Shown here: one piece after another, positions 1 to 64,000 of the stretch
Numbering within the stretch: the first letter of the stretch is position 1
Layout of the letters: every line of letters starts with the position of its first letter
Assembly (NCBI GenBank): GCA_016196035.1
Contig: JACPYM010000111.1
Span: 1 to 64,000 of the forward strand
DNA length: 64,000 nucleotides
Origin: Acidobacteriota bacterium
GTDB taxonomy: Bacteria > Acidobacteriota > Blastocatellia > RBC074
Direction: 5' to 3'
Made by a program: the position numbers and the translations under genes
The notes under the pieces: model-generated
The model's database searches: none
Told to the model about the DNA's origin: nothing
Seen by the model: the letters and a program-made list of their open reading frames with translations, nothing else

Positions 1-444
1 ACGCTGACCTCGATAGGATGTCGCGCGAGGAACTGGTCGAGGAAGTGAAGAAGCTTAGATCGGTTTTCACTTCGGTGTATGGCAAAAGCCGCGCAAGCGG
101 GACAGTACCGCGCGCGTGATAAAGCGGCGCGTTAAGTACGTCTGACTGGCGCAACGCCGAAGCGCCGCTTGCTCACGCGCGCGGTACTGTCCCGGCGCGG
201 CGCGCCTACCGTACACGCAAATGAAAACCGATCTGGGCATGGCATCCGTCAGCATCGCGACAGCTCGCTGCACGAGCTCTGCTGGCACCATCCGGCGCTG
301 TGGGGACTGTTGCCGGAAACGACCGATCCACTTCCGGTTGTGCCAGCTTGGCCGCAGCTCATGCAAGGATGTGTCAAGTATTGGCAATCGCTTGACGAGC
401 AGGCTCCGGCCGCACCCCGAACCAACGAGCCGTATGCGAAGTAA
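1..444 (+). pseudogene. Small conserved protein interrupted by a repeat element
   Basis: Two in-frame pieces flank the repeat at 58-233. The left piece (from at least position 3, with an ATG at 18) reads MSREELVEEVKKL, and the right piece reads GIRQHRDSSLHELCWHH and ends at the TAA at 442-444. Removing 178 bases (58-235: the element plus one copy of its two-base target) joins them as KKLRHGIRQHRD in a single frame. I recall short conserved bacterial proteins of this kind (an SREEL start, then HRDS and CWHHPALWGLLPE) but know no function for them. The gene may begin before the window edge. As it stands, the left reading frame runs into the element and stops there, so the protein is almost certainly not made. 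Confidence 0.75.
58..233 (-). mobile_element. MITE-like element, copy 1
   Basis: 176-bp non-coding element with termini GATCGGTTTTCA / TGAAAACCGATC. Its internal inverted repeat (GGGACAGTACCGCGCGCG and its complement) leads into a second conserved stretch, AGCGGCG / CGCCGCTT. It is flanked by TA on the left and by TG, probably a mutated TA, on the right. Orientation is judged by comparing its arms with copies 3, 5, 8 and 9. It splits the gene at 1-444. Confidence 0.85.
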
Positions 445-498
445 GTGAAAGAACGCATTATGTTTTAGATGAAAACTTCGTGCAGCGGCAGGGAATCA

Positions 499-978
499 AT
501 GATGTTCAGCGTTTTGCAAATTCTGACCGTACTGTTGGTCGCCGCGGCGCTGGCCTTATCGCGCACGCACGCTTTGGAATTGCCGGGCAAAATGCGGCTC
601 GACAACCAGGCGTATTACGCCGTGCAGCCTATCTATTATCCGGGCTTCACCGTCGGCGGCGGCATCGGCGACCTTGGCGGCACGCTGGCGACCCTTCTGC
701 TTCTGTTCCTGACGCCACAGGGCAGCACGGATTTTTGGCTGACGCTGGTGGCTTTGGTCGGACTGATCGGGATGCAGGCGGTCTATTGGATTGTTACGCA
801 TCCGGTCAATCAGTTCTGGCTGAAGGGCGAAAACCTGGATCGTTTCAGTTCCGGCTTTTTCTCGTTTGGAACGAAGGCGTCAAACGAGCAGCGTGCGCCG
901 GATTGGACAAAGTTGCGTGACCGTTGGGAGTATTCGCACGTCGTGTGCGCCGGCGCTCCTCATCACTATTATTGTTAG
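499..978 (+). CDS. DUF1772-like integral membrane protein, 3' end probably frameshifted
   Basis: The product begins with a hydrophobic helix (MMFSVLQILTVLLVAAALAL), followed by two more around TLATLLLLFL and LTLVALVGLIGMQAVYWIV. Near the C-terminus it has the RDRWEYSH motif typical of DUF1772-like four-helix membrane proteins. The expected fourth helix is missing from this frame. The overlapping frame reads ALLITIIVSE and stops at 985, so a single-base shift near 945 has probably swapped the tail. An upstream ATG at 469 is possible, but the MM at 499 starts directly at the helix. No function is known to me. It stands alone between the interrupted gene and a convergent CoA-binding protein. Confidence 0.6.
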   Translation: MMFSVLQILTVLLVAAALALSRTHALELPGKMRLDNQAYYAVQPIYYPGFTVGGGIGDLGGTLATLLLLFLTPQGSTDFWLTLVALVGLIGMQAVYWIVTHPVNQFWLKGENLDRFSSGFFSFGTKASNEQRAPDWTKLRDRWEYSHVVCAGAPHHYYC

Positions 979-1160
979 CGAATAAGCAGGAACCCAGAAC
1001 GGTCGCGGGTCACAAGTGATGATGACCCGCATTTGAGTGATGGGCGTAAAGCTTGCTGACCGCATCATGCATTACCGTTGATTTTGAGTAACACATAGCA
1101 AAAGAAGAACACCTTGTCCGGGCTGCTGTATCAGCCCCGCAACATTTCAAACCACAATCT

Positions 1161-1571
1161 TTAACGCCTGCGATACGCGTGCTCTTTCAAAATGCAGCGA
1201 TCCATCACCACCAACAATCCGGCCCCCAGCGCCCGTTGTGCCGCAGCTTCGTCAATCACGCCTTCCTGCAACCAGACCGCTTTGGCGCCCAGCGCAATCG
1301 CTTCATCCACGACTGCCCCAACATCTTCTGCGCGGCGAAAGATGTCCACTAATTCGAGCGGCCCCGGCACGTCACTCAAGCTGGCGTAAGCCTTTTCGCC
1401 CAACACTTCGCGTTCATTCGGGTTGACCGGGATAATGCGATAGCCGTGTTGTTGCATGTAGCGGGAGACGCCATAACTGGGCCGCATCGGATTAGAAGAC
1501 AAGCCTACAACGGCGATGTTTTTATACTCTTTGAAAATACGTGCGATAACTTCGGGGTCATTAAAGTTCAT
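1161..1571 (-). CDS. CoA-binding domain protein (YccU-like)
   Basis: A protein of about 136 residues with a Rossmann-type CoA-binding fold. After the first strand (NIAVVGLSSNPMRPSYGVSR) come IIPVNPNE, the VDIFRR segment and the AVWLQEGV motif, in the order usual for this family. Its length matches the family's usual 130-150 residues. The start is placed at MNFNDPEV because GGAAACACA lies just upstream; the longer frame, opening at 1625, adds 18 unconvincing residues. Members bind CoA and are thought to act in metabolism or protein acylation, but the role is not established. It is transcribed alone and convergent with the DUF1772-like gene. Confidence 0.85.
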   Translation of the reverse strand: MNFNDPEVIARIFKEYKNIAVVGLSSNPMRPSYGVSRYMQQHGYRIIPVNPNEREVLGEKAYASLSDVPGPLELVDIFRRAEDVGAVVDEAIALGAKAVWLQEGVIDEAAAQRALGAGLLVVMDRCILKEHAYRRR

Positions 1572-1642
1572 TGTGTTTCCATCATATAGGCAAACATCCG
1601 ATGCTGCGCGTGAGGTAAACTCCACGTCGGCATATTATCACC

Positions 1643-2632
1643 GAACTGGTTGCAAGTTTTGAAAACGGACCAAGTCCTGCAATGATAGGCGTCTAAGCCT
1701 CGCAGTAAGAGTTTCTCGCAGGACACAAATCAAACTTGAGTAAAAGAGCGAAAAAGCCAGAAAAGCCCGAATACAACGTCATTCCCGTCCAGTTGAGCGA
1801 GCCCGAGTTCGAACAATTTATCTTGCCGCATCTCTCGTTGCCACAGCGGGGGCCGGCATGCAAGATCGGGTATCACAAAGTTTTCAACTACATCCTCAAA
1901 GTTCTTTACACCGGGATGCAGTGGAAAGAGTTGCCGATTGAGAAAGACCCGGAGGGCAAAGCGGAACTCCACTACACGGGCGTCTTCAAGGTCTTTGCAC
2001 ATTGGGCCGATGATGGCTCGTTGGAAAAAGCCTTCATCGCCTCCGTCCAGCATCTGGCGGAAGAAAACAAGTTCGACTTGAGCTTGTTGCACGGCCATGG
2101 TTCCAACACCGTGGCCAAAAAAGGGGCGACGGCATCGGTTACAGCGGCCACAAACACCAGAAGGGGGAAAAGGTCATCGCGATTGCCGACAACCACGGCT
2201 AGGTCCTGTCGCCCTTGACGATTGCGCCGGTCAACAAAACCGCTATGGTGTTGTTGGCGGACGGCTTGCAAGACCTCAAGCGCGTCGCGACGGCGGCCGG
2301 GCTTGAGATCAAGGGGGCCATGCTCAATCTGGACGCAGGCTTTGACAGCAAAGCCAATCGCAAACACGTTTTCAACGCTGGGCTGAAACCGAACAGCGCC
2401 GAAAATCCGCGCAATCGCCCAACACCCAAACGTGGCCGCCCGCGTTTCTTTGATACAGTGCTCTACGCGGTGCGCTTTACCATCGAACGCGTGTTTGCCT
2501 GGGAAGACAAATTCAAACGTTTGCTCTTACGATTTGAGACCAAGCAGAAACGTCATCTTGGCTTCAAACTGATCGCCTTCACCCTCATCAATCTGAGGGA
2601 ATTTTGTGAAGGATAAAACTTGCAACCAGTTC
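1643..2632 (+). mobile_element. Decayed IS5-type insertion sequence
   Basis: An inverted repeat, GAACTGGTTGCAAGTTTT at 1643-1660 and its exact complement at 2615-2632, encloses the broken transposase. The element is about 990 bp, in the usual size range for IS5-family elements. The exact outer ends and the target duplication cannot be fixed from the flanks. This terminal repeat is not shared with the MITE-like elements (GATCGG ends), so this element is not their obvious driver. Confidence 0.75.
1736..2616 (+). pseudogene. IS5-family DDE transposase, frameshifted and with an internal stop
   Basis: The first part (TTG start, MSKRAKKPEKPEY) contains the N-terminal region typical of IS5-type transposases, with LYTGMQWKELP. 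A base is missing near 2122-2128, in the A/G run of VAKKG. The next stretch in the shifted frame reads GYSGHKHQKGEKVIAIADNHG, then a TAG at about 2200, then VLSPLTIAPVNKT. The last part carries LNLDAGFDS, ENPRNR, and FAWEDKFKRLLLRFE with the ending LINLREFCEG. The TAG stands where a tyrosine is normally found (HGYVL). With one frameshift and one stop the enzyme is dead unless both are sequence errors. Confidence 0.85.
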
Positions 2633-2893
2633 ATTGCAAAATCTCCTTTGAGTAGTGGATTGATTGGTTGTCCGTTGCTCAACGGCCCTCACCTGCACAC
2701 GCGCAACTTGCGGGGCAAAAAGCTCAGGACGTGCATAATTCTTTCAGCGAATTTTCAAGGTTAGCCAATTACTGGTTGGTTGCCGGTTCGCTAGGGGCAG
2801 CACCGCCGCTCAAACCGTGATTGCTCGCGTCACGTTAGACATGTGTGCGCCCTTCGCGCCGCCCCAACAGCGAGAGGCAGCGGTCATTCGTGG
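2633..2893. other. Intergenic stretch without recognisable genes
   Basis: Lies between the right end of the decayed insertion sequence and the stop codon of the M48-type peptidase. I see no convincing reading frame, hairpin terminator or repeat here. Confidence 0.6.
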
Positions 2894-4156
2894 TTATGCC
2901 ACCCGCGAACGGCCCAGCTTGCTCAAGACCTTTTCGTAGCCACCTACCGCCACCCAATCCAGCAATTCAGCCGTGCGGCTGATGGTAAATGGCTGGCGAT
3001 GAGTGACGTTACTTAGAAAACTAAACGCTTGATCAAGCATGCTTTGATTGACGCGCGCGCGGAAGGCGGCGGCTTGTTTGACCAGCGCGCGGGTGTGCAA
3101 TTCACCGAAGCGGCGCGCGGGGTAGCCCGACAGTTTCAGCAACACGCGCAAGACGGCTTCGTGGTTTTGGCAGGCCAAATAGCCAGCACGGTCAGCCGTG
3201 TGTTCGGCGTAACGGCACCAGCGATAGAGTTTCAAACCGAGCACCGCATCCACGGCGAGTTTGCCAATGCCGATGGTCGCGCTGGAAATGGCGGCGGCGG
3301 CGCCACAAACGGTTTCGGCGACAGCTTGGTATTTCGCATGTCCGGCCATGACGTGGCCCAGTTCACGCCCCAGCACGAAGACCATTTCTTCTTCGTCAAA
3401 GAGACCGGCAGCCATTGATTCCAGCACAACGACCGGTTCGTCCATGCCCAGCGTGTAGCTGCGTGTGCCGCCCTGTGTTAGGTACAGCAGCGGCGGACAG
3501 TCAAGCCCCAGCGCCTGACTGGCGGTTTCATAGCGCCGGTAAAGCCAGGGCTGGCTGCGGGGCGTGACCAGTAAAGCATTCGCCATTAGCGCGACTTCCT
3601 GACTGCGCTTGTAAAAGTCGCCAGCGGCGGCCACCAGGTCGGGTAAGAGCGGGACTTGCTTGATTGCCGCCAGCGTTGATTGATCGAGTGGGTGTTCGAA
3701 ATCCTGGCTAGTCAGGCCGATCAAGAGCCGACGTTCGAGCCGGTTTTGGGTGGCCCATTGCAGGGCCAATTGATCAATCAAATTCCGCAGTTGGCGCGGC
3801 GGCCTTTTGATGATTGACGCGGCGGTGGGACGCGGAGTCAAGCTCGCCAGCACGGTGTCGAGCAGTTGGCGGGTTTGTGCTTCGCGTTCCGGCCAGAGGG
3901 CCAACGCATCGAAGATCACGCTGGCCCGCGTGGCGGCTTCGTGGTCAAGTTGCGCGGCGCAATACACGTAACTCCACAGGGCCAGGCTTTCGGCTTGGCT
4001 GAAGGGGGTTCGGGTGAGCAGCTTGGCGACTTGTGAGCGCCCTAACGCCTGTACGTGGTGGGCAGGAAAATCCAGGGGCAACAGCCAGGCGATGACGCTA
4101 CGCGCCACTTCCTTCGGGCCAATCGCCCATTTGGGTGTTGTTTGATTGGTTGTCAT
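2894..4156 (-). CDS. M48-type (Ste24/HtpX-like) peptidase with altered zinc motif
   Basis: 420 residues and the last gene of the five-gene cassette, 70 bases after the small 65-residue gene. The C-terminal half resembles M48 peptidases: FVLGRELGHVMAGH at about 261-273, where HExxH would be expected, and YAEHTADRAGYLACQ at about 316-330, holding the usual third-ligand glutamate and the ADRAG motif. The first zinc-binding histidine is arginine (RELGH), so catalysis may be impaired or metal binding altered. The N-terminal 200 residues are helical with no domain I recognise. No clear signal peptide is visible. The ATG is preceded by GAGGAACGTT, nearly the same start context as the first cassette gene. 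The peptidase may be the effector or processing step of the cassette, which is an inference from position. Confidence 0.75.
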   Translation of the reverse strand: MTTNQTTPKWAIGPKEVARSVIAWLLPLDFPAHHVQALGRSQVAKLLTRTPFSQAESLALWSYVYCAAQLDHEAATRASVIFDALALWPEREAQTRQLLDTVLASLTPRPTAASIIKRPPRQLRNLIDQLALQWATQNRLERRLLIGLTSQDFEHPLDQSTLAAIKQVPLLPDLVAAAGDFYKRSQEVALMANALLVTPRSQPWLYRRYETASQALGLDCPPLLYLTQGGTRSYTLGMDEPVVVLESMAAGLFDEEEMVFVLGRELGHVMAGHAKYQAVAETVCGAAAAISSATIGIGKLAVDAVLGLKLYRWCRYAEHTADRAGYLACQNHEAVLRVLLKLSGYPARRFGELHTRALVKQAAAFRARVNQSMLDQAFSFLSNVTHRQPFTISRTAELLDWVAVGGYEKVLSKLGRSRVA

Positions 4157-4226
4157 AACGTTCCTCGGTTCTTTCGCACGGGCGCGAGTGCGGTTCGTAG
4201 TTGTGGCACGGGAAGCCGGGCGGCAT

Positions 4227-4424
4227 TCACTGGTGTGCGCGGGCAGGCGTCTGGCCGCTGCTGCTCCCAGTGCCCTGTCGGTGCGCGCGTTCCGTCGTGG
4301 TGTTATTTACCGGTGGCGGCGGGGGCGCGCCGGTGTTGCGCCCCCGCATGTAAAGCGCGTCATAAATCCAGGCTTCGATCCGTTCCAGATGGTCGAAAGC
4401 CGAAAGGTTTTCTTGCTCGTTCAT
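4227..4424 (-). CDS. Small hypothetical protein of the GTPase cassette
   Basis: 65 residues. It begins MNEQENLSAFDHLERIEAW, an acidic amphipathic helix, and then becomes a low-complexity Pro/Thr/Ser-rich tail. It looks real because its ATG overlaps the TGA of the preceding gene (ATGA at 4421-4424) and a strong GAAGGAGGCGGG ribosome site lies directly upstream. I recognise no family. Position between the unknown protein and the peptidase suggests a small partner or regulator, but nothing in the sequence proves it. Confidence 0.6.
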   Translation of the reverse strand: MNEQENLSAFDHLERIEAWIYDALYMRGRNTGAPPPPPVNNTTTERAHRQGTGSSSGQTPARAHQ

Positions 4425-5305
4425 CGTCCCGCCTCCTTCTTCAACGGCAAGCCTGCCTCAGTTGGCTGGCCGCTCAGGAAATTGGTGCAATGCCCAAAGG
4501 CTTTGCCCAGATGGTAAATGACTTGCTCGAACTCGGCCCAGTTCTGGCAGGCAACCAGACGTTCCCACAGCCATTGCGTAAAAGACGCATCCGGCAGGTT
4601 CGGTTGGTCACCGTTGGGCAGCCAGCCTTCGTGAGACGTGCGGTCGGTCAGCGCCCGCCAAATCCCGCGCAACCGTTCCGGCACCAGGCCTTTGGTAATC
4701 ACCACCAGCGGCATGACGCTTTCTGACTGCCGCCGCGTCTGACGACTGGCCGCCGCAGCGAAATCGAAGCGTAGCCATTCGACCAATTGCTGCAAGCGTT
4801 CAGGCTGCAAGGCCGCCAAATGCGGTTGTGCGCTACAGGGTATGTGCGCGGCGGCCAGCCGCTCGACCTCTTCTTGCCGCCACGCCATCGCGCATTCTTG
4901 CAGGTAGGCCCGCAGTTGCGGCGCGGCCTCGGCGGTTTCCTGCATCACAGCGCTTATCAATTGCCCCAAAAGTGTGTTGAGGATTTCCTCCTGCGTCCAC
5001 CAATGGCGCAACAGACCGCCATAAAACTCTGTGGCGAGCACGGCTTCGTCGAATTCGATCAGTAAGGTGAATTGGGTTGTTCGCGTCATGCCGTCGCTCG
5101 CGTTGCTGGCAGCCGGGCCCCAGTAAATGCCATAACAGCCGCCACGCGTCCGGTACAAAATGGCTGCGTAAGCGCGCGTCAGGTCGCGTTGTTTGAGCAC
5201 GACGTAGGACGCCGGGTCACGTTCCACCGGTTGAGCGCCTTCAGCGGTGAGGCTGTACCATTCGTAATCCTCGCCGAATTTCTTGGAATTAATGAAAACT
5301 CTCAT
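4421..5305 (-). CDS. Hypothetical protein of the GTPase cassette
   Basis: 294 residues starting MRVFINSKKFGEDYEWYSL, with AGGAGATCACA before the ATG. Its first 17 bases overlap the end of the GTPase gene, so the two are probably translated together. The N-terminal 130 residues look like an alpha/beta domain (YAAILYRTRGGCYGIYWG, TLLIEFDEAVLATEFYGG). The rest is helical and rich in Trp, Leu and Gln. There is no signal peptide or membrane segment. I recognise no family. GTPase-linked conflict operons described in other bacteria often carry dedicated GTPase-regulating proteins next to the GTPase, and this could be one, but no motif confirms it. Confidence 0.7.
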   Translation of the reverse strand: MRVFINSKKFGEDYEWYSLTAEGAQPVERDPASYVVLKQRDLTRAYAAILYRTRGGCYGIYWGPAASNASDGMTRTTQFTLLIEFDEAVLATEFYGGLLRHWWTQEEILNTLLGQLISAVMQETAEAAPQLRAYLQECAMAWRQEEVERLAAAHIPCSAQPHLAALQPERLQQLVEWLRFDFAAAASRQTRRQSESVMPLVVITKGLVPERLRGIWRALTDRTSHEGWLPNGDQPNLPDASFTQWLWERLVACQNWAEFEQVIYHLGKAFGHCTNFLSGQPTEAGLPLKKEAGR

Positions 5306-6506
5306 TGTGATCTCCTTGCGTTGCAGTCAGGTTGATAAGGTACTTGGGGGGGCAAGCCTCCAGCAAGACTTTCATCCACTCTGGCAAACCAACAGTGGCA
5401 GATGGGCCGCCGACTTGCCTGGTGGCGCGGCGCGGCGTCAATAAACCGGGATCCTGGGTCACCACGAATGGCTCGTCCTGTTTCATCCCGTCAGCGAAGA
5501 GCGCCACGGCCCCACACAACTTTTCTGACCGTTCCAGCCAGCGGTCAAAGTCTTCCTGCATTTTGCTCTTCACGCCAAACACGCCCATGCAGCGATGCCC
5601 CCATTTTTTCCAGAAACTGCGTTGGGCAAGCGCGCCTTGCGCCGCTTCCTGTTTGGCCTGGGCGTATACGCGCAATTGATTGGTCACGTAATTGAGCACG
5701 TAACGTAGGGGCTGATCGCAATCCACCGGGCGGTAGGATTCCGCGCGCACTTTGACGAAAACCGGTTGTTCCTGTGCGTTGAATTGCTGGAACTCAACGG
5801 CCCCCAACGTCTGGATCGGACAGACCGCGACGGCGATGTGATCGTCATAGCCTTCCAGTACCTGAAAGGCGCGCGCATAACGTTCGCGTAGTTTTGCCAG
5901 CACAGCAGAGCCTTCGTCCCGCCGCAGCCAGAATTCGCCCCGCATCAGCGTGAAGAGCACCAGCCGGTTTGGACAATCTTCATTGGCTGCTTTGAAAGCA
6001 TTCGACAGCAAGGTGCCGATTACACCGGGACGATTGCTTTCTTCGTGCAAATGGTCGGCGTGCGTCATCAACGAGGGCACATCCACGGCAATCAACACGA
6101 CGCGCGCGGTGCTCAGTTTCTCTTCGACCTGTTGCAGCTTGCGGCTGTTCTTGCTGAGCCAGCCACCCGGATAATCACGGAAAACGATGCCGAAGCCGGC
6201 ACGACTGGCCGTATGGCGTAACTCCAATTCGTAATTGCGCTCGTCAATCGTGCCACTGATGCCGTTGCGGCAATCCACCACGCCATCGTCGCCAGCGGCC
6301 AGTTTTTTCAGCTCCAGCAGCCGTTGATCCAACTCGTCGCCGGTCTGCGCGTCGGGTTGGAGTTGCAATTTCGGATCGTTGCAAACGTTGCCGAACTCAT
6401 TCCACATCGCCGCGATCATGCTGGTCTTGCCGACCCCGCTCGCCCCCAGCATCGTGATGGGAAAGTCCACTTTGAACTCCACTCTGGAAACAGTTTGTGC
6501 CTGCAT
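5289..6506 (-). CDS. P-loop GTPase (TRAFAC-like) of the five-gene cassette
   Basis: 405 residues. Walker A is GASGVGKTSM at 21-30. A switch-II-like DYPGGWL sits at 111-117, and a hydrophobic strand RVVLIAVDVPSL follows at about 135-146. I do not see a canonical NKxD base-recognition motif, so nucleotide specificity is inferred from the G1 and G3 motifs. The pattern resembles the TRAFAC-class GTPases found in bacterial conflict operons. The C-terminal third is helical and basic (FWKKWGHRCMGVFG). The start has AAAAGGAGAACC upstream. It lies 30 bases after the coiled-coil gene and overlaps the next gene by 17 bases, so it is clearly one operon. Cytoplasmic. Confidence 0.8.
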   Translation of the reverse strand: MQAQTVSRVEFKVDFPITMLGASGVGKTSMIAAMWNEFGNVCNDPKLQLQPDAQTGDELDQRLLELKKLAAGDDGVVDCRNGISGTIDERNYELELRHTASRAGFGIVFRDYPGGWLSKNSRKLQQVEEKLSTARVVLIAVDVPSLMTHADHLHEESNRPGVIGTLLSNAFKAANEDCPNRLVLFTLMRGEFWLRRDEGSAVLAKLRERYARAFQVLEGYDDHIAVAVCPIQTLGAVEFQQFNAQEQPVFVKVRAESYRPVDCDQPLRYVLNYVTNQLRVYAQAKQEAAQGALAQRSFWKKWGHRCMGVFGVKSKMQEDFDRWLERSEKLCGAVALFADGMKQDEPFVVTQDPGLLTPRRATRQVGGPSATVGLPEWMKVLLEACPPKYLINLTATQGDHNESFH

Positions 6507-6536
6507 TGGTTCTCCTTTTGAAGCGAAAGATGGTTA

Positions 6537-7739
6537 CTACTCAAACAAACCGGTGTCTGCAAAATCGGTTTGAAAAGCCGCGTCGTGGGCATTCACGCGC
6601 ACAAACGCCTGGTGGGCGGTCTCCAGCATTTGCTGGACTTGAGCGGCGGAATAAGGCGCGTCGAACGCTACGGGCAGTTCGAATTTGGCATCCACGACGT
6701 GGTCACCGTCCCGATCCAGATAACCCATCGTCGTGTCAGCCTCCTGCTGCACGACTAGCTCCTGATCGCCGGAAATCACCCGCACTGCGTCCGGCCCGTC
6801 GTGATGATCGCGGTCAAACCGCTCGACCAATGTCTCCGGCTTGCCGTCTACATTCAGATCGAAGGATTGCATGCTGTTGATTTGCTGCTCGAAGCCCTGC
6901 ACTGCTGTGCGGAATTCCTCGTCAGTTCCATAAAGCGCCAAGCCCTGGTCGAGCACTTGTTCCGGTTCGGGATTGGGCATGTGTTCGCGCGGCGCGCCGG
7001 TTGGTTGCCACGGTTGCGCTGCATTCAATTGATTCATCGTTGGTTCCTCCACTGGTTGAATGGTTTCGGTTGAATGGCTGCCGCGCTGCACTTCGTATGC
7101 GGCAACCAAGGTGTCTTTGCTGGCGGCATCGGCTTCATAACCGGCCCGCTGGCTTTCGTATTGTCCCGACTGCTGTGCGTAAAGCGCGGCAGAGCTCTGG
7201 TGTGCGGAGGCTTCGCGCTCGGCTTGTGAAGCAGAATCTTGCAGGCTCTGCGCTTGTTGCTCGTGCTCGTGCGCTACGCGCTCGTAGCCTTTGGCCTTGT
7301 CTTCATAGTCGGCGGCGGCGTTGGCGTGACTATTGGCCTCTGACCAATAGTCTTCCGCCGTGCGAAGCGCCTGGGCTGAGTCACTGCTGTGGCCTTCTCT
7401 GGTGGAACGTGCGGCCTGTTCTGCGTAATAGCGCGCATTGGTCGCGGCTTGCTCTGATTGATTGTGCTGATTGGCGGCTTGCGTTTTGGCTTCCGCCGCC
7501 TGGCTGCGGAAGCCGTCGGCCTGCGTACTGGCAACTTGCGCCTGACTTTGATATTGCGCGGCCTGATTTGTGTATTGCCCGACTTGCCCACGCTCGTCTT
7601 CGGCCTGTTGGCGGGCATCCGCCGCTTGTGTTGCGGCGTGTGTCGCTTGTTGCCGGTAATCCGCCGCGCGTTCGCTCAGTAGTGCGGTAAGCGAGTCGTC
7701 TGAGAGCGAATTGTTTACGCTCAATCCCGTTCGGTTCAT
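6537..7739 (-). CDS. Ala/Gln-rich coiled-coil protein with Asp-rich calcium-loop-like motifs
   Basis: 400 residues and the first gene of the cassette. Residues 20-235 form a long Ala/Gln-rich helical region built of degenerate short repeats such as ADARQQAEDERG, QAAQYQSQAQ and AEQAARSTREG, likely an extended coiled coil. The C-terminal part has Asp-rich loops: DLNVDGKPE (from about 294), DRDHHDG (about 309) and DRDGDHVVDA (about 342), which resemble EF-hand or dockerin calcium loops. There is no signal peptide or membrane segment. The start has CAGAGGAGAACGTT directly upstream. It could be a scaffold or the protein acted on by the peptidase at the other end of the operon (inference). The alanine-rich region is low complexity, so similarity searches will be misleading there. 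Confidence 0.7.
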   Translation of the reverse strand: MNRTGLSVNNSLSDDSLTALLSERAADYRQQATHAATQAADARQQAEDERGQVGQYTNQAAQYQSQAQVASTQADGFRSQAAEAKTQAANQHNQSEQAATNARYYAEQAARSTREGHSSDSAQALRTAEDYWSEANSHANAAADYEDKAKGYERVAHEHEQQAQSLQDSASQAEREASAHQSSAALYAQQSGQYESQRAGYEADAASKDTLVAAYEVQRGSHSTETIQPVEEPTMNQLNAAQPWQPTGAPREHMPNPEPEQVLDQGLALYGTDEEFRTAVQGFEQQINSMQSFDLNVDGKPETLVERFDRDHHDGPDAVRVISGDQELVVQQEADTTMGYLDRDGDHVVDAKFELPVAFDAPYSAAQVQQMLETAHQAFVRVNAHDAAFQTDFADTGLFE

Positions 7740-7876
7740 AACGTTCTCCTCTGGTTGCGTTTGTTTTTTGTGCTAACCGAGCAGCCTTTGCTCGCTGCTC
7801 TGCCCATTAACGCGCAAACAGTGCAGCCAAAAGCTCAGACGCAAGCAAAATTTATTTGTAGCGGGACGAAACTTCG
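7740..7876 (-). promoter_or_regulatory. Leader region of the GTPase cassette
   Basis: This upstream region must hold the cassette promoter, though I cannot assign -35/-10 boxes with confidence. A short hairpin (GAGCAGC / GCTGCTC, 7779-7785 and 7794-7800) lies about 40 bases before the first start codon in the would-be leader RNA. It is followed by an A-rich stretch rather than a T-run, so it is not a standard attenuator. Confidence 0.3.
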
Positions 7877-7961
7877 CCACAGAGGCACTGAGACAGAGAG
7901 CGAGAGCAAGAACGTATTCCGGTCTTTCAAGTCTTCCCTCTGTGGCTCCGTGACTCTGTGG
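7877..7961. repeat. Inverted repeat of the CCACAGAG type
   Basis: CCACAGAGGCACTGAGACAG is mirrored by CTCTGTGGCTCCGTGACTCTGTGG about 60 bases away, making an imperfect palindrome of 85 bp. It is one of several short palindromic types in the window and contains no gene. Confidence 0.7.
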
Positions 7962-8030
7962 TAATGCTTCTGTGTAAGTCCTATGTAGTAGAAGGCGCGA
8001 CTGTGCGACTGGTAGCACAGGCCAAGCTTA

Positions 8031-8204
8031 GATCGGTTTGCACTTCGGTGTATGGCAAAAAGCCGCGCCGGGACAGTACCGCGCGCGTGAGCAAGCGGCG
8101 CTTCGGCGTTGCGTCAGTCAGCCGTGCTTGACGCGCCGCTTGCTCACGCGCGCGGTACTGTCCCGGCGCGGCGCGCCTACCGTACACGCAACTGAAAACC
8201 GATC
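8031..8204 (-). mobile_element. MITE-like element, copy 2
   Basis: 174 bp with perfect TA duplication on both sides (8029-8030 and 8205-8206). Termini are GATCGGTTTGCAC / TGAAAACCGATC. The internal stem GGGACAGTACCGCGCGCG pairs with its exact complement near the other end. It sits 49 bases upstream of the short-chain dehydrogenase start. A long reading frame opening inside the element runs into that gene but is not a real N-terminus. Confidence 0.9.
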
Positions 8205-8253
8205 TAAGGCAAGGAAGCGTAACCTTGAACCGCATTTAACCAGAGGAAATTTT

Positions 8254-9000
8254 ATGACTCGTTTAGCCAATCGTATTGCTGTCGTCTCAGGGGCGGCGAC
8301 CGGCATCGGCAAAGCGGTGGCAATGCGCCTCGCCGCCGAGGGCGCCAGCGTCGAAATCCTGGACATCAAAGATGCCACGGAAACCGTCAACGAAATCCGC
8401 GCGGCGGGCGGGCAGGCCCACGCGGAAATTTGCGATGTCACCAACGAAGCGCAAATCACCGCCGCTGTCGCTGCTATCACTTCGCGCCACGATCATGTCG
8501 ACATTCTCGTCAACAACGCCGGCATCCTGTCGGGCAAAACGCCCTGGCACGAGCTTTCGTATGAAGAGGTGAATCGTTTCGTGCAAGTGAATTACCTCGG
8601 CTACTTCCTGGTGTCGAAGGCGATTTATCCACTGCTGAAAAAGAGCCAATGCGGGCGGCTCATCAACGTCGCTTCGCGCACTTACTTTTTGGCGAATCCG
8701 GGGCAGATGGCCTATGTCGCCGCCAAAGGGGCGGTGATGGGCATGACGCGCGTGATGGCGAAAGAGATGGGCGACGACAACATCTGCGTCAACGCCGTCG
8801 CGCCGGGCATGATCGCCACGGAAGGCACGCTGGCACATTCGGATGAAGCGGCCTTCAACCGCGTGATGAATAACCAGGCCCTCAAAAAACGCGGTAAGCC
8901 CGAACACCTGGCCGGATTGATCGCCTTTCTGGCCAGCGACGATGCCGAGATGATTACCGGGCAAATGATCTTGTGCGATGGCGGCGGCTATCTTCACTAA
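8254..9000 (+). CDS. Short-chain dehydrogenase/reductase (SDR)
   Basis: 248 residues, the normal classical SDR length. Motifs in order: the cofactor loop GAATGIGK near 13, NNAG near 90, a catalytic serine in NVASRTYF, and YVAAK with the catalytic Tyr and Lys near 156-160. The C-terminal ITGQMILCDGGGYL is typical. The start is the ATG preceded by CAGAGGAAATTTT; the frame also stays open upstream into MITE copy 2, which is not coding. It probably oxidises or reduces an alcohol/ketone with NAD(P) in the cytoplasm; the substrate is unknown. It is followed by a transporter, two hydrolases and an AraC regulator, suggesting a small catabolic cluster. Confidence 0.88.
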   Translation: MTRLANRIAVVSGAATGIGKAVAMRLAAEGASVEILDIKDATETVNEIRAAGGQAHAEICDVTNEAQITAAVAAITSRHDHVDILVNNAGILSGKTPWHELSYEEVNRFVQVNYLGYFLVSKAIYPLLKKSQCGRLINVASRTYFLANPGQMAYVAAKGAVMGMTRVMAKEMGDDNICVNAVAPGMIATEGTLAHSDEAAFNRVMNNQALKKRGKPEHLAGLIAFLASDDAEMITGQMILCDGGGYLH

Positions 9001-9115
9001 CAAGCACAAACAAATGAAAGTGCTCATCGCAGGCTGCGCGTGCACGCGCAACGACAACGGCGTGACGGGCGCAGACAAACGGCGCATGACGATCAAGCTC
9101 ATTCCCTGAAACCTT

Positions 9116-10401
9116 ATGAACATTGAGACAAGTGCCCAGCGGGATACCGCAACCGATCTGCGCTATGCCTGGTACGTCGCCCTGGTGCTGATGCTGTGCA
9201 ATACGCTGTCGTTTATTGATCGCCAGATTCTGGGTTTGTTGGTAGACCCCATCAAACAGGATTTGCGCGTGAGCGATACGCAAATGGGTTTGTTGCAAGG
9301 GCTGGCCTTCGGCATTTTTTATACGCTGCTCGGCATGCCGATGGGGCGCATTGTAGATCGCGGCAATCGCCGCCAACTGGTCGCCGCCGGGATTTTTTGC
9401 TGGAGCCTGATGACGGCGGCGTGTGCGCTGGCGCGCGGATTCGGGACGCTGTTTGCCGCGCGTATGGGCGTGGGTGTAGGCGAAGCGACGCTTTCGCCCT
9501 CGGCCTTTTCGCTGCTGTCCGATTACTTTCCCAAAGAGCGTCTGGCGACGGCCTTGAGCATCTTTTCGATGGGCGTCTTTTTCGGTTCGGGCCTGGCGTT
9601 GATTGTCGGCGGATTATCGGCGCGCTGGGTTCGTGGCGTTTGACGTTTGTGATTGTCGGGCTGCCGGGCTTGCTGGCGACGCTGCTGGTTTTCACGATCA
9701 AAGAACCGGCGCGGAAAAATTTGTTGGGCGGACAAGCGACCAAGCTGAGTCTTGCCGAAGTGCTTGACCAACTGAAACTACGCTGGCAATCGGTGGCGGG
9801 AATTTGTTTGGCCTTCGCGTTTCAGGCGCTGTGCAATTACTCGCAACAGGCGTGGCTCCCGTCGTTTTTCATTCGCGTGCATGGCTGGACGAAACGCCAG
9901 GCGGGTCTGACGCTCGGCGTCATTTCGCTCGCCACCGGGTTGTTGGGCGCTTATCTCGGCGGCAGGCTCTGCGATTACTGGCAACGGCAGGGCAAGGCAG
10001 ATGCGCCGTTGCGCGTCGGTGTATTGGCGACGGCCTGCGCGGGCTTCTTTTTCAGTTTGGCGATGCTCGCGCCCGCGTTGCACTGGCAACTCGGTTTGCT
10101 GGTTCCGGCGTTCTTCTTTCTGGCGATGCCGATTGGCAGTTCTTATGCTTCGCTGCAATTGATCCTGCCCAATCAGGTGCGCGGCCAAGTCGGCGCGTTG
10201 CAGGTGTTCACGCTCAACCTGTTCGGCCTGATTCTGGGGCCGTTCCTACCGGGCTTTTTCAACGATTACATTTTTCACGACCCGAAGATGGTCGGCGTTT
10301 CTGTCGCGCTGACCGTGGGCTTGGCTTCGCTGTTGTCGGCGCTGTTGTTTTATGCGACGTGGCGGCCTTATCGAACGCACTACGCGCAAATGCATGGCTA
10401 A
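9116..10401 (+). pseudogene. MFS transporter with a single frameshift
   Basis: The first 170 residues carry early MFS helices and motif A-like DRGNRR (LCNTLSFIDRQILGLLVDP, GMPMGRIVDRGNRRQLVAAG). They end at a TGA at 9643 just after GGLSARW. From about 9610 the overlapping frame continues perfectly with IIGALGSWRLTFVIVGLPG and the remaining helices, through to FYATWRPYRTHYAQMHG at 10401. One base appears to be missing near 9605-9612. Rejoined, the protein would be about 428 residues, normal for a 12-helix permease, and resembles the Spinster-like organic-anion group. Its partners suggest uptake of an organic acid or aromatic acid. It is either a recent pseudogene or a sequence error. Confidence 0.8.
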
Positions 10402-10426
10402 TTCCATTTCAAAAAGGCACGAAAAA

Positions 10427-11368
10427 ATGATGATTCGAATGGCGCTGTTCATTTTGCTGTCCGCGCTTTCCGCAGCCGCCCAAACAACTGAAATTCCATA
10501 CGCCGCGCCTGACACGCCGCTTGGCACTGGGGCTTTCAAAGCGATTATGGAAGTGGACGCAGGCTTGCCTACGCATACGGTTTATCGTCCAAAAGATTTG
10601 GCCAAAGCCCTTGCGGCATTGCGGGGCAAGAAACTGCCGATCATCGCGTGGGGCAATGGCGCGTGTGTGAATGCCGGCAATCGCTTCCGGCAATTCCTGA
10701 CCGAGATTGCTTCGCACGGTTATCTGGCGATTGCCATTGGGCCGATTGGGCCGCGCGAAATGGAAGCCGCGCCGCAACCCGCCGCGCCCGGCCAACCCGC
10801 CGCCGCGCCGCCAGCCAGACCGCCCGCCACGACGGCTTCGCAATTGATTGACGCGATTGACTGGGCCAGCAAGGAAAACGCGCGCAAAGGCAGCCCCTAT
10901 TTCGGCAAGCTGGACACGAAACACATTGGCGTGATGGGGCAATCGTGCGGCGGCGTACAGGCCATCAAGGCTTCGGCTGACCCGCGTGTGACGATGACGA
11001 TTGCGTGGAATAGCGGCCTGCTGCCCATGCCGAGCATCGGCATGGAAAACGTCAGCAAGGAAGCCCTCGCGCCGTTGCACGCGCCCATCGCTTATTTCAA
11101 CGGCGATCCCGGCGATGTCGCGCACAAGAACGCCAAAGATGATTTCGAGCGCATCAACCACCTGCCCGTGCTCTTCGCGTGGCGCGAAGGCATGGGGCAC
11201 AGCGGCACTTACCGCGAAGCCAACGGCGGCGAACTCGGCAAAATCGCCGTGGCTTATTTGAATTGGCGGCTCAAGGGCGACAAACAAGCCGCGCAAATGT
11301 TCACGGGCGCGGCTTGCGGATTGTGCCGCGATAGGAATTGGCACGTGTTCAAAAAGAAAATTGATTAA
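10427..11368 (+). CDS. Secreted alpha/beta-hydrolase (dienelactone hydrolase/chlorophyllase-like)
   Basis: 313 residues with a signal peptide (MMIRMALFILLSALSAAAQ). The nucleophile elbow is GQSCGG; a glycine/alanine/proline-rich insertion near residues 110-135 precedes it. FNGDPGD and GMGHSGTY provide plausible acid and histidine residues. The start at 10427 is chosen because the signal peptide begins there; an in-frame ATG at 10394 overlaps the transporter stop but adds only charged residues. It probably hydrolyses an ester outside the cytoplasm; the substrate is unknown. Confidence 0.8.
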   Translation: MMIRMALFILLSALSAAAQTTEIPYAAPDTPLGTGAFKAIMEVDAGLPTHTVYRPKDLAKALAALRGKKLPIIAWGNGACVNAGNRFRQFLTEIASHGYLAIAIGPIGPREMEAAPQPAAPGQPAAAPPARPPATTASQLIDAIDWASKENARKGSPYFGKLDTKHIGVMGQSCGGVQAIKASADPRVTMTIAWNSGLLPMPSIGMENVSKEALAPLHAPIAYFNGDPGDVAHKNAKDDFERINHLPVLFAWREGMGHSGTYREANGGELGKIAVAYLNWRLKGDKQAAQMFTGAACGLCRDRNWHVFKKKID

Positions 11369-11388
11369 CCCCTTGCAGCAGGAAAACC

Positions 11389-12234
11389 ATGAATACCAAT
11401 GATCTGATTGCGATTGACACCCACGTCCATCTCGAAACCGAACTGGCAGACAACGCCGCCAATGAAGCCGCGCAAAAATACTTCGGCAAAGCCGGCGTAG
11501 GCCGCAATCGCTACGAACTGGCGGAGTATTACCGCGCGCGCAAAATCGGCTGCGTGGTCTTTACCGTGGACGAACGGCTCACGGGGCGTCCGCCGATCCC
11601 GAATGACGAGATCGCGGCCTTCGCGGCAGAGAACTCAGACATCATGTTCGCTTTTGCCAGCGTAGACCCAACGCGCGGCAGGGAAGCTGTCGCTGAAGCC
11701 AAGCGCTTGATTGCGGCGGGCGGCATACGCGGCTTCAAGTTGCATCCGCCGTTGCAACAGTTTCACCCGAACGATCAACGTATTTATCCGTTTTACGAAG
11801 TCATCAACGCGGCCAAGTTGCCGGTGATCTTTCACACCGGCCACAGCGGCATCGGCACGGGGATGCCCGGCGGCGGCGGCGTGCGGTTGAAATACGGCAA
11901 CCCGATGGACATTGACGACGTCGCGGTGGACTTCCCCGACATGCCGATCATCATGGCGCACCCCTCGTTCCCCTGGCAGGACGAGGCCATCTCGGTGTGT
12001 TTGCACAAGCCGCAGGTTTACATTGATCTGTCGGGCTGGTCGCCAAAGTATTTCTCGCCGACGCTGGTGCAATACGCGAACACGCTGCTCAAACGCAAAG
12101 TGCTGTTCGGTTCGGATTATCCGCTGATCGCGCCCGACCGCTGGCTGGCCGATTTCGAGAAGATCGCGATCAAGGACGAAGTGCGTCCGCTGATTCTCAA
12201 AGAGAATGCGCTGCGGCTTTTGGGGTTGACCTAG
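11389..12234 (+). CDS. Amidohydrolase-family (Amidohydro_2) metal enzyme
   Basis: 281 residues. Metal-site motifs in order: DTHVH near the N-terminus, GFKLHPP, FHTGHSG, IIMAHPSFPW, and FGSDYPLI with the catalytic Asp near 243. The family includes decarboxylases and hydratases acting on aromatic acids and their ring-fission products (gamma-resorcylate and oxalomesaconate types), so a role in aromatic acid breakdown fits the neighbours. No signal peptide, hence cytoplasmic. The stop codon is TAG, whose G is the first base of MITE copy 3. Confidence 0.85.
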   Translation: MNTNDLIAIDTHVHLETELADNAANEAAQKYFGKAGVGRNRYELAEYYRARKIGCVVFTVDERLTGRPPIPNDEIAAFAAENSDIMFAFASVDPTRGREAVAEAKRLIAAGGIRGFKLHPPLQQFHPNDQRIYPFYEVINAAKLPVIFHTGHSGIGTGMPGGGGVRLKYGNPMDIDDVAVDFPDMPIIMAHPSFPWQDEAISVCLHKPQVYIDLSGWSPKYFSPTLVQYANTLLKRKVLFGSDYPLIAPDRWLADFEKIAIKDEVRPLILKENALRLLGLT

Positions 12235-12408
12235 AACAGTTTGCAATGGCGGTTGCGGGAGTCAGTTGACGCTGGAACAGTACCGCGCGCGTGAGCAAGC
12301 GGCGTGTCAAGCTGGCACCATTGGCTAAACTGCCAAAGCTCCGCTTGCTCACGCGCGCGGTACTGTCCCGCTGCGCGGTTTTCCCGCACACCGTAGTGAA
12401 AACCGACT
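12234..12408 (+). mobile_element. MITE-like element, copy 3
   Basis: 175 bp. The left terminus is slightly decayed (GAACAGTTTGCAATGGCG); the right terminus is GTGAAAACCGACT. TA precedes the left end (12232-12233) and follows the right end (12409-12410). The TA plus the first element base form the TAG stop of the amidohydrolase. It is nearly identical to copy 5 throughout, including the loop, so one of the two is a recent transposition. The AraC start lies only 17 bases downstream. Confidence 0.9.
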
Positions 12409-12425
12409 TAACCAGGGCGAACGTT

Positions 12426-13388
12426 ATGGAAGCGCAGGGAACCAATACGAATCGTTTTGCCCACGGGCTGCAATTTGAGCCTTATGCGATTGATCATTTG
12501 GTGGACTCTTTGCAGCACCATCATCTGCCGCTCGACCCAGAGTTTCCGTTTGCGATCAAGGCGCTTTCTTACGAATCTTTTCGTTCTGGCGAACATTTGA
12601 CGTGGCACAACCGGCTGGAATTGTTTTGCCCAGTCAGCGGCGCGGGCCGTTTTCAGATGGGCGAGCGGCTGATGGATTTCAAAAGCGGCGACGTGCTGGT
12701 CGTAGACAACCTGAAGCTGCACGGCGCTTTTGAATTCAATCCGCCCGACAGCCGGAGCATCGTCATCTATTTTCGCGCGGAACTCTTTTACAACCTCGGT
12801 TCGTCGGTGTGCGATTACGCTTACCTGATGCCGTTTTACGGCCTGGCCGAAGATAAGGCGCCGATTTTGCGCGCCGCCGAACCGGCCTCAGCCGCCGTGC
12901 ACGAAGCGTTGGACAAACTGTTGCGTTGTTATTTCGACGCGCCGCCCGATCAATACTCGCGCATCGGTTGCAAGGCCTATCTGTCAGAGGTGCTTTATCT
13001 GCTCTCGCGGCATTTCGGGACTTCTGATATGGCGCAGGCTGAATACCTGCGCCGCCGCGAACAGGCGCAGCGGTTGGGCGCGCTGCTGGAATACCTCAAT
13101 CATGGCTACGGCGAAAAGATCACCGCGCCGCAAGCCGCGACGATGGCGGGGATGAGCCAGTCGCACTTCATGCGTTTTTTCAAACGGGCGACAGGGATGA
13201 CGTTCGTTGATTACCTGACGCAGTTGCGCGTCGGCAAAGCGCGCCAGTTATTGCGCGATCAAACGTTGAGTATCGCTGAAATTTCCAACCTCGTAGGCTT
13301 TGCCGACCAGAGTTATTTCGATAAACGGTTCAAGGAACGCTTCGGCAAAACGCCGCGCGAGTACCGTGTGATCGTGGAACCGTCATAA
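12426..13388 (+). CDS. AraC-family transcriptional regulator
   Basis: 320 residues. The N-terminal half is a cupin-like sensing domain (LFCPVSGAGRFQMGERLMDF, GDVLVVDNLKLHGAF). The C-terminal 100 residues are the double helix-turn-helix, with ITAPQAATMAGMSQSHFMRF then ISNLVGFADQSYFDKRFK and the ending FGKTPREYR. The start at 12426 follows CAGGGCGAACGTT; the frame is open farther upstream only because it reads through MITE copy 3. It probably controls the adjacent catabolic genes in response to a small metabolite; the ligand is unknown. Confidence 0.9.
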   Translation: MEAQGTNTNRFAHGLQFEPYAIDHLVDSLQHHHLPLDPEFPFAIKALSYESFRSGEHLTWHNRLELFCPVSGAGRFQMGERLMDFKSGDVLVVDNLKLHGAFEFNPPDSRSIVIYFRAELFYNLGSSVCDYAYLMPFYGLAEDKAPILRAAEPASAAVHEALDKLLRCYFDAPPDQYSRIGCKAYLSEVLYLLSRHFGTSDMAQAEYLRRREQAQRLGALLEYLNHGYGEKITAPQAATMAGMSQSHFMRFFKRATGMTFVDYLTQLRVGKARQLLRDQTLSIAEISNLVGFADQSYFDKRFKERFGKTPREYRVIVEPS

Positions 13389-13437
13389 ACAACCACGCTT
13401 TGCTTAAACCAAGGCTGCGAAGTTACAAAATAAAAAT

Positions 13438-14483
13438 ATGGCAAATTCAAATAGCGAAAAATTGGCACTCGTAACCGGTGGCACTGGTTTCGTAGCCATG
13501 CATTGCATCTTGCAGTTACTAAATGCAGGTTATTTAGTTAGAACTACATTGCGGTCTCTTGCCCGAAAAGATGAAGTGATTGACGCGCTCCAAAAGGCCG
13601 GAGCCGCGGGAATTGATAACTTATCTTTCGTTGCGGCTGACCTGACGGCTGACGCCCATTGGAACGAAGCCGTAAAAGATTGCGCGTATGTTTTGCACGT
13701 GGCCTCACCGCTCACGCTGGCAAATCCTAAAGACGAAAATGAGTTGATTGTGCCTGCGGTGGAAGGGACGCTGCGTGTCCTCAAAGCCGCCAGAGATGCC
13801 GGTGTCAAACGCGTGGTTTTTACTTCTACCTTTGGGGCCATTGGCTACGGCCACAAACCGACTGCCATCCCCTTTACCGAAGCAAGCTGGACCGACACGA
13901 ACTACAAAGGCCTTTCTGCTTATGTAAAATCAAAGGCATTGGCCGAGCAGGCGGCTTGGGATTTCATCAAAAACGAAGGTGGGCAGTTAGAACTTACGGC
14001 CATGAATCCCACGGGTGTTTTCGGCCCTCAGCTTGGCTCCACGGTTACTTCTTCCCTGCAAATTATTCAGAAGTTACTGGATGGAGAGTTGAAAGCCACG
14101 CCGCAGATGAACTTTGGCATTGTGGATGTGCGTGATGTCGCGGCAGCGCATTTGCGCGCGATGGAATTGCCTGCCGCCAACGGACAACGCTTTATTCTGC
14201 AAGCCGGCGAAACCTTATCCCTGCACGAAGTCGCCATGATTTTGAAAAATAAAATGGGTGATGCCGCTCGCAAAGTGCCGGCCAGAGTATTGCCCAATTG
14301 GGTGATTCGCCTAGCGGCTTTGTTCAACCCAACCGCCAAAGGCATCCTGCCGCAGTTGGCACCCAAAAAAATGTAAGCAGTGAAAAGGCAAGAACAGTAT
14401 TGGGTTGGCAGCCCCGCACCAATGAAGAGGCCCTCGTCGCGTCGGCGGAAAGTTTGATCCGCCTGGGATTGGTGAAAATCTGA
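13438..14483 (+). CDS. NAD-dependent epimerase/aldehyde reductase-like SDR, frameshifted at an A run
   Basis: The extended-SDR features are clear: cofactor loop VTGGTGFVA at about 13-21, HVASPLTL, TSTFGAIGYG, and YVKSK with catalytic Tyr and Lys. They match plant-type dihydroflavonol/cinnamyl-aldehyde reductases. The first frame stops at 14376 after LAPKKM. The continuation NVSSEKARTVLGWQPRTNEE, the normal C-terminal end of this family, is in the -1 frame. The break lies in a run of seven A at 14366-14372; eight A, or a ribosome slip there, gives PKKNVSSEK. Total length would be about 348 residues. It may reduce an aromatic aldehyde or ketone, given the location, but the substrate is unproven. 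Confidence 0.75.
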
Positions 14484-14734
14484 GCCGCCAGGAATGGCCG
14501 GGTAAACTGGCGGCGAAAGCCATCTGACGGCAGAATCATTCTAAAAAAAGGTCAAATCCTTCTAGCCGCTGTCACCTCACCTAACTGATATTCCAGTACG
14601 CTGGGACAGATAGACCGTAAAAATTCCAACCAACAAAAAGACAAACCCGCACGCGAGAAGGACATTGCTTAACTGACGACCGCTAACAACGAGAGCGGTT
14701 GCACATCCAATCCAGCTACAGGAGTAGAAGCCTT
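14484..14734. other. Upstream region of the TonB-dependent receptor
   Basis: No convincing gene. It holds an A-rich stretch near 14542-14550 and, close to the receptor start, a short pair AACCGCTAACAAC / AGAGCGGTT. The ribosome site ACAGGAG of the next gene lies at 14719-14725. No promoter can be assigned with confidence. Confidence 0.4.
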
Positions 14735-17700
14735 ATGTTCAAACAGACTCTTTCGCTTTTTTTCAGCGCGGCCCTGCTGGGCTTGCTGTTATGCGGCGCC
14801 AGTTTCGCGCAAGCCACGGGCGGCGCGCAGATTTCCGGCACGGTGCTGGATGAGAGCGGCAACGCCGTCGCGGGTGCCGAAGTCACCGTCAAGCAAACCG
14901 ATACTGGCCTGGCGCGCAATGTCACCAGCGACGCCGATGGCAGTTATACCTTCCCCAATCTGCCCGTCGGGCCTTATCAATTACAGGTCAAGAAGCAGGG
15001 CTTCAGCACCTATGTGCAATCGGGCATCGTCTTGCAGGTCAACGTCAACCCGACGGTCAACGCTACGCTCAAGATCGGCGCGGTGACGGAGCAAGTCCAA
15101 GTCACTTCGGATGCCGCGCTCGTCGAGACGCACAGCAACGGCGTAGGCCAGGTGATTGACCAGCAGCGCGTCGTCGAGCTGCCGTTGAATGGCCGCGTGG
15201 CGACTGAATTGATTTTCCTTTCCGGGCTGGCGAACGCGGCGCCGGCGGCGGATTTGAATACGAACAAGAACTTTCCGACCGTGACCATCGCCGTCGCGGG
15301 CGGTCTGGCGAACGGGATGACCTATGTGATGGATGGCGGTACGCATAACGATCCGTTCAACAACCTGAATCTGCCGATGCCTTTCCCCGACGCCTTGCAG
15401 GAATTCAAAGCCGAGACCAGCGCGTTGCCCGCGCGTTACGGCCAGCACGCCGCCTCGGCGGTGAACGTGTTGACCAAATCGGGCGGCAACAAATACCACG
15501 GCGATGTGTTTGAGTTCGTGCGCAACTACGAATTCAACGCGCGGAATTTCTTTGCTTCGCAACGCGACAGTTTGAAGCGCAACCAGTTCGGCGGCACCTT
15601 CGGCGGCCCCATCAAACAGAACAAGCTGTTTTTCTTCGGCGGCTTTCAAGCCAAGATCGAAAAATCGAATCCGGGTACGACGATCAGCTATGCGCCGACG
15701 GCGGCGATGCGCGCGGGCGATTTCACGGCCTTCGCTTCGGCGGCCTGCAACGGCGGCACGGCACGCACGCTGGCCGCGCCTTTCGTTGGCAACAAACTCG
15801 ATGCCACGAAGATCAACCAACAGGCGTTGAACTTTTTGAAATACGTGCCAGTGCCGGCGGATCAATGCGGCAGGTTGCAATACGGCATCGTGGCGAACAA
15901 CAACGAGAAGCAGGCGATTGGCAAGATTGACTATGACTTCAACGAAAAGCATTCGGTCTTTGGCCGCTATTTCTTTGCCGACTATGCGAGTCCGAATCCG
16001 TTTGATGGCGTGAACGTGCTGGCGATGAGCCGCGTAGGCCAATTCAATCGCGCGCATTCCTTCGTGCTGGGCGACACCTATTTGCTCAACGCGAATACGG
16101 TTTTGGCGACGCACGCGACGCTCAACCGCACGCGCAACAACCGCAAAGTGGACGAATACTTTTCGCCCACCGATTTGGGCATACAGGTGTTCAGTCCGGT
16201 CAAGGGCTTCACGGGTGTCACCGTGACGGGCAACGGCTTTGCGATTGGGGCGGGCGCGACCAATCCGGGCTATTTCAATTCGACCAACTATCAGATCGCC
16301 GAAGACGTGGACATCGTGCGCGGCGCGCATCAATTCGCCGTGGGTGTGAATTTCATTCACAACAATATCAACACCACGAACAATCGCCCCTCGAACGGAC
16401 AGTTCACGTTCAACGGGCAAAGCACGGGCTTGCCGCTGGCTGATTTTGTGGCGGGCGCGTTAAGCGGCGGCTTCATTCAGGGCAATCCGGTCTTTGATAA
16501 CCAACGGCAGAATTACATCGGCATCTATGCGCAGGATTCATGGAAAGTGAATGCGCGGCTGACGCTCAACGCGGGCGTGCGTTGGGAACCTTACCTGCCG
16601 ATGGAACATCCGTTCGGTTGGGTCAGCCATTTCGATCCCGCAGCGTTTGCGGCGGGGACGAAGAGTTCGGTCTATAAAAACGCGCCAGTCGGATTGAGCT
16701 TCCCCGGCGATGCGGGCTACCCAGGCAAGTCAACGACCTTCGCGCACAAAGCGCAATTCGCGCCGCGCCTGGGTTTGGTCTTCGACCCGAAAGGCGATGG
16801 CAAGATGACGGTGCGTGCGGCTTACGGCATTTTCTATGACAACCCGCATCTGTTCTTCAACACGCGCTTTGCGAACAATCCGCCCTGGGGCGCGCAAATC
16901 ACGTTGTCGAATCCGGCGGGCGGCTTGACGAACCCCTATCAAACTTATCCCGGCGGCAATCCGTTCCCCGGCCTGGCGAAAATCTCCACGGACAGCTTCT
17001 TCCCGCTCGCGGGCGTTTACGTCAACGCGCCGCTCAACATCAAGCCGACCTATTTGCAGCAATGGAACCTGAGCGTGCAACGGCAGGTTGGCGAATGGCT
17101 GTTTGCCGGCAGCTATCTCGGCAACAAGTCTACGCACCTGTGGACGGGGCGCGAATTGAATCCGGCGGTGTTCGCCACCGGCGCGACGACGGGCAACACC
17201 AACGCGCGCCGCGTGCTGAGTCTACAAAACGCCGCGCAGGGGCAGTATTACGGCACGATCGGACAAATTGATGACGGCGGCACGTCGAGTTACAACGGCA
17301 TGCTCGTGTCGGCGCAACGCCGCCTGGCGAACAATTTCAGCGTGCTGGCGAATTACACGCTGTCGCATTGCATCAGCGATCCCGCCACGACTGAAATTAC
17401 CGGCCCGACGTATGTCAACCCCAACAATCGCCGCGCCGACCGCGCCAATTGCGATTCGGATCGTCGTCACGTCGTCAACATTTCGTTTGTCGCGCGCACG
17501 CCGAAGTTCTCGAATAAGGCGTTGGGCTTGATCGCTACCGGTTGGCAGCTTTCAGGCATCGTGCGGCGGCAGACCGGCAATTTCGCCAGCGTCACGACCG
17601 GCGTAGACAACGCGCTGACTGGCGTCGGCGGACAACGCGCCGTGCAATTGCTGACCGATGCTTACGACGCCAACAAGACCGTAGATCATTACCTCAACCG

Positions 17701-17974
17701 TGCGTCCTTCGGTTCGCCGACGGCAGGCACGTATAGCGCGCTCGGCGCGTTTACAATTCTGAATCCGGGCAGCTTGCAGATTGATACGGGCTTGTCGCGC
17801 ACCTTCAACGTCCGCGAAGGGCAGAATATCCAGTTCCGTTGGGAAACCTTCAACGTACCCAACCGGCTGAATGCCAACGCGCCCGTCACCGCGCTGAACA
17901 ACGCCAACTTCGGCAAGATTCTGACCGCGCAAGACCCGCGCATCATGCAATTCGCGCTGAAGTACGTTTTCTAG
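14735..17974 (+). CDS. TonB-dependent receptor with carboxypeptidase-regulatory-like domain
   Basis: 1079 residues. Signal peptide (MFKQTLSLFFSAALLGLLL...FAQ), then a CarboxypepD_reg-like beta-sandwich (ISGTVLDESGNAVAGAEVTV, YTFPNLPVGPYQL) to about 115. A plug region follows (VVELPLNGR, MTYVMDGGTHNDPFN, GQHAASAVNVLTKSGGNKYH), then a long outer-membrane barrel ending in aromatic FALKYVF. This Oar-like architecture is abundant in Acidobacteriota. ACAGGAG precedes the ATG. It opens the quinate/aromatic block and probably imports an oligomeric or ester-linked plant compound across the outer membrane, which is inferred only from position. Confidence 0.88.
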   Translation: MFKQTLSLFFSAALLGLLLCGASFAQATGGAQISGTVLDESGNAVAGAEVTVKQTDTGLARNVTSDADGSYTFPNLPVGPYQLQVKKQGFSTYVQSGIVLQVNVNPTVNATLKIGAVTEQVQVTSDAALVETHSNGVGQVIDQQRVVELPLNGRVATELIFLSGLANAAPAADLNTNKNFPTVTIAVAGGLANGMTYVMDGGTHNDPFNNLNLPMPFPDALQEFKAETSALPARYGQHAASAVNVLTKSGGNKYHGDVFEFVRNYEFNARNFFASQRDSLKRNQFGGTFGGPIKQNKLFFFGGFQAKIEKSNPGTTISYAPTAAMRAGDFTAFASAACNGGTARTLAAPFVGNKLDATKINQQALNFLKYVPVPADQCGRLQYGIVANNNEKQAIGKIDYDFNEKHSVFGRYFFADYASPNPFDGVNVLAMSRVGQFNRAHSFVLGDTYLLNANTVLATHATLNRTRNNRKVDEYFSPTDLGIQVFSPVKGFTGVTVTGNGFAIGAGATNPGYFNSTNYQIAEDVDIVRGAHQFAVGVNFIHNNINTTNNRPSNGQFTFNGQSTGLPLADFVAGALSGGFIQGNPVFDNQRQNYIGIYAQDSWKVNARLTLNAGVRWEPYLPMEHPFGWVSHFDPAAFAAGTKSSVYKNAPVGLSFPGDAGYPGKSTTFAHKAQFAPRLGLVFDPKGDGKMTVRAAYGIFYDNPHLFFNTRFANNPPWGAQITLSNPAGGLTNPYQTYPGGNPFPGLAKISTDSFFPLAGVYVNAPLNIKPTYLQQWNLSVQRQVGEWLFAGSYLGNKSTHLWTGRELNPAVFATGATTGNTNARRVLSLQNAAQGQYYGTIGQIDDGGTSSYNGMLVSAQRRLANNFSVLANYTLSHCISDPATTEITGPTYVNPNNRRADRANCDSDRRHVVNISFVARTPKFSNKALGLIATGWQLSGIVRRQTGNFASVTTGVDNALTGVGGQRAVQLLTDAYDANKTVDHYLNRASFGSPTAGTYSALGAFTILNPGSLQIDTGLSRTFNVREGQNIQFRWETFNVPNRLNANAPVTALNNANFGKILTAQDPRIMQFALKYVF

Positions 17975-17990
17975 TTTGAAATAAAGACGA

Positions 17991-18084
17991 GAATACGGAA
18001 CAGACGGAAATAACAGAACAAACGGAAATTCTTTTCTGCCTGTTGTTGTCCGTCTGTTTCGTTATTTCCGTTTGTTCCGTATTC
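17991..18084. repeat. Inverted repeat of the GAATACGGAACA type
   Basis: GAATACGGAACAGACGGAAA at 17991 onward is mirrored by TTTCCGTTTGTTCCGTATTC ending at 18084. The arms are about 36 bp and close to perfect, 16 bases after the receptor stop. It may terminate the receptor transcript as a hairpin but has no T-run. Confidence 0.75.
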
Positions 18085-18121
18085 TTTCTTCTGACCTGCA
18101 CGTTCAACGAAACTTATTTCC

Positions 18122-19120
18122 ATGCGAAAACAATTCACCCTTTCTATCGTTCCCGCCTTGTTTGCCTTGTTGCTAATCAACGCATCAACTAACTTCGCTC
18201 AAGTCCCCACTGCCAAGGAAGCCGTGCTGGAAGAACGCTACCCGCAACCCGAAGTGAAGTTCGCGGGCGGCGTCATCGGCTTGCCTGATCTGACCTATTC
18301 GATCATCCCCGGTTATCGGCAATTGAAGCTCGATTTGTATTTGCCGCCGGGCGCACGCACGGGCGCGCGGCCATTGGTCGTTTATGTAGTGGGCGGCGGT
18401 TGGGCGGCGGATCGTCCGCGCAATGCGGGCGCGATTGAAGATTTCCCCGGCGTGTTTGTCGGGCTGGCAAAGAAGGGATATGTAGTAGCTTCGATTCGTT
18501 AGCGCCTAAGCGCCGAAGCAAAATTTCCCGCCGCTGAACACGACACGAAGACCGCGTTGCGTTGGTTGCGCGCGAACGCGGCGAAATACGGCATTGATAA
18601 AAACCGCGTCGTCATTTGGGGCAGTTCGGCGGGCGGGCAATTAAGCGCGTTGGCGGCGGTGTCGTGCGGCGATGCGAAACTTGCGCCCGTGCAAGCGACG
18701 GGATCAGGTGCGACAAAAGTACCTGATGAATCTGATTGCGTAAGCGGCGCGGTGATTTGGTACGGCATTTTTGATTTTGCGCAAATGAATGACGGCGCGG
18801 ATGCTATGTTTCTGGGTTGCAAGAGTGGCGAAGAATGTGCGAACCGGCAAGCCGCGAGCGCCGTGAATTTCATTGATGCGAACGACCCGCCGATGCTGCT
18901 GATTCACGGTTCGGCAGATCGCGTCGTCAACGTCAAACAATCGCAGGCGATGTATGAGGCGCTCAAAGCCAAAGGCGTCAAAAGCGAATTGATCGTCATT
19001 CCCGACGTAGACCACAGCTTCATTGGCAAGACGCCTGAAGCTACGCACGCGGCGACCAATCAGGTGTTGAAGAAAACGTTGGAATTCATAGATACGATTT
19101 TGGGAGGAAAGCCGAAATGA
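18122..19120 (+). pseudogene. Secreted alpha/beta-hydrolase (BD-FAE/acetyl-esterase-like) with an in-frame TAG
   Basis: One continuous frame of 332 codons is broken only by a TAG at 18500-18502. Signal peptide at the start, then LDLYLPPGA, VVYVVGGGWAAD (oxyanion loop), the nucleophile elbow GSSAGG, LLIHGSADRVV with the acid, and VDHSF with the histidine. The stop falls in VASIR*RLSAEAKFPA, where this family has YRLS, so a tyrosine codon became TAG. It is a fresh pseudogene, a sequence error, or a suppressed stop. Its final bases overlap the start of the PQQ dehydrogenase (ATGA), so they share an operon. It likely hydrolyses an acyl ester in the periplasm. Confidence 0.75.
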
Positions 19121-21342
19121 AACGACGGTTCTCGTTCAGACCGAATCAATCAAGTGCGTGCGGGTTTTCTGCGCCGAAGGCGCTAGCGGATATTAGCCGG
19201 TGGTGGAACCACCGGAAACGCGCGCAAAATTCTCAAGCCCCGGTAGGGGCGACAGACCAGACTTACCGTTTCGTAGCGCAACGCTTCGTCCTGCGCCCCT
19301 TCAGGGCGCGACGTTTTTCCGCTGCGGTTCCGGTGGTTCCACCACCGGCTAATATCCGCAGCCCCTTCGGGGCAAAGAATGGGTTGCGCAATTGGTTGTT
19401 ACTCGCATTCACATTTGTTATCGGGACGCTTTTATTACCGTCCGTGCAAGGCCAGAAAAAAACGTCAACCGACTGGCCTACGTTTGGCAATGACGCGGGT
19501 GGACAGCGTTATTCACCGTTGACGCAAATCAATCCGGCCAACGTCACGAAGCTCGTGCGCGCGTGGACGTTTCACATGAAGCCCGCGAATTACGTTGCGC
19601 CCACGGCAGATGCAGCGCGGATGCCTCCGCCAGGGCCGCCGAGTGTACCTCCAGGAGCAGGGGCGCGCGTCGCGCGTCGCCGCAATCCCGAATCGCAAGC
19701 CGTACCGCTGGTCGTCAATGGCGTGATGTATCTAACCACGGCCTATCGCCGCGTCGTCGCGCTCGAACCCGAAACAGGCAAACAACTGTGGGAATACGAA
19801 ATCAAAAGCGGTGAGGCGGCTACGCGCGGCCTTGAATATTGGGCGGGCGATGCAAACACCACACCGCGCATTTTCTTCGGCACGTCGAACGGCGAATTGA
19901 TTGCGCTGGATGTGAAGACCGGCAAGCCCGCCGCAGGCTTTGGCAACAACGGCAGCGTAGACATGAAAGTCGGCGTGATGAATGGTTACGATCAGGCGTC
20001 GTTCGGCCTGTCGTCGCCGCCGATTATGTACAAGGGCTTGGTCATCACGGGCGCGCACACACAGGAATCTCCGAGTCTCGGTTCATCGGGCGACGTGCGC
20101 GCGTGGGATGCGCGCACAGGCAAGCTGGCCTGGACGTTTCATACCGTGCCGCAGCCGGGCGAAGCGGGGCACGAGACGTGGGAAGGCGAGAGTTGGAAAG
20201 GCCGCTCCGGCACGAATGTCTGGAGCATGATGACCGTTGACACCGCGCGCGGCCTCGTCTTTCTGCCGCTCGGTTCGCCGACGTATGACTATTACGGCGG
20301 CGACCGCAAGGGCGCGAATCTTTACGGCAACGCGCTGGTTGCGCTCGACGCTAATACGGGCAAGGTGAAGTGGCATTTTCAAGCTGTACATCACGATTTA
20401 TGGGATTACGATTTGTGTACGCCGCCGACGCTGTTCGATGTGAAGCGCAACGGCAAAACGATTCCCGCCGTGGCGGTGATGTCGAAGATGGGTTTGCTCT
20501 TTATTCTTGATCGCCGCGACGGCAAGCCGATTTATGGCGTGGAAGAACGACCCATTCCGAAAACCGATGTGCCGGGCGAAGCGACTTGGGCTACGCAACC
20601 TTTTCCGGTGAAGCCGGGGCCGCTCGCGCGCGACAGTTTCAAACGCGAAGAGATGGCGAATCTCACGCCCGAACATCGCAAGTATTGCGAAGCCTTGTTC
20701 GACAAAGACGGCGGCATGCAAAACCAAGGGCCATACACGGCATACACGACGAAACCTTCTGTCGTCTTTCCCGGTACGCTGGGCGGCGGCAACTGGAACC
20801 CGATGTCGTATGACCCGAAGCTGGGTTATCTGTTTATCAATACGCACGACTTGGGCGCGATTGGGCAGATGCAGAAAAACCCCGAAGGCGCGCGCACGCC
20901 GTGGTCGCGCACGAGTCCGCTGGGGCCGACGGCGCGGTTTTGGCAACTCGAAACGCGCCTGCCTTGTCAGCAACCGCCGTGGGGCAGGCTGTTCGCCGTC
21001 AATGTGCATACGGGCGAAATCGTTTGGCAGTCGGTGTTGGGCATTACCGAAGGGCTGCCCGAAGACAAACAGAAAACCGGTCGGCCTAACTTAGGCGGTT
21101 CGCTGGCGACAGCGAGCGGGCTGATCTTTATTGGCGCAACCGATGACAGCCGCTTCCGCGCGTTCGATTCCAAGACGGGCAAAGAATTGTGGGTGACGAA
21201 AATTGACGCGAGCGCACATTCCGCGCCGGTCACTTATCAAGGCAAGGACGGCAAGCAATACGTCGTCATCACAGGGACGGGCGGCGGCTTTCTGGCCGAT
21301 CCTTCCAGCGCAGATTCGGTGATGGCGTTTGCGTTGCCGTAA
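19117..21342 (+). CDS. PQQ-dependent quinoprotein dehydrogenase with a repeat-encoded N-terminal insert
   Basis: 741 residues. The mature part begins DWPTFGNDAGGQRYSPLTQI and carries successive propeller blades (VVALEPETGKQLWEYEI, VRAWDARTGKLAWTFH, VALDANTGKVKWHFQ) with the motifs HHDLWDYDL and GGGNWNPMSYD, as in quinate/glucose-type membrane-associated or soluble PQQ enzymes. The hydrophobic segment WLLLAFTFVIGTLLL lies only at residue 93 because a 213-bp palindromic repeat (19166-19378) occupies the reading frame before it. The start overlaps the upstream stop as ATGA. It probably oxidises a polyol or quinate in the periplasm; AroQ and a multihaem cytochrome follow, which favours quinate (inference). 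Confidence 0.82.
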   Translation: MKRRFSFRPNQSSACGFSAPKALADISRWWNHRKRAQNSQAPVGATDQTYRFVAQRFVLRPFRARRFSAAVPVVPPPANIRSPFGAKNGLRNWLLLAFTFVIGTLLLPSVQGQKKTSTDWPTFGNDAGGQRYSPLTQINPANVTKLVRAWTFHMKPANYVAPTADAARMPPPGPPSVPPGAGARVARRRNPESQAVPLVVNGVMYLTTAYRRVVALEPETGKQLWEYEIKSGEAATRGLEYWAGDANTTPRIFFGTSNGELIALDVKTGKPAAGFGNNGSVDMKVGVMNGYDQASFGLSSPPIMYKGLVITGAHTQESPSLGSSGDVRAWDARTGKLAWTFHTVPQPGEAGHETWEGESWKGRSGTNVWSMMTVDTARGLVFLPLGSPTYDYYGGDRKGANLYGNALVALDANTGKVKWHFQAVHHDLWDYDLCTPPTLFDVKRNGKTIPAVAVMSKMGLLFILDRRDGKPIYGVEERPIPKTDVPGEATWATQPFPVKPGPLARDSFKREEMANLTPEHRKYCEALFDKDGGMQNQGPYTAYTTKPSVVFPGTLGGGNWNPMSYDPKLGYLFINTHDLGAIGQMQKNPEGARTPWSRTSPLGPTARFWQLETRLPCQQPPWGRLFAVNVHTGEIVWQSVLGITEGLPEDKQKTGRPNLGGSLATASGLIFIGATDDSRFRAFDSKTGKELWVTKIDASAHSAPVTYQGKDGKQYVVITGTGGGFLADPSSADSVMAFALP
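19166..19378. repeat. Palindromic repeat of the GGATATTAGCCGGTGG type, inside a coding region
   Basis: The outer arms TGCGCCGAAGGCGCTAGCGG and CCGCAGCCCCTTCGGGGCA enclose GATATTAGCCGGTGGT and its complement ACCACCGGCTAATATC. The length, about 213 bp, is a multiple of three, and the repeat keeps the reading frame of the dehydrogenase open. A second, longer copy lies at 40112-40352. Confidence 0.8.
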
Positions 21343-21387
21343 ATCAGTACCGCGACCGGTAGGAAGCGGGTTTGCAGGGAAAATTCC

Positions 21388-21945
21388 ATGAACTCAATCC
21401 AAATACTTTTGCTGGCGATGTTGTTTTGCTTACCGCTGAATGCGCCATCCGCGCAGCCTGTCAACGCGCAATCCGCACGACTGAAAATCCTCGTGGTTCA
21501 CGGCCCGAACCTGAATTTGCTCGGACGCCGCGAACCTAACATTTACGGCGTAACGACGTTGCCGCAGATCAACGAGCAGTTGCAGAAGCTCGCCGCCGAA
21601 CTCAACGTCGAGCTCATCATCGTGCAATCCAATCACGAAGGCGTCATCGTGGATACGTTTCACCAGCACATTGACGACGTAGCCGGCGCGGTCATCAACC
21701 CGGCGGGCTTGAGCTTTCACAGCGTAGCCTTGCACGACGCGATCAAAGCGATGCCGTTCCCCGTGGTCGAGACGCATATCTCGAATCTAGGCACGCGCGA
21801 TGCGATTCATCAGGGTTCGATCATCACGCCAGCGGTGCGGGCTTCGATTATGGGACTGGGCTGGCGGTCTTACACGGCGGGCTTGCGCGCGCTGGTTGAA
21901 ATCATCCGCGAAGAAAAAGCCGCGAAAGAAGGGGCAAAGAAATGA
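21388..21945 (+). CDS. aroQ: Type II 3-dehydroquinate dehydratase with a signal peptide
   Basis: 185 residues. After a hydrophobic leader (IQILLLAMLFCLPLNAPSAQ) comes the complete type II dehydroquinase: HGPNLNLLGRREPNIYG with the catalytic Tyr, NHEGVIVDTFHQ, NPAGLSFHSVALHDAI, and VETHISN with the catalytic His. Biosynthetic AroQ is about 145 residues and cytoplasmic. The extra 30-residue leader implies export, as known for periplasmic QuiB-type enzymes in quinate catabolism. It converts 3-dehydroquinate to 3-dehydroshikimate. It directly follows the PQQ dehydrogenase and overlaps the next gene by 4 bases. Confidence 0.9.
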   Translation: MNSIQILLLAMLFCLPLNAPSAQPVNAQSARLKILVVHGPNLNLLGRREPNIYGVTTLPQINEQLQKLAAELNVELIIVQSNHEGVIVDTFHQHIDDVAGAVINPAGLSFHSVALHDAIKAMPFPVVETHISNLGTRDAIHQGSIITPAVRASIMGLGWRSYTAGLRALVEIIREEKAAKEGAKK

Positions 21946-22817
21946 AGCGTTATCTTTTGATTTTGTTTGTAGCGTTTTGCGCGCTGCCCCTCTCGCAAGC
22001 GGCGCAACAACCACAACAGCAAGGCGCACCACCGCAACGTCCGCCGCAAGCACGCCCGACGCGCAAACAGGTGCTGGCGTGGGGCGATCAACGTTACGGC
22101 GTGCAGCATGATTCGGTCACGCGCGCGCTGGTGACGATGGAACGGCTGGGGCGTGAATCAGGCGCGTATGACCTGTACATTCGCACCGATTCGCAACTCA
22201 TCACCAAACAGCCCATTACGATGGCGGGGAATACCCGTCCGACGACGAACAAGAATCTCAACTACTTTGACGCGATTTTCTTTTACGGCGTGCGTGAGAT
22301 TGAACTGACCGATCAACAGCGAGCCGACCTGATGTCGTTCATCAAAGAAGACGGCAAGGGCTTCGTGGCCGCGCATACGGCGACGACGGCGTTTTTCTCG
22401 TGGCCGGAATTCGGCGAAATGATCGGCGCACGCTTTGATGACCATCCGTGGGGCGTTATCGAAGCGCCCGTGGTGATTGACGATCCACTGTTCCCCGCGA
22501 TGAAACATTTCCCTAAAACCTCGGTCATCAAAGACGAACACTATCAACTCAAAGATTTTTCGCGCGACAAAATCCGTGTGCTGGCGCATCTCGATGTGAG
22601 CAAGCTGGACATGAAGAACCCGCGCGTGCATCGCACTGACAACGACTTTCCCGTCGCGTGGTCAAAGATGTACGGCAAAGGCCGTGTGTTTTACGGCACG
22701 CTCGGCCACGCGGCGGAATTTTGGGACGATCCAAACGTTCAGAAAATGTATTTCGAGGCGCTCAAATGGTCGCTCGGTATGAGCGAAGGCGAAACCAAAC
22801 CACTCGCGGTGAAGTAA
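21942..22817 (+). CDS. ThuA-like domain protein, secreted
   Basis: 291 residues with a signal peptide (MKRYLLILFVAFCALPLSQA) and a Gln/Pro-rich linker. The ThuA-like class I glutamine-amidotransferase fold follows: YFDAIFFYGVREIELTDQQ, GKGFVAAHTATTAFFSWPEFGEMIG, FDDHPWG, and MYGKGRVFYGTLGHAAEFWDD at the C-terminus. These proteins are common beside sugar and polyol dehydrogenases; their chemistry is not firmly established. Translationally coupled to aroQ (ATGA) and followed without a gap by the cytochrome. Confidence 0.85.
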   Translation: MKRYLLILFVAFCALPLSQAAQQPQQQGAPPQRPPQARPTRKQVLAWGDQRYGVQHDSVTRALVTMERLGRESGAYDLYIRTDSQLITKQPITMAGNTRPTTNKNLNYFDAIFFYGVREIELTDQQRADLMSFIKEDGKGFVAAHTATTAFFSWPEFGEMIGARFDDHPWGVIEAPVVIDDPLFPAMKHFPKTSVIKDEHYQLKDFSRDKIRVLAHLDVSKLDMKNPRVHRTDNDFPVAWSKMYGKGRVFYGTLGHAAEFWDDPNVQKMYFEALKWSLGMSEGETKPLAVK

Positions 22818-23327
22818 ATGCGCAACGTCTTAAAAATCGTATCACTGGCAACCGCTATTGCCCTGAGCATTCTGGCGCAAACGCCGCAAACGCCCGCACC
22901 GCCCAAACAGCCGCTGCCGTTCAGCCACAAGCTGCACGTCGCGCAAGGGCTGAAATGTCAGGGCTGTCACGTCAATCCTGACATTGGCCCGAATCCGGGC
23001 GAAAAGATGACTTATCCGGCGACGGCGAAATGCATGGCTTGCCACGAAGACACCGCCGCCGACAAACCCGCGATCAAAGCGCTTGCCAAATTTCATCACA
23101 GCAAAGAAAGTGTGCCCTGGGTGCGTGTTTATCAACTGCCCGACTGGGTTTGGTTCTCGCATCGCGTGCATCTCGAAGCGGGCGCGAAATGCGACCGCTG
23201 TCACGGCGCGGTTTCAGAACGCGAGGCGTTGTGGAAAGAGAAACCCACGACGATGGAAAGCTGCATGAACTGTCACCGCGAAACCAACGCAAGCAACGCC
23301 TGCAATTACTGCCATGAGGGACACTGA
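22818..23327 (+). CDS. Periplasmic pentahaem c-type cytochrome
   Basis: 169 residues with a signal peptide and five CXXCH haem sites: CQGCH, CMACH, CDRCH, CMNCH and CNYCH. Scattered histidines (SHKLH, FHHSK, SHRVH) could serve as distal ligands. It resembles class III/c7-type multihaem proteins. It starts immediately after the ThuA gene stop and overlaps the AroE-like gene by 14 bases, so it belongs to the quinate operon. It probably takes electrons from the PQQ enzyme towards the respiratory chain (inference from order). Confidence 0.87.
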   Translation: MRNVLKIVSLATAIALSILAQTPQTPAPPKQPLPFSHKLHVAQGLKCQGCHVNPDIGPNPGEKMTYPATAKCMACHEDTAADKPAIKALAKFHHSKESVPWVRVYQLPDWVWFSHRVHLEAGAKCDRCHGAVSEREALWKEKPTTMESCMNCHRETNASNACNYCHEGH

Positions 23328-24177
23328 ACTCACAGCCGCTTCGGCAAAGCCGGCTATAACTTCCTTTCGCGCAGGCTTGATCGGCGCAGGCATACAAGCT
23401 TCGCGTTCGCCGCAGTTGCACGAACAGGAGGCGCGCGCCCAGGGCCTGACGTATTCCTATGAGCTTTTCGACCTCGAACAAATGGGTGCCAGCGTCGCAG
23501 CTTTGCCGCGTTTGCTGGACGAAGCGCAGCAGCAAGGCTTTGCCGGCTTGAACATCACGCATCCGTGCAAGCAGGCGGTCATTTCGCTGCTGGATGAGTT
23601 ATCCGCAGAGGCCGCCGCGATTGGCGCCGTCAACACGGTGGTTTTCAAACACGGCCGGCGCATCGGACATAACACCGATGCGCCGGGCTTTGCCGCCAGC
23701 TTTCAACGCGATCTTGCCGATGTCGCCAAGCGCAACGTAATCTTGCTGGGCGCGGGTGGCGCGGGTTCAGCCGTGGCGGTTGCTGTTTTGCAATTGGGCA
23801 GCGAGCGGTTGGCGATTTACGATACTGATCGCGCGCGCGCCGCTGCGTTGGCTGAACGCGTGGGCGCCACCGCCGTCAGCGAACTCGCGCAAACCGTGCA
23901 AGCGGCTGATGGATTGATTCAGGCGACGCCGATTGGCATGGCGAACTATCCCGGCGTGCCCTTGCCGCTGGCGTTGTTGCAACCCAACCATTGGGTGGCT
24001 GAGATTATTTACTTTCCGCGCGAAACCGAGTTGTTGCGCCACGCCCGTGCCCTTGGCTGCCGCACGCTGGATGGCGGCGGGATGGCGGTGTTTCAAGCGG
24101 CGCGAGCCTTTCAACTATTCACTGATCTGGCGCCTGACGCCGAACGGATGTTGCGGCACTTCGCGGCGCTGGACTAG
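23314..24177 (+). CDS. aroE: Shikimate dehydrogenase-like enzyme
   Basis: 287 residues. The substrate-binding N-terminal half has SRSPQLHEQEA, NITHPCKQAV with the catalytic Lys, and HNTDAPGF with the catalytic Asp. The NAD(P) loop is GAGGAGSA, followed by IYDTD and QATPIGM. The C-terminus LDGGGMAVFQAARAFQLFT is typical. The leader-free start suggests cytoplasm. In a catabolic operon it may act on quinate or shikimate rather than in biosynthesis. The acidic IYDTD strand end favours NAD over NADP. Its TAG stop is completed by MITE copy 4. Confidence 0.85.
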   Translation: MRDTELTAASAKPAITSFRAGLIGAGIQASRSPQLHEQEARAQGLTYSYELFDLEQMGASVAALPRLLDEAQQQGFAGLNITHPCKQAVISLLDELSAEAAAIGAVNTVVFKHGRRIGHNTDAPGFAASFQRDLADVAKRNVILLGAGGAGSAVAVAVLQLGSERLAIYDTDRARAAALAERVGATAVSELAQTVQAADGLIQATPIGMANYPGVPLPLALLQPNHWVAEIIYFPRETELLRHARALGCRTLDGGGMAVFQAARAFQLFTDLAPDAERMLRHFAALD

Positions 24178-24349
24178 ATCGGTTTTCACTTCGGTGTACG
24201 GGAAAACACTGAGCGGCGGGACGGTACCGCGCGCGTCAGCAAGCGGTGTTTGAGCCGTTGAACCACTGGTGCAGCGCCGCTGCGCCGCTTGCTGACGCGC
24301 GCGGTACCGTCCCCACACACTGCCCCGTATACGCAATTGCAAACTGATC
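24177..24349 (-). mobile_element. MITE-like element, copy 4
   Basis: 173 bp with TA on both sides (24175-24176, 24350-24351). Its arms are swapped relative to copies 3, 5, 8 and 9: GATCGGTTTTCACTTCGGTG on the left and CGCAATTGCAAACTGATC on the right. The internal stem has GGTACCG where most copies have AGTACCG, matched by the complementary change on the other arm. It starts within the aroE stop codon. Confidence 0.9.
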
Positions 24350-24405
24350 TAATGCGGCACGCGCGCGCGGTAACGGCCGGCGCGCGCAAACAGGAAATCA
24401 ACACC

Positions 24406-25923
24406 ATGAACATTCGCTCAATCATCACTACGCTGTTGTTTGTGATTGCGGTTGCGGCGGCTGCCTTTGCGCAAGACAGCAAATGCTCCGCGCTCGCCGC
24501 CAAATCATTCGGCGCGGACATCAAAATCGAATCGGCGGCGGTTGTCGCCGCCACGGCGCAAGCGCCTGAACATTGCGACGTGCGCGGCGTCATTGCGCCC
24601 GAAGCCAGATTCGCCGTCAAGCTGCCGGCGAATTGGAACAACCGGTTTTACATGGTTGGCGGCGGCGGATACGCGGGCACGATCAGTCACGGGCCGATGA
24701 ACGCGGGGTTGCAGAAAGGCTACGCGACGGCTTCGACCGACACGGGGCACGATGCGGCCAAAGAACCGCTGGCGACGTTTGCCAATCCGGGGCCGCAGAA
24801 TCCGCATGCCGACCGCAAGGTGCTCGATTACGCTTATCTGGCCGTTCACAACACGGCAGTGCTGGCCAAGCAGATCATCACGGCCTATTACGGCAGCGCG
24901 CCAAAGTATTCCTATTGGGTGGGCTGTTCGACCGGCGGGCGGCAAGGCTTGATGGAAGCGCAACGTTATCCGGCGGACTTTGACGGTTACGTCATCGGCG
25001 CGCCGGTGCTAAAAATTTCGCACGAGCAATTGCGCGGTATCTGGAACGCGCAAGCCGTGACGAGCGAGCCGGGGCGCATCGCCGTTGAAAAGCTGCCGTT
25101 GCTGGCCGCCGCGATTTATCAAAAATGCGATGGCGTGGACGGCGTGCAAGACAATTTGATTGCCGACCCGCGCCGCTGCCCGTTCGATCCGGCGCTGGAT
25201 TTGCCGAAATGCGCGGGCGACGTTGATGGGAAAGATTGCTTCACCACGGGTCAAATTGCGGGCTTGAAAAAAGTGTATGGCGGCGTGCGTGATTCCAAAG
25301 GCAAGCTGCTTTATCCCGGCCAACCGGTGGGCGCGGAGATCGCTCCGCCGAATGGCCGCAGCGCGTGGATCGGCAGCATCGGCGCCGATCCGGGCGCGGG
25401 GCTGGCCTTCGGCGAAACCTTCATGCGCTTTATGATCAGGCCGCCGCTGGGGGCGGATTGGAGCTACAAGTCATTCAACTTCGACACCGACCCGGCCAGG
25501 CTTGCGGCGATTTCCAAACTGATTGACGCGACCGATCCCGACTTGCGCAAAGTCAAACAACGCGGCGGCAAAATCATTCACTACCACGGTTGGGCCGATG
25601 CGCTGGTCAATCCGCAAATGTCGGTGAATTACTACGAATCCGTGCTGAAGAAGCTGGGCGTGCGGCAGACCCGTGAGTTTTACAAGCTGTATCTGATCCC
25701 CGGCATGTTCCATTGTCGCGGCGGTGTCGGCTGCGATGACGCCGACTGGTTCACGCCGCTGGTGGACTGGGTAGAGAAAGGCATTGCGCCCGGCGTGATT
25801 GCGGGCAAGCGTGTCGTGAACAATGCGCCTGTGATGGCGCGCCCGCATTGCGCTTATCCGGCAGTCGCCAAGTACAAAGGCAGCGGCGACGTGAGTAAGG
25901 CAGAGAATTTCGCGTGTCAGTAA
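24406..25923 (+). CDS. Tannase/feruloyl esterase family protein
   Basis: 505 residues with signal peptide (IRSIITTLLFVIAVAAAAFA). Family hallmarks: PANWNNRFYMVGGGGYAG, the nucleophile motif GCSTGGRQG with the Cys before Ser, the calcium-loop region CDGVDGVQDNLIADPRRC, the acid in YHGWADALVNP, and GMFHCRGG with His followed by the partner Cys. Such enzymes cleave feruloyl, galloyl or caffeoyl esters. The start is the ATG after CAGGAAATCAACACC; the longer frame through MITE copy 4 is not coding. Located between the quinate operon and the CoA ligases, so it may release quinate and hydroxycinnamate from one substrate. Confidence 0.88.
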   Translation: MNIRSIITTLLFVIAVAAAAFAQDSKCSALAAKSFGADIKIESAAVVAATAQAPEHCDVRGVIAPEARFAVKLPANWNNRFYMVGGGGYAGTISHGPMNAGLQKGYATASTDTGHDAAKEPLATFANPGPQNPHADRKVLDYAYLAVHNTAVLAKQIITAYYGSAPKYSYWVGCSTGGRQGLMEAQRYPADFDGYVIGAPVLKISHEQLRGIWNAQAVTSEPGRIAVEKLPLLAAAIYQKCDGVDGVQDNLIADPRRCPFDPALDLPKCAGDVDGKDCFTTGQIAGLKKVYGGVRDSKGKLLYPGQPVGAEIAPPNGRSAWIGSIGADPGAGLAFGETFMRFMIRPPLGADWSYKSFNFDTDPARLAAISKLIDATDPDLRKVKQRGGKIIHYHGWADALVNPQMSVNYYESVLKKLGVRQTREFYKLYLIPGMFHCRGGVGCDDADWFTPLVDWVEKGIAPGVIAGKRVVNNAPVMARPHCAYPAVAKYKGSGDVSKAENFACQ

Positions 25924-25966
25924 GCTGGCGCAGCATTCAACGAGAAACTCGTAGGAGGACATTCTG

Positions 25967-27967
25967 ATGAAAGCGTGGTTATCAGTCGGTTTGCTTTTGT
26001 TGCTCGCCTTACAAGCCAGTTCGCCACAGGCGAGTCCCAAGCAACAACCGGTGATCAAAGCGCACGGCGTGCCGGTCTTACAATTGGCGGGCTTGCAGTT
26101 CAAAGACCTAAACCGGAACGGCAAGCTTGAGGTGTATGAAGACTGGCGGCAAACGCCACAGGTACGCGCCCAAGACCTTGTCCGGCAAATGACGCTCGAA
26201 GAAAAAGCGGGCGCAATGATGCACGGCACGTTGCGCACGGGCGGACAAATGGGCGCGATTGGCGCTGGCGCAAGCTATGATCTCGAAGCCAATCGCAAAG
26301 CGATGGCGGAGGCGCAGGTCAACAGCTTTATCACCCGTCTGCAAACCGCGCCGCGCTTGCTGGCCGAAGAAAACAACAAGCTGCAACAACTCGCCGAAGC
26401 AACGCGGCTCGGCATTCCGCTGACCATCAGCACCGACCCGCGCCATCACTTTCAATACGTGTTGGGCGCGTCTTCCGGCGGTAACGGCTTTTCGCAATGG
26501 CCGGAAACGCTGGGCTTCGCCGCGCTGGGCGACGCGAAGCTGATGCAGCGGTTCGGTGAAATCGCGCGGCAGGAATATCGCGCTGTCGGTATTCACATGG
26601 CTTTGTCGCCGCAAGCCGACCTGGCGACTGAGCCGCGCTGGAGCCGCATCAATGGCACGTTCGGCGAAGATGCCCAACTGGCGAAACGTATGGTGCAGGC
26701 TTACATCAGCGGCTTTCAAAACGGCAGTCGCGGACTAAACAAAGACAGCGTCATCACGGTTGTCAAACACTGGGCCGGTTATGGGGCGCAGCCCGAAGGA
26801 TTCGACGGGCATTCGGCCTATGGCAAATACGCGGACTTCCCGCAGCGCAATTTCGCCTATCACCTCATTCCGTTCACCGGTGCGTTTGCGGCGCATGTCG
26901 CTGGTGTGATGCCGACCTATCCGATCCTGCGCAACGTTACGTTGAACGGTAAACCGCTGGAACCAGTCGGGGCGGGGTTCAGCCATCAACTGCTGACCGA
27001 AGAGCTGCGCGGGCGTTACAAATTCGAGGGCGTGATTGTCAGCGACTGGGCGATCACCAACGATTGCACAGGCCCTTGCGCAAACGGTTTGCCGCCCGGA
27101 CAGCCGCCTTCTCCGGCCTATATCGGAATGCCGTGGGGCGTCGAAAACCTGACACGCGCCGAACGTTTCATCAAAGGCGTCAACGCGGGCTTGGATCAAT
27201 TCGGCGGCACAGAGGAGTCGCGTATTCTGGTCGAGGCCGTCAAAGCCGGAAAGCTGACCGAAGCGCGGCTGGCAGAATCGGTGTACCGCATCATGCTGCA
27301 AAAATTTCAATTGGGCTTGTTCGAGAATCCCTATGTCGAAGCGACGCAGGTTGAAGCCGGCGCGGGCAACGCGGCGTTCGTGAGAGAGGCGCTAGCCACC
27401 CAAAGCCGTGCGCTCGTCTTACTCGAAAACAAAAACAAAACGTTGCCGCTCAGCGCCCAAATCAAAAAGCTGTATCTATACAAAATCAATCCGCAGGTCG
27501 CGCGTGATTACGGTTTCACGGTGGTCGAAAAGATGGAAGACGCTGATTTGGCCTTGCTCCGCACTGTCGCGCCGTTTGAGACGTTGCATCCGAATTACTT
27601 CTTCGGCGCGCGCCAGCACGAAGGTGATCTAAGTTTTCACGACGGCCAAGCCGATTACGAGGCCATCAAAGCCGCCAGCGCCAAAGTCCGGACGGTGGTG
27701 ACGATCTATTTGGATCGTCCGGCCATTTTGACGAACGTGAAAGATAAGGCCGCCGCGCTGCTCGGCAATTTCGGCGTCAGTGATGCGGCGCTGTTTGAGG
27801 TGCTAACCGGCAAGGCCGCGCCGCAAGGAAAGCTGCCCTTTGAACTGCCGTCTTCGATGGCCGAAGTCAAAGCGCAGGCTGTAGACACACCCTACGATAC
27901 AAAGACGCCGCTTTACAAATTCGGCTACGGGCTGACGTATGAACGCAACGCCGCCAGCCAGCACTGA
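25967..27967 (+). CDS. Glycoside hydrolase family 3 beta-glucosidase-like enzyme
   Basis: 666 residues with signal peptide. The GH3 N-terminal domain includes MTLEEKAGAMMHG, TVVKHWAGYGAQPEG, and FEGVIVSDWAI with the nucleophile Asp. The C-terminal domain ends at KFGYGLTY. An EF-hand-like DLNRNGKLEVYED occurs near residue 47-59, common in this subgroup. The C-terminal GH3_C domain looks short. It follows the esterase by 43 bases with GTAGGAGGAC before the ATG, so both may be co-transcribed to strip sugar and acyl groups from plant phenolics in the periplasm. Confidence 0.88.
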   Translation: MKAWLSVGLLLLLALQASSPQASPKQQPVIKAHGVPVLQLAGLQFKDLNRNGKLEVYEDWRQTPQVRAQDLVRQMTLEEKAGAMMHGTLRTGGQMGAIGAGASYDLEANRKAMAEAQVNSFITRLQTAPRLLAEENNKLQQLAEATRLGIPLTISTDPRHHFQYVLGASSGGNGFSQWPETLGFAALGDAKLMQRFGEIARQEYRAVGIHMALSPQADLATEPRWSRINGTFGEDAQLAKRMVQAYISGFQNGSRGLNKDSVITVVKHWAGYGAQPEGFDGHSAYGKYADFPQRNFAYHLIPFTGAFAAHVAGVMPTYPILRNVTLNGKPLEPVGAGFSHQLLTEELRGRYKFEGVIVSDWAITNDCTGPCANGLPPGQPPSPAYIGMPWGVENLTRAERFIKGVNAGLDQFGGTEESRILVEAVKAGKLTEARLAESVYRIMLQKFQLGLFENPYVEATQVEAGAGNAAFVREALATQSRALVLLENKNKTLPLSAQIKKLYLYKINPQVARDYGFTVVEKMEDADLALLRTVAPFETLHPNYFFGARQHEGDLSFHDGQADYEAIKAASAKVRTVVTIYLDRPAILTNVKDKAAALLGNFGVSDAALFEVLTGKAAPQGKLPFELPSSMAEVKAQAVDTPYDTKTPLYKFGYGLTYERNAASQH

Positions 27968-28051
27968 AATGTAAGTGATAGAGTTGTTGCGGCCTTTGGA
28001 AATAACAGCGTAAGCAAATTGGCGACAGGGATACTGAAATCCGGCGGGCGA

Positions 28052-28159
28052 CCGCCATTCTGCATTCTCCATTCTGCATTCTCCATTCTTATGCAGAGAC
28101 CGTCTTGATTGAGGTTTACCGCTGTCCGGGAATGGAGAATGCAGAATGGAGAATGACGG
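28052..28159. repeat. Inverted repeat of the CATTCTGCATTCTCC type
   Basis: CCGCCATTCTGCATTCTCC, with a partial tandem second unit, is mirrored by GGAGAATGCAGAATGGAGAATGACGG at 28134-28159. About 110 bp. It lies between the glucosidase and the DUF1932 protein. Confidence 0.75.
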
Positions 28160-28228
28160 TTAAGCAGTTGGCAGTGAGCGCCAAAACGCAAGTTTCGCAA
28201 TGTTTTCCACCGCAACAGGTCTGATGTA

Positions 28229-29122
28229 TTGATGATGAACCACGAACCGAAACTCGGATTTATCGGCTTTGGCGAAGCGGGCTATCACCTCGCCAAAGGC
28301 TTGCGCGGCGCGGGTATGACACGGCTGGCGGCGTATGACTTGCACACACATACGCCCGGACGCGGCGAACGCATTCAACAACGCGCCGCTGAAACAGAAG
28401 TCGAGTTGGCCGCGTCATCCTCACAACTGGCGCACGCGAGCGACATTCTACTTTCGGTCGTCACGGCCAGTTCCGCCGCCGAAGCCGCCACTCAGACAGC
28501 GCCCTATTTGCAAGCCCGGCACCTTTACGCCGATCTCAATTCGGTTTCGCCCGAGACCAAACGTGCGCTTGACCAGACTATTGCCGCCACCGGCGCGCGC
28601 TTTGTCGAAGCCGCCGTGATGGCCCCGGTGCCGCCGCAAGGGCATCGCACGCCGATGCTGTTGGGCGGCGCGTCTGCGCAAGTCTTCGCCGACTTGCTCA
28701 CGCCTTACGGCATGAAGTTAGAAGTCGTGTCAGAACAAATCGGCGTGGCGGTCGCGGTCAAAATGTGCCGCAGCATCATCGTCAAGGGACTCGAAGCGTT
28801 GTTGTTTGAATGCGTGCTAGGTGCGACGAAATACGGTGTGGACGAGCGCGTGTTCGCTTCGCTCGAAGCGTCGTGGCCAGGCATGAATTGGAGCAAGCTC
28901 GCCGGGTATTGCATGAGCCGCGTCATCGAACACGGCGAACGGCGCGCGCGCGAATTAGAGGAAGTGGCGGCGACGTTGCGCGCCGCCGGCATCGAACCGT
29001 TAATGGCCGAGGCCATCGTCAAGCGGCAGGAGTGGGGCGCGCAACTCGGCTTGAATGAACATTTCGGCGGCCAGGTACCGGAAGATTACCGCGCACTGGC
29101 GCAAGCGATTGAACAACAATGA
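28229..29122 (+). CDS. NAD(P)-dependent dehydrogenase with C-terminal DUF1932 domain
   Basis: 297 residues. The N-terminal Rossmann domain has LGFIGFGEAGYHLAKGLRGAG, LLSVVTASSAAEAA, DLNSVSPETKRA, and EAAVMAPVPPQGHRTPML. The C-terminal DUF1932 part carries VAVKMCRSIIVKGLEALLFE. The overall fold is that of 6-phosphogluconate/3-hydroxyisobutyrate dehydrogenases. Related enzymes are found in aromatic-acid pathways. Either ATG at 28229 or 28232 could be used. It begins the run of genes leading to feruloyl-CoA synthetase. Confidence 0.82.
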   Translation: MMMNHEPKLGFIGFGEAGYHLAKGLRGAGMTRLAAYDLHTHTPGRGERIQQRAAETEVELAASSSQLAHASDILLSVVTASSAAEAATQTAPYLQARHLYADLNSVSPETKRALDQTIAATGARFVEAAVMAPVPPQGHRTPMLLGGASAQVFADLLTPYGMKLEVVSEQIGVAVAVKMCRSIIVKGLEALLFECVLGATKYGVDERVFASLEASWPGMNWSKLAGYCMSRVIEHGERRARELEEVAATLRAAGIEPLMAEAIVKRQEWGAQLGLNEHFGGQVPEDYRALAQAIEQQ

Positions 29123-29126
29123 TCTC

Positions 29127-29201
29127 GCCCACGAAACCGCACGAAGCAAGCACGAAGAAGAATTGTTTTTCTACGTGTTCTCTTCGTGTGGCTTCGTGGG
29201 C
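29127..29201. repeat. Inverted repeat of the CCCACGAA type
   Basis: GCCCACGAAACCGCACGAAG at 29128-29146 is mirrored by CTTCGTGTGGCTTCGTGGGC ending at 29201. It lies between the DUF1932 gene and the MetE-like gene and could fold into a hairpin in the transcript. Confidence 0.7.
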
Positions 29202-29226
29202 AAGAGTTGAGTGATAAGGAGAAACT

Positions 29227-30306
29227 GTGTACCGAAGCGATGTGGTAGGAAGCCTGTTGCGACCGGCGTATTTGAAAGACGCGCGCGTCAAACACGAGGC
29301 AGGCGAAATGTCTGACACGCTCTTCAAACAAATCGAAGACCGCGCCGTCAGCGAGGCCGTCGAGTTGCAGGAACGCGCCGACATCGAAGTCGTCACCGAC
29401 GGCGAACTGCGGCGCTATGCGTTTTATGGACATTTGATTGATGCCATCGAAGGCTTCGACAAATACGGCGGTTGGGCGATTCCGTTTCGCGATGAGGCGG
29501 GCGAAGAGTTGGTCTTGCAACGCCCCGTCGTCGTGTCAAAGCTGCGGCGCAAGCGGCACATGTGCGCCGAGGAATTCACCTGGCTGCGTGCAAGTACGAC
29601 GCGCCCGGCCAAAACGACGCTGGTCAGCGCGCAACAGGCGGCGGCCTATTACGACGCCGATAAATCAAAGGCCGCGTATGCCACGGTGGACGCCTATCTC
29701 GCCGACCTGGTGGATATTCTGCGCGGCGAGATTGATGAATTGATTCGGCTCGGCTGCCAGTACATTCAAATTGATTCGCCGCAATATACTGCGCTGCTCG
29801 ATCCCGACTTGCGCGCGGGCTACCGGCAACGCGGCAACGACCCCGACCGTTTGCTAGACCTGTCCATTGAGATGGACAACGCCATCATCAATGAGCATCC
29901 CACTGTGCAATTCGGGCTGCACCTTTGCCGTGGCAACAACCAGAGCAAGTTTTACGCGCAGGGCGATTACGGGCCGATCACGAAAGTATTTCAGAAAACC
30001 AAATTCGACCGCTTCCTGCTCGAATTCGATGACGCGCGTTCGGGCGGCTTTGCGCCGCTGGCCGAAGTGCCCGAAGACCGCGTCGTCGTGCTGGGGCTGG
30101 TCAGCACGAAGAAACCCGAACTCGAAAGCCAGGACGAACTCAAACGCCGCATCAATGAGGCGGCACAATATATTTCGCGCGACCGGCTGGCGCTCAGTCC
30201 GCAATGCGGCTTTGCTTCCACGCTCGAAGGCAATCTGGTGACGCCCGCCGATCAAGAAGCCAAGTTGCGACTGGTGGCCGAGACGGCGCGCGAAGTGTGG
30301 GGCTGA
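29227..30306 (+). CDS. Cobalamin-independent methionine synthase-like (MetE C-terminal) protein
   Basis: 359 residues with a GTG start after AAGGAG. It is a stand-alone MetE C-terminal barrel: VVGSLLRP near the N-terminus, ADIEVVTDGELRRYAFYG, CQYIQIDSPQYTALL, and zinc-ligand motifs HLCRGN (His and Cys) and SPQCGFAS (Cys) at the expected places. Such short MetE homologues move methyl groups, often with unknown acceptors. Directly before the feruloyl-CoA synthetase gene, it might take part in handling methyl groups from methoxylated aromatics; this is conjecture. It is cytoplasmic. Confidence 0.8.
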   Translation: MYRSDVVGSLLRPAYLKDARVKHEAGEMSDTLFKQIEDRAVSEAVELQERADIEVVTDGELRRYAFYGHLIDAIEGFDKYGGWAIPFRDEAGEELVLQRPVVVSKLRRKRHMCAEEFTWLRASTTRPAKTTLVSAQQAAAYYDADKSKAAYATVDAYLADLVDILRGEIDELIRLGCQYIQIDSPQYTALLDPDLRAGYRQRGNDPDRLLDLSIEMDNAIINEHPTVQFGLHLCRGNNQSKFYAQGDYGPITKVFQKTKFDRFLLEFDDARSGGFAPLAEVPEDRVVVLGLVSTKKPELESQDELKRRINEAAQYISRDRLALSPQCGFASTLEGNLVTPADQEAKLRLVAETAREVWG

Positions 30307-30361
30307 GAGATTTGGCATTTGAGATTTGAGATTTGAGATTTGTCATTGGTGATGCCGTGCG

Positions 30362-32200
30362 ATGAAAGATCAAACAGCGAATGAGTTCGTTCCGGTGAGC
30401 TTCCTGCCCGCGCGCGTTGAGGTCGAACGGCGCGAGGATGGCGCATTGCTGTTGCGTTCGCCGGAACCGCTTGCGCCTTACGCGCGCTGCCTGGGCGAAC
30501 ATCTTGAACATTGGGCGCGCGAGCGTCCCGGCCAAATTTATCTGGCGCAACGCGATGGTGAGGCATGGCGCACGCTGACGTTTGCGCAAGCGCTTCAGCA
30601 GGTGCGTGCGTTGGCCGCTGCGCTGTTACAACGCGATCTTTCAGCCGAACGCCCCCTTGCCATCCTTTCTGAAAACTCGCTGGAACACGCGCTGCTCGCG
30701 CTCGCCGCCATGCACGTGGGCATTCCGTATACGCCGATCTCGGCGGCCTATTCGTTGCTGTCGCGCGATTATCAAAAGCTGCGCGCGGTGTTCGCGTTGC
30801 TCACACCAGGGTTGGTATTCGCCGATGACGGCGAACGTTATGGATCGGCGCTGGCGGCGTTGCGTGATTGCGACTTTGAATTGATCGTTGCGCGCAACAA
30901 GGAAGCGGTTGAACGTTCATCGCAAACCTTTGCCTCGTTGCTGGCCGACGTAAACACCGAGCGAGTGGATCGCACGTTTGCCGCTATTACGCCCGACACC
31001 ATTGCCAAGTTCCTGCTGACTTCGGGTTCAACGGGTGAGCCGAAAGCGGTCATCAATACGCAGCGCATGCTTTGTTCCAATCAGCAGACGCTCAGGCAGG
31101 CGTGGCCGTTTTTGCAAGAAGAGCCGCCCGTGCTGGTGGATTGGCTGCCGTGGAATCATACGGCGGGCGGCAATAATAATTTTGGCTTGGCGTTGGTCAA
31201 TGGCGGGACGTTTTACCTTGATGAAGGCAAACCCGTGCCAGGCTTGATCGAAAAGACGGTGCGTAACCTGCGCGAAATATCGCCGACGCTTTATTACGGC
31301 GTGCCGCGCAGCTACGAAGCGTTGTTGCCTTTTCTCGAAAACGACGCCGTGTTGCGCGACAGCTTTTTCGCGCGGCTCAAAGTCATGCAATACGCCGGAG
31401 CCGCCTTGCCGACACATTTGTGGGAGCGATTGGAAAGCGTATCTGTGTTGGCTAAGGGCCAGCGCGTGCCACTGACTTCGGGTTGGGGCGCGACTGAGAC
31501 CGCGCCCCAAGTGACGCTGGTGCATTTCACGCCGTTGCGGGCGAGTGTCATCGGGCTGCCTACGCCGGGCAATGAATTGAAAATGGTTCCGCTGCCCGGC
31601 CCAAATAAAGACGCAGAGAAATATGAATTGCGCGTAAGCGGGCCGAATGTCACGCCCGGTTATTGGCGGCGCGCTGATTTGACGGCGGCGGCGTTTGACG
31701 AAGAAGGCTTCTATCGCATGGGCGATGCGGGACGGTTCGCCGACGTTGACGATCCAACGCAGGGCATCGAATTCGCGGGGCGGCTGGCCGAAGAGTTCAA
31801 GCTGGCGAGCGGCACGTGGGTTCACACAGGAGCCTTGCGCGTCAAAGCCATCGCCGCGCTCGCGCCCGTCGCGCAAGACATCGTCGTCACCGGACATGAC
31901 CGTGACGAGATCGGTTTTTTGATCTTTCCGAATTTGACCGGTGGTGAATCACTCACTGATACCCGCGTGCGTGAAGCCGTGCGCGCGGGGCTGCAACGTT
32001 TGCGCGCGGCGGGCGGCGGCAGTTCGACCTATGCGACGCGCGCTTTGTTGCTAACCGAACCGCCGCAGATTGATGCGGGCGAAATCACGGATAAAGGCTA
32101 CATCAATCAACGCGCCGTGCTGGAACGCCGCGCGGCATGGGTGGAACGGTTGTATGGTGCTACGACGGAGGTAATTCACCTCGACAACTCGAAAGGATGA
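30362..32200 (+). CDS. fcs: Feruloyl-CoA synthetase
   Basis: 612 residues of the ANL superfamily. The AMP-binding loop is LLTSGSTGEPKAVINT, followed by WLPWNHTAGGNNNFG, SGWGATETAP and the hinge region GRLAEEFKLASGTWV. The last, with VHTGALRVKAI, is characteristic of feruloyl-CoA synthase. It activates ferulate/caffeate-type acids with CoA and ATP in the cytoplasm. Short direct repeats of GAGATTT precede the gene (about 30306-30340). The stop overlaps the start of the DUF3237 gene (ATGA). The hydratase/lyase that normally acts next is not in this window. Confidence 0.87.
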   Translation: MKDQTANEFVPVSFLPARVEVERREDGALLLRSPEPLAPYARCLGEHLEHWARERPGQIYLAQRDGEAWRTLTFAQALQQVRALAAALLQRDLSAERPLAILSENSLEHALLALAAMHVGIPYTPISAAYSLLSRDYQKLRAVFALLTPGLVFADDGERYGSALAALRDCDFELIVARNKEAVERSSQTFASLLADVNTERVDRTFAAITPDTIAKFLLTSGSTGEPKAVINTQRMLCSNQQTLRQAWPFLQEEPPVLVDWLPWNHTAGGNNNFGLALVNGGTFYLDEGKPVPGLIEKTVRNLREISPTLYYGVPRSYEALLPFLENDAVLRDSFFARLKVMQYAGAALPTHLWERLESVSVLAKGQRVPLTSGWGATETAPQVTLVHFTPLRASVIGLPTPGNELKMVPLPGPNKDAEKYELRVSGPNVTPGYWRRADLTAAAFDEEGFYRMGDAGRFADVDDPTQGIEFAGRLAEEFKLASGTWVHTGALRVKAIAALAPVAQDIVVTGHDRDEIGFLIFPNLTGGESLTDTRVREAVRAGLQRLRAAGGGSSTYATRALLLTEPPQIDAGEITDKGYINQRAVLERRAAWVERLYGATTEVIHLDNSKG

Positions 32201-32676
32201 ACATTGTGGAATTGAAACCTGTTACGCCGCGCCTCGAATTACTGGCGCACTTAACCATCACGCTCGCGCCGCCGCTCGGTGTTGGCAAGGTGTTGCTGGG
32301 CGAACGCCGCATCATCAACATCACGGGCGGGCGGGTGGAAGGCGCGCGTTTGCGCGGCGAGGTGCTGCCCGGCGGCGCGGATTGGCAAATCGTCGCGGCG
32401 GACGGCACCGCGCTGCTCGAAGCCCGCTACACGCTGCGCACCGAAGACGGCGCATTGATTTATGTGCGCAACACCGGCGTGCGGCACGGGCCGCCCGAAG
32501 TGTTGGCGGCGGTGGCGCGTGGCGAGGAAGTTGATCCGGCCAAGTATTACTTTCGCGCCGTGCCCGTGTTTGAAACAGGCGCCGCGAAATATGACTGGCT
32601 GAATCGTGTTGTCGCAGTTTGTTCGGGCCTGCGCACAAAAGCGGCAGTGCTGTTGGACTTTTACACCGTGACCTAG
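32197..32676 (+). CDS. DUF3237 family protein
   Basis: 159 residues, a typical length for the family. Seen: LTITLAPPLGVGKVLLGERR, NITGGRVEGARLRGEVLPGGADWQ, DGALIYVRNTGVRHG, and the C-terminal YYFRAVPVFETGAAKYDWLN. The function is unknown, but these proteins recur beside aromatic-degradation genes. Coupled to fcs by a 4-base overlap. The stop TAG at 32674-32676 includes the first base of a decayed MITE copy. Confidence 0.85.
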   Translation: MNIVELKPVTPRLELLAHLTITLAPPLGVGKVLLGERRIINITGGRVEGARLRGEVLPGGADWQIVAADGTALLEARYTLRTEDGALIYVRNTGVRHGPPEVLAAVARGEEVDPAKYYFRAVPVFETGAAKYDWLNRVVAVCSGLRTKAAVLLDFYTVT

Positions 32677-32741
32677 ATTGGGTTGTATTTGCGGATACGG
32701 CTGGGCGTGCAGTGCTGGTACAGTGCCGCGCATATCGGCCT
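32676..32741 (+). mobile_element. Degenerate left half of a MITE-like element
   Basis: After TA at 32674-32675 the sequence GATTGGGTTGTATTTGCGG and, farther on, GGTACAGTGCCGCGCATAT follow the left arm of the full copies (GATCAGTTTGCAATTGCG and GGGACAGTACCGCGCGCG) at similar spacing. The right half is absent. The match is imperfect, so this is a remnant call. Confidence 0.5.
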
Positions 32742-32791
32742 TCGAGGCAAGGATGAAAAACAATTTGAGCCAAGCAGGCTATGAGGCAATG

Positions 32792-33715
32792 ATGAAAAAC
32801 AATTTGGGCAAAGTAGGTTGTGTCGCCACCTGCTTATTGTGCCTGGCAAATTTTGCGTTCGCGCAACAGTCCGTTATTACACTGTACCCCGGCGTTGCGC
32901 CCGGTTCCGAAAACGCCAAACAAAAGGAGGTCGAATTCACCAACGCCGACAAACAACGGCGGATTCGCAACGTCACGCAACCGACGCTGACGGCTTTTCT
33001 GCCAGAGCGCGGCAAAGCCAATGGCACGGCGATCATCATCGCGCCCGGCGGCGGCTTTATGCACCTCGCCATTGAGAAGGAAGGCAATGCCGTAGCGCGA
33101 TGGTTGCAAGCGCGGGGTGTCGCAGCGTTCGTTTTGAAATATCGGTTGCTGGATTCCGGCACAGAGGAAGAGTATCGCGCGCAAGCCGCTGCGATGGCGC
33201 GCGCCACTGCCCCACAACCGAAAGCGCCCGCGCCCGTTGCCGCGCCACCTGCGCCCAATCCAGCGCGGCAAAAGGCGGTTGAATTTGCCATTGCCGATGG
33301 CCGACAGGCTATCAAGTTGGTGCGCCAACGCGCCGCCGAATGGGGCATTGCGCCGGATCGCATCGGGCTGATGGGCTTTTCGGCAGGCGGTATCTTGGCG
33401 ATGGGCGTCGTCATGCAACACGACGCGGAGAGCCGCCCGAATTTCGCCGCGCCGATTTATGGCGGCAGCACCAGCGGCTTGCCCGTCGCGGCGGACGCGC
33501 CGCCCCTGTTCATCGCAGTCGCCGATGACGACCAAACATTTTCCGGCAGCAGCGCCAAGCTCTATCTGGAATGGAAAGCCGCCAAACGCCCGGCGGAATT
33601 GCACATTTATTCAAAAGGCGGACACGGCTTCGGCCTCACCAATCGCGGCTGGCCCGTAGACAGTTGGATTGATCGCTTTGGCGATTGGCTGAAAACACAG
33701 GGCTTGCTGAAATGA
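32792..33715 (+). CDS. Secreted alpha/beta-hydrolase (BD-FAE/acetylxylan-esterase-like)
   Basis: About 307 residues with a signal peptide (KNNLGKVGCVATCLLCLANFA). Then SVITLYPGVAPGSE, AIIIAPGGGFMHLA (oxyanion loop), a Pro/Ala-rich insert, the nucleophile motif GFSAGG, VADDDQTF with the acid, and GGHGFGL with the His. The start region is duplicated: ATGAAAAACAATTTG occurs at 32753 and again at 32792, so translation could begin at either. The second sits at the signal peptide. It probably removes acyl groups from an imported or periplasmic ester. The next gene overlaps by 4 bases. Confidence 0.82.
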   Translation: MKNNLGKVGCVATCLLCLANFAFAQQSVITLYPGVAPGSENAKQKEVEFTNADKQRRIRNVTQPTLTAFLPERGKANGTAIIIAPGGGFMHLAIEKEGNAVARWLQARGVAAFVLKYRLLDSGTEEEYRAQAAAMARATAPQPKAPAPVAAPPAPNPARQKAVEFAIADGRQAIKLVRQRAAEWGIAPDRIGLMGFSAGGILAMGVVMQHDAESRPNFAAPIYGGSTSGLPVAADAPPLFIAVADDDQTFSGSSAKLYLEWKAAKRPAELHIYSKGGHGFGLTNRGWPVDSWIDRFGDWLKTQGLLK

Positions 33716-35235
33716 CACTGTCGGCCAACCACTCGCAACGCTACAACGCCTCGATGCTGTTGGACGCCAACCTGGCAGCAGGGCGCGGCGCGCGGACGGC
33801 GCTTTATTTTGGCAACGAGCAGATCAGCTATAGCGAATTGTTCGCGCGCGTCTGTGCGCTGGGTTGGTTGTTGCACGAATATGAGGTCGTGGCGGAAAAT
33901 CGCGTGCTGCTCATCCTCGGCGATACGCCGGCGTTTCCCGTAGCATTTTTCGGCGCAATGCGCCTCGGCGCGGTGCCGGTGCCGGTGAATCCTTTGTACA
34001 AAGCCGCCGATTACCGCTTCTTTCTCGAAGACACAGCAGCGCGCCTTGTCATCGCCGACGCAGCGCACTTGGACAAACTGGACGAGGCACTCGCTGATTA
34101 TGATGAAGCAGTCAATGTTATCGTGGCTGAAGAGCTGGATAAATTGCTCGCCGAGCAAGAGAGCGTGCTTGTCCCTGCCAACACGCACCGCGATGACATG
34201 GCGTTTTGGCTTTACAGTTCCGGTTCGACCGGCAAGCCGAAAGGCGTGGTGCATTTGCACAGTGCGATTCCGGCAACCTGCGAAACTTATGGGCGCAACG
34301 TGCTGCAACTCACCGAAAATGACATCGTGTTTGGCCGCGTGTTGTTTCATGCTTACGGCCTCGGCAATGCCTTGAGCTTTCCCTTTTCTGTCGGTGCGGC
34401 TTCGGTGTTATCACCCGCGCGGCCCACGCCGAGCAGTATTTTCGCAGCTATTGAACGTTATCGCCCATCTGTGTTGTGTCTCGTGCCGACGCTTTACAAC
34501 GCGCTGCTGAACGATCCGGCTTGTGCGCGGGCGGATTTGTCTTCGCTGCGGCGCTGCATTTCCGCTGCGGAATCGCTTGCGCCGGAAACGTGGCGACGCT
34601 GGAAAGATCGCTGCGGCTTGCCGATTCTCGACGGCATCGGCTCGACCGAGATGCTGCACATCTTTTGCTCGAACACCGCCGGAGAATGCCAACCTGGTTC
34701 GAGCGGCAAGCCCGTGCCCGGCTATGAACTGAAATTGCTGGATGACAACGGCAGCCCTGTCAGTGTTGGCGAGACGGGCCATTTGCTGGTAAAGGGTGCG
34801 AGCGCCGCCGCGTTTTATTGGCGCAACCGTGAGAAGACGCAACGCACGATACAGGGTGAATGGGTGGTGACCGGCGACCGCTATCGCTGTGACGAAGACG
34901 GCTTGTATTGGTACGAAGGCCGCGCCGACGACATGCTCAAAGTCGGCGGCGAATGGGTCTCGCCGATTGAAATGGAAAACGTGTTGCTGGAACACGCGGC
35001 GGTGAATGAAGCCGCCGTGGTCGGCATCAATGTGGACGGCGTGCTGCGCATTCGCGCCGTGATTATTTTGACTGGTGCGGAAACGCCTATGCTCAAAACA
35101 GAATTGCAACAATGGTGCAAAGCGCGCTTGCAACGCTTTCAGTATCCGCACCGCATTGATTTTGTGAGTGAGTTGCCGAAGACCGCGAGCGGGAAAATAC
35201 AACGCTTCAAATTACGGCAGGAAGAGACGCAATGA
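33712..35235 (+). CDS. Benzoate-CoA ligase family protein
   Basis: 507 residues of the ANL superfamily. AMP-binding loop YSSGSTGKPKGVVHLH, then FGRVLFHAYGLGNALSFPF, SAAESLAPETWRRW, DGIGSTEMLHIF and the hinge YEGRADDMLKVGGEWVSP, ending with KTASGKIQRFKL. The GIGSTEMLHIF motif is typical of benzoate/4-hydroxybenzoate-CoA ligases. It is 4 bases overlapped with the hydrolase and with boxC, consistent with forming benzoyl-CoA for the box pathway. The acid it accepts cannot be read from sequence alone. Cytoplasmic. Confidence 0.87.
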   Translation: MTLSANHSQRYNASMLLDANLAAGRGARTALYFGNEQISYSELFARVCALGWLLHEYEVVAENRVLLILGDTPAFPVAFFGAMRLGAVPVPVNPLYKAADYRFFLEDTAARLVIADAAHLDKLDEALADYDEAVNVIVAEELDKLLAEQESVLVPANTHRDDMAFWLYSSGSTGKPKGVVHLHSAIPATCETYGRNVLQLTENDIVFGRVLFHAYGLGNALSFPFSVGAASVLSPARPTPSSIFAAIERYRPSVLCLVPTLYNALLNDPACARADLSSLRRCISAAESLAPETWRRWKDRCGLPILDGIGSTEMLHIFCSNTAGECQPGSSGKPVPGYELKLLDDNGSPVSVGETGHLLVKGASAAAFYWRNREKTQRTIQGEWVVTGDRYRCDEDGLYWYEGRADDMLKVGGEWVSPIEMENVLLEHAAVNEAAVVGINVDGVLRIRAVIILTGAETPMLKTELQQWCKARLQRFQYPHRIDFVSELPKTASGKIQRFKLRQEETQ

Positions 35236-36851
35236 TTAACTTTGAAACTTCGCCGGATCGTTACCAGCATTGGAAGCTTCGCGTTGACGGCGCAATCGCT
35301 ACTTTGACGATGGATGTCAACGAAGACGCGACGCTCTTTGACGGCTACAAACTCAAGCTCAATTCCTACGACCTCGGTGTAGACATCGAACTCGCCGATG
35401 CGGTCGAACGGCTGCGTTTTGAATCCCCGCAAGTCCGTGTCGTCGTCGTCACCAGCCTGAAGCCGCGCATCTTCTGTGCGGGCGCGAACATTTACATGCT
35501 GGGTGGTTCGACGCACGCGCACAAGGTCAATTTCTGCAAGTTCACCAACGAAACGCGCTGCGGCATTGAGGACGCCTCGCGCCATTCGGGGCAGCGCTAT
35601 CTCGCAGCGCTGAACGGCACGGCTTCGGGTGGCGGTTACGAACTGGCGCTTGCCTGCGAAGAAATTTATCTGGTGGATGACAGTAATGCAGCAGTGTCGC
35701 TGCCTGAAGTTCCGTTGCTCGGCGTCTTGCCGGGTACGGGCGGGCTGACGCGGCTGGTGGACAAACGCAAAATCCGCCGTGACCGCGCCGATATTTTTTC
35801 TACGCTGGCGGAAGGCCTGAAGGCGAAGCGCGCGAAAGAGTGGGGCTTGATTGACGGATATTTTGCGACGAGCAAATTTGACGAAGCAATTGCCGCGCGA
35901 GCGCGCGAACTTGCGCTTGGCAGTGAGCGGCCGCAAGGGATCAAATTGCATCCGTTGCAAATTGAAAGCACCGCCGCCGCGCGCGCATACCGCTATGTCA
36001 GCTTGCGCTTGCGGCGTGACAAACGTTATGCCGAATTGACGATGCGTGGCCCGGATGCTGGATTGCCGACCGACCCGAACGAAATTCTAAAACTCGGTGA
36101 TGCGTGGTGGCCGCTCGACGCGTTCCGCGAACTGGATAATGCGCTGCTGCATCTGCGCGTCAACGAACCGGAAATCGGCCTGGTGTGTTTGCGCACGTCG
36201 GGTGAGTTGGAAAACGTGCTGGCAATGGATCGTGTGTTGACCGAACAGCGCGGACATTGGCTGGTGCGCGAGACGCGGTTGCTGTTGGCGCGGGCGCTGC
36301 GGCGGCTCGATCTGACGGCAAAAAGTTTCTTCGCGCTGATCGAACCCGGCAGTTGTTTTGCGGGCAGTTTGCTCGAACTCGCGCTCGCGTCTGATCGCAT
36401 GTACATGCTCAACGATCTATCGCGTCCGGTTGAGATTGCGACGAGTGAATTGAACGGAGGCGCATTGCCGATGAGCAATGGCCTGACGCGCTTGCAATCG
36501 CGCTTCCTCGCCACACCGGAGCACGTCGAAGTTGTGTTGCAAGGCGGGCGCTTCGACACCGGAGCCGCTGATGATGCGGGTTTGGTTACGGCTGCGCCGG
36601 ATGGGCTGGACTGGGACGATGAAATCCGGCTGGCGATTGAAGAGCGCACGGCATTGTCGCCCGATGCGTTGACCGGCATGGAGGCGAACTTGCGGTTTGC
36701 CGGTGCAGAAACCTGCGACACTAAAATTTTCGGACGCCTGACCGCGTGGCAAAACTGGATTTTCCAACGCCCCAACACCGTCGGCGAACACGGTGCGCTG
36801 ACCAATTACGGCAAGCCGGCGCAGGCGAAGTTTGATTACCGCCGAACCTAG
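35232..36851 (+). CDS. boxC: Benzoyl-CoA-dihydrodiol lyase (BoxC)
   Basis: 539 residues, near the usual 550. A crotonase-like N-terminal half holds VVTSLKPRIFCAGANIYML, RYLAALNGTASGGGYELALAC, and PEVPLLGVLPGTGGLTRL. A second crotonase-like half contains GSCFAGSLLELALASDRMY. The ending NYGKPAQAKFDYRR is typical. It opens the ring of the 2,3-epoxide/dihydrodiol of benzoyl-CoA, releasing formate. The start overlaps the ligase stop (ATGA). The TAG stop is formed with the first base of MITE copy 5, which separates it from boxB. BoxA is not in the window. Confidence 0.93.
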   Translation: MINFETSPDRYQHWKLRVDGAIATLTMDVNEDATLFDGYKLKLNSYDLGVDIELADAVERLRFESPQVRVVVVTSLKPRIFCAGANIYMLGGSTHAHKVNFCKFTNETRCGIEDASRHSGQRYLAALNGTASGGGYELALACEEIYLVDDSNAAVSLPEVPLLGVLPGTGGLTRLVDKRKIRRDRADIFSTLAEGLKAKRAKEWGLIDGYFATSKFDEAIAARARELALGSERPQGIKLHPLQIESTAAARAYRYVSLRLRRDKRYAELTMRGPDAGLPTDPNEILKLGDAWWPLDAFRELDNALLHLRVNEPEIGLVCLRTSGELENVLAMDRVLTEQRGHWLVRETRLLLARALRRLDLTAKSFFALIEPGSCFAGSLLELALASDRMYMLNDLSRPVEIATSELNGGALPMSNGLTRLQSRFLATPEHVEVVLQGGRFDTGAADDAGLVTAAPDGLDWDDEIRLAIEERTALSPDALTGMEANLRFAGAETCDTKIFGRLTAWQNWIFQRPNTVGEHGALTNYGKPAQAKFDYRRT

Positions 36852-37025
36852 ATCAGTTTGCAATGGCGTATACAGGAGTCAGTTGACGCTGGGACAGTAC
36901 CGCGCGCGTGAGCAAGCGGCGTGTCAAGCTGGCACCATTGGCTAAACTGCCAAAGCTCCGCTTGCTGACGCGCGCGGTACTGTCTCGCTGCGCGGTTTTC
37001 CCGTGCATCGTAGTGAAAACCGATC
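36851..37025 (+). mobile_element. MITE-like element, copy 5
   Basis: 175 bp with perfect TA duplication (36849-36850, 37026-37027). Terminal sequences GATCAGTTTGCAATGGCG and GTAGTGAAAACCGATC. The loop contains a small hairpin TTGGCTAAACTGCCAA shared with copy 3. It begins in the boxC stop codon and intervenes between boxC and boxB. Confidence 0.92.
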
Positions 37026-37156
37026 TAGGTTCGACGGTAGCCTGTCGTCGGTTTCCTGCAAACAAATGTTGCAGGATTTCCAATGGCAACAGATGGCTGG
37101 CGACTGACAAGCGACACCAACAAGCGACAACGGGCGACCGACAACCGACAACCGAT

Positions 37157-38554
37157 ATGAGCCTTTACGACCGCATACCCAACAACGTGAATCTGGCTGA
37201 CGATGTACGATTGCAACGCGCGCTGGAAAAGTGGCTGCCGAATTATTTGAGTTGGTGGAATGAGATGGGGCCGGACGGATTCCAGCAAAAAGATGTCTAC
37301 CTGCGCACGGCGATCAGCGTCGAGCCGTCGGGCTGGGCGCATTTCGATTACGTCAAGATGCCCGATTATCGCTGGGGCATCTTTCTGACGCCGCCGGCGG
37401 CGGACGCAACAATCGGCTTCGGCGACAATTACGGCAAGCCTGTTTATCAGGAAGTGCCGGGCGAATTCCGCAATGCGCTGCGCCGCATCATCGTGACGCA
37501 GGGAGATACCGAACCCGCTTCTGTTGAGCAGCAGCGGCAACTCGGGCATTCCTGTCCGTCGCTGTACGACTTGCGCAATCTGTTTCAGGTGAACGTTGAG
37601 GAAGGCCGTCATTTATGGGCGATGGTGTATTTGCTGCACGGCTATTTCGGGCGCGATGGACGCGAAGAGGCGGAAGAGTTGTTGCAACGGCGCAGCGGCA
37701 ATCCCGACAAACCGCGCATCCTGCAAGCCTTCAATCAACCGTGTGATGACTGGCTGAACTTTTTCGCGTTCACGATGTTTACAGATCGTGATGGCAAGTA
37801 TCAATTGGCCGCGCTGGCCGAATCGGGCTTTGAGCCATTGCAGCGCACCTGCCGTTTTATGCTCACCGAAGAAGCGCATCACCTGTCCGTCGGTGAAAAC
37901 GGCGTGGGGCGCGTCGTCGAACGCACGGCGCAGTTGCTGAAAGCGGGCGAGGTGCGCGCGTTGGGCGGCATTCCGCTCGACATCGTTCAGAAATATATCA
38001 ACTACTGGTACAGCTATTCGCTCGATCTGTTTGGCGGCGAAATCAGTTCCAACTCAGCCGCCTTTTTTGCCGCCGGTTTGAAAGGACGATACGAAGAGCA
38101 GAAACGCTACGATGAGCACGTCGCGGCGGCGGGCAGCTACCAGATTGAAGTGCTGGAAAACGGCCACTGGCATTGCCGCGAAGTGCCGTTGCGCAATGCG
38201 CTCAACGAAGTCCTGCGCAATGAATACGGCAAGGATTGCGCGCGCGGGCTGGCGCGCTGGAACAAAATCCTTGCGGACGAAGATCTCACCGAACGGCTTT
38301 ACCTGCCGAGTAAACGATTTCACCGGCACGTCGGGGCCTATGCCGGGCAGCATTTTGACGTTCATGGCACGCCGCTGTCGGCTGAGGAATTCGCGCGGCG
38401 CAGCGCCGCCTGGCTGCCGACGCAGGCGGATCGTGAATACGTGCAAAGCCTAATGACGCCGGTGACCGCGCCGGGCAAAATCGCCAACTGGATCGCGCCA
38501 CCCAAAACCGGCATCAATCGCCTGTCGTTTGAATTTGAATATGTGCGGTTGTAG
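37157..38554 (+). CDS. boxB: Benzoyl-CoA 2,3-epoxidase subunit (BoxB)
   Basis: 465 residues, the usual size. Diiron-type motifs: NVEEGRHLWAMVYLL near 155 and TEEAHHLSVGENGVGRVVERT near 240, with helices rich in aromatic residues (YINYWYSYSLDLFG). The start ATG at 37157 has no clear Shine-Dalgarno; the upstream region (37095-37156) is a low-complexity run of CGACAA/CGACAACC units. The long open frame extending back into MITE copy 5 is not coding. It oxidises benzoyl-CoA to the 2,3-epoxide with O2, and BoxC then opens the ring. It needs the reductase BoxA, which must be elsewhere. Confidence 0.93.
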   Translation: MSLYDRIPNNVNLADDVRLQRALEKWLPNYLSWWNEMGPDGFQQKDVYLRTAISVEPSGWAHFDYVKMPDYRWGIFLTPPAADATIGFGDNYGKPVYQEVPGEFRNALRRIIVTQGDTEPASVEQQRQLGHSCPSLYDLRNLFQVNVEEGRHLWAMVYLLHGYFGRDGREEAEELLQRRSGNPDKPRILQAFNQPCDDWLNFFAFTMFTDRDGKYQLAALAESGFEPLQRTCRFMLTEEAHHLSVGENGVGRVVERTAQLLKAGEVRALGGIPLDIVQKYINYWYSYSLDLFGGEISSNSAAFFAAGLKGRYEEQKRYDEHVAAAGSYQIEVLENGHWHCREVPLRNALNEVLRNEYGKDCARGLARWNKILADEDLTERLYLPSKRFHRHVGAYAGQHFDVHGTPLSAEEFARRSAAWLPTQADREYVQSLMTPVTAPGKIANWIAPPKTGINRLSFEFEYVRL

Positions 38555-38625
38555 CGGCCACGTTGGCTGACAAACAGTCTCAGTAGCTCCAAATTTCAGC
38601 TTGTGGCGAAGTGTCGTACTGGGGG

Positions 38626-38723
38626 ACTGATGCCCGGCTCCTGGCTCCTGATTCCTGACAAGCTAAAAATGCTGGCTGATTTTCTGCTGATCAGGAATCA
38701 GGAGCCAGGAGCCAGGCATCAGT
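38626..38723. repeat. Palindromic repeat of the CTGATGCC...GGCATCAG type, intact copy
   Basis: 98 bp. Arms CTGATGCCCGGCTCCTGGC and GCCAGGAGCCAGGCATCAG pair over about 33 bases, with a central TAAAAATGCTGGCTGATTTT. The same unit recurs at 53724-54001, interrupted by MITE copy 8. Confidence 0.85.
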
Positions 38724-38838
38724 TTGAGCTCCACAGGCTTACAGGGCACTTCAATTCTGGAGCTGCTGAGTCCGGCCATCCCCTTTGCAGGCGATGGCCT
38801 GTGACGCTAACAGGCACGCGAGCGCCCGGGAGGGTTTT

Positions 38839-40014
38839 ATGCGTACACAAGTCGGGATCGTCGGCGCCGGGCCAGCCGGATTGTTGTTGGCGCAGTTGCT
38901 GCGCCAGCAGGGCATCGAATCCATCGTCATCGAAAACCGCAGCCGTGGCTACCTCGAAGACCGCGTGCGTGCAGGTGTGCTGGAACAAGGCAGCGTGGCG
39001 ACGCTCGTCGAAGCTGGCGTGGGGGGGCGCCTGCGGCAAGAGGGGCTGCTTCATCACGGCCTCGAACTCAGTTTCGCCGGACGCCGCCAGCGCATCAATC
39101 TGCATGAGTTGACGGGCGGGCGCGCCATCACCGTTTACGGCCAACAGGAAGTCGTCAAAGACTTGATCGAGGTGCGGCTCGCCGCCGCTGCGCCGCTATA
39201 TTTTGAAGTCGAAGAAACATCCATTCATGCCTGCGACACTGAGGCGCCGCAAGTTCGCTTTTACCACCAGGGCGAACCACATGAGATTCAATGCGATTTC
39301 ATCGCGGGTTGCGATGGCTTTCACGGTGTTTGCCGCCCCGCCATTCCGGCGGGCGCGTTGCATATTTATGAGCGCATTTATCCGTTCGGCTGGCTGGGCA
39401 TTCTGGCGCAATCAAAACCGCCCGCCGCAGAGTTGATTTACTGCCGGCACGAACGCGGCTTTGCGCTCTTCAGCATGCGCACGCCCGACATCACACGGCT
39501 TTACCTGCAATGCGCGCCTGACGAAGACATTACGCACTGGCCCGACGCGCGCATTTGGGAGGAGCTGGAAAGACGGCTGGGCACGACTGATTTGACGTTG
39601 CAGGAAGGCGCGATCCTGCAAAAGGGCGTGACGCCGCTGCGCAGCTTTGTCACGGAGCCAATGCAATACGGCAACTTGTTTTTGGCGGGCGACGCCGCGC
39701 ACATCGTGCCGCCGACGGGCGCGAAAGGGATGAATCTGGCAATTGCCGATGTGCGCGTGTTGGCGCGCGCCTTCGCGGCGTTTTACCAGACGGGCCAGCG
39801 GGATTTGCTGGCGGACTATTCGGCGACGTGTTTGCGTCGCGTCTGGCGCGCCGAGCATTTTTCGTGGTGGATGACGTCGCTGCTGCATCGCTTTCCCGAC
39901 GCGACGCCGTTTCAGCAAAAGCTGCAATTGGCCGAATTGGAGTATGTCGTGCATTCGCGGGCGGCGGCGACGGTCTTGGCTGAAAATTATGTGGGGTTGC
40001 CGTTTGACGTCTGA
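38839..40014 (+). CDS. pobA: 4-hydroxybenzoate 3-monooxygenase
   Basis: 391 residues. FAD-binding GIVGAGPAGLLLAQLL at the N-terminus, the RVRAGVLEQG segment and GGRAITVYGQQEVVKDL typical of PobA, AGCDGFHG, and the second FAD motif GDAAHIVPPTGAKGMNLAI. The length equals that of known enzymes (about 390). It hydroxylates 4-hydroxybenzoate to protocatechuate with NAD(P)H and O2. GGGAGGGTTTT precedes the ATG at 38839; the frame is open upstream to 38785 without support. Ring-cleavage genes for protocatechuate are not in the window. Confidence 0.93.
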   Translation: MRTQVGIVGAGPAGLLLAQLLRQQGIESIVIENRSRGYLEDRVRAGVLEQGSVATLVEAGVGGRLRQEGLLHHGLELSFAGRRQRINLHELTGGRAITVYGQQEVVKDLIEVRLAAAAPLYFEVEETSIHACDTEAPQVRFYHQGEPHEIQCDFIAGCDGFHGVCRPAIPAGALHIYERIYPFGWLGILAQSKPPAAELIYCRHERGFALFSMRTPDITRLYLQCAPDEDITHWPDARIWEELERRLGTTDLTLQEGAILQKGVTPLRSFVTEPMQYGNLFLAGDAAHIVPPTGAKGMNLAIADVRVLARAFAAFYQTGQRDLLADYSATCLRRVWRAEHFSWWMTSLLHRFPDATPFQQKLQLAELEYVVHSRAAATVLAENYVGLPFDV

Positions 40015-40055
40015 ACCCGCCGCACTGCTTTCCGCATTGAGAGACTGGCGCGTCC

Positions 40056-40421
40056 AGGTCAGCGCCAGTGGGACAGAATGCTCAAGCATGTCATTACCCA
40101 CATCTTTTCGCTTTTGCGCCGGAGGCGCGCCGGATATTAGCCGGTGGTGAAGCGAAGCGAAACCACCGGAAGCCCCGTCATTATTGCGGTTGCACCCCGG
40201 CAGGGGCGCGGGACGAGTCACGGTAAATTCGCACTTCCTGAGCGGGCAGCAGCCCGTCCCGCACCCCTGCCGGGGTGCGCGTCATCCGGCACGGTTACTA
40301 CTACCGGTGGTTTCACCACCGGCTAATATCCACGGCCCTTTCAGGGCCAAAACCGGGAAACTGCTAAACTCGAAAGATGTGGGTAATGACATGAATGCTC
40401 AATCCGTCCCACTGGTGCTGG
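40056..40421. repeat. Nested palindromic repeat: outer inverted repeat carrying a GGATATTAGCC-type element
   Basis: The outer arms (40056-40110 and 40371-40421) share GTCATTACCCACATCTTT / AAAGATGTGGGTAATGAC and CAGTGGGAC / GTCCCACTG. Between them, 40112-40352 is a copy of the element seen at 19166, with CCGGATATTAGCCGGTGGT and ACCACCGGCTAATATCC. The arrangement suggests the inner element inserted into the loop of the outer repeat. It fills the space between pobA and the convergent cytochrome gene. Confidence 0.75.
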
Positions 40422-40424
40422 TCA

Positions 40425-41576
40425 TCATTGCGTGAATTTCACGCCGTCGAACGCGACGTTGTGTTTCACTTCGGTGAACTTCCAGGTGCCAGTGATGGCG
40501 TTGTCTACGGAATAGATGCGCACTGTCATGGGCAGTTTGACGCCGTCCACCTCTTTGTAATCCTCAAAGTCGTATTGCTGCGGAATCGCGCCGAGGAAGT
40601 GCGGGTTCGTATCAATGCGCCGCAACAACAACCCGGTCTCAGCGTCGAAGAACAGCGTCGTGCGTGTCTGGTTTTGCTCGAAGCGCAGCACCGTCGTCGC
40701 CCGCTCATTGACGCGCCCGCCGCGGCCGGTCGCGAGTTTTGGAAGCGGCTCGCTCAGCTTGACGGCGTTCAATACGTCAGCCAACGCTTTGATGTCATTC
40801 AACTCAACCGGATTAAGCGCGCGCACACCGCGCGGGTCTTTGGCAAAGCCCGTCGCGCCATCCGTCGCCGAGACGATTTCAGCCGTTTGGCCATCAGGCG
40901 TTGTCATCAGCATGGTCGTCAGCAGCTTGCCGGGCGCGGCGAATTTCACTTCGGCTTTCATGGTTTGGTTGTTGCCGTTGGTGAACGTGCCGGTCAGCGC
41001 GCGGGTCTTCAGCTTGGCGGCGGCCTCTTTGCCGCCGACGGCCAGCACGTATTTGTCCCAGACCGATTCAGCGCTCGGCGGCGCGGGCGGCGGGCCTGCG
41101 GGCGGCGCACCAGCAGCCGGAGCACCCGGCCCTGGCGGACGCGGGCCACCCGGCGGCGGCCCCGCAGGCGCGGCCAGCGGGAAGGTCGGCGCAGCGGCGG
41201 GAATTCCACGGCCTTGATGGCAAGTGAAACACGAAATTTGGTTTCTGCCGCCGAAGCTGTTCTTGTTGGTTTCCTGCACCATTTTGATCATCTGGCGGGC
41301 GATGCCTTTGTGTTCGTGTTCGTCGCTGACGAAATCAATGCGGCCGTCTTTCATGGTGTGGCAGAAATTGCAGCGCACGCCCAGCGCCGCGTTGAAATAA
41401 TTCATCAGCGGACGCAATTGCGAATCGGGCATGCCTTTGAGCACTTGAATGTTTTTCTTGACCTGTTCGACCGGCTTGTCGTCTTGTGAATTCACGACGC
41501 CGCGCGAGGCCATGCCCGCGAGCGCCAACGCAAAAGCCATGAGCGGCAGGCTGCGTTTGAGGGTTTTGATAATCAT
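40425..41576 (-). CDS. Dihaem-type c cytochrome related to reaction-centre cytochromes
   Basis: 383 residues with signal peptide (MIIKTLKRSLPLMAFALALA). Haem sites CNFCH and CFTCH lie in the N-terminal third with NAALGVRCNFCH, and FVSDEHEHKGIARQMIKMV between them, matching the short c-cyt-like family common in Acidobacteriota. A Pro/Gly-rich linker follows, and then a C-terminal beta domain (QQYDFEDYKEVDGVKLPM) of the type often found on outer-membrane-associated proteins. It is likely periplasmic and used in electron transfer; the partner is unknown. The stop codon abuts the nested repeat at 40421. Confidence 0.85.
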   Translation of the reverse strand: MIIKTLKRSLPLMAFALALAGMASRGVVNSQDDKPVEQVKKNIQVLKGMPDSQLRPLMNYFNAALGVRCNFCHTMKDGRIDFVSDEHEHKGIARQMIKMVQETNKNSFGGRNQISCFTCHQGRGIPAAAPTFPLAAPAGPPPGGPRPPGPGAPAAGAPPAGPPPAPPSAESVWDKYVLAVGGKEAAAKLKTRALTGTFTNGNNQTMKAEVKFAAPGKLLTTMLMTTPDGQTAEIVSATDGATGFAKDPRGVRALNPVELNDIKALADVLNAVKLSEPLPKLATGRGGRVNERATTVLRFEQNQTRTTLFFDAETGLLLRRIDTNPHFLGAIPQQYDFEDYKEVDGVKLPMTVRIYSVDNAITGTWKFTEVKHNVAFDGVKFTQ

Positions 41577-41734
41577 CGGGATCTCCAGTGTGATGGGTTA
41601 ATGCTGACGCAACAACAGCGCTTGCGTCGGCATCGCGAAAGCTGACGCGCGTCATTCCGGTGCGCCGCGCCTCAGTCTGTAAAGTGTTCGTGCCTTGAGC
41701 GTCTTCGTTTGGGCGCCTGTCCAGACGAAGGTTT

Positions 41735-44671
41735 TTATTCGAGCCAGTTCAGCACGATGGTGAAAGGCGCTGTCGCGGCGTCTTCGAGATTGGTCACCAG
41801 CAGGAATTTGCGCCCGTCGCTCGACACCTCATAACCGCGCCCTGCGGTCTTGAGCGCGCGCAGATCAAACAATTCATTCGGCGCGCCCGGCTTAAACGCC
41901 GCGCCCTGACTTTGCACCGCGACAGCCATCAGCTTGCCGTCCGCCGCGACATAAAACAATTCCTTGCCGTCGTTGCGCCAACGCGGCTGGTCGCCGCCTT
42001 TGATGGAAACCTGCCACTTGCCGCCGGTCAGCGCGTTGGCGGCGAAGCCCTGCACATACACTTCGTTGCTGCCCGATTCGTCCGACACCCAGGTGAGCCA
42101 GCGTTCATCGGGCGAAAGGCGTCCGCCGGTTTCGTTGAAGGCCGATTGCAGCAGTGCGTAAGGTTTGTGCGTGCCCTCGAGTGGCAGCGCCCACACGTCC
42201 CATTTCGTTTGCGGCGCGCTGTCTTGAAAGAGAATCAGCCGTCCGTCGGCGGCCCAGTCCGTGGGGAATTTTTGCTGGCCGGAGCGGAACAGCAATTCGT
42301 CCTGCCCCGCGCCGTTCGCGGCCTTTTGATAAAGGCTCGAAGCGCCGTCGCGCGTCGAAACCCAAGCGAGGCGGCTGCTGTCGGGCGACCAAAGCGGAAA
42401 CATGTCATTGGCCGGATCGAAAGTGAAACGCAATTCGGTACCGCGCGCCAGATCGAGCACCCACAAATCCGCCGCGCCCGCTGCCGGATCGGGCCGCGCC
42501 GTGACGAGCCGCGTTTCATCGGGTGCCAGACTCGCGCCGAGATAGCGATTGACCGAACCGAGTTCGCCGAGTTGCTTGCCGGTGCGGTCGAACCAGGCGG
42601 GCTGCTGACGATTATTCGCCGGGTTGCCGGTGGCATACGCTAATACGCCGTTGGCTGAAACCGAAAAGCCGCCGCGTCCGAACGCGCCGCCCGCCAACTG
42701 TTCGGCCAGGCGTTCCGGTTCGCCGCGCAACTGGCGCGCGGCCGCATCGAATGCTTGCGCGTACAACGCGCCGTCGCGCATAAACAGCAATGCGCCGCCG
42801 CGCGCGCCTTTGGCATACAGCGCGGGCGAGGTCGCACTCAGCAACCGCCGCCGCGCGCTGCCGTCGAGCGCGGCGACATAGATGCCTGTTTCGCTCGCTT
42901 GTTGGCCGGTGACCAGATAAAGGTAATGGCCTCCGTCGGGCAAAAAGCTGGGCCATTGATGGTTGCTCTCTTGCCGCGCGGCGTCGGGCGTGGTCAACGT
43001 CGCCGCCGCCCCCCCCGCCGCCGTGATGCGCTGTATGCCTGCGCTCGGATGAGGCACAAACAGGATGACGCCGTCACGATTCCATGCGCCACCGCGCGGG
43101 CTGGGCGCGTCGGCCAGCGTGACCGGCGATTCGCCGTTGAGCGCGAGGCGTTTGAGTTTGCCTTGCGCAAAAAAACCGAGGCTTTGCCCGTCGGGCGACC
43201 AGAACGGCGCGCTGGCTCCTTCGGTGCCTGCCAGTGGTTGCGCGCCCAATGAACTCAAGGGGCGCAGCCATAACGACGAGCGATTGCCTTCGGTGGCGGC
43301 GCTGAAAACGAGGCGGCGGCCATCGGGTGCCAGCACCGGATCGCTCATGCGCGTGACTTTGTCGGGCGGCGCAAGCGAGAGCCGCAGCGTTTCGGCTGGC
43401 GGCGTGGCGCGTTTGAAAGAGCTGGTGAAATAACCCGCGCCGAACGCGAGCGCGGCACAGGCGACACAAAACCAAACCCATTGAACAGCGGTAAAACGCC
43501 GCCACCAGCCAACGGAGGCCGCCTCCTGCCGCAGCGTGACGGCTTCGGCTGAAGGCAAGCCTGACGTTGTCAAGGCTTCGAGCGCAAAGCCCAAATCGCT
43601 GACCGATTGAAAGCGCTGCTCCGGGCGCTTTTCGAGACAGCGGTGAATGATGCGTTCCAGCCCCGGCGCTTGTGCGCGTTGTAGCGCGGGCAGTTCCGGC
43701 GGTTCGTGGTTGAGAATCGCGTTCATCGTTTCAACTGCCGTCGCTCCGCGAAAGGGCCGCTCACCCGCGAAAAGCTCATACAGAATCACGCCGAACGCAA
43801 AGATGTCGGCGCGCTGGTCGGCCTCGCCGCCGCGCACCTGTTCGGGCGCCATATAACCCACCGTGCCCAGCACCATGCCCGGATTGGTTTGCACCTCTTC
43901 CGCCGCCAGTTTGCGCAGCGTGTCGTTCGTCGCCGCGCTCGCCGCGCTGGTTTCAGCCGCCGCTTTGAAACGCGGCGGCACGAGTTTGGCCAAACCGAAA
44001 TCGAGAATCTTTACTCGTTCGTCGGTGGTGATGAAGATGTTTTCGGGTTTCAGATCACGATGGACGAGGCCGCGTTCGTGCGCCGCCGCCAGCCCGCGCG
44101 CGATTTGCAAGGCGAACTCAACTGCTTTGCGGGGCGGCAGCGGGCCGCGTTTGAGCCAGGTGCGCAGCGTTTCGCCCGCGAGCAATTCCGACACGAGATA
44201 GGGCACGGTTTCGTGCGTGCCGACATCGTGCAGTGTGAGGATGTTCGGATGGTTGAGCATGCCGACGGCACGCGCTTCCTGCTCGAAGCGGCGCAAGCGT
44301 TCGTCATCGCGCGCCAGCGCGGCGGGCAAGACCTTGACGGCGACCTTGCGCCCCAGCCGTGTGTCCTGCGCGGCGTAAACTTCGCCCATGCCGCCCGCGC
44401 CGACAAACGCGAGCAATTCGTAATGGCCGAGCCGCTGGCCGATGCGCAAGCCCTGCGGCTGGGCGCTGACCAACTGCGCCGCGTCGCGCATGGCGGGCGC
44501 GGCAATGAAATCGCCCACCGACTGTTCCGCCGCCAACATGGCTTCGATCTCGCGGCGCAACTCGGCGTCACCGGCGCAAGCCTGCGCGAGAAACGCGGCG
44601 CGCGGCGCGGCTGACAAGGCGCTCGCCGCTTCGTAAAGATTGCCGATTTGTTCCCAGCGTTCAGGCGTCAT
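41735..44671 (-). CDS. Serine/threonine protein kinase with PD40/TolB-like propeller
   Basis: 978 residues. An N-terminal segment (about 1-80) precedes the kinase: GAGGMGEVYAAQD (glycine loop), VAVKVLP (catalytic Lys), GLVHRDLKPENIFI (catalytic loop), KILDFGLAKL, and the VLGTVGYMAPEQVRGG segment. A single transmembrane helix near 400 (WVWFCVACAALAFGAGYF) leads to a six-bladed TolB/PD40-like domain with PVLAPDGRRLVFSA, PFWSPDGQSLGFF, and LSPDERWLTWVSD. This is the usual Acidobacteriota layout for an extracytoplasmic sensor kinase. It ends the minus-strand operon with the small membrane protein and ECF sigma factor upstream. Confidence 0.9.
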   Translation of the reverse strand: MTPERWEQIGNLYEAASALSAAPRAAFLAQACAGDAELRREIEAMLAAEQSVGDFIAAPAMRDAAQLVSAQPQGLRIGQRLGHYELLAFVGAGGMGEVYAAQDTRLGRKVAVKVLPAALARDDERLRRFEQEARAVGMLNHPNILTLHDVGTHETVPYLVSELLAGETLRTWLKRGPLPPRKAVEFALQIARGLAAAHERGLVHRDLKPENIFITTDERVKILDFGLAKLVPPRFKAAAETSAASAATNDTLRKLAAEEVQTNPGMVLGTVGYMAPEQVRGGEADQRADIFAFGVILYELFAGERPFRGATAVETMNAILNHEPPELPALQRAQAPGLERIIHRCLEKRPEQRFQSVSDLGFALEALTTSGLPSAEAVTLRQEAASVGWWRRFTAVQWVWFCVACAALAFGAGYFTSSFKRATPPAETLRLSLAPPDKVTRMSDPVLAPDGRRLVFSAATEGNRSSLWLRPLSSLGAQPLAGTEGASAPFWSPDGQSLGFFAQGKLKRLALNGESPVTLADAPSPRGGAWNRDGVILFVPHPSAGIQRITAAGGAAATLTTPDAARQESNHQWPSFLPDGGHYLYLVTGQQASETGIYVAALDGSARRRLLSATSPALYAKGARGGALLFMRDGALYAQAFDAAARQLRGEPERLAEQLAGGAFGRGGFSVSANGVLAYATGNPANNRQQPAWFDRTGKQLGELGSVNRYLGASLAPDETRLVTARPDPAAGAADLWVLDLARGTELRFTFDPANDMFPLWSPDSSRLAWVSTRDGASSLYQKAANGAGQDELLFRSGQQKFPTDWAADGRLILFQDSAPQTKWDVWALPLEGTHKPYALLQSAFNETGGRLSPDERWLTWVSDESGSNEVYVQGFAANALTGGKWQVSIKGGDQPRWRNDGKELFYVAADGKLMAVAVQSQGAAFKPGAPNELFDLRALKTAGRGYEVSSDGRKFLLVTNLEDAATAPFTIVLNWLE

Positions 44672-44683
44672 GCAATTTCCTTC

Positions 44684-44896
44684 TTACGAGCGCGGCAGGC
44701 GTTTGAGCAAGCGGCAAGCCCAAAGACAGAGCGCCACAGCGGCAAGCGTGAGGACAATATAAAAAGGGTCTTTTGCCAAAGCAGGGCCTTCTTCGATAAC
44801 GCGCCAGATGTGAGCCACGACAATCAGGCCGAACACTGCGCCCGTGGTGATGAGATAAGCCTTCATATCTTTTTCGTTATTTCCGACTTGTGTCAC
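44684..44896 (-). CDS. Small membrane protein between sigma factor and kinase
   Basis: Up to 70 residues with two likely membrane helices (AYLITTGAVFGLIVVAHIW and FYIVLTLAAVALCLWACRLL). A GTG at 44896 overlaps the sigma-factor TGA (GTGA), which suggests translational coupling; the ATG at 44866 (MKAYLITTG) is the alternative start and begins directly at the helix. No family name is known to me. It probably accompanies the kinase. Confidence 0.65.
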   Translation of the reverse strand: MTQVGNNEKDMKAYLITTGAVFGLIVVAHIWRVIEEGPALAKDPFYIVLTLAAVALCLWACRLLKRLPRS

Positions 44897-45471
44897 ACGA
44901 CTTGATTCAACTCACGGTACAACCACAGCCGCGCCAGTTTCCAATCGCGTTGCACGGTGCGCAGCGAAACCTTGAGCGCCTCGGCGGATTCCTCTTCGCT
45001 CAGGCCGCCGAAATAACGCAACTCGACGACCTGGGCCTGGCGCGGATTGAGCGCCGCCAAGCGCGTCAGCGCGTCATCCAACGCCAGCAAATCGGCGCCG
45101 CGTTCGGGCGCGACGGCCAACGCTTCGTCGAGCGAAACCTGTTGCGCGCCGCCGCCCCGTTTAAGGTTCTGCCGTGAACGCGCGAAATCCACCAGAATGC
45201 GCCGCATCAATTGCGCCGAGACGGCGAAAAAGTGCGCGCGGTTTTGCCAGCGCACCTGACTCGAATCAATCAGCCGCAAATAGGCTTCGTTGACCAGCGC
45301 CGTCGTTTGCAAGGTATGGCCGGGCCGCTGCCGCCGCAAATGCCGCGCCGCCACCTGCCGCAATTCCGCGTAAACCAACGGCATCAATTGGGCGAGCGCG
45401 GCCTCATCGCCTGCGCCCCAGGCGAGCAAGAGTTGGGTGATTTGTGGTGACGTAGACTTTTCCATTGGCAA
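44893..45471 (-). CDS. ECF-type RNA polymerase sigma factor
   Basis: 192 residues. The region-2 pattern is LVYAELRQVAARHLRRQRPGHTLQTTALVNEAYLRLID, the acidobacterial/planctomycete ECF subfamily that carries this TTALVNEAY signature. It is followed by RAHFFAVSAQLMRRILVDFAR, then region 4, PRQAQVVELRYFGGLSEEES...RTVQRDWKLARLWLYREL. It lacks an obvious anti-sigma partner; the downstream kinase may fill the regulatory role. The start may be the first or third codon (MPM). Confidence 0.9.
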   Translation of the reverse strand: MPMEKSTSPQITQLLLAWGAGDEAALAQLMPLVYAELRQVAARHLRRQRPGHTLQTTALVNEAYLRLIDSSQVRWQNRAHFFAVSAQLMRRILVDFARSRQNLKRGGGAQQVSLDEALAVAPERGADLLALDDALTRLAALNPRQAQVVELRYFGGLSEEESAEALKVSLRTVQRDWKLARLWLYRELNQVV

Positions 45472-45652
45472 TTCACAAGACGTTCATTCTAGCCGCACGT
45501 TCACAGCTTTTTCTGCGAGTGAGAAAAAAACTTTCCGCGCGTGGCGGGTTTTGCCGCCAGATTCCGTCTCATGTGGGTGAGGGCGGCAAGCGGCTGTCCC
45601 GGCAGAATCTCAAACGTATCATCAAGTCGTCGTCTCAAATAGGAAAAAGGAT

Positions 45653-48445
45653 ATGAAAAGCAAGAGTTTCAATTGGTTGGCGGTTGTCTTCACGGTTTTA
45701 ATTGCGGCGTTCACGCTGCAAGCCCAAAGCCTCAACACCCTGCGCGGGCAAATCGTTGACGAAACCGGCGCGCTCATTCCCGGCGCGGTCGTGACGCTGA
45801 CGGGCGCGAATGGCAAGCCGCTCACCGCGACGGCCAACGCCGTGGGCGAATTCGCGCTGCCCAATCTGGCGGCGGGCGTTTATGCGCTGCGCGTGGCGGC
45901 GGAAGGCTTTCAGCCCTTCGCGCAAAAGGCCGTGAATGTGCCGCTCGCGGGCGGGCCGTTGAAAATCACGCTGGCGATTGCCGCGATGAACATCGTCGAG
46001 GAAGTCAAAGCCGAGGAAACCGGCGCCTCAGTCGAGCCGGATCAAAACCTGAGCGCCGTCGTCCTGGGCGAAGATTTCATCAAGACGCTGCCCGACAACG
46101 AAGACGACCTCAAACAACAGCTCGAAGCGTTGGCCGGTCCGGGGGCAGGCCAGGGCGCGCAGATCATGATTGACGGCTTTAGCGGCGGACGGCTGCCGCC
46201 GCGCGATGCGATCCTGCAAATTCGCGTCAACCAGAACCCTTACGCCGCCGAATTCGCGCAATCGGGTTTTGGCCGCATCGAAATCATCACCAAGCCGGGT
46301 AACGACAAATGGCGCGGCAGTGCGAGCTACAACCTGCGCAATTCGGGGCTGGATGCGCGCAACGCCTTTGCCCGCGTCAAACCCGAAGTCGCGCAAAACC
46401 GCTATTCGTTCAACCTGAGCGGCGCGTTGATTCCGAAAAAGATGTCCTTCTTCGCCAACATCGAACGGCGCGGTTTGGAAGGCAGCAGCGCGGTCAACGC
46501 CACGACGCTCGACGGCGTCTTCGTCGCCAACGTGCCCGCGCCCAACACCAGCACGTCGTTCAATCTGCGCACGGATTACCTGTTGAATCAGCGCAACACG
46601 CTCAACGTCAGTTACAACCTCTTTCGCAACGACAGCCAGAATCGTGAATTCGCCGTGCGCTTTGGCGGCGGCGGGCCGGGCGGTGGTGGGCCGGGTGGCG
46701 GCGGAGGCGGTTTTGGCGGCGGCGGCTTGGCGGTGAGCGGCAATTACATCTTGCCCGAACGCGGCACAAATGCCGTGAACAACAACCAGACCTTGCAAAT
46801 CGGCGAGACTTACATCGTCAACAGCAACCTGCTCAACGAGGCGCGTTTGCGCTTCCAGCACGAAAGCGGTTCGGCGCAACCGGTCACGCCCAGTCAGGTT
46901 GCCATCAATGTGCTCGACGCCTTCAACGGCGGCGGCTCGACGGTGTCGAACACGACGCGCGGCAACAATCTCGAATTTCAAAACTACCTGACCTGGACGC
47001 GCAAACGGCACACCCTCAAAGGCGGCGTGCAGTTTCAATACGAGACCAATCACAACGAAGACGCCAGCAATTTTAACGGCACCTTCACTTTCTCAAGTCT
47101 CGATCAGTATCGCCGCGTGCTGGCGGGCGAAACCCTAAGCGGGCTGGCGGCGGCGCGTTATCAATACACGGTCAATCGCGGCGCGACGTTGCTGGCTTAC
47201 AACCGTTATGAAGCCGCCTGGTTTGTGCAGGACGACTTCCGCGTCAAACCCACGCTCACGCTCTCGTTCGGCTTGCGCCACGAGTTTCAGCAGTATTTGC
47301 AGGACAAAAACAATCTGGCGCCGCGCTTCGGCCTGGCCTGGTCGCCTTTCAAAGACCGTAAGACGACGGTGCGCGTGGGCGGCGGCGTCTTCTATACACG
47401 CCTCAACGGCAGCCTTTATGAAAACACTTTGCGTTACGACGGCGTGCGCCAACAGAGCATCGTCATTCAAAACCCGTCGTACCCCGACCCCTTTGCGGGC
47501 GACGCGGCGTTGCGTATCACCAACACGATCACGCGCACGCTGGAATCGAACCTGCGCGCGCCTTACACGGTCAATCTTTCCGCCGCCATCGAACGCCAAT
47601 TGCCCAAAGGGCTGACGGGTTCGCTGACCTATATTTACACGCGCGGCCTGCACCAGTTCCGCACGCGCAATATCAATGCGCCTTTCACCGACGCGGACGG
47701 CGCCGTGACGCGCCCACTCGGCGATGTCGGCAACATTTACGAACTGGAATCATCGGCGCGTTCGCAATACCACGGCCTGCAATTCCGTTTGGATCGCCGC
47801 CTGGGGCGCAACTTCAACGTGTTTAGCAATTACTCGCTCTCGTTCAGCCGCAGCGATGCTGACGGCGCCAGCGCGCTGCCCGCGAACAATTACGACCTGC
47901 TCAACGAATGGGCGCGCGCGGCCAACGACCGCCGCCACACCATCTTTGTGGGTGGGCGCGTCTCGCTGCCTTACGGTCTGAGCCTTTCGCCGTTCGTGTC
48001 AGCTTCGTCGGGCGCGCCTTACACGATCACGACGGGCAGCGACGACAACGGCGACACGTCTTTCAATGACCGCCCGCTCGGCCTGGGCCGCAACACGGCG
48101 CAAGGCCCCGGCAATTTCAACGTGAACATGAACGTCAGCAAAACCTTCAGCTTCGGCGCGCGCAAAGACACGAACGGGCAGGCCGCGCAAGGCGGCGGCG
48201 GCTTTGGTGGTGGGGGCGGCGGACGCGGCGGGTTCGGCGGCCCCGGTGGTTTTGGCGGCCCCGGTGGTGGCGGTAACGAAGGCAGCGGACGATTCAACGT
48301 GCAGTTGACGGCGCAAATCTCAAACCTGCTCAACCGCGTCAACTACGGGCAATTCAGCGGCGTGCTGAGTTCGCCTTACTTCGGCTTGCCCAGCAGCGCG
48401 AGCGCCGCGCGGCAATTGGAACTCGGCGTGCGCTTCAGCTTTTAG
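45653..48445 (+). CDS. TonB-dependent receptor-like protein with Gly-rich inserts
   Basis: 930 residues with signal peptide (LAVVFTVLIAAFTLQAQ). N-terminal CarboxypepD_reg-like domain (TLRGQIVDETGALIPGAVVTL, FALPNLAAGVYAL), then a plug-like part (MIDGFSGGRLPPRDAILQIR, YAAEFAQSGFGRIEIITKPG) and barrel strands to a C-terminal ARQLELGVRFSF. Two glycine-rich runs (from about residue 337 and from about residue 845) are unusual for a barrel and may lie in loops. It is divergent from the sigma-factor gene; AGGAAAAAGGAT precedes the ATG. The substrate is unknown. The stop is directly followed by the cas1 relic. Confidence 0.85.
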   Translation: MKSKSFNWLAVVFTVLIAAFTLQAQSLNTLRGQIVDETGALIPGAVVTLTGANGKPLTATANAVGEFALPNLAAGVYALRVAAEGFQPFAQKAVNVPLAGGPLKITLAIAAMNIVEEVKAEETGASVEPDQNLSAVVLGEDFIKTLPDNEDDLKQQLEALAGPGAGQGAQIMIDGFSGGRLPPRDAILQIRVNQNPYAAEFAQSGFGRIEIITKPGNDKWRGSASYNLRNSGLDARNAFARVKPEVAQNRYSFNLSGALIPKKMSFFANIERRGLEGSSAVNATTLDGVFVANVPAPNTSTSFNLRTDYLLNQRNTLNVSYNLFRNDSQNREFAVRFGGGGPGGGGPGGGGGGFGGGGLAVSGNYILPERGTNAVNNNQTLQIGETYIVNSNLLNEARLRFQHESGSAQPVTPSQVAINVLDAFNGGGSTVSNTTRGNNLEFQNYLTWTRKRHTLKGGVQFQYETNHNEDASNFNGTFTFSSLDQYRRVLAGETLSGLAAARYQYTVNRGATLLAYNRYEAAWFVQDDFRVKPTLTLSFGLRHEFQQYLQDKNNLAPRFGLAWSPFKDRKTTVRVGGGVFYTRLNGSLYENTLRYDGVRQQSIVIQNPSYPDPFAGDAALRITNTITRTLESNLRAPYTVNLSAAIERQLPKGLTGSLTYIYTRGLHQFRTRNINAPFTDADGAVTRPLGDVGNIYELESSARSQYHGLQFRLDRRLGRNFNVFSNYSLSFSRSDADGASALPANNYDLLNEWARAANDRRHTIFVGGRVSLPYGLSLSPFVSASSGAPYTITTGSDDNGDTSFNDRPLGLGRNTAQGPGNFNVNMNVSKTFSFGARKDTNGQAAQGGGGFGGGGGGRGGFGGPGGFGGPGGGGNEGSGRFNVQLTAQISNLLNRVNYGQFSGVLSSPYFGLPSSASAARQLELGVRFSF

Positions 48446-48449
48446 CTCA

Positions 48450-48677
48450 GTTAGCCGAAGCCTGTGCGCAATTCGACCAGCGTATAGATACGCGGATGAC
48501 GCAAGTGCCGCACTGATTCGCGGCTATGAAGGGCAGGCGGCGAGTTTGTATTTCGAGGTGTTCAGTTTGCATTTGCAGCAACAGCGCGACGATTTCGCCT
48601 TTACGACGCGGTCGAAACGTCCGCCGGGCGATGTGATCAACTGTTTGCTGTCTTATCTGTACGCGCTCGGCCAACGA
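48450..48677 (+). pseudogene. Relic of a cas1 gene (CRISPR integrase)
   Basis: The frame around 48510-48668 reads ALIRGYEGQAASLYFEVF, then LQQQRDDFAFTTRSKRPPGD and VINCLLSYLYAL. This is the Cas1 core signature (R-G-x-E-G-x-A-A-x-x-Y-F ... R-x-x-R-P-P-x-D-x-V-N-x-L-L-S-x-x-Y). A short preceding stretch in another frame, LAEACAQFDQRI, also fits, implying a frameshift near 48505. Upstream and downstream Cas1 sequence is missing, and no CRISPR repeat or cas2 is seen nearby. This is a fragment of a lost type I-like locus, not a working gene. Confidence 0.7.
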
Positions 48678-48747
48678 GGCCCGATGAGTGTTCGCCTTGC
48701 TGCTGTTGACTTGATACATAAGAACTGTTATCAGATGCTAGTTCACT

Positions 48748-49503
48748 ATGAGGTCTACAGTATCCACTGTTGAAGAAGCCCTAAGCCAAACGGGCGTGAC
48801 GATAGCCTCCTTGCAGGACGCGGAGAAACGCGCCCTGGATGAGCGGGGCTATCTCCTGCTGCCAGGAATTATTGACGCCACTTGGTTGGGGCAGATGCGC
48901 GCGGCGTTTGAGGCGATTGCGGCGTTTGAACGCCAAGGTGTTAGCGGCAAAGAAACTGGTACGCGCCATCCGGGCGATTTGCTGAACCGCGACCGAGCTT
49001 TTCTGGACGTTTGCTCGCAACCCAAAGTGTTGGCCGCCGCGCATCAAGTGCTGAGGCGCTCTTTCCGATTGACCCAATGCGCGGGGCGCGATCCGCTGCC
49101 GGGGTTTGGCCAGCAAGGTTTGCACACCGATTGGATGCCGCGTGCGCCGCACGAACCGTTTTACGTCGTGACTGCCATCTGGCTGTTGGATGATTTCACT
49201 GCCAGCAATGGCGCGACACGGGTCGTGCCGGGCACGCATCTGCTGAAAGGCGGTGAGCCAAAAAACCTGGCGGATCCGGCGGCGCATCACCCGGCGGAAT
49301 TGCGCGTGACGGCTGCGGCAGGCGCGGTGCTGGTTTTCAACGGCCACCTCTGGCACAGCGGTACGCGCAATGACAGCACGCGCTCGCGCCGGGCTGTGCA
49401 ATGTGTCTTTCATGCGCGCGAGACCGTTCCGCCCTTTACGCAGCCGTTACACAATCAGCCGACGGAATTGCCGCCCGCCGTGCGCTACCTGCTTGGTTGT
49501 TGA
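48748..49503 (+). CDS. Phytanoyl-CoA dioxygenase (PhyH)-family protein
   Basis: 251 residues. The iron ligands fit the family: LHTDWMP (His-x-Asp) near 126 and GHLWHSGTRND with the distal His followed by the 2-oxoglutarate-binding Arg later (RAVQCVFHARE). ERGYLLLPGII near the N-terminus is typical. It should be a Fe(II)/2-oxoglutarate oxygenase hydroxylating a small molecule. No operon partner is visible; a truncated MITE copy follows immediately after the stop. Confidence 0.85.
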   Translation: MRSTVSTVEEALSQTGVTIASLQDAEKRALDERGYLLLPGIIDATWLGQMRAAFEAIAAFERQGVSGKETGTRHPGDLLNRDRAFLDVCSQPKVLAAAHQVLRRSFRLTQCAGRDPLPGFGQQGLHTDWMPRAPHEPFYVVTAIWLLDDFTASNGATRVVPGTHLLKGGEPKNLADPAAHHPAELRVTAAAGAVLVFNGHLWHSGTRNDSTRSRRAVQCVFHARETVPPFTQPLHNQPTELPPAVRYLLGC

Positions 49504-49652
49504 ACGGATCCCAAGCAGCGGGACAGTACCGCGCGCGTCAGCCAGCGGCGTGTCACATCTGGCGCACTGGGTCAACGGCGTAGTGCTCCGCTTGCTGACG
49601 CGCGCGGTACTGTCCCGCTGCTACACGCTCTTCCGTACACGCCACTGAAAAC
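49504..49652. mobile_element. MITE-like element, copy 6 (ends truncated)
   Basis: The central part is intact: GGGACAGTACCGCGCGCG to CGCGCGCGGTACTGTCCC, with GCTTGCTGACG and its counterpart TCAGCCAGC. The left outer arm is missing and the right arm ends at CACTGAAAAC without CGATC. It directly follows the PhyH stop. Confidence 0.8.
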
Positions 49653-49778
49653 ACTCCCCTGCCAAAGTGCGGTTAGCGCTTGCCAAAAACCGGCCTCGTC
49701 GCCATGCTCGCCGTGGCTGGCGGCGCCGCGCTCCCCGCGCAAATTCCCGCGCCGCCTGAAACGCAGGAGAAAAAGACC

Positions 49779-52700
49779 ATGACGTTAGCTGAAGTCTGTG
49801 TGCGTCGCCCCGTCTTTGCGACGATGCTGGTGCTGTTTCTGGTCGTGCTGGGCGTGTTTTCGTTTATGGATTTGGGCGTAGACCTCTTCCCCAAAGCCGA
49901 CCCGCCTATCGTCAACGTGCGCATCAAACTGCCCGGCGCAAGCCCCGATGAAGTGACCAGCCAAATCGTGCTGCCAGTCGAAGAACAAATCAGCAGCGTC
50001 AGCGGTCTGGATGAATTGGAAATCTGGTCAATGGATGGGCTGGCGCGCATCACCTGTCGCTTCGCCCTCGACCGCAAGATGGAGGATGCCGCACAGGACG
50101 TGCGCGAAAAGGTCGCGCTGGCGATGGGCAAGCTGCCGCCCAATACACAACCGCCCGTCATCACCAAAGCCGATCCCGAATCCGACCCGATCATCACGCT
50201 GGTCGTGGGCGGCCCGCGCAATTTGCGCGAGATTACCGAAATCGCCGACAAGCAGATCAAACGCACGCTGCAAACCGTGGACGGCGTCGCCGCGATTGAC
50301 ATCGTGGGCGGGCGCGACCGCGAGATTCAAATCCTGCTGGACGCCGAAAAACTCAACAGCCATCGCATCACCGTCAATCAGGTCGCGCGCGCGCTGCAAA
50401 ACGAAAATATCGAAGCGCCCGGCGGCAGGTTGTATCAAGGCACGGAAGAACTGGCCGTGCGCACGATGGGCCGTTTCGACGTGGTACGCGAATTCAGCGA
50501 TCTGATCGTCTCAAGCACGAGCAGCGCGCCGATCAAGGTCTCCGATTTGGGTCACGTCGAAGACATCTTTGCCGAGCCGCGCAGCTTCGCCAGACTCGAC
50601 GGCAAACCGGCGGTCACGTTGCAAATCCGGCGGCAGGCCGGTACTAACACCGTCAAAGTCGTGGACGCCTTGCGCGAGAAACTCGACAAGCTGCGTCCGA
50701 CCTTGCCCAACGATCTGACGATCAATGTCATCAGCGATCAATCGCAATTCATACGCGCTTCGATTGCCGCGTTGCAGGAACATCTGCTGCTGGGCAGTTT
50801 GCTGGCGAGCCTGATTATTCTGCTGTTCATCCGCAACTGGCGCGCGGTGCTGATTTCGTCGCTGGCGATTCCGGCTTCGATCATCGCCACCTTCACGCTG
50901 ATGCGTATCGCGGGGTTCACGCTCAACAACATGACGCTGCTGGCATTGACGCTGGCGGTCGGCATCGTGATTGATGACGCGATTGTGGTGCTCGAAAACA
51001 TCTTCCGCCATCTTGAAGAATTGCATCGCTCGCCCATGCAGGCCGCGATCGAAGGCACGAAAGAAGTCGCCTTGGCCGTGACCGCGACGACGCTTTCGCT
51101 GGTCGTGATCTTCGTGCCCATCGCGTTTATGACTGGTTACGCGCAACGCTATTTGAATGCTTTCGGCTGGACGATGACCTGCGCGATTATGGTTTCGTTG
51201 CTGGTGTCATTCACGCTGACGCCAATGCTGGCCGCGCGCTTTTTGCGCCGCGACGCCAGCGAAGTGAAGCTCTCGAAGCAGACGGCGCTCTTCACCTGGT
51301 TCGAGCACCACTATGAACGTATGCTCAACTGGTCGCTCGATCATCCCTGGGTGATCCTGGGTTTGAGCGTGCTGGTTTTCGCCACGACCTTCCCGCTCAA
51401 CCGCATGGTCGGGCGCGATTTCATCCCCAGCGATGATCAGGGCGAATTCACCATTCACGTGGATTTGCCCGAAGGCCTGTCGCTCGCGGGCCTGAACAAA
51501 TTTGTAAACGACATCGAACCGAAGTTGCAGCAGTTGCCCGAACTCAATCACTTGCTGACGCTCTCCAGCGAGCGGCTCAATCACGTCCATTTCACGCCCA
51601 ACCTGATTGACCTCGACAAACGCAGACTCAGCAGCCAAGAAGTTGGGGCTATTGCGCGCAAAATCTTCGAGCAGGTGCCCCAGGCGCGTCACAAAATTGC
51701 GTACCCCTCGGCCCTGGGCGGTGGCGAATCGCTGGGCTTCCCGATTCAGGTGCAATTGCTTGGCCCCGAACTGGACAAACTGGGCGAGCTGGCGCGGCAG
51801 GCGGGCGATGAAATCCGCGCCCTGCCGGGCATCGTCAGTTCCGAACCGTCGTTCTTTTTCGCCAGCCCCGAATTGCGCGTGACGCTTGATCGCGCGCGCG
51901 CCGCCGAACTGGGCGTGCGCGCCAACGATGTCGCCAGCGCCGTGCGCCTGCTGATGAGCGGCGAAGACGAGATCACGACCTACCGCGAAGCCGGCGAACA
52001 ATATCCGGTCAAAATCATGCTCGACGAAAAACAGCGCAGCGACCGCGAGATTCTTTCGCGGCTGATGGTGCCGTCGTCCAAGCTCGAACAAGTACGCATT
52101 GACAACGTCGCCGGCATCGCGCGCGGGTTGGGACCGTCGCGCATCAACCGTTTCAACCGCCAATACAACATCCCCATCTTCGTCGCCAACGCGCCCAGCA
52201 AGCCGATGAACGAAGCGGTCAAAGACATCACGCAGGCGATGACGAAACTAAACTTTCCGCCGGGCTATCGCTACTTTTTCGGCGGCAACGTCAAAGCGCT
52301 GGACGAGACGACGAGCAATCTGATCATGGCCTTTCTGCTCGCCATCGTGTTTATGTACATGGTGCTGGCGGCGCAATTCGAAAGCTTCACGCACCCGTTC
52401 ATCATCCTGCTGGCGCTGCCGTTAAGCGTGCCCTTTGCGCTGTTGTCGCTCTATCTGACGGGCCGCACACTGAATCTGTGGAGCACGCTGGGCGTCTTGC
52501 TGTTGCTGGGCATCGTCAAAAAGAACGCGATTTTGCAAGTGGATTACACCAACCACCTGCGCGCCGAAGGGCTGTCGGTGCGCGACGCGATTCTGCAAGC
52601 CGACCGCGCGCGCTTGCGCCCGATTCTGATGACGACGTTCTCGATCATCGCGGGCCTGATTCCGACGGCCTTTGGCAGCGGCGCGGGCAGCGCGCAACGT

Positions 52701-52874
52701 TCGGCCATCGCCGTCACGATCATCGGCGGACAGTTGTTCTGTCTGTTGCTGACGCTGTTGCTGACGCCGGTCGCCTATGAGTTGCTGGATCGTTGGAGTC
52801 CACGGCTGTTGCGCGTGCGGCAGTGGCGTTGGAAGGCGCTCGTCAAAGGCGCGAGCGAAAAGCCGAACGGATAA
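49779..52874 (+). CDS. RND-family efflux pump inner-membrane transporter
   Basis: 1031 residues from the ATG at 49779 (CAGGAGAAAAAGACC upstream). The N-terminal membrane helix follows CVRRPVFATMLVLFLVVLGVF, then the large periplasmic loop, helices including ALTLAVGIVIDDAIVVLENI with the paired Asp typical of proton relay, a second periplasmic loop, and the C-terminal LGIVKKNAILQVDY and GLIPTAFGSGAGSAQRSAIA. It is an AcrB/MdtBC-like HAE1 pump, usually partnered by an adaptor protein, which is not adjacent. The frame is open back to 49680 with a signal-peptide-like stretch (LVAMLAVAGGAALPAQ), possibly the remains of another gene fused in frame. Confidence 0.92.
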   Translation: MTLAEVCVRRPVFATMLVLFLVVLGVFSFMDLGVDLFPKADPPIVNVRIKLPGASPDEVTSQIVLPVEEQISSVSGLDELEIWSMDGLARITCRFALDRKMEDAAQDVREKVALAMGKLPPNTQPPVITKADPESDPIITLVVGGPRNLREITEIADKQIKRTLQTVDGVAAIDIVGGRDREIQILLDAEKLNSHRITVNQVARALQNENIEAPGGRLYQGTEELAVRTMGRFDVVREFSDLIVSSTSSAPIKVSDLGHVEDIFAEPRSFARLDGKPAVTLQIRRQAGTNTVKVVDALREKLDKLRPTLPNDLTINVISDQSQFIRASIAALQEHLLLGSLLASLIILLFIRNWRAVLISSLAIPASIIATFTLMRIAGFTLNNMTLLALTLAVGIVIDDAIVVLENIFRHLEELHRSPMQAAIEGTKEVALAVTATTLSLVVIFVPIAFMTGYAQRYLNAFGWTMTCAIMVSLLVSFTLTPMLAARFLRRDASEVKLSKQTALFTWFEHHYERMLNWSLDHPWVILGLSVLVFATTFPLNRMVGRDFIPSDDQGEFTIHVDLPEGLSLAGLNKFVNDIEPKLQQLPELNHLLTLSSERLNHVHFTPNLIDLDKRRLSSQEVGAIARKIFEQVPQARHKIAYPSALGGGESLGFPIQVQLLGPELDKLGELARQAGDEIRALPGIVSSEPSFFFASPELRVTLDRARAAELGVRANDVASAVRLLMSGEDEITTYREAGEQYPVKIMLDEKQRSDREILSRLMVPSSKLEQVRIDNVAGIARGLGPSRINRFNRQYNIPIFVANAPSKPMNEAVKDITQAMTKLNFPPGYRYFFGGNVKALDETTSNLIMAFLLAIVFMYMVLAAQFESFTHPFIILLALPLSVPFALLSLYLTGRTLNLWSTLGVLLLLGIVKKNAILQVDYTNHLRAEGLSVRDAILQADRARLRPILMTTFSIIAGLIPTAFGSGAGSAQRSAIAVTIIGGQLFCLLLTLLLTPVAYELLDRWSPRLLRVRQWRWKALVKGASEKPNG

Positions 52875-53002
52875 ACGGTACCGCGCGCGTGAGCAAGCGG
52901 AGCCTGAGCTGCCGCACCAGTGCGCCAAACTTGACGCTCCGCTTGCTCACGCGCGCGGTACCGTATCGCTGCACGTTTTTCTCCAAACATTGAAGCGAAA
53001 TC
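52875..53002. mobile_element. MITE-like element, copy 7 (left arm lost, right arm decayed)
   Basis: Starts at the RND stop with ACGGTACCGCGCGCGTGAGC and contains the complementary GCTCACGCGCGCGGTACCGT. The outer left arm is absent; the right arm is degenerate (CATTGAAGCGAAATC) and runs up to the ATG of the next gene, supplying its 5' leader. Confidence 0.8.
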
Positions 53003-53680
53003 ATGACAACAGAAACAATCGCAATCATTGGCGGCACGGGCGACCAGGGTCGCGGCCTGGCGCTGCGCTGGGCCAAAGCCGGTTATGCCATCATCATCGG
53101 CTCACGTGACGCCGCGCGCGCGGCTGCGGCGGCGGAAGAGATGCGCGCCGAACTCGGCGGCGTGCCGAACATCACCGGCTTAGCCAATGCCGAAGCCGCC
53201 GCGCAAGCCGCCATCGTCGTCTTGGCCGTGCCTTTCGCCGCACAAACGCCTACGCTCAAAGGCATCGTGCAGAGCCTGCAGCCCGGCACGTTGCTCGTGG
53301 ATGTCACCGTGCCGCTCGAACCGGCGGTGGGCGGCAAGCCGACGCGGGTGTTGGGCGTGTGGGCCGGTTCCGCTGCTGAACAAACCGCCGAACTCGCGCC
53401 CGCCGGGGTCGAAGTCGTCGCGGCCTTTCACAATGTTGGCGCGGATGCGCTCAGCGCTCTCGCACACGAGGTCGAATGCGACATCCTCGTGTGTGGCGAC
53501 AAGAAAGATGCCAAATTGCGTTTACGTCCGCTGGTCGAAGCCATTCCCGGTTGCCGCTATGTTGACGCGGGGGTGCTCGCCAATGCGCGCATCGTCGAAG
53601 CCATGACCGCGCTGCTCATCGGCGTCAACATTCGCTACAAAACGCACACCGGCATTCGCGTGACCGGGTTGCCCGCCTGA
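53003..53680 (+). CDS. NADPH-dependent F420 reductase-like protein (NpdG family)
   Basis: 225 residues. N-terminal dinucleotide-binding motif IAIIGGTGDQGRGLALRWAK, IGSRD, then VLAVPFAAQTPTLK, LLVDVTVPLEP, AFHNVGADALS, and AGVLANARIVEAMTALLIGVN at the end, matching the NpdG (F420:NADP oxidoreductase) family. Whether it uses F420 or another deazaflavin, or only NADP, cannot be told. No F420 biosynthesis genes are visible here. The 5' leader is made of MITE copy 7, and no typical Shine-Dalgarno is seen. Confidence 0.78.
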   Translation: MTTETIAIIGGTGDQGRGLALRWAKAGYAIIIGSRDAARAAAAAEEMRAELGGVPNITGLANAEAAAQAAIVVLAVPFAAQTPTLKGIVQSLQPGTLLVDVTVPLEPAVGGKPTRVLGVWAGSAAEQTAELAPAGVEVVAAFHNVGADALSALAHEVECDILVCGDKKDAKLRLRPLVEAIPGCRYVDAGVLANARIVEAMTALLIGVNIRYKTHTGIRVTGLPA

Positions 53681-53723
53681 GCAGGGCTTTCGCAAAGTCC
53701 TCAAACCATCCGCCAAAGACCTT

Positions 53724-54001
53724 TGACTGACTCCCGCTTCCTGACTCCTGATTCCTGCTAGACCGGTTTGCAATTGCGTTTACGGGAGCGCGTTGGGCCG
53801 GGACAGTACCGCGCGCGTGAGCAAGCGGCGCGTCAAGTTTACGCCGTTGGCTGAACCGCCCAGGCTCCGCTTGCTGACGCGCGCGGTACTGTCCCGCTGC
53901 GCAACTTTTCCCATCCACCGATGTGAAAACCGATCTAAATTGAAAATCAGCCAGTATTTTCAGTTGAGCAGGAATCAGCAACCGGGCATCAGGAGTCAGT
54001 C
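53724..54001. repeat. Palindromic repeat of the CTGATGCC...GGCATCAG type, split by a MITE
   Basis: Left arm GACTCCTGATTCCTG (to 53757) and right arm CAGGAATCAGCAACCGGGC plus ATCAGGAGTCAG (to 54001) belong to the same palindromic family as 38626-38723. They are separated by MITE copy 8 at 53761-53935. Without it the unit is about 101 bp, matching the intact copy. Confidence 0.8.
53761..53935 (+). mobile_element. MITE-like element, copy 8, inside another repeat
   Basis: 175 bp, perfect TA on both sides (53759-53760, 53936-53937). Termini GACCGGTTTGCAATTGCG and GTGAAAACCGATC. Because the host repeat has a sister copy without the element, the insertion boundaries are fixed to the base. Confidence 0.92.
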
Positions 54002-54194
54002 GAGCCGTTCGAGTGCTCTCGCCGGCGACTTTGCAAAAGCCCCTCCCAGCCTGAGTCAACACCCAGCCCGCACATTGCATTTGCCTCAAGCCGCAGAGAA
54101 TAATGCTGCCCGACCGTGACCGTCGGCAAACTGTGCTTCTTTCGCGTCGCCCTCTCCTGCTTCAGACTCACTGCTAGCATTCAAGGAATTCGTG

Positions 54195-55109
54195 ATGAAC
54201 AAAATCTTGCAACGCGGGCGTTGGCTCGCGCTCTTACTTTCCCTGTTACTCACCACGGTCGTGGCACAACCGGAAAAACTTTCCGCCGAATTGCAGGTGC
54301 TGGCAGAGGCCGAACGCGCCTTTGCCAGGCTGTGTGTCGCGCAAGGCGTGCGCGCCTCGTTTATGGCGTTCTTCGCGCCCGACGCCATCAATTTCCAGCC
54401 CGGCCCGGTCAACGCGCAAGAGGCCTTAGCCAAACGCCCTGCGCCCACGGGGCCGCTGCCCACCACGTTGGATTGGCGGCCCGTGTGGGGTGCGCTTTCG
54501 GCGGCGGGCGATATGGGCTGCAACACCGGCCCTTACACAGTGACCGACAACACGCCTGCCCAGCGCCCCACCCAACACGGGTTATTTTTTTCGGTCTGGA
54601 AGAAACAATCCGACGGAAGCTGGAAAGTCGCGGTGGACATCGGCACGCCTACGCTCACAGCCGTGACGCCGCTGCAAACGCCGTATCAACGGATTGGCAA
54701 CCGCAAGGTCGTGGCAACGAAACGCGAACCAGCCGCCGCCGCCACTTTACAGTCGGTTGAATCCGAATTTTTGCAGGCCTTACAGCAGGATGGGCTGGTG
54801 ACGGCGTATTTGAATCACGTGAGCGCCGATGCCCGCTTGCACCGCACCGGCAAATTGCCCGCCGTCGGCAAAGAGGCGATCCGCCAGTCGCTGAGTGAAA
54901 AGCCACTGGCACTGACGTTCTCGATTCTGAAAACCGATCTGGCGCGCTCCGGCGATTTCGGCTGGACGCTGGGCAAATATGAATTGAAGGACAAGCCGGG
55001 CACGGTTGCCGAAACGGGCCACTTTGTGCACGTCTGGCAACGCAATGAAAAAGGCGTGTGGAAATTGTTGGCGGACATCACCAACCCGCTGCCGACACCA
55101 AAGCCATGA
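54195..55109 (+). CDS. Secreted protein with two SnoaL/NTF2-like (DUF4440) domains
   Basis: 304 residues with signal peptide (LALLLSLLLTTVVAQ). Two tandem cone-like domains can be traced: AEAERAFARLCVAQGVRASFM...DGSWKVAVDIG and LQSVESEFLQALQQDGLVTAYL...GVWKLLADITNP. Such domains bind small ligands or catalyse simple reactions, but the ones here lack a recognised active site. The start ATG follows a GTG in the same frame and the AAGGAATTC sequence. It converges with the YVTN-type gene at a shared hairpin. Confidence 0.75.
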   Translation: MNKILQRGRWLALLLSLLLTTVVAQPEKLSAELQVLAEAERAFARLCVAQGVRASFMAFFAPDAINFQPGPVNAQEALAKRPAPTGPLPTTLDWRPVWGALSAAGDMGCNTGPYTVTDNTPAQRPTQHGLFFSVWKKQSDGSWKVAVDIGTPTLTAVTPLQTPYQRIGNRKVVATKREPAAAATLQSVESEFLQALQQDGLVTAYLNHVSADARLHRTGKLPAVGKEAIRQSLSEKPLALTFSILKTDLARSGDFGWTLGKYELKDKPGTVAETGHFVHVWQRNEKGVWKLLADITNPLPTPKP

Positions 55110-55144
55110 AGGTGACATTCGCTGTTTGCGCGTTAGAAGAAAAA

Positions 55145-55185
55145 TCACGACGGGGGCTGCCAGCGTGCTGACGCACCCGTCGTGA
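55145..55185. terminator. Bidirectional hairpin between convergent genes
   Basis: TCACGACGGG (55145-55154) pairs exactly with CCCGTCGTGA (55176-55185). It is located between the stops of the SnoaL-like gene and the YVTN-type gene, and AGAAGAAAAA before it would read as a T-rich tail on the minus strand. Confidence 0.6.
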
Positions 55186-55202
55186 ACAACTTCGGTCGCT
55201 TA

Positions 55203-56210
55203 TTATTTGCCGACGATCAGCAAGGTAAATGTGCCTGGCTTCATGCTGCGTTGGGGCGGCTTACCCGGCTCAGTCGCGGGTGTCTCTTGATATTCAACCG
55301 CAGGCAAAAAGACCTTCTTGGTCTTCGGATCGAAGGCCATCGTCTTCGCGCTCGGTTGGGTTTTGACTGCGCCGGCATCTTCGTAGCTGTCCGCCGACTT
55401 CTCGTGGAAGATGTTCAAGGTGCCGGAGCCGCACGAAAAGAAGATCAGCTTGGCTTGCGGATCGAAGCCAGCGTAATCCACCCCCGCAGCGATGGGGAAG
55501 CTGTTGATGACTTTCCCCGTGACCGCGTCCATTACCACCATTTTCGGCTCAGTGCGGCAACCGATAAACAGGCGTTTCGTTTTCGCGTCGTAAGCCAGAC
55601 CCGTCGGAACTTTCGCCACGCCGATGGGAAAGCGCTTTTTCACTTCCAGCGACTGCGGATCGAAGGCGACGACCTCCGCCGTGTCTTCGCTGTTGACATA
55701 GATCGTGCCATCGGCAGCAATCACCGCCTGTTCGCCGTCGCCCGCGAGTTTCACCGTCCCGACCACAGCACCAGTGGCCGCATCAATCGCGGTGATGTCG
55801 TGCGTGCCGTGATTGTTGGTGAAAACGCGCTTTGAACCCGGGTCGTAGTAAATGCCATCCGGCCCTTTGCCCACGTCAATTTTTTTGATGAGTTGCAGCG
55901 TGGCCGGATCGAACATCGAGACCTTGTGTTCCCGGCCATTGCTGGTGAAGCCGTGTTTGAAGGCCGTGGCAATCGCAATCCCGTGGACGCCTGGCGTATC
56001 GGGGATCGCGCCGACGAACTTGCCAGTATCGGCATCCACCACTTCAACCTGGGTCGCGTGCGAAACGTAAATCCGCCGCGCGGCGTTGTCCAACGTCACG
56101 TAATCAAACCCGCCCACACCCGGCAGCGGATAATGCCCAACCACCTTGTAGCCGCTCGCGCCCTGCAACAGCAGCGCGGCGGAAAAGAAACCGGCCAATG
56201 CGTTTTTCAT
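55203..56210 (-). CDS. YncE/YVTN beta-propeller protein, secreted
   Basis: 335 residues with signal peptide (KNALAGFFSAALLLQGASG). Repeated propeller units: FDYVTLDNAARRIYVSHATQ, DGIYYDPGSKRVFTNNHG, TGLAYDAKTKRLFIGCRTE and KTMAFDPKTKKVFLPAVEY. Proteins of this family are periplasmic or extracellular and of unclear function, often quinoprotein-amine-dehydrogenase-like without cofactor. It stands alone. Confidence 0.82.
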   Translation of the reverse strand: MKNALAGFFSAALLLQGASGYKVVGHYPLPGVGGFDYVTLDNAARRIYVSHATQVEVVDADTGKFVGAIPDTPGVHGIAIATAFKHGFTSNGREHKVSMFDPATLQLIKKIDVGKGPDGIYYDPGSKRVFTNNHGTHDITAIDAATGAVVGTVKLAGDGEQAVIAADGTIYVNSEDTAEVVAFDPQSLEVKKRFPIGVAKVPTGLAYDAKTKRLFIGCRTEPKMVVMDAVTGKVINSFPIAAGVDYAGFDPQAKLIFFSCGSGTLNIFHEKSADSYEDAGAVKTQPSAKTMAFDPKTKKVFLPAVEYQETPATEPGKPPQRSMKPGTFTLLIVGK

Positions 56211-56408
56211 ACTTACTCTCCTCTTTGAATTGCCAAAACTACTGTTGCCACAAGCGCGGCGGGCGCTTGCCTCTCAACCTCCGCAACGATTTATGCGCCC
56301 GTGAGGAATGGCAAGCTTACCGGGTAATGATAAGATAGTGATTGGCCACCAAGCTAACACACCAGCCGCAAATCTGTTATTCAAAACGTAGCACTGAGAC
56401 ATGCGCCG

Positions 56409-56447
56409 CAAAAAAGAAAGGTGCTCCTTCTGGCAAAGGAGCACCTT
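56409..56447 (-). terminator. Rho-independent terminator for the minus-strand receptor remnant
   Basis: Stem AAGGTGCTCCTT (56418-56429) and AAGGAGCACCTT (56436-56447), 12 bp perfect with a six-base loop. On the minus strand the stem is followed by TTTCTTTTTT. It lies just after the end of the receptor pseudogene at 56533. Confidence 0.8.
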
Positions 56448-56532
56448 CAAATGAGACACAGGACTAAGTACGTTCAAGCATAAAGCAGCAGTCTTCATTC
56501 GACGTGAGCGCGACGTTACCACTGCCTTAAAT

Positions 56533-58215
56533 TCAAAACACGTAGCGCACGCCCAGTTGTCCCTGACGCGGCCCGCCGAAGCGGTCAGTGCCCGGCGCGA
56601 AGGTTGGAATCAACGCCGTGTTGTTCGTGAACGGCAAGCGCGTGATCGGATTGAGTGCCGCTTGCGGCGCGCCGAAGGTAGTTTCGCCATCGCCGTTGAA
56701 CCGTTTGTTGCTCGCCCGCGTCAGGTTGAAGCCTTCGATAGACAAGACCAGGCGGCGGTTTTCGCCCAGCCGGAATTCCTTGATCAGCCGCATATCTCAA
56801 TCGAAGAAACCCGGTTGCAGGAACGCTATTCGATTGGCGACGTAGCCGTTGATGACCGGGCGGTCATTGACGGTGTTGCCGTCGTTTTGCGTGTCGGCGC
56901 CGACGACGGCCTTGACCGGATAGCCATTGCGCGCAAACACCAGCGTGCTGATGGTGAAGCCATGACCCAGATCATAAATCACATTCAGATTGCCGTTGTT
57001 GCGAATGTCGTTTTTGGCCCAGGCCGCGTCGCGTTTCAAATCGAAGGTGTTGAGCGCTGGCTGGCGATTGAAGTCGCGCGCGTTCGAATCGTCATCGCGG
57101 TTGAACGAGTGCGTGTAGTTAAAGCCAAATTGTATGCGCGGCTCATGCGGCGCAGCACGTTGATCGAGAAGCCGCCGTAGCCGGAATGCGCGACGGACTT
57201 GTTCAGGTTGATCTGCCCCAGCGTCGCATCGGGCCGCGCGACTTTCGGCGTGAACGTTTTTCCTGTGGCCGAATCAATGAAGATCGCTTGCCCCGTTGTC
57301 GCGTTGAAGCCGGACGCCTGCACCAGCACGCCTTTTGAATCATAGGCCGGATAGACCGGCAGGCCGTTCGACAGCGTCACCGGCGCAAACAGGTTGGTGT
57401 CCAGGCGGCGTTGCAGATTCCACGTCGAGTTGCGCACGAAGCCGAGCGTGACTTTGGTGTGCTTGTCAATTTGCCGTTCGATAGCCAGCGCCACTTGCCC
57501 GGAGCGCGGGTTGCGAAAGTCTGGATCGAAGGCATAGAGGCTGTTGATCGGCGTCTTCACGTCCGCCGGAAGCTGCGCAATCGCATTCGGGACTTTCAGG
57601 AATTTGAGGATCGAGTTGTCGGTGTTGGTATCCAGCACGACTGTGTTCAAGCCGTTGTCAGTGAACACGCGCTGCATCAGATATGACGGCGTGCGCGAAT
57701 CGAACAGCCCACCGGACAGGCGCAGCACGGTCGTGCCCTTGCCGCCGACATTCCATGCCAGCCCCAGCCGCGGCTGCCACATCTTCAAATCATTCGGAAT
57801 CGTGCGCGTGATCGGTTCGTCGGGGTTCGGCGTCGTGGGTTGCGGATTGACCTGCCCGTCCCAGCGCAGCCCGGCGGTGACGGTCAGGTCGCGGTGCAGC
57901 TTGATCGAAGCGGTGAAGAAGGCCGCGTACTCGCGCTGCGTGCCCTTGTATTGCCCCTGCGTGCCGTTGGCGGCGACGGATTGCTGGTAACGCGAAATCT
58001 TCGTGTTGTCGCCCGCTAGCGCGGCCAGGTAATCGGACAAGGTTTTGAAGGTGTACTGCCCGCCGTAGTTGGTCTCGCGCTGTTGCTTGCCGGGACTGAA
58101 GTTGAAATCAACGCCGGTCTTGATGGTGTGATTGCCGTGCGTCCAGGTCAGATTGTCGAGCACCTCGATGCGTGTCGCGTTGTATCGGCGCTGGAGTTTT
58201 TCCAGTTAATAGCAC
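56533..58215 (-). pseudogene. 5'-truncated, broken TonB-dependent receptor
   Basis: Receptor barrel sequence is clear: MLDNLTWTHGNHTIKTGVDF, LTVTAGLRWDGQVNPQP, AIERQIDKHTKVTLGF and the end GGPRQGQLGVRYVF. The reading frame shifts near 57135 (the other frame continues FGFNYTHSFNRDDDSNARD). A TGA at 56797-56799 then interrupts FFD*DMRLIKEF. The N-terminal signal, regulatory-like domain and plug are missing upstream of about 58215. It is a remnant of the receptor type that follows intact at 58415 in the opposite direction. Confidence 0.8.
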
Positions 58216-58414
58216 TCGTCACCGACCGCCGCGCCTGGAGTGCTGGTGAAACTCGCTTACGGTAGTTAGCCATCAAATCTTACTTTGATTTAACAGCGCC
58301 TTAGCTCCGAATTTAGGTCGGGCCGCCATGCTACCGCTTCTAAACCTCTGTCCGAACCGGCCCGGCAAGCGCGGGCCAAGGGCAATTTCAGAATCAAAGC
58401 AAAAGGAGCTTTTT

Positions 58415-61400
58415 ATGTTGAACCATCTGCAAGCGCGCTTAGGGCTGCTCACACTGCTGGTGTTGCTGAGCCAGCCACTCAGCGGCTTCGCGCAAAGCGA
58501 TGCGCGCATTGGCGGCGCCGTGAAAGATCAAACCGGCGCGGTCGTGCCGAACGCCACCGTCACCGTCAAAAACACCCGCACAGGTGAAGTGCGCACGACA
58601 ACCAGCAATGGTGAAGGGGTCTTCCTCGTCCCCGCACTCAAACCTTCCGTCTACAGCGTGACGGTGACTGTCGCGGGCTTCGCCAAGACCGAGTACACCA
58701 ACATTGAATTGGTCGTCGGTCAGGCGCTCAATCTGGAGACCGAATTGAAACCGGTCGGCGCGACTGAAACCATTAACGTGACAGCAGGCGAAGAAGCCGC
58801 GCTCGACACCTCCTCGGCGCGCATGGGCGCGAACGTCAACGAGACCGAGGTCAAGAGTCTGCCGCTCAATGGCCGTCAGTTGTCACAGCTTTATCTGCAA
58901 GCGCCCGGTTCGGTCAACAGCGGTTCGGGTACCTTCGGCGACATTCGTTTTTCGGGGCGCGCCGTCAATCAGAATGCGATTCGCTACGACGGCGTCGAAG
59001 GTTCGGCCATCATTGACGCTTCGCCGGGAAACTTGAATGGCGAGATTCCATCGCCCTTCCGCTTGCAAGCTTCGCTGGAGAACGTGCAGGAATTCCGCGT
59101 GGATTCCAACAGCTATCCGGCGGAATTCGGCACGGGCACGGGCGGGCAAGTTAGCGTCGTGACCAAATCGGGCGGCAATCAGTTCCACGGTTCGGTGTTT
59201 GAATATCTGCGCAATGACGCGCTGGATGCGCGCAACTGGTTCGACCGCGCCACCAAATCGCCGCTCAAGCTGAATCAGTTCGGCGCTTCGTTCGGCGGCC
59301 CGATCATCAAGGACAAGTTCTTTTTCTTCGGCAGCTATGAAGGCTATCGCCTGCGTTCGGGCATCAACTTCGTCGAAGCCGTGCCTTCGACCGCGGCTTG
59401 CGCGCGCGCGGTGGCTGCCGTTGCGCCGCTTTGTTTGGCGGCCTTTCGCGGCGCGGGTGCGGTGATTCTGCCGGGCGTATCCAAAGACCCGGACTTCGAG
59501 ATTGCACAGTTGCAGGCCAGCAACCCGGTGAATGAAAACGCCGGGGCGCTACGGCTCGATTACAAGATCAGCGACCGGCAATCGGTTTACGTGCGCTTCT
59601 TCCGCGATCAGGGCGACAACAATCAGCCGCAGAACGTGTCGGGCAGCCGCGCCAGCGTCAAGGCCGTGCCGCAAAACGGCGTATTGGCTTATCAGTCCAC
59701 GCTCGGTCAAAACAAGATCAACGAATTCAAGTTTGGTTATAACAGCGCCTACACGCGCACGTCCGGCTTTGCGCCCGTCGTCAACGGCATTGACCTGGCG
59801 GCCATCACCATCAACCTGAGCGGCAGCGTCGCCAATACGGGCGTCGCCGGGCAAGGCGCTTCATCGGGCATCACGGTGCCGGGCGGGCTGGTGCGCGCCA
59901 ATTCGGCGACCAACGGACGCGGTCAGCCGTACACACCCTACACGCTGAACTTTGTGGATTCGTTGAGTTGGCTGCGCGGCAATCACAACCTCAAGTTCGG
60001 TGGCGAACTGCGTCTAGTGCGCCTTTACACCGACCGGCTCGGCGGCACGACCTACACTTTCTCCAACCTGGCCGGCTTTTTGGCGAACACCGCCGCTTCG
60101 ATCCAATACCTGGGCGATGTGAGCGCGCCGAGCGCCTTCAACCTCACCACCAATGGGGGCGCGACGGGCGACCGCTACGCCAAGCAGGAGTATTACATCG
60201 GCTACGCACAGGACGAGTGGAAGATCAGGCCGAATCTGTCGGTGAACTATGGCTTGCGTTACGAATACTATTCGCCCTTGCGTGAAGACAAGAACCGGCA
60301 AGTGGTGCTGGATGTGAACAAAGGCATCCTCAAACCGAGCGACTCGTCAATTTATCAGTCGAACAAGACCAACTTCGCGCCGCGCCTGTCGCTGGCCTGG
60401 ACGCCGAACGCCAATGGCAGCGGCGGCTTCAAATCATTCTGGGGCGGCGGGCGCACAGTGGTGCGCGCCGGTTTCGGCATCAACTACGGGCCGGGCCAGA
60501 CCGAAGACCAGATTCAACCGATTGAGTCCGACCGCGTCAGCTCGACGCTGAGCAACGTCACGAATGCCTTCCCGGCGAACATCCCGCAGATTGTCGCCAA
60601 CTTTGCGGCCAATCCGAATAACCGGGCCTATCAACCGCGCGCCTACGACTTTGAGAATTACAAAGTGCCGGAGCGCATTTACAGCTACACCGTTTCGATG
60701 CAGCAGGAACTGCCGTACAAGCTGGCGTTGACGCTGGCCTACGTAGGCTCGCAAGGACGCAATCTGTTTTTGCGCAGCGTGACCAACCAGATCATCGGCG
60801 TGCGCACGAACGTAAACCCAACAGCGAGCGCCATCGTCATTCGCCAATTCTCCATCGTGACCGAAGGCGCGGCGGGCACGAATCCCACCGTGCTCAATCC
60901 GTATGCGGAAGTTGACATCAAACGCAGCGGCGGGCACGACAGCTACAACGCCTTGCAAGCCGCGCTGGCGCGCCGTTTCAACACGGGCGTCACGCTTAAC
61001 GCGCAATACACCTTCGGCAAGAGCTATGGCAACACCGCTGGCTCGAACGAAGCGTTGACGGCGGCGAACAACGCGCGCCAGACCAAAGACTTTGATTACG
61101 ACATCGGCTACAACAACTTTGACGTGCGCCACACGTTCAATGTCAGCGCCATTTACGCCCTGCCCTTCTTCGCCAAAGCCAGCGGGCTGAGCAAGACGTT
61201 GCTGGGCGGTTGGGAAGTCGGCACGATCCTGAACGCGCGTTCGGGCTTGCCGATTGACGTGCGCGTCACGCGGCCCGATGTGGTTTATGTGGACGCGGCG
61301 GGCGTGGTCTTCCAAACCCCGGCGGCGGGCCGCACGGCGGTCATCAACACGCCGGGCGGCGGGGCTTCGCGCAACGTGCGGCGGCCTGATTTGATCGCGG

Positions 61401-61798
61401 GCGTCAATCCCTTTCTGAATCAAGACCGCACGATTCTGAACCCGGCAGCCTTTGCGATTCCAAAGCCGGGCACCTTTGGCAACCTGGTGCGCAACCAACT
61501 GCACGGCCCGCAATTCGTGCAGCAGGATTTGATCGTGGCCAAAAAGTTCGCGCTTACCGAGAAGACCAATGTCGAGTTCCGCACCGAAGTCTTCAACATC
61601 TTCAATGTGTCGAACTTCGCCAACCCGCCCGCGACCTTACCCAACGTGTTGGGCAACGGCACGAACCAACTGCAACCGGGCCAGCCCTTCACGGCGGCGG
61701 CGGCGGGCACCTTTGGCATCGTCAACCGCACCGTCGAACGCACCGTGGGTTTGGGCGCGAACCGGCAGATTCAATTCGCCTTGCGTTTGAATTTCTAA
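58415..61798 (+). CDS. TonB-dependent receptor with carboxypeptidase-regulatory-like domain
   Basis: 1127 residues. Signal peptide (LGLLTLLVLLSQPLSGFAQ), CarboxypepD_reg-like domain (GGAVKDQTGAVVPNATVTV, FLVPALKPSVYSVTV), plug (VKSLPLNGRQLSQLYLQAPG, PAEFGTGTGGQVSVVTKSGG) and a long barrel ending with IQFALRLNF. The ATG at 58415 follows AAAAGGAGCTTTTT; the frame is open back to 58328 but without signal-like sequence. The operon is monocistronic, ending at the hairpin at 61829. The cargo cannot be read from sequence. Confidence 0.9.
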   Translation: MLNHLQARLGLLTLLVLLSQPLSGFAQSDARIGGAVKDQTGAVVPNATVTVKNTRTGEVRTTTSNGEGVFLVPALKPSVYSVTVTVAGFAKTEYTNIELVVGQALNLETELKPVGATETINVTAGEEAALDTSSARMGANVNETEVKSLPLNGRQLSQLYLQAPGSVNSGSGTFGDIRFSGRAVNQNAIRYDGVEGSAIIDASPGNLNGEIPSPFRLQASLENVQEFRVDSNSYPAEFGTGTGGQVSVVTKSGGNQFHGSVFEYLRNDALDARNWFDRATKSPLKLNQFGASFGGPIIKDKFFFFGSYEGYRLRSGINFVEAVPSTAACARAVAAVAPLCLAAFRGAGAVILPGVSKDPDFEIAQLQASNPVNENAGALRLDYKISDRQSVYVRFFRDQGDNNQPQNVSGSRASVKAVPQNGVLAYQSTLGQNKINEFKFGYNSAYTRTSGFAPVVNGIDLAAITINLSGSVANTGVAGQGASSGITVPGGLVRANSATNGRGQPYTPYTLNFVDSLSWLRGNHNLKFGGELRLVRLYTDRLGGTTYTFSNLAGFLANTAASIQYLGDVSAPSAFNLTTNGGATGDRYAKQEYYIGYAQDEWKIRPNLSVNYGLRYEYYSPLREDKNRQVVLDVNKGILKPSDSSIYQSNKTNFAPRLSLAWTPNANGSGGFKSFWGGGRTVVRAGFGINYGPGQTEDQIQPIESDRVSSTLSNVTNAFPANIPQIVANFAANPNNRAYQPRAYDFENYKVPERIYSYTVSMQQELPYKLALTLAYVGSQGRNLFLRSVTNQIIGVRTNVNPTASAIVIRQFSIVTEGAAGTNPTVLNPYAEVDIKRSGGHDSYNALQAALARRFNTGVTLNAQYTFGKSYGNTAGSNEALTAANNARQTKDFDYDIGYNNFDVRHTFNVSAIYALPFFAKASGLSKTLLGGWEVGTILNARSGLPIDVRVTRPDVVYVDAAGVVFQTPAAGRTAVINTPGGGASRNVRRPDLIAGVNPFLNQDRTILNPAAFAIPKPGTFGNLVRNQLHGPQFVQQDLIVAKKFALTEKTNVEFRTEVFNIFNVSNFANPPATLPNVLGNGTNQLQPGQPFTAAAAGTFGIVNRTVERTVGLGANRQIQFALRLNF

Positions 61799-61828
61799 CT
61801 GGGAGTTACAGTACCTCTTGGATAACTG

Positions 61829-61863
61829 GGCTGGTGCGCGGTAACGTTTCACCAGCCTTTTTT
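61829..61863 (+). terminator. Rho-independent terminator
   Basis: GGCTGGTG (61829-61836) pairs with CACCAGCC (61850-61857), followed directly by TTTTTT. It ends the receptor transcript 30 bases after the stop. Confidence 0.85.
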
Positions 61864-62121
61864 ATTGAAGCCGGCTGTTGTGCCGAATCGCAGCGCTGGC
61901 AATGGTGGTGAATGTTTGCGTCATTCTCACAGGCAAGTTTGATTCGGCAAGCAGTTGGCGAATACACTCCGGTTTCTGTTTCTGTGCCGTGGCAATTTCG
62001 CGCGCAGCCAACCGGCTGAGGAAAGGCTAAGGCACGCTGACCGGATTGGTTCGAAGTTCATGGCACTGGCACGCGCGCCAGCTTGAAGTGCCAGCTTCGT
62101 GCGCTAACGAGGAGACCTTTC

Positions 62122-63237
62122 ATGAAACCGAGTGAGTCCTTTGAGCAGCAATTGATGGCCAGCCGGCGTTGGCGTGGAAATGCACCTGGCGCAACGGAGG
62201 CGCTGTTGGCGGCGGCCTTGCTGCTGGGTGGTTGCCATTCGGGCAGTGACAATGCGCCTGCGCCGGTGAATTCGTCACCGCTCCACGTCAAGCCGCTGGC
62301 TTTCAACGAACTAAACGACTCAGAGGAATTCAACGCCTCTGGCGTAGTGCCGCTGGATGAAGGGCGCTTTCTCTTTTGCGACAATCATCAATCCGACGCG
62401 CTGTTTGAACTGAACTTGACCGCCGACGGGAAACAGCAAGGGGCCTTGATCCGGCGGCCCTTGCAAGGATTGAATGACGATGCGGTTGACGACCTTGAGG
62501 GCATGACAATGGCCGAAGAGAACGGGCGGCGCTTTGTCTTTGTGGCTTCCTCGCTTTCGCTCAAGAAGGCCCTCAAGAATTTACAGGACAAACCGACCCG
62601 CGTGGCCACGGACGGATTGTTGCGCGTCACGGTCAATCAGGATCACGGCCTCAGCACCGAAAACGTGCCGGGCTTTCGGGCTTGGTTGATCGAACACAAC
62701 CCCGAGTTGGCCGAGGCAGCCAAGCTTTCGCCCAACAGCGACGGGCTGAATATCGAAGGGCTGGCTTGGGATCGCCAGCGGCACGCGCTACTCTTCGGCG
62801 TGCGTTCGCCCGTGCCAGCGGGCAAGTTGCTGGTGCTGGCGGTTAAGGTCAAAGATTTAGCGGGCGCCTGGACAACCGGCAATCTGGAAATGCTGCCCAC
62901 GATTCGCCTGACACCGCCGCCCATGCCAAAGCCGGAGAAAGAAGAACAAGGCATTCGCAGCTTGGAATACATCGCGGCGCTGAATGCGTATCTGGTCATC
63001 CTGGGCAAATCCAACGACGATTCGTCGGCACCGTTTACGCTCTGCACCTGGGATGGCTTGCCCGAAGGAACGCTGCGGCCACTGCCGGTGACGTTCAGCA
63101 AAAAGATGAAACCCGAAGGCGTGACAGCGGGGACGGTGGGTGGCCAACCCGTCTTGCTTTTCGTGGACGACGGCGGCGGTTACCAGACGCTGCCGCTGGA
63201 CGCGTTGCCAAAAATGAATGACAAGCCAAAAGCATAG
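62122..63237 (+). CDS. DUF3616-like lipoprotein
   Basis: 371 residues from the ATG after ACGAGGAGACCTTTC. A hydrophobic stretch with a lipobox-like LLLGGC appears at residues 34-39 after an unusually long basic N-terminus. The rest is a beta-rich domain with DEGRFLFCDNHQSDALFEL, DDAVDDLEGMTM, NIEGLAWDRQRHALLFGVRSP, and KPEGVTAG, as in DUF3616 proteins. These probably form a propeller; the function is unknown. A 4-base gap separates it from arsC. Confidence 0.75.
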   Translation: MKPSESFEQQLMASRRWRGNAPGATEALLAAALLLGGCHSGSDNAPAPVNSSPLHVKPLAFNELNDSEEFNASGVVPLDEGRFLFCDNHQSDALFELNLTADGKQQGALIRRPLQGLNDDAVDDLEGMTMAEENGRRFVFVASSLSLKKALKNLQDKPTRVATDGLLRVTVNQDHGLSTENVPGFRAWLIEHNPELAEAAKLSPNSDGLNIEGLAWDRQRHALLFGVRSPVPAGKLLVLAVKVKDLAGAWTTGNLEMLPTIRLTPPPMPKPEKEEQGIRSLEYIAALNAYLVILGKSNDDSSAPFTLCTWDGLPEGTLRPLPVTFSKKMKPEGVTAGTVGGQPVLLFVDDGGGYQTLPLDALPKMNDKPKA

Positions 63238-63241
63238 AACC

Positions 63242-63661
63242 ATGCATGACAAAATACGCGTGCTGATCCTCTGCACGGGCAATTCCGCGCGCAGCCAGAT
63301 GGCCGAAGGCCTGTTGCGCGCCCTCGCTCACCAACGCTTTGAAGTTCACAGTGCTGGCACCAACGCCAGCGCTGTGCGCCCCGAAGCGATTCAAGTCATG
63401 CGCGAAATCGGCCTTGATATTTCCGGCCACCGCTCGAAAAACGTGGACGAATTTGCCGGACAGAAGTTTGATTACGTGATCACCGTCTGCGACCACGCCA
63501 ACGAAGTCTGTCCGGTGTTCCCCGGCCAGACCCAGCGCCTCCATCACAGCTTTGAAGACCCGCCCGGCACCGGCGACGACGCGTACCGGCTGAACATTTT
63601 CCGGCGGGTGCGCGATGAAATTCGCATGTGGCTAAAAGAGTTTATCAAGCAGGCCAGCTAG
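63242..63661 (+). CDS. arsC: Thioredoxin-coupled arsenate reductase/low-molecular-weight phosphatase
   Basis: 139 residues. P-loop CTGNSARS (CX5R) at the N-terminus, then HSAGTNAS, GLDISGHRSKNVDEF, FDYVITVCDHANEVCPVFPG (the two additional cysteines of the thioredoxin-type ArsC triad), and EDPPGTGDD with the catalytic Asp. It reduces arsenate to arsenite with thioredoxin. No arsenic efflux pump or ArsR is adjacent. The last codons (EFIKQAS and stop) lie inside a perfect palindrome (63639-63680). Confidence 0.88.
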   Translation: MHDKIRVLILCTGNSARSQMAEGLLRALAHQRFEVHSAGTNASAVRPEAIQVMREIGLDISGHRSKNVDEFAGQKFDYVITVCDHANEVCPVFPGQTQRLHHSFEDPPGTGDDAYRLNIFRRVRDEIRMWLKEFIKQAS

Positions 63662-63680
63662 CTGGCCTGCTTGATAAACT
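63639..63680. terminator. Perfect 20-bp hairpin spanning the arsC stop codon
   Basis: AGTTTATCAAGCAGGCCAGC (63639-63658) and its exact complement at 63661-63680 with only TA between them. The TAG stop falls at the apex. There is no T-run, but such a stable stem likely ends transcription; it may also slow ribosomes at the end of arsC. Confidence 0.6.
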
Positions 63681-63791
63681 GGCCATTGCGTATTCGAAGT
63701 GGCCGACCAGGCGTGCCGTGCGAGTAGAACAATTTGCCAAATCCTCCCACCCACTCGCTTCGCGTACACTGCATTGAAATCCTCCCTCCTA

Positions 63792-63966
63792 AAGCGGTTT
63801 GCAATTGCGTTTATGGAATCGTGTTGTGCCGGGACGGTACCGCGCGCGTGAGCAAGCGGCGCGCCAAGCTTCCGCCCTTGGCCGAGTCGCACAGGCTCCG
63901 CTTGCTCACGCGCGCGGTACCGTCCCGCTGCGCGGCTTTTCCTATACACTGATATGAAAACCGATC
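63792..63966 (+). mobile_element. MITE-like element, copy 9
   Basis: 175 bp. The left terminus is AAGCGGTTTGCAATTGCG after TA (63790-63791); the right terminus ATGAAAACCGATC is followed by TA. The internal stem carries the GGTACCG variant on both arms, as in copies 4 and 7. Confidence 0.9.
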
Positions 63967-64000
63967 TAGTACCGCCGCCGGAAATGGTTCAACCCCCTAA

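What the first reader, a model, noticed from the sequence alone, without database searches (positions are those of the whole stretch)
48450..48677. Stranded cas1 relic with no CRISPR array
About 55 codons give the Cas1 core (IRGYEGQAASLYFEVF ... RSKRPPGDVINCLLSYLYAL) directly after a TonB receptor gene, with a frameshift before it and nothing of Cas1 after it. This records the loss of a type I-like CRISPR locus or a rearrangement that carried a piece of cas1 here.
Basis: partly seen in the sequence, partly recalled or inferred. Interest (0 to 1): 0.55.

Follow-up and report, generated by a model that had tools for sequence, protein, structure and literature searches.

The report
Short leftover of type I-C cas1
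A stretch of about 165 bases between two ordinary genes is a broken-off middle piece of a CRISPR gene (cas1, type I-C) from a bacterium that otherwise shows a different, complete CRISPR system; it is best read as an ordinary gene relic.

Summary
Window 48504-48668 (+) encodes 55 residues of Cas1 (Pfam PF01867 58.7 bits, E 6.9e-16). The best NCBIfam model is type I-C Cas1c, positions 155-211 of 340. Only the central block is there. The next 34 codons match no Pfam family.

The genome's only other Cas1 hit is type I-E, in a full cas operon with an array on contig C45, so it is not the source. The nearest intact relative found is the type I-C cas1 of same-family genome G008 (77% DNA identity over 150 bases). 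In the own genome I found no other I-C gene DNA (capped candidate lists), no Cas8c and no I-C-like repeat pair (control).

Best reading: a pseudogene fragment of a lost or passing I-C system, without function. Whether the locus stood here or a piece was joined in is undecided: no relative with this gene neighbourhood was found. Two other class genomes hold cas1 pieces inside contigs. Low interest.

The parts
45653..48445 (+). TonB-type outer-membrane beta-barrel receptor, 930 aa, open frame intact; its stop is just upstream of the relic
   Evidence: PF25183 OMP_b-brl_4 E 1.1e-76; PF13620
48446..48503 (+). stretch between the receptor stop and the sure start of Cas1 homology; origin undecided, no significant Cas1 match in the frames tested
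48504..48668 (+). cas1 fragment, 55 codons, central block of a type I-C Cas1; no stop inside
48669..48747 (+). stretch up to the next gene's start without recognisable Cas1; no Pfam match; GC 0.48 against 0.59 for the window
48748..49503 (+). phytanoyl-CoA dioxygenase (PhyH) family gene, 251 aa, open frame intact
   Evidence: PF05721 E 7.8e-23

Best explanation
The stretch is a pseudogene fragment: the central block of a type I-C Cas1 (55 residues of a protein whose model has 340 positions) left between two unrelated genes after the remainder of a type I-C locus was deleted, or after a short piece was joined in by illegitimate recombination. It has no working role as Cas1. Shown: identity, nearest subtype, truncation at both ends, no other I-C part found at the sensitivity used, an unrelated complete I-E system elsewhere. 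Inferred: that the piece was stranded fairly recently, that it makes nothing useful, and that deletion or illegitimate joining was the cause.
For: Cas1 profiles: PF01867 58.7 bits over residues 9-63 of the frame; the best NCBIfam model is TIGR03640 type I-C, 64.2 bits over positions 155-211 of 340, far under that model's 385-bit cut-off for a whole Cas1c; PADLOC Cas1c ranks first. Nearest relatives among 162 class genomes, the own one counted, are the cas1 of G008 (73% over 55 aa) and G004 (65% over 62 aa). G008's gene (Cas1c 413.5 bits) stands with Cas3c, Cas8c, Cas7 (Cas7b model 295.2 bits, Cas7c 286.2) and Cas2c, Cas5c and Cas4c, and a long array. DNA queries of that operon found in the own genome only the cas1 piece among cas genes: 70 rows (the cas1 piece, 68 on an interspersed repeat, one 82-base match between cas8c and cas7), and, with the repeat left out, 2 rows (both between cas8c and cas7) and 2 (the cas1 piece and a 33-base match at the repeat's edge). 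No Csd1/Cas8c. No ATTGAAAC pair at 58-76 bases, a pattern that gave 119 matches in the G008 locus. Of 30 columns invariant in four other I-C sequences the fragment keeps 28. Differences from G008 by codon position are 7, 7 and 23.
Against: No genome with the same receptor-PhyH neighbourhood was found, so neither the empty site nor an intact ancestor is seen. The codon-position bias and the 28 of 30 kept columns would also fit continued selection on a small protein; 153 bases in three genomes cannot separate the two. The absence searches scored only part of their first-look candidates (40 of 170, 40 of 101 and 40 of 59), and the assembly is not complete (estimate 96.92), so an overlooked I-C remnant is possible.
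Confidence: 0.9

Rival explanations
1. One form of the best reading: a whole type I-C locus once stood between the receptor gene and the PhyH gene, and a large deletion left only this block of cas1.
For: The fragment lies in one direction with loss on both sides; same-family genomes carry I-C cas1. In G136 of the same class a decayed I-C module is seen: a cas1 3' part (Cas1c E 6.5e-55), a cas2 in two frames and two repeat copies.
Against: No other I-C trace or repeat was found beside the piece or in the own genome. None of the 23 loci compared (relatives and own paralogues) holds receptor and PhyH together, or the fragment beside either.
Confidence: 0.45
2. Another form of the best reading: a short piece of cas1 DNA, from a lost I-C locus elsewhere in the genome or from incoming DNA, was joined in here by end-joining or with a mobile element.
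For: The piece is short and stands alone. The genome is rich in palindromic interspersed repeats, one of which lies just past the PhyH gene.
Against: No flanking repeat that stands out from chance-like short matches; no second copy of the stretch among the candidates scored in the own genome (12 of 113).
Confidence: 0.45
3. The 75-codon frame 48546-48773 is a kept small protein with part of the Cas1 core, a domesticated gene.
For: Open frame without stops; third-position bias of differences from G008; 28 of 30 conserved columns kept.
Against: No free small relative seen: every hit outside the own genome listed lies in an open frame of at least 213 codons; the frame's last 34 codons match no Pfam family; no sigma-70-like promoter by consensus at 48380-48800; the block holds only one of the three catalytic residues of Cas1 (recalled, no call).
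Confidence: 0.03

Closest known systems
Type I-C Cas1 (Cas1c, TIGR03640; Pfam PF01867)
   Same: Central block matches 57 of 340 positions at E 1.1e-17; 73% identical to G008 and to G004 over 55 columns
   Different: N-terminal and C-terminal parts missing; no cas4, cas2, effector genes or array found beside it
Own type I-E system on contig C45
   Same: Carries a Cas1 of the same superfamily
   Different: Subtype I-E (TIGR03638 381.4 bits), with cas2e, cas6e, cas5e, cas7e, cas8e, cas11e and cas3e and an array; no DNA match to the piece
Other cas1 pieces inside contigs in the class: G136:C223 and G011:C37
   Same: Truncated cas1 away from a contig end
   Different: G136 keeps the C-terminal part, from residue 222 of the G004 protein as numbered, beside a two-frame cas2 and two repeat copies; G011 keeps profile positions 176-264

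Membership tests
Cas1 (PF01867) | sequence match above the curated cut-off | tested here: met
   58.7 bits against 22.3
Cas1 (PF01867) | full-length protein | tested here: not met
   only profile positions 147-198 of 283; no significant extension upstream
Type I-C Cas1 (TIGR03640) | whole-protein score above 385 bits | tested here: not met
   64.2 bits, partial; it is the best-scoring NCBIfam model
Functional type I-C CRISPR-Cas locus | cas3, cas5, cas8c, cas7, cas4, cas1, cas2 and an array | tested here: not met
   no other I-C operon DNA found (capped candidates), no PF09709, no repeat pair (control), no array in the window
cas1 pseudogene | recognisable but truncated gene without its context | tested here: met
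cas1 pseudogene | no functional product | not testable with these tools
   needs RNA or proteomics

The most novel reading that the evidence does not exclude
The frame is a kept small protein built on the Cas1 core block; or cas1 of type I-C has a preferred breakage point, since this piece ends at residue 219 of the G004 protein and the G136 piece begins at residue 222.
Probability: 0.04. Interest if true: 0.4.

Novelty: new member of a known kind. Interest (0 to 1): 0.12.

Why it matters
It matters little beyond annotation. It suggests that a lineage with a complete I-E system once held, or received DNA from, a I-C system of the kind still intact in a same-family genome, and so adds one trace of CRISPR-Cas turnover in this class. 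It also warns that a short Cas1 hit is not a CRISPR locus.

Tried and rejected
Source in the own intact cas1: rejected, because that gene is type I-E and a blastn of 48446-48760 against its locus gave no match at E up to 0.01.

Frameshift upstream: the frame-1 peptide joined to the core (90 of 200 shuffles as good) and its alignment with three I-C linkers (224 of 2000) show nothing. One gap-free tblastn match to the G004 protein starts right after the receptor stop in the frame of the piece itself (75 aa, 58.7%), but its first 24 residues are weakly alike, so the left edge stays open between 48444 and 48504.

Mobile element carrying the piece: (58 genomes, the own one counted) gave one match in the own genome, the place itself, and one in G008, its real cas1. 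At most 12 candidates were scored per genome there (12 of 113 in the own), so this is not exhaustive. The repeats around the piece look like chance matches.

Same neighbourhood in relatives: the PhyH protein in 10 genomes and the receptor in 11, the own one counted in both (candidates capped), gave paralogues. In the 23 returned loci that I compared, 4 held PhyH alone and 19 the receptor alone; none held both, the RND transporter or the fragment. These loci reach about 1.5 kb beyond the match or less. The first such script had capped its matches per locus, so I repeated it without the cap. G001, the one same-genus genome, had no Cas1 match but is only 73% complete.

Other scans: spacers of the visible end of the own I-E array gave no match in the window. 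Rfam gave no match at gathering cut-offs in 44500-53500. First genome contigs and viral-contig scans with the 97-codon frame found no relative. The second genome scan with a five-row alignment gave 30 loci, best 76% over 51 residues. Four paper searches were seen as listings only; none was opened and nothing here rests on them.

Full report
What is there. Between a receptor gene (45653-48445) and a PhyH-family gene (48748-49503), both with intact frames, lie 302 bases. The frame of 48480-48770 has no stop, and its residues 9-63 match Pfam Cas_Cas1 positions 147-198 of 283 at E 6.9e-16. NCBIfam ranks type I-C Cas1c first (64.2 bits), then Cas4g/Cas1g (59.8) and I-D (53.9). PADLOC also ranks Cas1c first. 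With so short a piece, subtype rests on these scores and on the nearest relatives.

Edges. In the listed class relatives the match mostly ends at residue 63-76 of the query frame, in one weak case at 89; DNA alignments with G008 and G004 end at 48665-48667 and protein alignments at 48668. The remaining 34 codons match no Pfam family. Upstream, the profile match begins near 48501-48504. The join point was my choice and the peptide is short, so the tests are weak, but a frameshift is not shown.

Source. The own genome's other Cas1 hit, two rows in one frame on C45, is type I-E (TIGR03638, 381.4 bits). Beside it the seven proteins scanned were named Cas2e, Cas6/Cas6e, Cas5e, Cas7e, Cas8e, Cas11e and Cas3e, and an array runs to the contig end. 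The piece is closest to other cas1 genes of I-C type: G008, 77% in DNA over 150 bases, and a MAG labelled Proteobacteria (F1-120), 72% over 152 bases. G008's gene (Cas1c, 413.5 bits) stands with Cas3c, Cas8c, Cas7 and Cas2c, Cas5c and Cas4c, and a long array.

What is missing. A 9.7 kb query of the G008 operon gave 70 rows in the own genome: the cas1 piece, one 82-base match at C135 that falls between cas8c and cas7, and 68 rows on an interspersed repeat that sits between cas4 and cas1 in G008. Since only 40 of 170 candidates were scored there, I repeated the search without the repeat: 2 rows, both on the stretch between cas8c and cas7 (40 of 101 scored), and 2 rows, the cas1 piece and a 33-base match at the repeat's edge (40 of 59 scored). 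Csd1/Cas8c was not found in the own genome. A pair of ATTGAAAC at 58-76 bases was not found; the same pattern gives 119 matches in the G008 locus, but it would miss arrays with another repeat end.

State. Against G008 the 153 aligned bases differ at 7, 7 and 23 sites in codon positions one to three; with G004 as third sequence the changes unique to the fragment are 3, 2 and 6, those unique to G008 4, 4 and 8, those unique to G004 11, 2 and 18. Of 30 columns invariant in four other I-C sequences the fragment keeps 28 and departs at two. So the piece looks as if it lost its gene fairly recently, or lay under constraint for most of the time since the split. The data cannot date it.

How ordinary it is. 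Among 162 class genomes, the own one counted, 69 hold a Cas1 match. Of the short partial matches I looked at, those in G054, G048, G037 and G135 sit at contig ends, while G011:C37 and G136:C223 lie inside contigs. G136 keeps the cas1 3' part from residue 222 of the G004 protein on, a cas2 in two frames and two repeat copies. I did not examine every partial row. This piece ends at residue 219, so two break points lie close together; with two cases this may be chance.

Verdict. A pseudogene fragment of a type I-C cas1, stranded between two unrelated genes. Deletion of a local I-C locus and joining-in of a short piece are about equally likely, because no relative with this neighbourhood was found.

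Noticed in passing
window 49516-49625: Palindromic repeat of about 105 bases just after the PhyH gene; similar copies at 96-194, 8069-8165, 12274-12374, 24212-24313, 36891-36991, 52875-52971, 53799-53900 and 63830-63931, a REP-like family.
   Followed up: partly
L020 8476-8702 (G008) and many places in G000, e.g. G000:C83:14622-14846, C69:65977-66160: A second interspersed repeat of about 190 bases with AAGCCCTGAAAGGGC-like arms, matching on both strands; it gave 68 of the 70 rows and sits between cas4 and cas1 in G008; no copy found in the window itself.
   Followed up: partly
L020 6451-6532 (G008); G000:C135:37378-37459 and C59:124135-124208: A third short shared stretch of about 80 bases, 77% identical, lying between cas8c and cas7 in G008 and at two places in G000.
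   Followed up: no
L117 1478-2571 (G136:C223): Decayed type I-C adaptation module: cas1 3' part only (Cas1c E 6.5e-55), cas2 split over two frames, and two copies of a repeat after it.
   Followed up: partly
L021 7579-7854 (G011:C37): Another cas1 piece inside a contig, 35% identical to the G004 Cas1 over 93 residues; neighbours not identified.
   Followed up: partly

Follow-up and report, generated by a model that had tools for sequence, protein, structure and literature searches.

A palindromic repeat in the 64,000-nt stretch of acidobacterial DNA analysed here (the window) is interrupted by a sequence of a different kind. The question raised by this locus is what the inserted sequence is, whether it arrived after the repeat was already in place, and whether the palindrome attracted it. 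Read from the sequence, the layout is CTGATTCCTG-C-TA-[GACCGG...CCGATC, 175 bp]-TA-AATT-GAAAATCAG. We interpret it with high confidence as a pair of nested non-autonomous transposons, in which one mini-transposon (MITE-B), probably mobilised in trans, lies at a TA inside an older one (MITE-A) and reached that site with no sign that the hairpin carried by the older element was recognised. We infer that the insertion site itself has no function. The locus is a clean, internally controlled case, in that transposon ends and target can both be fixed from one nested insertion.

Limits and target of the inserted element

MITE-B occupies 175 bp at 53761–53935 (plus strand), with one copy of the duplicated TA on its left (53759–53760) and one on its right (53936–53937; both plus strand). 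Many copies of the family have the ends GAyCGGTTTkCA in inverted orientation, and 175 bp is also the modal length, found exactly in 19 of 36 resolved insertions in a 2.78-Mb sample. All 36 have TA on both sides, and the bases outside it are variable; since TA was required when these sites were resolved, its frequency is partly by construction, and the spacing evidence described below is independent of it. The window copy taken alone would also allow the duplication to be read as CTA, but across the other copies only TA is constant while its neighbours vary, and we therefore favour TA.

MITE-B is thus short and dispersed, and it has terminal inverted repeats and a target duplication of constant length (TA on both sides, and a single TA at the empty site), the features of a MITE; the TA duplication is also that of IS630/Tc1-mariner elements. 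Between the ends, an inverted repeat at 53799–53896 forms an internal palindrome (CGGGACAGTACCGCGCGCGTGAGCAAGCGG...) that is also present without MITE-B ends.

The host element and its hairpin

The repeat that received MITE-B is itself mobile. The interrupted copy of MITE-A spans 53682–54044 (plus strand; 363 bp = 186 bp + 177 bp) and is recognised from its terminal repeats and from the 10-bp target duplications of its family. A search of the whole genome (9.59 Mb in 139 contigs) for the 18-bp ends CAGGGCTTTTGCAAAGTC / GACTTTGCAAAAGCCCTG, with two mismatches allowed, returns 86 places and 29 inward pairs with a modal span of 186 bp. In the window, the left terminal inverted repeat (CAGGGCTTTCGCAAAGTC) lies at 53682–53699 on the plus strand with one mismatch, and the right one at 54027–54044 on the minus strand with two. 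Mean flank identity in the family is 0.73 at exactly 10 bp vs 0.24–0.34 at 5–9 and 11–14 bp, and 9–10 of 10 flanking bases are identical in 8 of 15 copies. Because it has 18-bp ends and this sharp 10-bp flank duplication, MITE-A is a mini-transposon. It may resemble ISAs1 or another insertion-sequence family with 8–10 bp duplications. The first-pass annotation had called the palindromic repeat unrelated to the inserted element, which is correct for the sequence but misses that the target is a MITE as well.

In the window copy the target duplication is imperfect: its probable left copy (CCCGCCTGAG, 53672–53681, plus strand) agrees with the probable right copy (CCAGCCTGAG, 54046–54055, plus strand) at 9 of 10 positions, and only when one extra base is allowed. 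The left copy contains the TGA stop codon of the upstream open reading frame at 53003–53680, a predicted gene for what, judged by its sequence, may be an NADPH-dependent F420-reductase-like protein; the best protein matches of this neighbouring gene are from uncultured Acidobacteriota.

Of the other MITE-A copies, one (C34:75343–75528) had inserted into an array of the heptamer CAGACCT and one (C34:193610–193795) into the middle of a short palindrome (GCTGCCAGCATGCA / TGCATGCTGGCAGC); at C68:75197–75519, the ends are 323 bp apart, 137 bp above the mode, possibly through a further insertion.

MITE-A carries a hairpin of iterated heptamers (CTGATTC, CTGACTC and variants), and an intact copy is predicted to form a single long stem closed by an 8-nt loop. 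In the window, all on the plus strand, the heptamer-iterated left arm of this inverted repeat occupies 53725–53758 (ending ...CTGACTCCTGATTCCTGC); the upper 10 nt of the same arm (AATTGAAAAT, 53938–53947), severed from it by MITE-B, pair in the fold with 53956–53965; the apical loop (CAGCCAGT) is at 53948–53955; and the right arm, at 53956–54001, is intact. MITE-B therefore sits in the left stem, 10 bp below the loop, and not in the loop, where it had been placed in the first-pass annotation. In most intact copies the spacer starts with ACA and has no TA, whereas the window copy and some others have CTA or ATA.

Evidence for the empty site and the order of events

The junction before insertion is expected to be CTGATTCCTGC-TA-AATTGAAAAT. 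Deleting 177 bp (MITE-B plus one TA) restores the palindromic repeat, and an uninterrupted site elsewhere in the same genome (C35:5879–5908, CTGATTCCTGCTAAATTGAAAATCAGCCAG) is identical to the restored junction over 30 bases. The right arm provides an internal record of the same empty site, matching the left arm at 21 of 23 positions once the 177 bp are removed; over 53956–53978, 177-bp excisions restore 20–21 of 23 matches, and other excision lengths from 165 to 189 bp give at most 19. The spacing of the MITE-A ends gives the same length again. Paired ends are 185–186 bp apart in 16 of 27 other host copies (186 bp in 12, 185 bp in 4), and those in the window are 363 = 186 + 177 bp apart; likewise, half-repeat profiles put the gap at 89 bp in each of five copies vs 266 = 89 + 177 bp in the window.

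The window sequence, the 30-bp empty site, the opposite arm and the end spacing agree on the element (GACCGG...CCGATC) and the target (TA) that were first proposed, and the end spacing, the C35 site and the intact opposite arm establish that the element entered an already existing repeat, as had also been claimed. The check suggested at that stage, that the spacer of the palindrome be constant, was run on 19 uninterrupted hairpins: 16 have the noted length, three are one base shorter and none is longer, although the search pattern allowed spacers of at most 14 bases and so left out long insertions by design; the terminal-repeat spacing is the independent test. In two relatives (L206 and L207), inspection by eye of the sequence that follows the orthologous gene reveals neither repeat, but with about 70% protein identity these relatives are not close enough to be used as an empty locus.

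A second hairpin of the same type, uninterrupted, lies at 38626–38723 (45-nt arms, 89% complementary) and had been put forward as the empty-site sister. It does have the same anchors seven bases apart (on the minus strand, ATTCCTG-ATCAGCA-GAAAATCAG), and the hairpin is indeed the same, but it belongs to a different repeat with other ends and is not the best empty site. Full paralogy with the interrupted repeat was rejected because the flanks differ. The larger repeat around it (about 38579–38770) has the ends CTCAGTAGCTCCAAATTT / CAATTCTGGAGCTGCTGAG, different from those of MITE-A; its left flank accompanies other copies of the hairpin as well, while a BLAST query with the right flank matched only itself and the right end was identified by eye at other loci. 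The larger repeat is only a probable second carrier of the hairpin. Rfam microRNA matches at 38626–38723 are sub-threshold and reflect hairpin shape only.

Alternative explanations

The length difference could also be read the other way round, with the long copy ancestral and the 186-bp copies as products of deletion or excision; precise excision at TA could in principle yield the short form. Since the short form is shared by many MITE-A copies that are independent and differ in their flanks, against one copy with the long form, and since MITE-B is also found on its own at numerous unrelated TA sites, we give this explanation almost no credence.

A more substantial alternative is that the MITE-B transposase favours DNA in cruciform or hairpin form, which would make such repeats hot spots, as for some REP-targeting insertion sequences. 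Sites between inverted heptamer arrays or palindromes do exist (C64:135111, C99:24483, C66:31041, C2:152289 and the one in the window), and another copy of MITE-A holds an unrelated TA-flanked MITE at the corresponding TA (C88:130019–130230). Compared with random sites, however, there is no significant excess: with an arm match of at least 13/16 as the criterion, an inverted repeat spans the TA in 4 of 33 intergenic MITE-B insertions vs 147 of 1500 (9.8%) random intergenic TAs (odds ratio 1.27, p = 0.56; intergenic as defined by simple gene calls, with 1752 genes and 82% coding). Folding with local controls likewise gives no excess at MITE-B sites. Any preference for palindromes that the first-pass annotation might imply is not supported, and MITE-B insertions are not concentrated in palindromic repeats in the manner of REP-targeting elements. 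The second case in MITE-A belongs to another TA-flanked family (ends TAGNNTTCAAGAAAA, 73 matches in the genome at no more than one mismatch), whose insertion adds a net 214 bp at the equivalent TA. An intact MITE-A offers only some three TAs, of which two are mirror equivalents, and with so few available, use of the same TA twice is expected and needs no special explanation. A hairpin preference of MITE-B above about 3-fold is unlikely and a smaller one possible; hairpin targeting as the cause of this insertion is improbable, and the landing site looks like chance.

Two of these loci have further features. The interior of the element at C88:130019–130230, too, contains palindromic repeats present elsewhere in the genome. 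At C64:135111–135290, MITE-B lies within a repeat of a further palindromic family (TTCACGCTTTAGCGTG... / ...CACGCTAAAGCGTGAA), for which 16 matches in the sample span the junction.

In the nested-transposon reading, the course of events is as follows. An older 186-bp MITE-A with its heptamer-iterated hairpin landed at the stop codon of the predicted gene. Later the 175-bp MITE-B entered the left side of the hairpin stem at a TA and duplicated that TA, a site open to it because this host copy has CTA where most MITE-A copies have ACA. Mobilisation would have been in trans, and the transposase was probably of the IS630/Tc1-mariner type.

Copy number, spread and origin of MITE-B

MITE-B is present in high copy number. 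In its own genome, 40 relatives were scored among 416 first-look candidates (about 400 candidate places), and in the 2.78-Mb sample the family occupies 119 places (about 43 per Mb), of which 48 are near full length (about 40%). Six more copies are located in the window (55–234, 8028–8207, 12231–12406, 24174–24351, 36848–37027 and 63790–63968), where the density is about 2–3 times the genome-sample average.

The search for an autonomous partner gave four hits in the same genome to PF13358, an IS630-type transposase domain, with no paired MITE-B ends around them in the loci examined there, and no autonomous parent (the same ends with a DDE transposase) in the 2.78-Mb sample. Pairs of MITE-B ends 0.7–2 kb apart were considered as autonomous elements and rejected: they enclose ordinary genes, and only the MITE sequence is common to the pairs.

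MITE-B is a short end pair around a palindrome that also occurs alone, with 21 solo copies in the 2.78-Mb sample. In the window, the palindrome is found without complete MITE ends at 49515–49652 and 52875–52972, the latter immediately behind an RND-type efflux gene. Among 38 genomes searched, near-full MITE-B was found only in its own, whereas the palindrome is also present in several family members. Because of this distribution, MITE-B probably acquired an already existing palindrome and then spread inside its own lineage.

Period-7 arrays and heptamer hairpins

The hairpin of MITE-A belongs to a genome in which tandem arrays of period 7 are strikingly frequent. A simple scan of the 2.78-Mb sample, with approximate counts, gives 194 such arrays. 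Each of the other periods between 5 and 13 is represented by 1–24 arrays, and period 15 by 14; the 124 arrays of period 14 are a harmonic of period 7. About two thirds of the period-7 arrays are outside predicted genes. They are built from many unrelated heptamers, and at least 56 have an inverted partner downstream, often giving long, nearly perfect hairpins. Three such arrays are in the window (28055–28155, 30309–30350 and 38689–38717). The (GTCAGTG)n hairpin type is present in this genome and in none of 37 relatives.

One possible generalisation, which we would sooner doubt than accept, is that heptamer hairpins are a general, sequence-independent class of repeat here and that, with other palindromes, they have repeatedly been taken as cargo by unrelated MITEs. 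If so, mini-transposons would be vehicles for structured repeats. Because its many hairpins differ in heptamer but agree in period, this genome could offer a way to test how period-7 repeats originate.

Comparison with known systems

Insertion of one MITE into another is a known and ordinary kind of event, and the abundance of heptamer hairpins is the more interesting by-product of this analysis. Our literature searches on acidobacterial MITEs returned nothing specific, and no description of the MITE families defined here was found in the literature searched. Like bacterial MITEs derived from Tc1/mariner-IS630 elements, MITE-B is short and non-coding, with terminal inverted repeats, a duplicated TA, high copy number and a mostly intergenic location; unlike them, it has an interior palindrome that also exists alone, and the search described above gave no autonomous parent. 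The small dispersed repeats of Nostoc described by Elhai et al. in 2008 are reportedly nested in heptamer arrays and minitransposons; the nesting in tandem heptamers is alike, but their size (said to be 21–27 nt) and mechanism differ.

Some insertion sequences show specific insertion into, or preference for, REP palindromes (Tobes and Pareja 2006, PMC1525189). MITE-B shares with these the position of a mobile element within a dispersed intergenic palindrome, but differs in having no excess over random intergenic TAs. Heptamers that form hairpins are known from the P6b stem of the Nostoc tRNA-Leu intron, where degenerate heptanucleotide repeats pair, the length varies with heptamer number, and some genotypes have extra sequence inserted (PMC3488679); that case concerns one intron stem, whereas the heptamers here are dispersed, of many unrelated sequences and in some cases carried by MITEs. 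In Xanthomonas and Nostoc, period-7 arrays of heptameric simple repeats are enriched in intergenic regions, and some form convergent inverted pairs, but they are mainly G-rich single motifs (PMC4692102), in contrast to the many unrelated heptamers found here in one genome.
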